Positions 1 to 24,615 of a stretch of DNA of 24,615 bases are shown here, in pieces. The DNA is taken from the IMG/VR virus record IMGVR_UViG_3300020220_003971, positions 1-24,615 of that record; one strand, given 5' to 3'. The first letter of the stretch is position 1. Each line of letters starts with the position of its first letter. The DNA comes from a virus. The notes beneath the pieces are model-generated. The model saw only the letters and a list, made by a program, of their open reading frames with translations. It did not search any database and had not been told where the DNA came from. Position numbers and translations under genes: made by a program.

Positions 1-90
1 TGGGGGGGAAAGGCTGAAGTTGACGAGATAGACATATGGAACACAGTGAAATCCTCGTATATTCGCAGGCCGTGGTCATCCAATTTAAAT
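1..90. other. Unassigned leading segment
   Basis: Ninety bases before tRNA-Ala with no recognised gene. The plus frame from base 1 is open to TAG at 133-135, but its last part runs through the tRNA, so it is either the end of an upstream gene or chance. ACGAG (23-27) and CTCGT (54-58) could form a short stem. No tRNA can be folded here. Confidence 0.3.
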
Positions 91-165
91 GGGCTGGTAG
101 TGATAATGGTAGCACGGGAGCTTTGCAAGCTTTAGGTAGGAGTTCGATTCTCCTCCGGTCCACCA
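91..165 (+). tRNA. tRNA-Ala(TGC)
   Basis: A full cloverleaf can be drawn. The acceptor GGGCTGG pairs with CCGGTCC through two G:U pairs. The D arm is GTG/CAC, and the anticodon stem GGAGC/GCTTT holds the loop TTTGCAA with anticodon TGC. The T arm is AGGAG-TTCGATT-CTCCT. The gene ends in discriminator A and an encoded CCA, so the phage does not depend on host CCA addition. It is the first recognisable gene of a plus-strand RNA cluster and lies 6 nt before the next tRNA. Confidence 0.93.
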
Positions 166-171
166 ATTGAA

Positions 172-246
172 GCGGGTATGATGTAGTGGCTAGCCTGGAA
201 CCTTGCCAAGGTTTACGTGTCGGTTCGATTCCGACTACCCGCTCCA
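172..246 (+). tRNA. tRNA-Gly(GCC)
   Basis: The acceptor GCGGGTA pairs perfectly with TACCCGC, followed by T and an encoded CCA. The anticodon loop TTGCCAA gives GCC, and the T arm is GTCGG-TTCGATT-CCGAC. The D stem is weak (ATG against CCT, with one mismatch), which is the only irregular part. The acceptor, anticodon and T arms make the assignment safe. Confidence 0.92.
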
Positions 247-261
247 GTTCTTTTACATTAT

Positions 262-637
262 GGGGATGTACTGGTTTCGATTTAATAGTTGATATAAACT
301 AGGCATGTAGAGGATGATAGTTGGCCTCTTTAATCACCTGTCAAAAAAGTAACTACTGAAATAGTTGCCGAATACGACTATTCGTTTGAGGACGAAGAAG
401 TCGCAATCGCAGCCTGAATCTGCGACATCTATTATATAGATACCTAATATATGTAATAGGTGTATATTATTAGGTTAGATTGTTATTATTATTGTATATA
501 GCAATTAAAACTTACAATATAGATAATATACGGTTTGTTAATTCATAATATATTGTTTAAATTTAAAATTAACTAAGCATGTAGTCTGGTTATTGAACCT
601 ATTAAAGACAGGGGTTCAACTCCCCTCATCTCCACCA
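262..637 (+). ncRNA. ssrA: tmRNA (ssrA), one-piece form
   Basis: This is a transfer-messenger RNA, which rescues stalled ribosomes and tags the unfinished protein for proteolysis. The tRNA-like ends are clear. The 5' GGGGATG pairs with 3' CATCTCC, followed by A and encoded CCA. The T arm is AGGGG-TTCAACT-CCCCT. The segment ACTAAGCATGTAG before it matches the conserved 3' region of bacterial tmRNA. The 5' part has CTGGTTTCGA and GGCATGTAGAGG, as in other tmRNAs. The tag frame starts at GCC (367), preceded by the typical TAGT stretch, and stops at TGA (415-417). The stop lies in a hairpin formed by GTCGCA and TGCGAC. The pseudoknot region from about 430 to 565 is very AT-rich. There is no permutation or split. 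The setting between phage tRNA genes makes it phage-borne. Confidence 0.95.
367..417 (+). other. tmRNA tag-peptide reading frame
   Basis: Translation from the resume codon GCC gives AEYDYSFEDEEVAIAA and then TGA: 16 tag residues. The placement is fixed by the upstream ATAGTT, which corresponds to the conserved UAGU before the resume codon, and by the hydrophobic Ala-Ala end typical of ssrA tags. The tag is unusually acidic (six Asp/Glu) and ends in VAIAA rather than the common ALAA. The first residue could differ if the resume point is one codon away. Confidence 0.85.
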
Positions 638-642
638 ATTTA

Positions 643-731
643 GGGTAGATGGCTGAGTGGTTTAAGGCAATTGACTTGAAATCAATCGTAGTTAATAGCT
701 ACCGGGGGTTCAAATCCCTCTCTACCCGCCA
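643..731 (+). tRNA. tRNA-Ser(TGA)
   Basis: This is a class II tRNA with a long variable arm (around CGTAGTTAATAGCTACC). The acceptor GGGTAGA pairs with TCTACCC, followed by discriminator G and an encoded CCA. The anticodon stem ATTGA/TCAAT holds CTTGAAA, so the anticodon is TGA. The T loop is TTCAAAT. It ends only 5 nt before the ATG of the next protein gene, so 3' processing of the tRNA would leave that mRNA almost leaderless. Confidence 0.95.
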
Positions 732-736
732 TTTTT

Positions 737-1726
737 ATGCGAAAGTTAGATGTTTATTTTAAAGATTGGCGACATATAAATACCAATTATTATTTTTATA
801 AGATATTTGAGTATTTAAAAAACACATTTACAGGTATTGAGATTAATCATATCGATATACCGTGTTACGGTGGTTTTGATTGTTTCAAAAAAATAGGACC
901 TAATCTTTGTACAATAGAAAACCCTGAAAATGGTAAATATTCGATAATATCATTTGTAGATTCACCGTTTGTTTTGTTTGATAAACAGTTATGGCCTAAT
1001 ATCGAACAAATGCAGCAAATTTTTACATGTAATAATTTTACAGTAAAATCATATTATAATTGGCGTGATGTAATACCCGTTTTTTTAGAAAAAGTACATT
1101 ATTTCGATAATATACAAGAAAAACTAGTACCTGTTTCGTTTCACCCTATTATTGAAACAAACGAAACAGGTGTCGAAAAAATGTATGAGTTGAGAAAAAC
1201 TAAAACAACTTTTGGTGATAAAATTGTTTTTAGAGGTATAAAATCTATTCCATATAGAGAATTAGTGATGGATACTTTAAAACATCCAAATATTTTAGTT
1301 ACATCCGATAAAGTACCAGAACAACAATTCTTAGAAGAACAATCAAATAATCTTTGCTCATTGTCAATGCCAGGTATAGGTGATATGAGTTGTAGAGATA
1401 TTGAATTAATGGGTATGGGTATTTGTATGTTTAGAACACCTTTCCATAGCAGTTTTGATGATCCACCTATTGAGGGTGTTCATTATGTTAAGATATGTGA
1501 CTGGGATTGGGAGTTTATTGATGCATCATATATAAAAGCAATTGATATTGAAAAACATAATGCAAATCTAATTGCTTTGCAAGAAGGTATAAAAGATAAT
1601 ATAGATAGATACAAACAAATAGGTGAAAATGCTAGACAATGGTATCTTAAAAATTGTACACGCAATTCACCTAACAGTACTCTCGAAATTTTTAAACGTA
1701 ATTTTAAGTTAGATCTATTGTTCTAA
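737..1726 (+). CDS. Glycosyltransferase-like protein
   Basis: A 329-residue protein, probably transferring a sugar from a nucleotide donor. The assignment rests on its C-terminal half, which resembles the GT-B fold. A GIGDMSCRDIELMGMG stretch (about residues 213-228) is followed by an acidic, proline-rich segment (about 240-246) and HYVKICD. Near the end comes NARQWYLKNC, a typical closing helix of family 1-like glycosyltransferases. The N-terminal half is not recognised. No signal peptide or membrane segment is visible. The ATG lies 5 nt after tRNA-Ser, with no ribosome-binding site. It is co-directional with the RNA cluster and with the two genes downstream, so it may share their transcript. 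The donor and acceptor are unknown. The fold is inferred from motif style only, so another nucleotide-sugar enzyme is possible. Confidence 0.5.
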   Translation: MRKLDVYFKDWRHINTNYYFYKIFEYLKNTFTGIEINHIDIPCYGGFDCFKKIGPNLCTIENPENGKYSIISFVDSPFVLFDKQLWPNIEQMQQIFTCNNFTVKSYYNWRDVIPVFLEKVHYFDNIQEKLVPVSFHPIIETNETGVEKMYELRKTKTTFGDKIVFRGIKSIPYRELVMDTLKHPNILVTSDKVPEQQFLEEQSNNLCSLSMPGIGDMSCRDIELMGMGICMFRTPFHSSFDDPPIEGVHYVKICDWDWEFIDASYIKAIDIEKHNANLIALQEGIKDNIDRYKQIGENARQWYLKNCTRNSPNSTLEIFKRNFKLDLLF

Positions 1727-1735
1727 GCATTTTAA

Positions 1736-1763
1736 TTGTATTCCTAATAGAAATCTTTATAAT
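1736..1763 (+). promoter_or_regulatory. Possible sigma70-like promoter
   Basis: TTGTAT (1736-1741) and TATAAT (1758-1763) are separated by 16 nt in the 44-nt gap before the glycosylase gene. Transcription would begin very close to the ATG at 1771. In DNA this AT-rich such boxes arise easily by chance, so this is only a candidate. Confidence 0.3.
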
Positions 1764-1770
1764 CTTACAT

Positions 1771-2199
1771 ATGCAAACATTTTTACCGTATGCAAGTTTC
1801 AGTGAGAGTGCTAAAGTTTTAGATCAAAAAAGATTAGGCAAACAACGAGTTGAAGTATTACAGTTATTAAATTCAATATCAACAATTAAAAAAGGTTTAC
1901 CTGTTAGAGGGTGGTCTAACCACCCTTGTCGAAAAATGTGGCAGAACTATAGTAATGCATTAGTTGAATATGGTTTGGCTATTTGCGATGAGTGGAAATC
2001 TAGAGGTTATAAAGACACCTGTTGGGATAAAATTAATAACCATCGTGATAACAATTCATCATATGATAAGCCTTCATTTATAGGTAATGAAGAGTTTCAT
2101 CTAAGTCATAGAAGTATGCTTAAGCAGAAAAAACCAGATCATTACGAAAAAATCTGGCCTGAAGTACCAAACAACCTTGAATATGTATGGCCTGTATAA
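1771..2199 (+). CDS. Pyrimidine-dimer DNA glycosylase family protein (MSMEG_6728-like)
   Basis: A 142-residue protein of the family annotated as pyrimidine dimer glycosylase/endonuclease V-like. Members start with the pattern MQTFLPY..F..SA..LD..RLGKQR.E and carry a GW.NHP....W motif followed by Y...L..Y. Here MQTFLPYASF opens the protein, KRLGKQRVE covers residues 20-28, and GWSNHPCRKMW lies near residues 47-57. The best-known member, T4 DenV, cuts at UV-induced thymine dimers using its N-terminal residue and a Glu. Activity of this longer branch is less well established, so DNA repair is inferred from the family. The length is normal. It starts 44 nt after the glycosyltransferase gene and ends 12 nt before guaC. 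A light-exposed habitat would fit a photodamage repair gene. Confidence 0.75.
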   Translation: MQTFLPYASFSESAKVLDQKRLGKQRVEVLQLLNSISTIKKGLPVRGWSNHPCRKMWQNYSNALVEYGLAICDEWKSRGYKDTCWDKINNHRDNNSSYDKPSFIGNEEFHLSHRSMLKQKKPDHYEKIWPEVPNNLEYVWPV

Positions 2200-2211
2200 T
2201 AAACATACTAT

Positions 2212-3171
2212 ATGTGGTATGCTCATAAATATTCTGATATATGGTTAGTACCGAGTAAATGTGCTGTTGAATCGCGTTCTCAAGCACAAACCGATGTCAA
2301 CTTTGGAGGTTACCGGTTTAAAGTACCGGTTGTACCAGCAAATATGCTTTGCTCAATAGATGAGCGAACTAGTGATACGCTTATAAGTAACGATTATTTT
2401 TACATCTATCATAGATTTGGTGACACGCTACAATTTTGTAGAAATAAAGTAGAGCAAAAGCAAATTATATCAATAAGCCTCGGTGTCAAACGGGAAGATC
2501 ATCATTTAATTGAAACATTAAATGATTATGAAATTGTCCCTGATTATATTACAATAGATATAGCCCATGGTCATGCACCAAGTGTGGTTGCAACAATACA
2601 CAAAATTAGACATGAGTTTGGTAAAACACCATTTATTATTGCTGGAAATGTATGTACATCAGATGGTGTAAAATATTTGGAAGACGGTGGGGCTGATGCT
2701 GTTAAAGTTGGTATAGGTCAAGGTAAAGCGTGCACTACAAAATACAAAACCGGGTTTACAGTTCCAATGTTCACGTGTGTTCAAGAATGTGCAACCGCTG
2801 CAAAAGTACCATTAATTGCAGACGGTGGTATTGAACATAATGGTGATATAACTAAAGCTTTAGTTGCAGGTGCGACAATGGTAATGGCGGGTGGTATGTT
2901 TGCCTCATTGTATGATAGCCCTGCCCCTTCATTACAAACTGGTGAAAAAGAGTATTTTGGATCTGCAAGTGCAAGAACCAAGACTCATATTAGTAAGTCG
3001 TTAAAAAATATTGAAGGTACCACAAAACATATACCTGAGAATAAAATGACTTACTTAGAAAAAATGATTGAGATTCAAGAAGATCTTCAAAGTTCAATTT
3101 CATACGCAGGTGGTATTGATTGCTCTTGTTTAACTTCGGTTGACTATAGAATACACCCTGAATCTACTTAA
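2212..3171 (+). CDS. guaC: GMP reductase
   Basis: A 319-residue IMPDH/GMPR-family TIM barrel. GMP reductase uses NADPH to convert GMP to IMP and ammonia, feeding guanine nucleotides back to IMP and adenine nucleotides. It matches the short bacterial GuaC type along its length: FKVPVVPANM (36-45), YFYIYHRF, YITIDIAHGH (112-121), FIIAGNV, VKVGIGQGKACTTK with catalytic Cys174, PLIADGGI for phosphate binding, YFGSAS, and the closing DLQSSISYAGG. There is no CBS insert, which with the KTGF sequence after the catalytic loop favours GMP reductase over IMP dehydrogenase. The ATG at 2212 aligns with the usual family start. Its stop shares TTAA with the convergent gp5 gene. Its role in infection is probably purine-pool rebalancing, which is inferred. 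Confidence 0.93.
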   Translation: MWYAHKYSDIWLVPSKCAVESRSQAQTDVNFGGYRFKVPVVPANMLCSIDERTSDTLISNDYFYIYHRFGDTLQFCRNKVEQKQIISISLGVKREDHHLIETLNDYEIVPDYITIDIAHGHAPSVVATIHKIRHEFGKTPFIIAGNVCTSDGVKYLEDGGADAVKVGIGQGKACTTKYKTGFTVPMFTCVQECATAAKVPLIADGGIEHNGDITKALVAGATMVMAGGMFASLYDSPAPSLQTGEKEYFGSASARTKTHISKSLKNIEGTTKHIPENKMTYLEKMIEIQEDLQSSISYAGGIDCSCLTSVDYRIHPEST

Positions 3172-5453
3172 CCTTTATATTCATTTATAATAGGTAAAGC
3201 TGGGTTAATAGATGTATTGTTGTTTAACTTAGCAGACAATCTTACTTGATCGTTACCGCTAACTAATTTTAGCGGTATATTTTTGAAATGATGTGAATGA
3301 TCATAACATTGTACTATGTTATCATTACTATCATCTATCAATTCAAGTTTAATTATGTTTTCAGGGTCATCATTTACTCTAGCAAAAAATGTTGTACCTT
3401 TAAGTAACTTACCAAATAAGCGTACAAGTTCGGTAGCTTGTATTTCATATGGAGCTGTAATGTGATTTACAGATAGTTCACCGTCTACGTGCATACCACC
3501 GCGTATTATTGCATTACCATTAACACCAAAGTTACTATCTACCAATACCTGACCACCTAGTTTATTTTTTAAAATAATAATGTTGGATTCAAGTAATAAC
3601 CTACTTTCTGCATTAATATTTACTTCAGTTTCAGCAGAAATATTTACTTGAACACCGCCAATATTAGTTATTGTACCTGATATATTAACAGGTCCATATG
3701 ATTTAAGATTCATACCCCCTGCGCCTACATTTAAAGTATACCTGTTACATACATTTAAGGTATAATTACCACCAGGTAAATCGTCTACATGTACATACTC
3801 TATTAAAGGTGACTCTCTTTTTGATATATATACACCTAAATCATCTATTAAAACTTCATTAGGGTATATTTTACCAATGTTATCAACACGTATATTACCA
3901 AAATCATTCATAACTAAACCGACTGTTTCAACTTTATGTTTAGTTATATCAACTATATAATTACCACCGATACCCATTTTATCTTCAGTTTTAGCTAACT
4001 CTATAATTTTATCATTGTAAAGATTTCTAAGATTATTGTAATCTTTTAATGTTTCAGTAACCCAATCACCGTTCATTGAACTTGGGCTTATACCAGTACC
4101 ATTACAAACGGGACATCTTGAAACCGGTGGTAAGAGTCTTTTTGTTGCAGATGATCCAACTAAAGGGTCAGTAATTTTAACGTAATCAACCACCTCGTTA
4201 TCTGTATCATTTATAATAGGTATATCTTCTTGAAATGATGATGTATTATTAATTAATATATATTCATTACCTTTTGCACCATTACACACCGGGCATTTAG
4301 CAAATTTACCTTCTCTTGACTGTAGTGTGCTTGTATATTTTATATATTCCGAGTCAATTTTTTGAGCTCTACGGATATCAAATAGTTGTTTAATATTAGC
4401 AAATCCTGTTACTATATTTTTCCATTCACTAAAAGCTGTATTATTTAAATTACCAATTTTTAAATAATAATCACCTTTTATATTTTTATCTTCATCTCTA
4501 CCGATATATACGTTTCTATTACCTTTAACCGTATAAAACTGGTCATTCAAAACCATTTTCTGGTCGTTATTAGTAGCTAATTCAACAGTTGTACCATTAG
4601 TAAACCCTTTAAAACTACCGCTTGCATGAGATAACTTAACTGATTCACGGTTATCGCTATTAATAAATTCAAGCGAACCACCTTTCTGATTAATAAGATA
4701 CTTGTTTCGATACTGTTCTAAATTAGGTGTATTTTCCGTTACCGGGTTGTTTTCAAATGAACCGGGATAATCTAAACCCGTTTGATCGTTAAATAGGTAG
4801 ATATTATTCCAGTCTTGTTCACCGAAAACTGCTGCAAAATAAACCGGGTAATGGGGATCACCGTCATAAAAAAATACCCATAAATGGCTACCTACAGCTG
4901 GCACACAAAAACTGCCTTTTGCTTTATTAGCGTACACTGACGGTGTATATTCGTGTGCGTATATATTAGCTTGATTAACGTTATTTTCTTTTGGATCACT
5001 AAACGGGTCACTTAGCTTAGTTCTATATTTTTCGTATAACGCACCTTCTTTTTCACCGGTACCATCAGTGGTAGTATTTTGTGAATTATTTAACGGGTCT
5101 GGTGAACTTTGAAATCCAGATAACCCGAAAAAACTACTATCAGATGTTGAAGCATAATCACGACTATTATTATATCTACCAGATGTATTTTCACCAATTA
5201 AAGGTGATGCACAAATCGACCATGGTAATATCTCTTTTAGATCTTGTACTATAATACTTAAATCACTATTAATATTTTTACCTAAAAATTTAAATTTTTT
5301 ATCTTGCGATAGTTCATTCCACCTTTTATACACTGTAGGGGATATATGAGGTACATATACTTTAACACGACCTTTACCTAAAGGGTCGTTGTTTTGTATT
5401 ACTATACCTACATAATTACCGTAAAACTTTTGTTGATGTATTATATTTTGCAT
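3168..5453 (-). CDS. Baseplate hub protein, gp5-like, with zinc-finger-like insert
   Basis: A 761-residue protein resembling the T4 gp5/VgrG central spike. The N-terminal OB-fold begins with NYVGIVIQNNDPLGKGRVKV (about 13-32) and continues in AVGSHLWVFFYDGDPHYPVY after an insertion. The C-terminal part from about residue 520 is rich in short valine/isoleucine/asparagine strands (NVGAGGMNLKSYGPVNISG, VNISAETEVNINAESR) as in the triple beta-helix needle. The lysozyme domain of T4 gp5 is not evident. The middle instead carries two CPVCNGxxG motifs near residues 388 and 450, like DnaJ-type or rubredoxin-like zinc ligands. The start overlaps the end of the upstream 454-residue gene by 13 nt, which suggests translational coupling. 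The gene ends convergently on guaC. Confidence 0.78.
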   Translation of the reverse strand: MQNIIHQQKFYGNYVGIVIQNNDPLGKGRVKVYVPHISPTVYKRWNELSQDKKFKFLGKNINSDLSIIVQDLKEILPWSICASPLIGENTSGRYNNSRDYASTSDSSFFGLSGFQSSPDPLNNSQNTTTDGTGEKEGALYEKYRTKLSDPFSDPKENNVNQANIYAHEYTPSVYANKAKGSFCVPAVGSHLWVFFYDGDPHYPVYFAAVFGEQDWNNIYLFNDQTGLDYPGSFENNPVTENTPNLEQYRNKYLINQKGGSLEFINSDNRESVKLSHASGSFKGFTNGTTVELATNNDQKMVLNDQFYTVKGNRNVYIGRDEDKNIKGDYYLKIGNLNNTAFSEWKNIVTGFANIKQLFDIRRAQKIDSEYIKYTSTLQSREGKFAKCPVCNGAKGNEYILINNTSSFQEDIPIINDTDNEVVDYVKITDPLVGSSATKRLLPPVSRCPVCNGTGISPSSMNGDWVTETLKDYNNLRNLYNDKIIELAKTEDKMGIGGNYIVDITKHKVETVGLVMNDFGNIRVDNIGKIYPNEVLIDDLGVYISKRESPLIEYVHVDDLPGGNYTLNVCNRYTLNVGAGGMNLKSYGPVNISGTITNIGGVQVNISAETEVNINAESRLLLESNIIILKNKLGGQVLVDSNFGVNGNAIIRGGMHVDGELSVNHITAPYEIQATELVRLFGKLLKGTTFFARVNDDPENIIKLELIDDSNDNIVQCYDHSHHFKNIPLKLVSGNDQVRLSAKLNNNTSINPALPIINEYKG

Positions 5454-6805
5454 TGCGTTGGTAGATCTTCTAGTTTAGAAATGGTAAATTGTGGTAATAA
5501 GTCAGTTTTAAACGCGCCATTTAAAAATTCCCCTAATATTAATTTAGCAGCATCATTAGGGTTTTGCGTACCACCGTAAGCTGTATATGCACCATCTAGA
5601 CCGTACCTAAATGAACCACCTAATTTAGTGGTGGGTAATTCTTGACCTTTCTTGGTGTATACAAGTTTGTAAAACCAATCTATTTTAACTGTATGGTTTC
5701 TATCGTCAATTACACTTATTCGCCAAATTCTTTTAGTGTCGCTGACAATTGTTAAAATTAATTCCATATCACAACCTGCTTTTTCTTGTCCTATATCAAA
5801 CTTTTGGTTAGATTTAATTGTGCTTAAATTTACTTTATCAATTAAAGCTTTATAACCATCCTGAAATAAAAGGTTTATTTTCTTATTTGAATAACCGTTA
5901 CCGTTAAAAACAAACAGCACTTCATCGTCTGGTGTTGTTTCATCAAAGGTATATTGAAGTTGTAATGTACCAGTTATTTCAAATGGTATAGCTGGTTCCT
6001 CTTCAACTTTTGTTATAGCAGGAACTGTTTGTTGTGCAGTTTTAACAGGTTCAACTTTTTGCTCGACTTTCTTTTCAGTTTTTGTTTGTAAATTTGTTGT
6101 ACTTGTTTGCACCGCAGCTGCAGTTGCTTGCTGTTGTTTAACTGGTGATGTAGCTAATTCTTTTTTCTGGGTAGGTGTAGATACAGATAATTCATCACAA
6201 CCAAGAAATTTACTAACACTTAAATCACCGATTTCAATAGTTGATGTTATTGATGTGGTGATATCATTTATAGTACCAAACACTGTTTGTTCAAGACTCA
6301 CTGCAGCAGCAGTTAATTCTTTAAGAACATTATTAAATATTTCACCTATACTTACTTTAGGTACATCAGGTAAATTAGGTATTTCTAATGGTAAGCCAAA
6401 TGGTAAAGTGAATATACCAATTATATCTTTCAATTTTTGACCTATACATGCAAGCATGTCTGGTTTATTTGATTCTACTGCACTGGAAATACTATCTTTA
6501 TAATTAGGTGCTGCTGAATTATTTTGAATAAAGTTATTCGATTCTAATTTTTGTAAATTATTGATATTATTTGTAGTTGTTTGTTTTAATTGTTTTTCCT
6601 TTTTTTGAACTTGTTTTTTAACGCTAAAAGTTTCAGGTGCATTTTGCGAATCGTAATAGGCTGGTAAAACACCGGGGTCTTTTTTACCAGTTTTTTTATC
6701 ATATAAAGCTATAGCTGTTGTACCATCGGTAAATTTAAACCAAACTCGGATTAAATTACGATCCCATTTTTTAACGGTAAAGCTTTGTATTTCTTTATCA
6801 GCCAT
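5441..6805 (-). CDS. Unknown structural protein upstream of the gp5-like hub
   Basis: I do not recognise this 454-residue protein. The first 50 residues form a compact basic segment (FTVKKWDRNLIRVWFKFTDG). A Lys/Gln/Thr-rich linker follows, and then a hydrophobic stretch with Pro-Leu-Pro-Asn repeats (GLPLEIPNLPDVPKV, about residues 138-152). A second linker of Thr/Gln/Lys/Val repeats covers about residues 205-270. The C-terminal domain (about 275-454) is beta-rich and ends with a GGSFRYGLDGAYTAYGG segment. The low-complexity linkers between domains suit a virion component. It is the first gene of a two-gene unit with the baseplate hub (13-nt overlap), so a baseplate role is inferred. The start lies 81 bp from the divergent queF gene. 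Just upstream is ATTAAATATATATAATG with no Shine-Dalgarno sequence. Confidence 0.6.
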   Translation of the reverse strand: MADKEIQSFTVKKWDRNLIRVWFKFTDGTTAIALYDKKTGKKDPGVLPAYYDSQNAPETFSVKKQVQKKEKQLKQTTTNNINNLQKLESNNFIQNNSAAPNYKDSISSAVESNKPDMLACIGQKLKDIIGIFTLPFGLPLEIPNLPDVPKVSIGEIFNNVLKELTAAAVSLEQTVFGTINDITTSITSTIEIGDLSVSKFLGCDELSVSTPTQKKELATSPVKQQQATAAAVQTSTTNLQTKTEKKVEQKVEPVKTAQQTVPAITKVEEEPAIPFEITGTLQLQYTFDETTPDDEVLFVFNGNGYSNKKINLLFQDGYKALIDKVNLSTIKSNQKFDIGQEKAGCDMELILTIVSDTKRIWRISVIDDRNHTVKIDWFYKLVYTKKGQELPTTKLGGSFRYGLDGAYTAYGGTQNPNDAAKLILGEFLNGAFKTDLLPQFTISKLEDLPTQCKI

Positions 6806-6886
6806 TATATATATTTAATCGTAAATGGGGTAATACAAACTCATAATAAAACTTGAATTTAATAGTGATTTATAATATATTATGGT

Positions 6887-7828
6887 ATGGCTGAAATTGA
6901 TAATACAAATGTATCAAAAGTGTTAGGACGTATTGTAGATTACCCTCAAAACTACGATAAGAGTATCCTAGTACGTGAACCTAGACAAAGTAATAGAGTT
7001 CATTTAAACATTGCTGACGACATACCACCTTTTATAGGGTATGATGTGTGGAATGCATATGAGGTGAGTGCATTAACAATCAAAGGCTTACCTGTTGCAG
7101 GTATACTTAAAATTGTTTACAAAGCAACTAATAATTATATTGTTGAGAGTAAAAGTTTGAAGCTCTACCTTAACAGTTTTAATATGTTTAAAGTCGGTGA
7201 GACTTCTGAACAAACAATTTACTTTATTGAAAAAACTGTTGAGGCTGATCTATCTACATTGTTGGAAACAACAGTTAAGTGTAGATTTTATACTACCACT
7301 GAGGTTAATAATTTTATTAAAAATGGTTATGAAATGGATCATTGTTGGCATGCATTTCCAACAATTGAAAACCGTTTTAATTTGGATGATGTGGAAATTA
7401 CTCAATTTCAAGAAGATAAAACTTTACTAACATCTATGTTTCAGTATAAAAGTGCTGAACCTAAATCATTACCTATACAAGCATATCATAGTAGTTTACT
7501 CAAGAGTAACTGCAGAGTTACACGTCAACCTGATTGGGGTGATGTCTTTATTGAAATGCAAGCACAAGATGCAATCGATCCAATTGGTCTTGCAAAGTAT
7601 ATTGTATCATTTAGAGATGAATGCCATTTTCACGAAGAAATTTGTGAAACAATTTTCAAAAGATTGTATGATCGTTTCCAACCTTATTCATTAATGGTTA
7701 AATGTCTTTATACCAGACGTGGTGGTATTGATATTTGCCCTATACGTGCAACTAAAAATTACACGTTATTGGATAAATCACCATTTGTTGATATAGATGT
7801 ACCTTACTGTAAAACCCCTCGACAGTAA
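6887..7828 (+). CDS. queF: NADPH-dependent 7-cyano-7-deazaguanine reductase (long QueF)
   Basis: A 313-residue enzyme that reduces the nitrile of preQ0 to the amine preQ1, a queuosine precursor, using NADPH. It follows the two-domain proteobacterial QueF type. DVWNAYEVSALTIKGLP (53-69) and ESKSLKLYLNSFN (87-99, NADPH/substrate motif) lie in the first half. LLKSNCRVTRQPDWGDV has catalytic Cys209 and Asp216. SFRDECHFHEE (241-251) holds the substrate Glu/His, and YTRRGGIDICPIRA (275-288) lies near the end. All catalytic residues are present. It is about 30 residues longer than the E. coli enzyme, mainly in the middle. The ATG at 6887 was chosen because an ATG 5 nt upstream is out of frame. A TATAAT sits at 6871-6876. 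It stands alone on the plus strand between minus-strand virion genes. Its product could serve tRNA or DNA modification. Confidence 0.95.
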   Translation: MAEIDNTNVSKVLGRIVDYPQNYDKSILVREPRQSNRVHLNIADDIPPFIGYDVWNAYEVSALTIKGLPVAGILKIVYKATNNYIVESKSLKLYLNSFNMFKVGETSEQTIYFIEKTVEADLSTLLETTVKCRFYTTTEVNNFIKNGYEMDHCWHAFPTIENRFNLDDVEITQFQEDKTLLTSMFQYKSAEPKSLPIQAYHSSLLKSNCRVTRQPDWGDVFIEMQAQDAIDPIGLAKYIVSFRDECHFHEEICETIFKRLYDRFQPYSLMVKCLYTRRGGIDICPIRATKNYTLLDKSPFVDIDVPYCKTPRQ

Positions 7829-7838
7829 ATATACCGAT

Positions 7839-7872
7839 AAAAAAAGAGCGTACCTTTCGGTACGCTCTTTTT
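7839..7872. terminator. Bidirectional intrinsic terminator between queF and gp23
   Basis: GAGCGTACC (7846-7854) pairs perfectly with GGTACGCTC (7859-7867) around a TTTC loop. Seven A residues lie on the left and five T residues on the right, so the hairpin plus U-tract works on both strands. It separates the convergent ends of queF and the major capsid gene. It is the only classical terminator seen in the window. Confidence 0.93.
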
Positions 7873-7892
7873 GTTTATATTGACTACTTCGC

Positions 7893-9365
7893 TTAGAAGT
7901 AAACAACTTGCTGACCTGGTGCGAATGCAACACCGAGATCCTTGACGATGATTGTATGGTAATACAAATCAGCACCAAAGATGTTGTCAACGACACCGTA
8001 ACGTGTTAAGAGACCAACACGTGGTGAGAAGTCGTTAGGACCGATTGTACGCTGTACCATTACTGGTATGTATGGGCAGTAGATAATACCTGTGTCGTAG
8101 AACTCAGGGCCTTTGTAACCAAGTAATGCATATTCAACATTACGTGTTGAGCTATAACCACTATTAGAATAGAAGCTGGACTGAGCTTCTGTACGTGTGT
8201 CGCGGTAAACATTAAAACGACCACCGAGTGAGCCAATCTTGGCGACACCAACTGGTTGTGTGTTTACGTTACCTTGTACAGGTACCCATTGGAACTCAGG
8301 TAACATTTCAAGGATTGCTGAAACACGTGGTGTGCAAACGATAAAGTTTGCAGAACCTCTACGGTTACGAACAGCAATTCTGTTAGCCTGGATTATGATT
8401 TGCTGGTAGAAGTCACGATTACGTTCAACTAACCAACGACCGTCCGCTGATGCTGGGCTCCAAAGTGAGTAACCAATGTTGAAACCAGCGTTAAGAGAAA
8501 TTTGAACCATTCTCATTAACATTTCGCGGTCAATTTCAGCCTGAATTTCGTAGCTCATCGCATTGGTTAATTCAGTGTCGATATCGATACCGTTCATGTT
8601 CTTGAGATCTTGCTCAAGTTCAACTGACCAGCGAGCTGCTAACCTACGGGTACCAGCTTCGACTGCTGTCTTTTCAAACGATGTTACGATCTGAGGAATC
8701 CTACCAGTTAACTCGAAGTTAGCAAGTAACTGTGCAACACCTTGATCTGTAGCAAGATATTGGAAATCAGAACCTGAACCAAGACCAGACAATGCTAATG
8801 AGCTTGTACCTGTGAATCTTGAGTCAAGATACTGATAACCAATTTCCTTACCATCGGATTGATTTTGTGGTTCGAGGTTGATTGTACCTGTTGCTGATGG
8901 CTGACCGTCAACACCGTTGCCGAGTGCTTCTGATTCGTATTTATAACGAATGGCGAATGCAAGACCTACCGGACCTGACATTGGCTGAACACCAACGATT
9001 TCGTTAGTGATAAGCTCAGGGAAGGTACGACGGATCATTGGGATAAGAATCTTAGGCAATCTGAAATCACCAGTTGCATAAGTATCACCTTGGGCATAGC
9101 TGTTTGGTATTTGGTTACCAAACTGGCCGACGTTTACAGAGCCGTTTGAAAATACCGAGCCAGTACCACCAGCTACGTTATTTCCCTCTGTTAAGCACCA
9201 CTTCTCTTGATTTTCTAAGAGACAAGCGGTTGTATATCTCTGATGGTCGTCAGAGATTGGTTTTACGTTATCTGAAGTGTAGTCCAATACAGGGGACCAC
9301 TTCTCGAGAAGAGCCTTAGCACGGCTCATATCGATGAACGAGTTATTTGGTCTTATTTGGTTCAT
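7893..9365 (-). CDS. Major capsid protein (gp23-like)
   Basis: A 490-residue T4-type major capsid protein with the HK97 fold. Diagnostic stretches are GVQPMSGPVGLAFAIRY (about 124-140), TAVEAGTRRLAARWSVELEQ with DLKNMNGIDIDTEL, the MSYEIQAEIDREML helix, RRGSANFIVCTPRV, and the C-terminal YKGPEFYDTGIIYCPYIPV followed by FSPRVGLLTRYG. A likely gp21 cleavage site is LTE60/Gly61, close to the T4 position. The sequence is visibly richer in G and C than its neighbours (26 of 60 bases in one line, against 15 of 60 in a line of the 1191-residue gene, hand counts), as expected for a highly expressed gene with adapted codons. Ninety-six nt separate it from gp22 upstream. Confidence 0.97.
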   Translation of the reverse strand: MNQIRPNNSFIDMSRAKALLEKWSPVLDYTSDNVKPISDDHQRYTTACLLENQEKWCLTEGNNVAGGTGSVFSNGSVNVGQFGNQIPNSYAQGDTYATGDFRLPKILIPMIRRTFPELITNEIVGVQPMSGPVGLAFAIRYKYESEALGNGVDGQPSATGTINLEPQNQSDGKEIGYQYLDSRFTGTSSLALSGLGSGSDFQYLATDQGVAQLLANFELTGRIPQIVTSFEKTAVEAGTRRLAARWSVELEQDLKNMNGIDIDTELTNAMSYEIQAEIDREMLMRMVQISLNAGFNIGYSLWSPASADGRWLVERNRDFYQQIIIQANRIAVRNRRGSANFIVCTPRVSAILEMLPEFQWVPVQGNVNTQPVGVAKIGSLGGRFNVYRDTRTEAQSSFYSNSGYSSTRNVEYALLGYKGPEFYDTGIIYCPYIPVMVQRTIGPNDFSPRVGLLTRYGVVDNIFGADLYYHTIIVKDLGVAFAPGQQVVYF

Positions 9366-9396
9366 ATTTAGTTATGGGTTAAAATTTAAAAACATA

Positions 9397-9412
9397 TACT
9401 ATGTGTATAGTA
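9397..9412. other. Small inverted repeat upstream of the capsid gene
   Basis: TACTAT and ATAGTA pair around GTGT in the 96-nt gap between gp22 and gp23. The stem is only six AT-rich pairs, with no U-tract. It could be a processing or regulatory site, or chance. This gap has no late-promoter octamer. Confidence 0.3.
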
Positions 9413-9461
9413 CATATCAGAACTATAAGAAACCGTCCTATAGCTCTCAAGTAAGTTGAAA

Positions 9462-10334
9462 TTAATATCTTGTCAACTCAGTAAGATATAAACTAGCAAC
9501 AGGGTTGTCTTGCTGTGATTGTGTTGGTTGTACCGACTCCTCAACTACAACACGATCAACAGTTGTTGACGTAGCCTGTTGTTTAGCTTCTTCTGTGAGG
9601 CCTTGAAGTTTTTCCTCTTCTCTCTTATCAAACATTGAAACGGTGTAATCAAAGTTTTCCTTTATAAAGTCATATGACTTATTACTAAGGATCTTTTTGA
9701 TGTAACCCTTTTTATCGTCTGACAAGGTAGCAGTTTTTTGCTCAAGATACAATTTTGCTTTTAAATTAGCATTTTCTTGTTCTGTTGCAATAAACTTGCT
9801 CTTCAAGTCCTCAAGCTCGCTATGAGCTTCATTTATTTGATTCTTACCATCCAAAATTGCTTCACGTACACTCTCTTTAGCAATTGCTAAATCAACACCA
9901 AGTGCAGAACGTATTGAGTTCAACATGGTGTTTGCACGCTTGTTTTCTACAGCTTGGAGAATTGCATCTTGTGGTACCAATTTTTCAAGATATAATTCCA
10001 TATAGTCGCTGATTTTTGTAACTAAAGAAGTTCTGAAATTGTTTGCTTCTTCATTTAAAGCTCCCTCGTACTTCGTGATAACTTTCTTTAATTTATTGGT
10101 GTGATTAAGTTCGATAGCTTCGACCACTTTTTTAAGTTTGTTAGAGTGATCAGCATCTAAAGCATCAAGAAATTTTTCTAATGCGACAGAATACTCTTCA
10201 TCTTGTTCATTGAGAGCTTTTTCAACATGAAGCTTGACTTTTTCATTAAAGTGTTGCTCAAGCTTGCTTAAGGATTCTTCAGTGAGAACTTCCTTAACAT
10301 CATCTGTGAGTGCATCTTTGATTTCTTTATTCAT
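9462..10334 (-). CDS. Prohead core scaffold protein (gp22-like)
   Basis: A 290-residue, strongly charged and nearly all-helical protein. The first 120 residues are Glu/Lys/Asp-rich heptad-like sequence (HFNEKVKLHVEKALNEQ, EAIELNHTNKLKKVI), and coiled coil continues to about residue 205. The C-terminal part (KGYIKKILSNKSYDFIKENF, about 219-238) and FDKREEEKL are typical of T4-like gp22 scaffolds. The tail is Gln/Thr/Ser-rich. The role is to form the internal core around which gp23 assembles and then to be degraded by gp21. Placement between gp21 and gp23 is the canonical order. No Shine-Dalgarno sequence precedes the ATG (CCAATTTAAATTATG). Confidence 0.92.
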   Translation of the reverse strand: MNKEIKDALTDDVKEVLTEESLSKLEQHFNEKVKLHVEKALNEQDEEYSVALEKFLDALDADHSNKLKKVVEAIELNHTNKLKKVITKYEGALNEEANNFRTSLVTKISDYMELYLEKLVPQDAILQAVENKRANTMLNSIRSALGVDLAIAKESVREAILDGKNQINEAHSELEDLKSKFIATEQENANLKAKLYLEQKTATLSDDKKGYIKKILSNKSYDFIKENFDYTVSMFDKREEEKLQGLTEEAKQQATSTTVDRVVVEESVQPTQSQQDNPVASLYLTELTRY

Positions 10335-10351
10335 AATTTAAATTGGTTGTT

Positions 10352-10486
10352 TTACTTAACTTTATCAGCTGCTTTTTTGATTTTAGCTTTAAGTTTAGCT
10401 TCAACTAATTGCTGTAAATATTTATTAGCTTCAGCATACTTTTCCTCCAAAATTGCTGAAATAAAATTATGGTAATTTTTTGTCAT
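10352..10486 (-). CDS. Small prohead-core-like protein (gp67/gp68 position)
   Basis: A 44-residue reading frame fills the gap between gp21 and gp22: it begins MTKNYHNFISAILEEKYAEA and ends AKIKKAADKVK. It is helical, with an acidic middle and a Lys/Ala-rich end. T4 places small prohead core proteins gp67 and gp68 exactly here. The pattern FI.AIL...Y.EAN.YL...V..KL is like the short core proteins of other T4-like phages. TATAAATA at 10492-10499 lies 5 nt upstream of the ATG, in the overlap with the gp21 stop. Spacing is 8 nt to gp21 and 17 nt to gp22. The reading frame is certain. The function is inferred from position and composition. Confidence 0.75.
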   Translation of the reverse strand: MTKNYHNFISAILEEKYAEANKYLQQLVEAKLKAKIKKAADKVK

Positions 10487-10491
10487 AATAT

Positions 10492-10499
10492 TATTTATA
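10492..10499 (-). promoter_or_regulatory. T4-type late promoter octamer, before the 44-residue gene
   Basis: The minus strand reads TATAAATA, the exact T4 late-promoter consensus. It sits across the gp21 stop codon, with 5 nt between it and the ATG of the small core gene. Transcription starting about 6 nt downstream would begin at or near that ATG. Confidence 0.65.
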
Positions 10500-11166
10500 A
10501 TTTAGCGCTAATTTTATCAATAAATGCTGTTATTTGCTCAAGAAAATATTTTTCTCTATTGTTTCTTGGTAATTTAGAGATTTTCTCTTCGAATTTTGAG
10601 TAAGCCTCTTCTAATTCGCCTTTGGTGTTTAAGACCCATTGCTTAGATTCAAGTATACCATTTACAAATGCTTTTGGACAAGAAGGGTCAGCTACACAAT
10701 CAATTGCTACTAACTTAACATCGCTTACTCTGCTTATACCGTTAGACTCTTGACACAATTGGCCAAGTGCTCTAGTACTCATACCCATTGTTACACCATC
10801 TTGGATTAACGATCTTACAATTAATCCCATTGGGGTACTTAATACTTTAGACTTACCATGGTAAAATTTACCCTCGTTTTTAAGCTCCACAACCATGTGG
10901 CAAGCTCTTTCAGGGTTAACCTCAACAGACGTTGGGTGATTTAATTCACCCATACTGCGTTTCGTTTCAATCATTTCCTTTATATAACGACCAACTTCAG
11001 CTCTCATTTCATCTGCAGGATAATATCTTTTATTACGATTGGTTTCGTCTACCATTATATAAGGACCTTTGATATATAATGTTGAAGGAGAATTAGGACT
11101 TTTCTCTTCAAGTATATACTCAAATTGCTCTTTTGGAGCTGGTGTCTCAACAAGTAATCTAAACAT
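10495..11166 (-). CDS. Prohead core protease (gp21-like)
   Basis: A 223-residue serine protease of the T4 gp21 type. It matures the prohead by cleaving scaffold and capsid proteins after Leu/Ile-x-Glu. The visible motifs are RNKRYYP (44-50), MGELNHPTS with catalytic His77, and MGMSTRALG with catalytic Ser130. Both sit close to their T4 positions. The C-terminal third (EEAYSKFEEKISKL onwards) is a charged helical tail, likely removed on self-cleavage. Length agrees with T4 gp21 (212 residues). AATAAATA lies 6 nt upstream of the start. The order gp21, core protein, gp22, gp23 is conserved. Confidence 0.95.
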   Translation of the reverse strand: MFRLLVETPAPKEQFEYILEEKSPNSPSTLYIKGPYIMVDETNRNKRYYPADEMRAEVGRYIKEMIETKRSMGELNHPTSVEVNPERACHMVVELKNEGKFYHGKSKVLSTPMGLIVRSLIQDGVTMGMSTRALGQLCQESNGISRVSDVKLVAIDCVADPSCPKAFVNGILESKQWVLNTKGELEEAYSKFEEKISKLPRNNREKYFLEQITAFIDKISAKL

Positions 11167-11172
11167 TTAAAA

Positions 11173-11180
11173 TATTTATT
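11173..11180 (-). promoter_or_regulatory. Late-promoter-like octamer before gp21
   Basis: The minus strand reads AATAAATA, one base from the T4 consensus TATAAATA. Six nt separate it from the gp21 ATG. It lies in a 53-nt gap, with no Shine-Dalgarno sequence. Confidence 0.5.
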
Positions 11181-11219
11181 GTTTTACAGTGGTTTATTTA
11201 ACAATTTTAGTTTTTATAT

Positions 11220-11834
11220 TTATTCAATATCTGGGTCTTCCCTATTTGGATCTTCAGGTTGTATAAAATCGCGACTTCCATGAATATCTGATAAAGTTTT
11301 ACCTACAATTTGACCCACCTCATTTAATGAATTTACTTTATACCAGTCCTGCGGATCAGTGCTAGTTTTATAAAAAACTGCATGTATAGGTTCCTTATAG
11401 TGATTACCATCCCCGTAATAAAGATAATCAACTGCACCATCATCAATTAATCGATTTATAATTAATTTTGCGGTTTTATCGTCAACACCACCATCACCGA
11501 TTAATTCTTTATATACAGACTCAAGATTATGAACTACCGTGACAATATCTTCACCATCTGTACAACTAAAAACTATATCTTTTTTTGGTGATAATACTAA
11601 CGCTTTTTTAAAACTAACTTCTTCAGGTTCATACACTTCAATATATTCTAATGATTCCTTATCACCGACAATTTCTATTGCACCTTGTAATAATATTTTA
11701 GGTAATTGTTGCGCCAAAACAGTTGTTATTTTTGATTGAGAAATATCTCTATCGGAATATGAAATAGAAATGTAAGCTTTATTATCGATAGCTTTTAAAA
11801 ATGCTTCGAATATTAATTTAGTATCTTTATTCAT
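11220..11834 (-). CDS. Unknown protein between gp4 and gp21
   Basis: I do not recognise this 204-residue acidic protein. It opens with MNKDTKLIFEAFLKAIDNKA and has alternating beta and alpha character (KALVLSPKKDIVFSC, DKTAKLIINRLIDDG). It ends in a very acidic, proline-containing tail (QPEDPNREDPDIE). There is no signal peptide or membrane segment. TATAAATA lies 10 nt upstream of the ATG, so it may have its own late promoter. It starts 6 nt after gp4. T4 has the portal gene (gp20) upstream of the core genes, but this protein is far too short to be a portal and shows no portal motif. A virion or assembly role is inferred from its neighbours only. Confidence 0.6.
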   Translation of the reverse strand: MNKDTKLIFEAFLKAIDNKAYISISYSDRDISQSKITTVLAQQLPKILLQGAIEIVGDKESLEYIEVYEPEEVSFKKALVLSPKKDIVFSCTDGEDIVTVVHNLESVYKELIGDGGVDDKTAKLIINRLIDDGAVDYLYYGDGNHYKEPIHAVFYKTSTDPQDWYKVNSLNEVGQIVGKTLSDIHGSRDFIQPEDPNREDPDIE

Positions 11835-11840
11835 AACATT

Positions 11841-12308
11841 TTAATATTTATAATTTATACCCAATTCTTTTTCGGTGAGTATTTTAAATTCCATATTGTG
11901 TTTTTTTGCATAATTTGTTGCAGCTTCCCATTTTGCCTTGTTTTGCACATATGTTACCTGCTCGTATATCATTGTGCTTTTCTTTTTATTTTTACTTACC
12001 GTGGGTGGTATTGTTTGTTTGGATGGTTTTATCTCTATTAAATATCTTTTTTTAATATCACCTTCTTTTATATAGACCATGTTATCTACAAAATATCTAT
12101 GAGGTTTATTATCAATAGGACTTACATAGGGAATTATTACTGTTTCACTTGACCACTCTAATACGTTTGGGTTTACATCGCAAAATTTAAAAAATTTTAA
12201 TTCCCAACCTGATCTGTAAACAGGATCTTTTGAACCCTTATATTTTGTTTTATTTAGAGGTTTATAAACACCTTGTCTAAAATTAGTTGTAGTGTTAGGT
12301 GGTAACAT
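11841..12308 (-). CDS. Head completion protein gp4, PD-(D/E)xK nuclease-like
   Basis: A 155-residue protein matching the T4 gp4 (gp50/65) head-completion family, which acts on DNA-filled heads before tail joining. The core is YRSGWELKFFKFCD (31-44, with Glu36), EWSSETVIIPYVSPIDNKPH (51-70), RYFVDN with Asp75, and YLIEIKPSKQT with Glu92 and Lys94. This is the E...D...ExK layout of TnsA-like endonucleases. All acidic ligands are present. It is packed 3 nt after the neck gene and 6 nt before the next gene. Unusually for this window, AGGA lies about 9 nt before its ATG, resembling a Shine-Dalgarno sequence. Confidence 0.9.
   Translation of the reverse strand: MLPPNTTTNFRQGVYKPLNKTKYKGSKDPVYRSGWELKFFKFCDVNPNVLEWSSETVIIPYVSPIDNKPHRYFVDNMVYIKEGDIKKRYLIEIKPSKQTIPPTVSKNKKKSTMIYEQVTYVQNKAKWEAATNYAKKHNMEFKILTEKELGINYKY
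11845..11852 (-). promoter_or_regulatory. T4-type late promoter octamer before the 204-residue gene
   Basis: The minus strand reads TATAAATA, exactly the T4 late consensus, 10 nt before the ATG at 11834. It lies within the final codons of gp4. Confidence 0.6.
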
Positions 12309-12311
12309 TTA

Positions 12312-13340
12312 TTATCCTATTAAAAACATTGGTGGTTCTGTATCACCTAAACCAGATGAAGCACCTGTGTAGAGTTTTTCTTCAAGTGCTTGTTTTTCAG
12401 ATAAACCTTGTTCTAATAATGATGCATTTAATGATCCCCCACCGAATAAACTCACACCTGTATATTTACCTCTAACCATACCAACAGTTATTTTTGATAA
12501 TGCAAGTGCGTATTGATATATCCAGGGTTCGCTTATCATTTGACTAATTGGTCTTTGAACAAAACATTCTACTATACCGTAATACCTACTTGTATTACCA
12601 TATGTATTAGGTTCTGGGTAAATTTGCATATATTGTGTTCTTGAATCAAATTTTGTAACAGGGTCCAATGCAAGAACTTTTTCACGTGTGTCAAGCCAAT
12701 TTTTTAATACGTACCAGCTTATTAAATCAAACCCGTAATTACCCATTGCATAACTAAAATATGTTTGTTGCGCTAAAGTTTGCTCAATCGTGAATAGAGT
12801 GTTTACACCATCGCTTGCACCTACTTCTAAACCTTTTACAGATATTACTTTACGATATTCTTGCACTAAATAGTCGTAATCTATCATTAATTTACGTGTG
12901 CTTGGTCTAATACTATTTGCATCACCTATATTGAAATTCCAAGGATCTGCGGGTTTATTGATAACCATCTTACCAATACTATATAATGCAGCTACATCAC
13001 CATTATCAAAACCAACTCTAGCTGTCAATGGTGGTGTAAGCGAAAATAAAACATCCATTCTTATACCTCTACCAGGCTCGTATAAAGCTGAATCAAACAC
13101 AAGTATTTCTCTAGTGTATCCCGCGTATTTTGAAAACATTTCAGTGGCAATTGCAATATTTTCATACATTTGATCCTGATGTATTTCAATGTTTACCAAC
13201 GGTGCACCTAATGACCGGGAGATTCTATCTCCAAGTCTATCATAACTATTAATTGTGCTGGTGAGGTACGAACTATAAAAAGCACTCGTTGGTTCTACCG
13301 CTGAACAGCTCATTGTTTCTGTGCAATTACAATCACTCAT
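12312..13340 (-). CDS. Neck protein (gp13/gp14-like)
   Basis: A 342-residue protein with the features of T4-like neck proteins, which close the packaged head and join it to the tail. LGAPLVNIEIHQDQMYENI (45-63) is the usual N-terminal element of this group. YALALSKITVGMVRGKYTG (about 278-296) and the glycine-rich LFGGGSLNASLLEQGLSEKQ follow. The end, PPMFLIG, resembles the PxxFLIG termini of such proteins. The start MSDCNCTETMSC is unusually Cys-rich. I cannot decide between gp13 and gp14 from motifs alone. It is 3 nt from both neighbours, so it is co-transcribed with gp4 and the 238-residue gene. Confidence 0.75.
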   Translation of the reverse strand: MSDCNCTETMSCSAVEPTSAFYSSYLTSTINSYDRLGDRISRSLGAPLVNIEIHQDQMYENIAIATEMFSKYAGYTREILVFDSALYEPGRGIRMDVLFSLTPPLTARVGFDNGDVAALYSIGKMVINKPADPWNFNIGDANSIRPSTRKLMIDYDYLVQEYRKVISVKGLEVGASDGVNTLFTIEQTLAQQTYFSYAMGNYGFDLISWYVLKNWLDTREKVLALDPVTKFDSRTQYMQIYPEPNTYGNTSRYYGIVECFVQRPISQMISEPWIYQYALALSKITVGMVRGKYTGVSLFGGGSLNASLLEQGLSEKQALEEKLYTGASSGLGDTEPPMFLIG

Positions 13341-13343
13341 AAA

Positions 13344-14060
13344 TTAATATATAAAAAATGTTGCATTTGTATTAAAACGCCCTCCAACGAGAACAACTTC
13401 GGTTGCACTACCATTTGCCACAACGGTAGGGTATATATACCAATTTGTTTCACCTTCAACAACAGACACAACCCCGGAAATATATAACGATACACTCTGA
13501 CTACCACCTGCAACTATATTTTCTGAAACTAATACAGAGTTAATATTGACGCTGGAGGTTTTAACACTTGATTTAATACTTACAGCCATAGTATCAGTTG
13601 CGAGACCACCTCTATTAAAACCAAAATTAACAACCCCTGTAATCCAAGCTGAACCCGTGCGTGGCGATACGTAACTGCTTGGTGTCCTATATATTTGACC
13701 ACCAGATGGGTAACCACTGGATGTAACATTTTGTATTACAAAAGGAGCGGTAGCTGCTGCACTACCTCCAGTAAGTCTTACTACTCTACCATATTCATTT
13801 ACCTGTATATTACTAATACTAGTTAAAAGCCCAGTGTTGAGATTGTTAGTATCTATCCCGGTATCGATATCAGCATCAGTTATAGGGAAAAGATCGTCGC
13901 GTAATAATTGTTTGAAATTTTTATATTTGAGTAATGCGTTGGTTTTATCAATTGTCGGTGAATTTGCATCTAAAAATGGAAAGGTACTGTTATCGCTGAA
14001 ATTATTGATATCAGTAAATTCAGCAAACTGACTCATCGGTATTGGTAACAGGTCGGCCAT
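13344..14060 (-). CDS. Fibre-like structural protein, unknown
   Basis: A 238-residue protein with no firm family. The N-terminal 60 residues (FTDINNFSDNSTFPFLD) look like an attachment segment. ITDADIDTGIDTNNLNTG and ISNIQVNEYGRVVRL (83-96) resemble the repeat linkers often seen at the start of phage fibre shafts, where 'VNxYGRV' is common. The rest is Ser/Val/Gly/Thr-rich beta sequence (SIKSSVKTSSVNINSVLVS) ending TNATFFIY, suited to a trimeric or jelly-roll tip. A short fibre, whisker or head decoration is likely. AATAAATA lies 5 nt before the ATG, and the neck gene follows after 3 nt. Confidence 0.6.
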   Translation of the reverse strand: MADLLPIPMSQFAEFTDINNFSDNSTFPFLDANSPTIDKTNALLKYKNFKQLLRDDLFPITDADIDTGIDTNNLNTGLLTSISNIQVNEYGRVVRLTGGSAAATAPFVIQNVTSSGYPSGGQIYRTPSSYVSPRTGSAWITGVVNFGFNRGGLATDTMAVSIKSSVKTSSVNINSVLVSENIVAGGSQSVSLYISGVVSVVEGETNWYIYPTVVANGSATEVVLVGGRFNTNATFFIY

Positions 14061-14065
14061 AATAA

Positions 14066-14073
14066 TATTTATT
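14066..14073 (-). promoter_or_regulatory. Late-promoter-like octamer before the 238-residue gene
   Basis: The minus strand reads AATAAATA followed by TTATT and ATG, with the same 5-nt spacing as in front of the 44-residue gene. It lies in the 39-nt gap after the 1191-residue gene. Confidence 0.5.
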
Positions 14074-14099
14074 TTACAAAAAGGTTATACAATATTGAG

Positions 14100-17000
14100 T
14101 TAAACCATAGGAGTTAGTAAAACAGTTGTGGTATTATTTGGATTGAACGTATTCCAAGTTGCCCCATCTGTTGAGCTCCAATACTTATTGAGTATTTTAT
14201 TCTTAATAACAACCGTAGGTATTGGTACATTGTTTACAGTTATATTGAATGCATCTATTTCCCATGCAAGTATATTTGTTGAATTGACACCATAATTAAA
14301 TGGTGCAAACTGACCATTTTTAAGCCAATCAGTTTCAGGTAAATTATCTATATAAACTGGTTGACCCCAAACTGAAGTGTCAATTTGTTTAACGTAATTG
14401 ATATTACCAGCTTCGGTTGATGTAGGTGGTGTTGTAGGGTTGAATAACGATGAATTTAAAGGGATTTTTAAAACATATAAACCAGTCGTTTGCGTTTCAT
14501 TACTCAAAACAGCGTAATATTGATCAGTTGGTTTAGGGCTTGGTATACCCATTGTTTTAAATCCACGCATTAACAAATAAACATTATCATTTAATAATGT
14601 GCAATCTATTGGTTGAAAATCGTAATTTTCACCTACATCGACAAATCGTAAATTTGTATTTTTTCTATATACGTTAAATGTAAAATTACCGTTACTTTGT
14701 TTTTTTACAATAATTTCATCAATTAAATATGTTGCTGGTGTTGTAATTAAATTACCAGATTGATCTGTGAATTTAAACAATGGCCAATTAGAATTGTACA
14801 ATTTGAATACAAAATTGTAAAAATAATTTTTAATAGGTGTAAACCACATTATTATATTATCATTAATTTTTTTAAGTTTCGTCGATGCATTTATAAACCG
14901 TTTGGCAATCCCGCCAGGTGGCCTTAAAATCGCATTATTGTATGAAAATGTTGCTATAATATTATTAGCATTATTTTGATTTGTAGGTTGACCACCAGAT
15001 ATTGGCCAATCAACTGGCATTGTAGTACCGTTGTAGTAAAGACCTGATTGCGGGTACATTAAAAACCCAGGGTTACCCACTACAAATGTTCTTATACCGT
15101 TTGCAGCAGTATTATTAACTCTACAATAATCCCATGTAAACATGTCCGATAATGGGTTTAAACCTGTCGGTGTGTTATTGTTGCTTACCTGCACTTTTAT
15201 TTTATTTTGAAATTGACTATAATTTGCAATGTAATTTTCTGTTTCACGAGACATTTTTAAATTATAAATTGGTGTTATAGTTGGTATAACGACATCAACC
15301 GGTGTTGTTTGCACCGGGTTATCAACAATAGTTGTAGGTGTTGTAGGTGTTGTTGGTGTCGTGGGTGTAGTAGGTGTTGTAGGTGTTGTAGGTTGATTAA
15401 AAATATTTGGTGTTATAGGCACTACAGTAGGTGGTGCCACTATCGGGGTTACGCTATTATCTAATGTTGTAGATAAAGGTACTATTACCGAAACATTTGA
15501 GTCTATAACTTTGTAACTTGTTGTATTAGTTGTAGATGGCACAACACTCGGAGCTTGGTAGCCCTCTACAACAATACCCTTACCTGCTTGAGATAATATA
15601 ATACTATTAAAAGTGTTAGGATTAGTAATAGAAAATTGTTCGGTCATAACAAACCCACGAGGTAAATTTGTTATATTTGAAGTTGATGGTAATATAATAG
15701 TATTAAAATTGACATTTACATCATTAGATATTGATTGTAAAGCGAGTTCTATAAGACTATAAAATTGTGTTATGACTCTATTGATAGTACTATTGGTCAT
15801 TATTTCGTTTTCACCAATATAATAATCTTTTGTTTCGATAATTAAAAGTTTAGATAATGCTTCGTTGTTTAAATATTCTAGTTCTCTAAACACCTTAGAA
15901 TTTAAACTGGTTCCTATATTTAAATCATATACAGGTCTAAGAGCTATATTACTTAAAAGTTTATAAAAATTATAAAAAAGTTTTTTAAAGGTTTTATTAT
16001 AAACAAGAAATGTTTGTAATTCATTACTGTTAATAGTGAGTTCATCGAAAGTATATATATTAAAATCACTATTGGTAAGAAGGTTGTTGTAATTTACTGT
16101 TTCAATAAATTTGACAATTAACCCAAAACCGTTTGAACTATATGTGTAAACATAGTCTTCGTTATCTAAACTAACTACATTTAAAGATGAAATGTTAGGA
16201 ATTAATTCAGTAAAGTAACCGATTTGTGAATAATTAGTTATATTAAACTTATATAAATTTTTGTTAGTTGAAATATAAGCAATAAAATCAGTTGTAGGGG
16301 ATTGATTAAATGTGGTTAATATCTCATTAGTGGTGTTGAAACTTAAGTTAACTAAAAATTTAGGTACAAAAGAAGCCGGGTCTAAAATTACAATATTGTT
16401 AATTCTATATGTATTTTGATTACCTATTATAGAATAACTACACAATAACGTAACAGTAAATATACCGTTGTAAACATATTTACTAAATGGTTTTACTGAA
16501 GATATAAATGGGTATAATTTACCAAGAGTCTTTAAATTGAATCTTCTAAGAAAATTTAAATTTAAATCATATATTTTTAATGTTAAATTATTTCTATCAT
16601 AAACATATAATTCATTATTGTATTCAAATTGTAATTCAGGGTAAGAAAATTGTGTTATATCACTTGCAGATCCTGAACCACCTATACAACCCTCAACAAT
16701 AAATCTATCACTATTGATAGGGTTATTACCAATAAACCCGCTTACGTCAACATAGTAAACAGAATCGTAATAACCTTCACCTATATATAATTTTTCACCA
16801 ACAAGTAAAATAGACGTGATTTGTTGGAAGTTAATGTCACGACGATAACCTAATGTATTAGAACTGTATACTAAAGATATACCACTGTTGTTTTCATTAA
16901 AAACAAATATTCTTGTAGCTGATGCACAAAAAATAACATTTGTATTTGTATACGGATTGTACCCAACTTGCATATCTACCAGGTTATCCATACCAGCAGA

Positions 17001-17675
17001 TAATTTTGAATAGAAAGAAAATCTAGTAAAGTTTTCAGATGTAGTAGACTCAGATAAACTTGTAATACCACTGTTACTTGTAAACGTAGATGTAGTGAAA
17101 AATATATTATTAGGATTGGTGGTGAAACTTTTATTTAACGATGTTGATGGTTTACCAGTTAATGAAACCGTGTAACCAGTGGCTGTAGAAAGCGGTGTAT
17201 TACCTGTAAATAAATTATTAGGTAATGAGGTTAATGCATCTACATAACTAAAAGCTAATTGCTCTGGAGTTGTAATTGATGAAAGCTGTATTGCGATACT
17301 ATAATTTTCAATATACCTATTAACAGTAAATGTAATAACACCTTTTGGTAAAACGGTGTTTAAATTTTCAGTGTTTATATCAGTAATTGTTAAAAATGTC
17401 AAATCACTGTTTTGTTGATTACCGATATATAACGGTTGATTGGTTGGGAAATTGTTATCAATAGTGAAACATTTACTATACAAATATAGGTAATTTAAAT
17501 ATAATCCTGATAAGCAATTGTTTATAGTTGATGATATAGCTTGATAGTTTTCATTTGAATTTATTAAGCATTGCTCTAATGCAACAGGCAATTCTATCTC
17601 ACTATTAACTGTTAAATTACCTGTTCTGTTTTTAGGCAAATCATATGATGTCAACTCCGATGAAATACTATTCAT
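14100..17675 (-). CDS. Giant virion surface protein with propeller-like region, unknown
   Basis: A 1191-residue Asn/Thr/Ser/Tyr-rich protein of unrecognised family. The N-terminal 130 residues are mixed. Residues about 200-520 show repeated short strands ending in aromatic-Asp/Asn turns (RIFVFNENNSGISLVY, LYVYDRNNLTLKIYDLNLNF, LYKFNITNYSQIGYF), the style of a beta-propeller. A helical stretch follows at about 545-640. Seven Pro-Thr-Thr repeats (762-782) act as an extended hinge. The C-terminal 380 residues are a second beta domain, with WDYCRVNN, IIMWFTPIKNYFYNF, DQYYAVLSNETQ and a closing YWSSTDGATWNTF. No signal peptide or membrane helix is seen. It overlaps the stop of the 1116-residue gene by 8 nt, so the two are probably made together. 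A tail-fibre or host-binding role is inferred from size, composition and late position. Confidence 0.6.
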   Translation of the reverse strand: MNSISSELTSYDLPKNRTGNLTVNSEIELPVALEQCLINSNENYQAISSTINNCLSGLYLNYLYLYSKCFTIDNNFPTNQPLYIGNQQNSDLTFLTITDINTENLNTVLPKGVITFTVNRYIENYSIAIQLSSITTPEQLAFSYVDALTSLPNNLFTGNTPLSTATGYTVSLTGKPSTSLNKSFTTNPNNIFFTTSTFTSNSGITSLSESTTSENFTRFSFYSKLSAGMDNLVDMQVGYNPYTNTNVIFCASATRIFVFNENNSGISLVYSSNTLGYRRDINFQQITSILLVGEKLYIGEGYYDSVYYVDVSGFIGNNPINSDRFIVEGCIGGSGSASDITQFSYPELQFEYNNELYVYDRNNLTLKIYDLNLNFLRRFNLKTLGKLYPFISSVKPFSKYVYNGIFTVTLLCSYSIIGNQNTYRINNIVILDPASFVPKFLVNLSFNTTNEILTTFNQSPTTDFIAYISTNKNLYKFNITNYSQIGYFTELIPNISSLNVVSLDNEDYVYTYSSNGFGLIVKFIETVNYNNLLTNSDFNIYTFDELTINSNELQTFLVYNKTFKKLFYNFYKLLSNIALRPVYDLNIGTSLNSKVFRELEYLNNEALSKLLIIETKDYYIGENEIMTNSTINRVITQFYSLIELALQSISNDVNVNFNTIILPSTSNITNLPRGFVMTEQFSITNPNTFNSIILSQAGKGIVVEGYQAPSVVPSTTNTTSYKVIDSNVSVIVPLSTTLDNSVTPIVAPPTVVPITPNIFNQPTTPTTPTTPTTPTTPTTPTTIVDNPVQTTPVDVVIPTITPIYNLKMSRETENYIANYSQFQNKIKVQVSNNNTPTGLNPLSDMFTWDYCRVNNTAANGIRTFVVGNPGFLMYPQSGLYYNGTTMPVDWPISGGQPTNQNNANNIIATFSYNNAILRPPGGIAKRFINASTKLKKINDNIIMWFTPIKNYFYNFVFKLYNSNWPLFKFTDQSGNLITTPATYLIDEIIVKKQSNGNFTFNVYRKNTNLRFVDVGENYDFQPIDCTLLNDNVYLLMRGFKTMGIPSPKPTDQYYAVLSNETQTTGLYVLKIPLNSSLFNPTTPPTSTEAGNINYVKQIDTSVWGQPVYIDNLPETDWLKNGQFAPFNYGVNSTNILAWEIDAFNITVNNVPIPTVVIKNKILNKYWSSTDGATWNTFNPNNTTTVLLTPMV
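15330..15392 (-). repeat. 9-nt tandem repeat encoding (Pro-Thr-Thr)7
   Basis: Seven in-frame 9-nt units read as Pro-Thr-Thr on the minus strand, residues 762-782 of the giant protein. Third-position changes make the units imperfect at DNA level while the peptide is perfect, so selection on the protein linker is likely. Copy number may vary between relatives by slippage. Confidence 0.9.
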
Positions 17676-20600
17676 GATAAGTAATTGTATTTAATTCCGA
17701 ACAACTTGGTTTGTTCTTATTAATTACATCTATAAAGGATACATTCAATATCTCTTCTAGAGTAGCGCTTACAGGTAAATCAACAACTTCAACATTGAAA
17801 TAATTTGACTTAGCACCCGGCACTTTAAACATAAAAAACTGTTGTATTGTTTCCACAAAATTACGTTTATTAACCGGTAATTGAAATTTAACATCACTTA
17901 TCGGATAGTTTTGCCTTAAATGTAACAGCATATTGTAATATGATAATGCTGTATTGTATATGTATAAATTTTTGAATGGTAAAGGTGTAGTAAAATAATA
18001 ATTTGGTTTATCAATATACGAACCAAGTGTAAAGTTATTGTAATATATACAATTACCAGCCATAAATGGTATATTAAGTATATTGCTAAATGAATATTGA
18101 CCGCTTGGTACTAACGTTTGATTAACCTCTCTACCATCTATAAAAATAGAATAAACACCATTTACCGAGTCAAAACGTATTACAAAATTATGATAACCTG
18201 GTTCGAGAGTTGATACTTCGATAACGTTTCTTACAAGTAAAACATCTGTATTGTTAAAAATATTTGGTAGACCTAATCTAAACTCAAATTTACCTTCACC
18301 GTTTAAATTACTTAAAGTAAAGTTATAATTAGAGAGATTTGGAGCACATATACCAATCGTATTGTTAAAATCTATTGTATTAAAAACATTAATGGTATTA
18401 CTTACAATTTTATTAGTACGTACTAAAACTGTTTTAACATTTGCAGGGTCATATACACCGAAAACTAAACCTTCATCTGCTATACCGTTACTGTTAAAAT
18501 TGCGTATATAATCTATGCTTTGAACCACCACACCAGATAAACTCGGTTGATCAGTAAACAATTTTACTGGAAACCCATTAGATGTTTTGATATTGTAAAA
18601 TTCATCTGATAGTAATAATTTATTATTATCGAAAACAACATATAGTGCACCGTTTTCATTAACTACATAATCGTTTATCAATGTGCATTCATAAATTACG
18701 GTAAGCGTGCTTGTGCTTATATCATACGAACAAAGGTTTTGTATTGTGTCATCACTACTAATAAAAAATATTTTATTATCGAGTATCTTAACATTTATAC
18801 CAGGTACGGTATATAGAATGTCTTTATATGAAATTAAAGTGTTGATATACGATAACGTGCCTACTTTACCAGGTATTGAAATAGTATTAGTTGAGGATAT
18901 TTCTTCGTAATCTAATGTAATGTTATCAATTTTTAAAGGTGGTAAAGTATTTGTGTAACAATATGTGTATTCTAGTGTAGAATAAAATTGTGTGTAAAGA
19001 TTAATATCAGGTATAATTTTTTTATCTACTATAACGCTATTGTAACTTATTAATGTTACATAGTTATCGCTAGTAATAGCAATAGTATTACCTACAGGGT
19101 CTAATTTATTAACATATTTTATTGTCGTATTGCCTAATGATATGCTATCTAATAATTTTAAATCAGTGTTATAGCAGAATATTGTATTTTTGTTGTAACT
19201 TACAACAAAGGGTGTTACGTGTTGGTAGTTAAAAACACCTAAACCGTAATTGTTATAATTACCAAATATCTGATAACCTAACGGTTTGCTCCAGTCATTA
19301 GCATATAAATCAAAATTAATTGTAAAGTTATTAAAATCTTTAATTGCTGTAAATTGTGTGCTATCTAAAAATTTTGAATAGTAAGTAGGGCCAAGCACTA
19401 TTTCATTAGATAAATTATCGTAAGGCTGATTTAAATAATCGTAAACAGTTGTGAAATATTTTTGAACAACATTTGCAGATAACGAATCGATCAACTGTAT
19501 AATGTTCTTTTCACCTAAATGTTGTATTGCATATTGTATACCAGGTTCGAACGTTAAATTGCTCAAAACATCATAAACAGGGTAATTGCTATTTACATTG
19601 TTTGCTGTTGAAACTTGTGTGAAATTAGTTGTGTAATTACTATTGATTGTAAACGATAATGCATCTACACCTGAAACCACTGAAGGGTTATAATATCTAT
19701 CTACCCATACTGGTTCTGCAGATAATGAATTACCCCCTTTTAACCAACTACATAAATATGCACCAGTTGTTTCGGAATTATTTGTATTGAAAGGTATAGA
19801 AAAATATTCAAGTGTTTTGTGTTTGAAGACTTTATCTGAATTAATAGGTGTATCACCTGCTATACAACCCGAATTAACTAATGAAGAATCGTTTATATTA
19901 AGCTTTATAATTGGAAATGATTCATATGGGAAATAAAAGAATGTTATATTATCACTCTTAACAAGTAATTGAGTGGTTGTTGCACTATAGGTGTTATTAA
20001 AATCAGGTGAACCTCTTAACTGGTTTGTTCCAGTATTAAGTGATGTATAATCTCGTTGTATAACACCATCAACATTTTGGTTGATTATATTACCTCTACT
20101 TAAACTGTTTTTATCGTCTTTATCGTTTTTGAGAGGTAAAATATTTACAGGTATAGTATTATTATCCACCTTCTCGTTAGTGAAATTAAGGATATAGTTG
20201 AGCTTTACATTATCTACACTTCTATCGTTATTAACATTTAAGTTATCTAAATCAATTATTTGAGTATATGAGTACCAATCACTTGGTAATATAGGATTGT
20301 AATTATTATAACTGCGAGTTTTAAGTGCGCATGATGTATTAAATATATCACTACCTGATATAAAACCTGTCAAGGTTAACCAATTATTTGTTGTATCATA
20401 ACTAACGTACTTTTGCTCACCATTAACTAATTTATAGAGAACAAGTTGGTTTTTAACTGTATCGTACAAATAATTAAAAATATTAACTTCATCATTTTGA
20501 TATTCATATACCATTAAAAATTCACTGCTACCGGTGTTGCATTGAAAATATGATAAATAGTAATTTATACCGCTAATAGATTGTGTTATAGTGCATCTAT

Positions 20601-21018
20601 CACTATCTAAAAGATTAACAGTGTAGTATTGATACTCATAATCAGTATCATATGTATCAAAACCTATTGTATAGGCAACCGTATTTAATTGTGGTGTAAA
20701 ATTAGTTTGTACTGTGAGCGATTTAGGTAAAATTTCACCACTTGTATATAAACCTAGATATGTTAAAAATGATTTAGGATATACATCGATAGGTAATTCA
20801 ATTTTAACTTTATCACCAACATTTGTTTTATTGGTTAGTACAAAATTGCTATAATAGTTATTTGAAGTATCTTTAGCACCAGATAAAAAATCTACTATTG
20901 ACACGTTAATACCCTCGTAGCTGATATAGTTTTGTGTTTCTATATCAATACTAGGGTCGTAACTATAATTAGCACTTACACCGTTAAAATAGGTGTTAGA
21001 TAATGTTAAAACATCCAT
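17668..21018 (-). CDS. Giant virion protein with LamG-like C-terminal region
   Basis: A 1116-residue protein, Asn/Tyr/Ser-rich, with no signal peptide or membrane helix. A segment near residue 400, AYLCSWLKGGNSLSAEP followed by VWVDRYYNPS, resembles a motif I associate with large T4-like virion proteins. Residues about 560-860 have repeating strands (TIFCYNTDLKLLDSISL, KIFFISSDDTIQNLCSYD) that suggest a propeller. Residues about 880-1030 have the look of a LamG/concanavalin-like lectin domain: GKFEFRLGLPN, LEPGYHNFVIRFDSVNGVYS, IFIDGREVN, LPFKNLYIYNTALSYYNMLL. The tail (FVETIQQFFMFKVPGAKSNY onwards) is a separate small domain. It is the likely partner of the 1191-residue gene (8-nt overlap). 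AATAAATA lies 6 nt before the ATG. A carbohydrate-binding fibre is a reasonable inference. Confidence 0.62.
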   Translation of the reverse strand: MDVLTLSNTYFNGVSANYSYDPSIDIETQNYISYEGINVSIVDFLSGAKDTSNNYYSNFVLTNKTNVGDKVKIELPIDVYPKSFLTYLGLYTSGEILPKSLTVQTNFTPQLNTVAYTIGFDTYDTDYEYQYYTVNLLDSDRCTITQSISGINYYLSYFQCNTGSSEFLMVYEYQNDEVNIFNYLYDTVKNQLVLYKLVNGEQKYVSYDTTNNWLTLTGFISGSDIFNTSCALKTRSYNNYNPILPSDWYSYTQIIDLDNLNVNNDRSVDNVKLNYILNFTNEKVDNNTIPVNILPLKNDKDDKNSLSRGNIINQNVDGVIQRDYTSLNTGTNQLRGSPDFNNTYSATTTQLLVKSDNITFFYFPYESFPIIKLNINDSSLVNSGCIAGDTPINSDKVFKHKTLEYFSIPFNTNNSETTGAYLCSWLKGGNSLSAEPVWVDRYYNPSVVSGVDALSFTINSNYTTNFTQVSTANNVNSNYPVYDVLSNLTFEPGIQYAIQHLGEKNIIQLIDSLSANVVQKYFTTVYDYLNQPYDNLSNEIVLGPTYYSKFLDSTQFTAIKDFNNFTINFDLYANDWSKPLGYQIFGNYNNYGLGVFNYQHVTPFVVSYNKNTIFCYNTDLKLLDSISLGNTTIKYVNKLDPVGNTIAITSDNYVTLISYNSVIVDKKIIPDINLYTQFYSTLEYTYCYTNTLPPLKIDNITLDYEEISSTNTISIPGKVGTLSYINTLISYKDILYTVPGINVKILDNKIFFISSDDTIQNLCSYDISTSTLTVIYECTLINDYVVNENGALYVVFDNNKLLLSDEFYNIKTSNGFPVKLFTDQPSLSGVVVQSIDYIRNFNSNGIADEGLVFGVYDPANVKTVLVRTNKIVSNTINVFNTIDFNNTIGICAPNLSNYNFTLSNLNGEGKFEFRLGLPNIFNNTDVLLVRNVIEVSTLEPGYHNFVIRFDSVNGVYSIFIDGREVNQTLVPSGQYSFSNILNIPFMAGNCIYYNNFTLGSYIDKPNYYFTTPLPFKNLYIYNTALSYYNMLLHLRQNYPISDVKFQLPVNKRNFVETIQQFFMFKVPGAKSNYFNVEVVDLPVSATLEEILNVSFIDVINKNKPSCSELNTITYHE

Positions 21019-21024
21019 CTACAA

Positions 21025-21032
21025 TATTTATT
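21025..21032 (-). promoter_or_regulatory. Late-promoter-like octamer before the 1116-residue gene
   Basis: The minus strand reads AATAAATA, then TTGTAG and ATG, a 6-nt spacing. It overlaps the end of the upstream fusion gene by one base. Confidence 0.5.
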
Positions 21033-23524
21033 CAAGACTCCTTGCGAGCATTACCATCATAATGGTCAAATCTATGATGTGTTATTGGAGATGCTAACAA
21101 TAACCCACTGTTTATAACACCTTTTTTAGTTTGTTGGTATATATAAGACATCCATGTTTGCTCGAAAGGGTGATCCCATTTATCAGTTAAAAACATTTTT
21201 CTATTACCTTCTTTTGATACTAATTGTGGCCAATTGCAATAGTATATTTCTCCATCCACATACGGTAACCCTTCCATACAATAAATATGTTTAAATTTAG
21301 TTTTAGGAGCATATGGGTCTAAACCTTGTGCGGGTAAATATGGTTTTTCCGGAAAATTTTCAATTCGGTACTCACCTGGTACATTATACCATGCCCATTG
21401 AGTTTTATTATCACCGTAAAATTCAGTAAAACAAAACTTTAAAAAGTCGTAACCGTGTGTTTCACATATTTTATGCACTTTATCGTAAAGATTAGGTATA
21501 TAAGTTTGAAAACCATTTGCACACGACCCTAAAGATGAATTGTTCAAATTCATATCATCTTCGAGGAAAATACAATAATCAGCATCTGATGCATCAAAGT
21601 GCTCAGCTATGAATTGTCTACCACCACAAATACCTAAATTATCCTTTTTAATATGTTCGAAATTATACTCTTTACAAATTTCAACGTACTCTGCTGTTGT
21701 ATTCAAATTGGTAGAATTATCTAATACGTATCTTCTGCTATGTGTAAAGAATCCAGGTTCTTTACTATATGTTTCACAAAGACGTCTAAATTGTTTTGGA
21801 GAGTTGAAAGTAATGACATATAAATTAGTTTTAAGTTCATTTACCGGTCTAACCCTGCGGTTACCTATTAACTTAACTTGATTGTTTTTTAAATTTTCAA
21901 AAAATGTTCCAATTAAACCGTCATCATCAATCATTGCACGATCAACTAATTCTGGGTATTTATGTGCAATAATTGTAAAAATACTCTCTTCTGTACCCAT
22001 TAAACCCTTACTTAATGAATCGCTCAGTAATGAGTAATAAATTTCGTTAACTTGTTTAATAAAATTTTTATTACCACCAAAAACCCCACCTCTACATACA
22101 TATGATATTTTATCGCAATTTGCATAATCACGCATAGCACTTTCCGGGAAACCATGTATTTCGTAGTTTGAATACGGGAATGCTATATATAAAAACTTTT
22201 GTAGAAGAGTTTCTATTTTATCTAAAACTTTATCATGCGTAAAATAACCGGGATGTACAGTATTTGTAATACCTGCATCTAACCACAAATAATAATCTGT
22301 TTCAAAACTATTGTAAACTGCAGCATCATTGAGTAAAAACAATTTAGACATTACAATAGGGTTGTACATGTCGAGATTAGCTTGTGTACTCTCTTCCAAC
22401 CACGAAGCAATTTTTCTCCATTCTGGATTATTTCTAATTTCTTGAACCCTATTATAAAATGCAAACCAAGTTTTTAACTCTTCAACTTCTTTAACAAATA
22501 CTCTAGTTGTTACGCTTGGTCTTCTAGCTTCAATATATGGGACCAACTTTGCTTCTGTAAAAATAATCATTGGTTCCTCAATACGTAATAACTCGTCAAA
22601 TTTTTCTAAATACGTCTCAAATGATCTTTTAAAAGTACCACTACATGTATCACGTTTAATATCCCACAACCCAGTTACTATTGTAACGTTCTTCTTCTTA
22701 GGTAATTCGGTTACAATATATTCATTAGTATCAATATCATCATCTACATTTTGAGGTATATAGACTGTCTTATACACACATTGTGCTATTTCACTCCAAC
22801 GTTTATTTTTACGTAAAAAATCAATATGATCGTTACAAACAGCTAACATATCCTGATTTTCAAACTTGTTAGCTGAATAATTATTATCTTCAAACAGTTT
22901 AAATAAAGCATTAAGTTCTTCTTCAGGTAAGTTGCTTATTTCAACCTTGAAAATTTTAGGTCTATACTTATCAAATTGAAATTTAGATAATATCTTATAA
23001 TCGTAGCCTTCAGTATCGCATTGCACATAGTCAATACGTTCAATATTAAACTGACTACAAAGTTTATCTATAGTTGTAACTTTAATAGATGTTAAAACCC
23101 CATATTTATCTAATATTTGTTTTGTTATTGGATCTGTTTCAAATCCGTTTTTTGGTGGGTATATACAACTCATACCCTTAATTGCAGGGTCTAAGTTATT
23201 TGTTTCAATTACAGCATTAGGTATATAGACAAACTCCACTTCACCGTCTTTATCGCTTAAACCAAATTCAGCAATTTCCGCACGGTTTAAACTTATTTGT
23301 GTCTTATATGTTTTCTTTAAAGACTCAATATGATCTGGTAATGGTTCAACCAATAAGGTTTTCCAACCATATCCTATTGTATAACCTGAAAGAGTGTCGT
23401 TTTCAATACCATCATTAGCACCAATTATTAAGGTAAATATATCATTACCATGTATTTTAAATGTGTTGCGTAACGATACGTCAAATAATCTATGTAATTG
23501 TAACGGGGTGAATATATGTTTCAT
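21032..23524 (-). CDS. Three-domain FkbM methyltransferase / YibB-like / glycosyltransferase fusion
   Basis: An 830-residue protein with three enzyme-like parts. Residues about 1-240 are an FkbM-type SAM methyltransferase: LIIGANDGIENDTL (SAM loop), LLVEPLPDHIESLK, and VTTIDKLCSQFNIERIDYVQ leading to CDTEGYDYKIL. Residues about 275-560 resemble the HtrL/YibB glycosyltransferase-like family: VTIVTGLWDIKRD, PIVMSKLFLLNDAA, YYLWLDAGITNT, YVCRGGVFGGNKNFI and GTEESIFTIIAHKYPELVD. Residues about 563-830 are a GT-A glycosyltransferase: LYVITFNSPKQFRRLCETY, NLGICGGRQFIAEHF, and DYCIFLEDDMNLN as the metal-binding acidic motif. It probably builds and O-methylates a sugar. The upstream GlcNAc-transferase gene ends 1 nt before it, and the giant surface genes follow, so the substrate may be the virion itself or a host glycan. 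Confidence 0.8.
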   Translation of the reverse strand: MKHIFTPLQLHRLFDVSLRNTFKIHGNDIFTLIIGANDGIENDTLSGYTIGYGWKTLLVEPLPDHIESLKKTYKTQISLNRAEIAEFGLSDKDGEVEFVYIPNAVIETNNLDPAIKGMSCIYPPKNGFETDPITKQILDKYGVLTSIKVTTIDKLCSQFNIERIDYVQCDTEGYDYKILSKFQFDKYRPKIFKVEISNLPEEELNALFKLFEDNNYSANKFENQDMLAVCNDHIDFLRKNKRWSEIAQCVYKTVYIPQNVDDDIDTNEYIVTELPKKKNVTIVTGLWDIKRDTCSGTFKRSFETYLEKFDELLRIEEPMIIFTEAKLVPYIEARRPSVTTRVFVKEVEELKTWFAFYNRVQEIRNNPEWRKIASWLEESTQANLDMYNPIVMSKLFLLNDAAVYNSFETDYYLWLDAGITNTVHPGYFTHDKVLDKIETLLQKFLYIAFPYSNYEIHGFPESAMRDYANCDKISYVCRGGVFGGNKNFIKQVNEIYYSLLSDSLSKGLMGTEESIFTIIAHKYPELVDRAMIDDDGLIGTFFENLKNNQVKLIGNRRVRPVNELKTNLYVITFNSPKQFRRLCETYSKEPGFFTHSRRYVLDNSTNLNTTAEYVEICKEYNFEHIKKDNLGICGGRQFIAEHFDASDADYCIFLEDDMNLNNSSLGSCANGFQTYIPNLYDKVHKICETHGYDFLKFCFTEFYGDNKTQWAWYNVPGEYRIENFPEKPYLPAQGLDPYAPKTKFKHIYCMEGLPYVDGEIYYCNWPQLVSKEGNRKMFLTDKWDHPFEQTWMSYIYQQTKKGVINSGLLLASPITHHRFDHYDGNARKES

Positions 23525-23525
23525 A

Positions 23526-24615
23526 TTATGGTAAATTAATTTCTACAGGGCCAATCTTATTACACCAACCGGTATCTTTTCTATGTGGCCAAACAGTCCA
23601 GCTTATCGGTCTCTTGTCTGAGCAAAATTTTAAAAAGAAACTACAATTAGGTTTTGCAAGTTCTTCGTGTAATCTAAAACCTGTTAAATCATCTCTAAAC
23701 ACCTCTTCCCCATTTTCATCATGAGCACCTACATACCAAAAATCATAAAGATTATTATCATCTAATGCTACAGATTTACCATCAACCCAAATATCTACGC
23801 ACCAGTTTCTACCTAATGCTTTGTAATAATCTTCTTTTGTTGGGTATAAGTTAGGGTTATCTTTCCAATTTGGAGTGGGTGCTTCAAGTTTTTCGGGCCA
23901 TGTATATGGGTGTACTTTACGTTCATTAAACTTTAACCCTGCGTATAACTCATAATCTTCTAATGACCGTATTGATCCAAAAAAGTATTTTTCAAAATTA
24001 ATATCACGCTCTTCACCATCCATTCCAAATAATTTACGGTTACGTAAATGGCTACGGTCATTAGCGTTTAACCAGTTTTCTTCAAATTTTCTCTTATCTA
24101 TATCTGTATCTTCCCAGTGTTTGGGTCTACCTTTTCTTGTGTATTCATGCCATGCTATAACTTTATGTGGGTGAAATAAATCGTACCCCCATGTATAAGC
24201 ACGAGCTGCAATACTTATTTCTTCACCGTGAAAATAGTAATTTGGATCATGTTGAACTTCTTTACAAAAAGAACCTAATGTAAATGTACAATGTGCACTA
24301 TAAAATCTAGCACGCATTGGCTCCACACGTGTTTGATAGTCTGGGATTGTTGCAGGTAAAAAGAAAATAGCTCCTTCAGGTATAAATCTATCAAACTCCA
24401 TGAACCAAGGGTCTGGTTGTCGTGCAGCTGGGTCATTGTCGGGATCAAAAGAAGAAGTGTATGCGGTCAATAAAGGTTTTTCATACCCCATATTTTGCAA
24501 TTGTTTAACCATATCAATTGCAATAGTGTCCCAACCTTTATTGAATCTCATATGAGAATCTATTTGAAAAGTATACTTTTCATCTTTATAGTGTTGTTGA
24601 ACTAAATTTCTAGCC
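23526..24615 (-). CDS. GlcNAc-transferase-like glycosyltransferase (5' end outside window)
   Basis: At least 362 residues; the frame stays open to the window edge, so the first visible methionine (24551) is internal. Reading upstream of it gives ARNLVQQHYKDEKYTFQIDS, then HMRFNKGWD, a characteristic core of the GlcNAc-glycosyltransferase family (Skp1-type, PF11397-like), with Asp-Ser-His as the metal-binding DxD equivalent (24552-24560). Further family features are FYSAHCTFTLGSFCKEV, YYFHGEEISIAARAYTWGYD and LFHPHKVIAWHEYTRK. The last 110 residues (WCVDIWVDGKSVALDDNN to the end) form an extra domain of unknown role. It is followed after 1 nt by the methyltransferase/glycosyltransferase fusion, so the pair is likely co-translated and acts in one glycan pathway. 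Confidence 0.85.
   Translation of the reverse strand, partial: ARNLVQQHYKDEKYTFQIDSHMRFNKGWDTIAIDMVKQLQNMGYEKPLLTAYTSSFDPDNDPAARQPDPWFMEFDRFIPEGAIFFLPATIPDYQTRVEPMRARFYSAHCTFTLGSFCKEVQHDPNYYFHGEEISIAARAYTWGYDLFHPHKVIAWHEYTRKGRPKHWEDTDIDKRKFEENWLNANDRSHLRNRKLFGMDGEERDINFEKYFFGSIRSLEDYELYAGLKFNERKVHPYTWPEKLEAPTPNWKDNPNLYPTKEDYYKALGRNWCVDIWVDGKSVALDDNNLYDFWYVGAHDENGEEVFRDDLTGFRLHEELAKPNCSFFLKFCSDKRPISWTVWPHRKDTGWCNKIGPVEINLP

Follow-up and report, generated by a model that had tools for sequence, protein, structure and literature searches.

Together with SmpB, tmRNA frees ribosomes that have stalled, and it attaches a peptide tag. Does the phage analysed here carry a genuine tmRNA gene among its tRNA genes, and what would the RNA do during infection? 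The window (the whole stretch of viral DNA analysed, 24,615 nt) had been described in an earlier note, made from the sequence alone, as carrying a complete tmRNA gene in the tRNA cluster of a T4-like phage, and two search programs bear this out. ARAGORN calls the gene with exactly the coordinates of that note. The Rfam model RF00023 matches it over its full length (model positions 1–374 of 374) and scores 135.1 bits, the gathering score being 47 (E 4.1e-53); the covariance-model search that the note had proposed thus does not refute the gene. It is flanked by tRNA-Ala and tRNA-Gly genes on one side and a tRNA-Ser gene on the other. All conserved elements were found: four pseudoknots, H5 around the stop codon, the G3-U70 pair, the tag frame and a 3′ CCA encoded in the DNA (635–637). 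The features are collected in the table.

Features of the tmRNA locus (positions in the window)
Feature	Position	Strand	Evidence
tRNA-Ala (UGC)	91–165	+	ARAGORN and Rfam
tRNA-Gly (GCC)	172–246	+	ARAGORN and Rfam
tmRNA gene (ssrA), one-piece, 376 nt	262–637	+	ARAGORN; Rfam RF00023; covariation
H1 acceptor stem, 5′ half (partner 627–633)	262–268	+	Pairing
PK1 (GAGG/CCUC, UGAUAG/CUGUCA)	310–343	+	100% of cells paired in 11 sequences; two covarying pairs
Tag frame ACT ... TGA, TEIVAEYDYSFEDEEVAIAA and stop, 20 aa (likely start)	355–417	+	Conserved UAA; PK1 spacing
H5 (GUCGCA/UGCGAC) around stop TGA 415–417	400–426	+	Sequence; 42% of cells paired, not alignable between relatives
PK2	427–475	+	91–95% of cells paired
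PK3	479–519	+	Stem a 94%, stem b 64% of cells paired; second stem weakly supported
PK4	520–572	+	Stem a 57%, stem b 84–91% of cells paired; first stem poorly aligned
T arm, tRNA-like domain	610–626	+	96% of cells paired; 4 covarying pairs
tRNA-Ser (UGA)	643–731	+	ARAGORN and Rfam

The secondary structure was assessed by writing the base pairs from the window sequence and then counting them over 11 related phage tmRNAs (84 pairs). Across these RNAs 84% of the cells are paired, compared with 42–48% when the partners are slid. Cells changed on both sides number 118, against 42 in shuffles and 22–46 in the slid controls; relatedness is left in place by the shuffled control and kept by the slid control as well. 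Support is strong for H1, H2, PK1, PK2 and the T arm, and alignment among distant relatives is poor for H5, for stem b of PK3 and for stem a of PK4. G264-U631, which is the G3-U70 alanine identity pair, is invariant in 11 of 11 relatives. The earlier expectation that the gene should be functional is favoured by this covariation together with the conservation of the tags described below.

The tmRNA lies close to the contig end, and prophages commonly integrate into ssrA, so the gene could be an accidental pick-up of a host ssrA or the product of an assembly join, as the earlier note had cautioned. A second, independent IMG/VR record of the same phage, 79.8 kb long, carries an identical tmRNA. 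It matches the window at 99.96% identity across 19.4 kb from base 1, bases 1–731 included, and places the tmRNA at 52.9 kb, in the interior and far from the ends. This removes the worry about a contig-end artefact or a false join, and we rejected the assembly chimera. A sister phage (L098) is syntenic with the window and has the same tmRNA gene. The phage-only clade and the tags unlike those of the sampled bacteria, both described below, likewise speak against a passenger or a chimera, which we regard as extremely improbable.

The genes around the tmRNA indicate what kind of phage this is. Major capsid, prohead protease and baseplate genes of T4-like type are found in the window, and the 79.8 kb record adds sheath, DNA polymerase, helicases, terminase and ribonucleotide reductase; by its capsid, prohead protease, baseplate, sheath, polymerase and terminase genes the phage is classed as T4-like. 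With regard to the Far-T4 clade (PMC4360716), the comparison of the major capsid protein covered isolates, among which the best matches are cyanophages and SAR11 phages of T4-like type at 30–34%. DNA similarity to isolated phages is confined to short TLD, tRNA and housekeeping matches. The window also holds a gene (6887–7825) that PHROGs names GTP cyclohydrolase and Pfam names QueF (7-cyano-7-deazaguanine reductase), with a GMP reductase/IMPDH-like gene (2212–3168) and a pyrimidine-dimer glycosylase gene (1771–2196) nearby.

The tag is the most unusual part of the window tmRNA, which the earlier note had missed although it listed the tag frame as intact. ARAGORN starts it at GCC 367–369, which yields AEYDYSFEDEEVAIAA and a stop (16 aa); this reading shares its frame and its stop codon, TGA 415–417, with the one that starts at ACT 355. 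Relative to position 355, U(−5)A(−4)A(−3) is invariant in 11 of 11 aligned relatives, and the spacing from PK1 to this position is 11 nt. The corresponding spacing in E. coli tmRNA is likewise 11 nt. Throughout the group A relatives, defined below, the resume codon stands at gene position 93–96. Two points speak against ACT 355: Thr is unusual as a resume codon, and GCC 367 is preceded by AUAG, which is one form of the preferred tetramer AUAG/AUAA (PMC4236655). Because of the invariant UAA and the 11-nt spacing after PK1, we consider ACT 355–357 (Thr) the likely resume codon rather than GCC 367. One relative (L189), which branches within GCT relatives in the tree, also has ACT at the resume position, so the change to Thr probably arose twice. 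Both readings of the window tag end in AIAA, near the usual LAA.

Scanning for the PK1 pattern and searching whole records with Rfam brought up further phage tmRNAs. With PK1 as the reference point for reading, their tags define several groups. In group A, which includes the window tmRNA, the tags are about 20 aa long (AEENVVSYDFSYDEVVAIAA and similar), group B has tags of 33–45 aa (AEDNTSDLLAEAEYIFNNADEFLAGVEDYALAA), and the group C tag, AEDNFDMAMSLEEADAILAAAGFVDTEATLELV, ends in ELELV and not in LAA. The group C phages have a capsid protein 71–76% identical to that of the window. The tag of the sister phage L098 is ANKVVAEYSVSFETVAEYDYSFEDAVAEV, with the end AEV; it contains a 30-nt in-frame tandem duplication (L098 2422–2822, tag region), of which ARAGORN reads the last copy only. 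A 45-aa tag, AENYISDLLAEAEYIFNNASEFLGDVVDSVVDFFNGADEEYALAA, is encoded by the phage tmRNA in L170 (1–462).

Pooled tag pN/pS values for five groups are 0.29, 0.05, 0.04, 0.49 and 0.24 (from pairs that are not independent). In the tags of the relatives silent changes are over-represented, as expected for a translated and selected peptide, and since these tags are under purifying selection, the tmRNA is maintained and almost certainly translated. In a tree built without the tag columns, groups A, B and C and L183 form one phage clade (UFBoot 97) relative to a bacterial sample that is almost exclusively Verrucomicrobiota. The sampled Verrucomicrobiota tags are mostly 9–14 aa long with an LAA end. 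By these comparisons, the window gene belongs to a diverse, phage-only group of tmRNAs with tags of 20–45 aa that are conserved as peptides. Within the bacterial sample, two complete tmRNA genes with different tags, ANEELALAA and ADYEGLALAA, occur in a single Verrucomicrobiota genome (L278 7833–8206 and L279 538–892), and two small genomes of 0.9 Mb (L280, L281) have 20-aa tags ending in ALLG (ANYRNQPGVVAGSPAVALLG).

The earlier note had called phage copies of tmRNA uncommon, which does not describe this phage group: four of the five capsid-relative records of at least 139 kb have the gene. In L037 its neighbour is the baseplate gene that also adjoins the window tmRNA, and the order of GuaC, QueF and capsid is shared. 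No tmRNA was found in the flanks of 16 other capsid-relative loci, and its position and presence are therefore not fixed in the clade. Judged from these loci, the gene is a common yet patchy, movable accessory of the capsid relatives.

A phage smpB, for which the note had suggested a search, was not found: SmpB (PF01668) is absent from all 20 related phage records, which are fragments, and the controls were positive in 10 bacteria. Nor were ClpP, SspB or an RF1-domain protein found in 15 phage records (fragments). The RNA would thus need host partners. It presumably uses host SmpB, and the most economical reading gives it AlaRS, SmpB, EF-Tu and proteases of the host as partners. Exchange of SmpB between species can fail, as M. 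tuberculosis tmRNA is poorly supported by E. coli SmpB (PMC4236655). The phage RNA might instead be a decoy that titrates SmpB or AlaRS and thereby inhibits host trans-translation, and a molecule with the tRNA-like domain alone can inhibit tmRNA (DS6A, PMC4131195). However, a decoy needs neither the complete tag frame, H5 and stop codon present here nor the purifying selection seen on the tags of the relatives, and we find this reading very unlikely.

We conclude that the window tmRNA is real and conserved and almost certainly has a function. Probably, it is a functional phage tmRNA that rescues stalled ribosomes via host partners and adds the phage's own tag. During infection, host AlaRS would charge the phage tmRNA with alanine, and the charged RNA would bind EF-Tu and, we infer, host SmpB. 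It would then enter ribosomes that have stalled because their mRNA is broken or lacks a stop codon. Translation would switch to the tmRNA frame, with ACT 355 as the most likely first codon and TGA 415 as the stop, and the aborted protein would receive the tag Ala + TEIVAEYDYSFEDEEVAIAA. The ribosome would thereby be freed for phage protein synthesis, and this rescue may be the selected benefit. The AIAA end in the window phage probably still directs the product to a host protease.

That the phage tmRNA supplements or redirects host trans-translation, as the earlier note put it, is a reasonable inference, and redirection can be given a more specific form. As a possible cause the note had suggested mRNA decay or a limiting tRNA pool. 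By competing with host tmRNA, the phage RNA may put a phage tag on aborted products and so change what becomes of them: they might be stable, go to another protease or adaptor, or carry a peptide that is functional in itself. The RNA would then mainly redirect the tag and not simply add rescue capacity. The long, peptide-conserved phage tags next to the short LAA-ending tags of most sampled Verrucomicrobiota point this way, as do the group C end LELV and the AEV end of the sister phage, but the window's own tag ends close to LAA, and an ordinary degradation tag would also show peptide selection. We hold such a redirected tag to be unlikely. The broader idea that trans-translation has been repurposed in this phage group, with long tags such as that of group C selected for a role other than degradation by host ClpXP, seems unlikely to us; if true, the tags might stabilise or relocalise aborted products, feed another protease or act as peptides.

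The phage copy might also stand in for host tmRNA that host toxins or phage nucleases cleave in the course of infection, itself escaping through its differing mRNA-like part. The HigB toxin cuts tmRNA in the mRNA-like region (PMC3912914), the phage tag region is unlike that of the sampled bacteria, and phage tRNAs have been proposed to evade tRNA-targeting defences (PMC10264068). We rate replacement as unlikely, and ribosome rescue via host partners remains our preferred reading.

A tmRNA in a T4-like phage is not new, because S-SSM7 carries a permuted one. Our literature search for phage tmRNA as the subject of an earlier analysis returned the Melnitz paper only. As far as our searches reach, three things are new: a clade whose long tags are conserved, close relatives that have lost the LAA-like end, and a resume codon that is probably Thr. 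Viability of E. coli depends on rescue rather than on product degradation (PMC8012679), so a tag can be useful even if it lacks a degradation end. Long, selected phage tags, some without a canonical degradation end, would allow ribosome release to be tested directly against the destination of the tagged protein. If the Thr resume codon did arise twice, Ala or Gly would not be required as the first tag codon. The tag family is the part of the finding that is worth experiments.

Compared with known systems, the window gene resembles the bacterial one-piece tmRNA (RF00023) in its G3-U70 tRNA-like domain, four pseudoknots, H5 stop and CCA, and differs in being AT-rich and in its likely Thr resume codon. 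Its 20-aa tag also sets it apart from most sampled Verrucomicrobiota one-piece tmRNAs, with their 9–14 aa. When the exact phage PK1 pattern was searched among 84,980 species, the only bacteria with it were Opitutales-type Verrucomicrobiota (19 of 19 hits, L219–L237), which makes Opitutales a possible donor or host lead. We keep it as a lead only, because the tags differ (Opitutales GTHEEMPLAA, 10 aa, with a Gly resume codon, unlike the phage tags) and other phyla are scarcely represented in the tree.

tmRNA genes have been reported in 402 of 18,146 phage genomes, given as 2.3% (PMC9004378). We observed two that are unannotated. Synechococcus phage S-SSM7 (T4-like, GU071098) has a permuted cyano-type tmRNA (L241 1456–1758), inside which the annotated hypothetical ORF SSSM7_025 is probably not a gene, and Gordonia phage GodonK has a 529-nt tmRNA (L239 1003–1531; 90 bits to RF00023) overlapped by an annotated tRNA-His. 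Huge phages carry a tmRNA together with SmpB (PMC7162821), unlike the PF01668-negative records here, which may be incomplete. Like other phage tmRNAs (Melnitz, PMC9004378; mycobacteriophages and Bacillus phage G, PMC4131195; Francob), the window gene is phage-borne, as those are, often beside tRNA genes, and presumably relies on host SmpB. It is a one-piece tmRNA, unlike the permuted types of Melnitz and S-SSM7, and in contrast to the short tags with a FALAA end in Streptomyces phages such as Francob, the tags of this clade are long.
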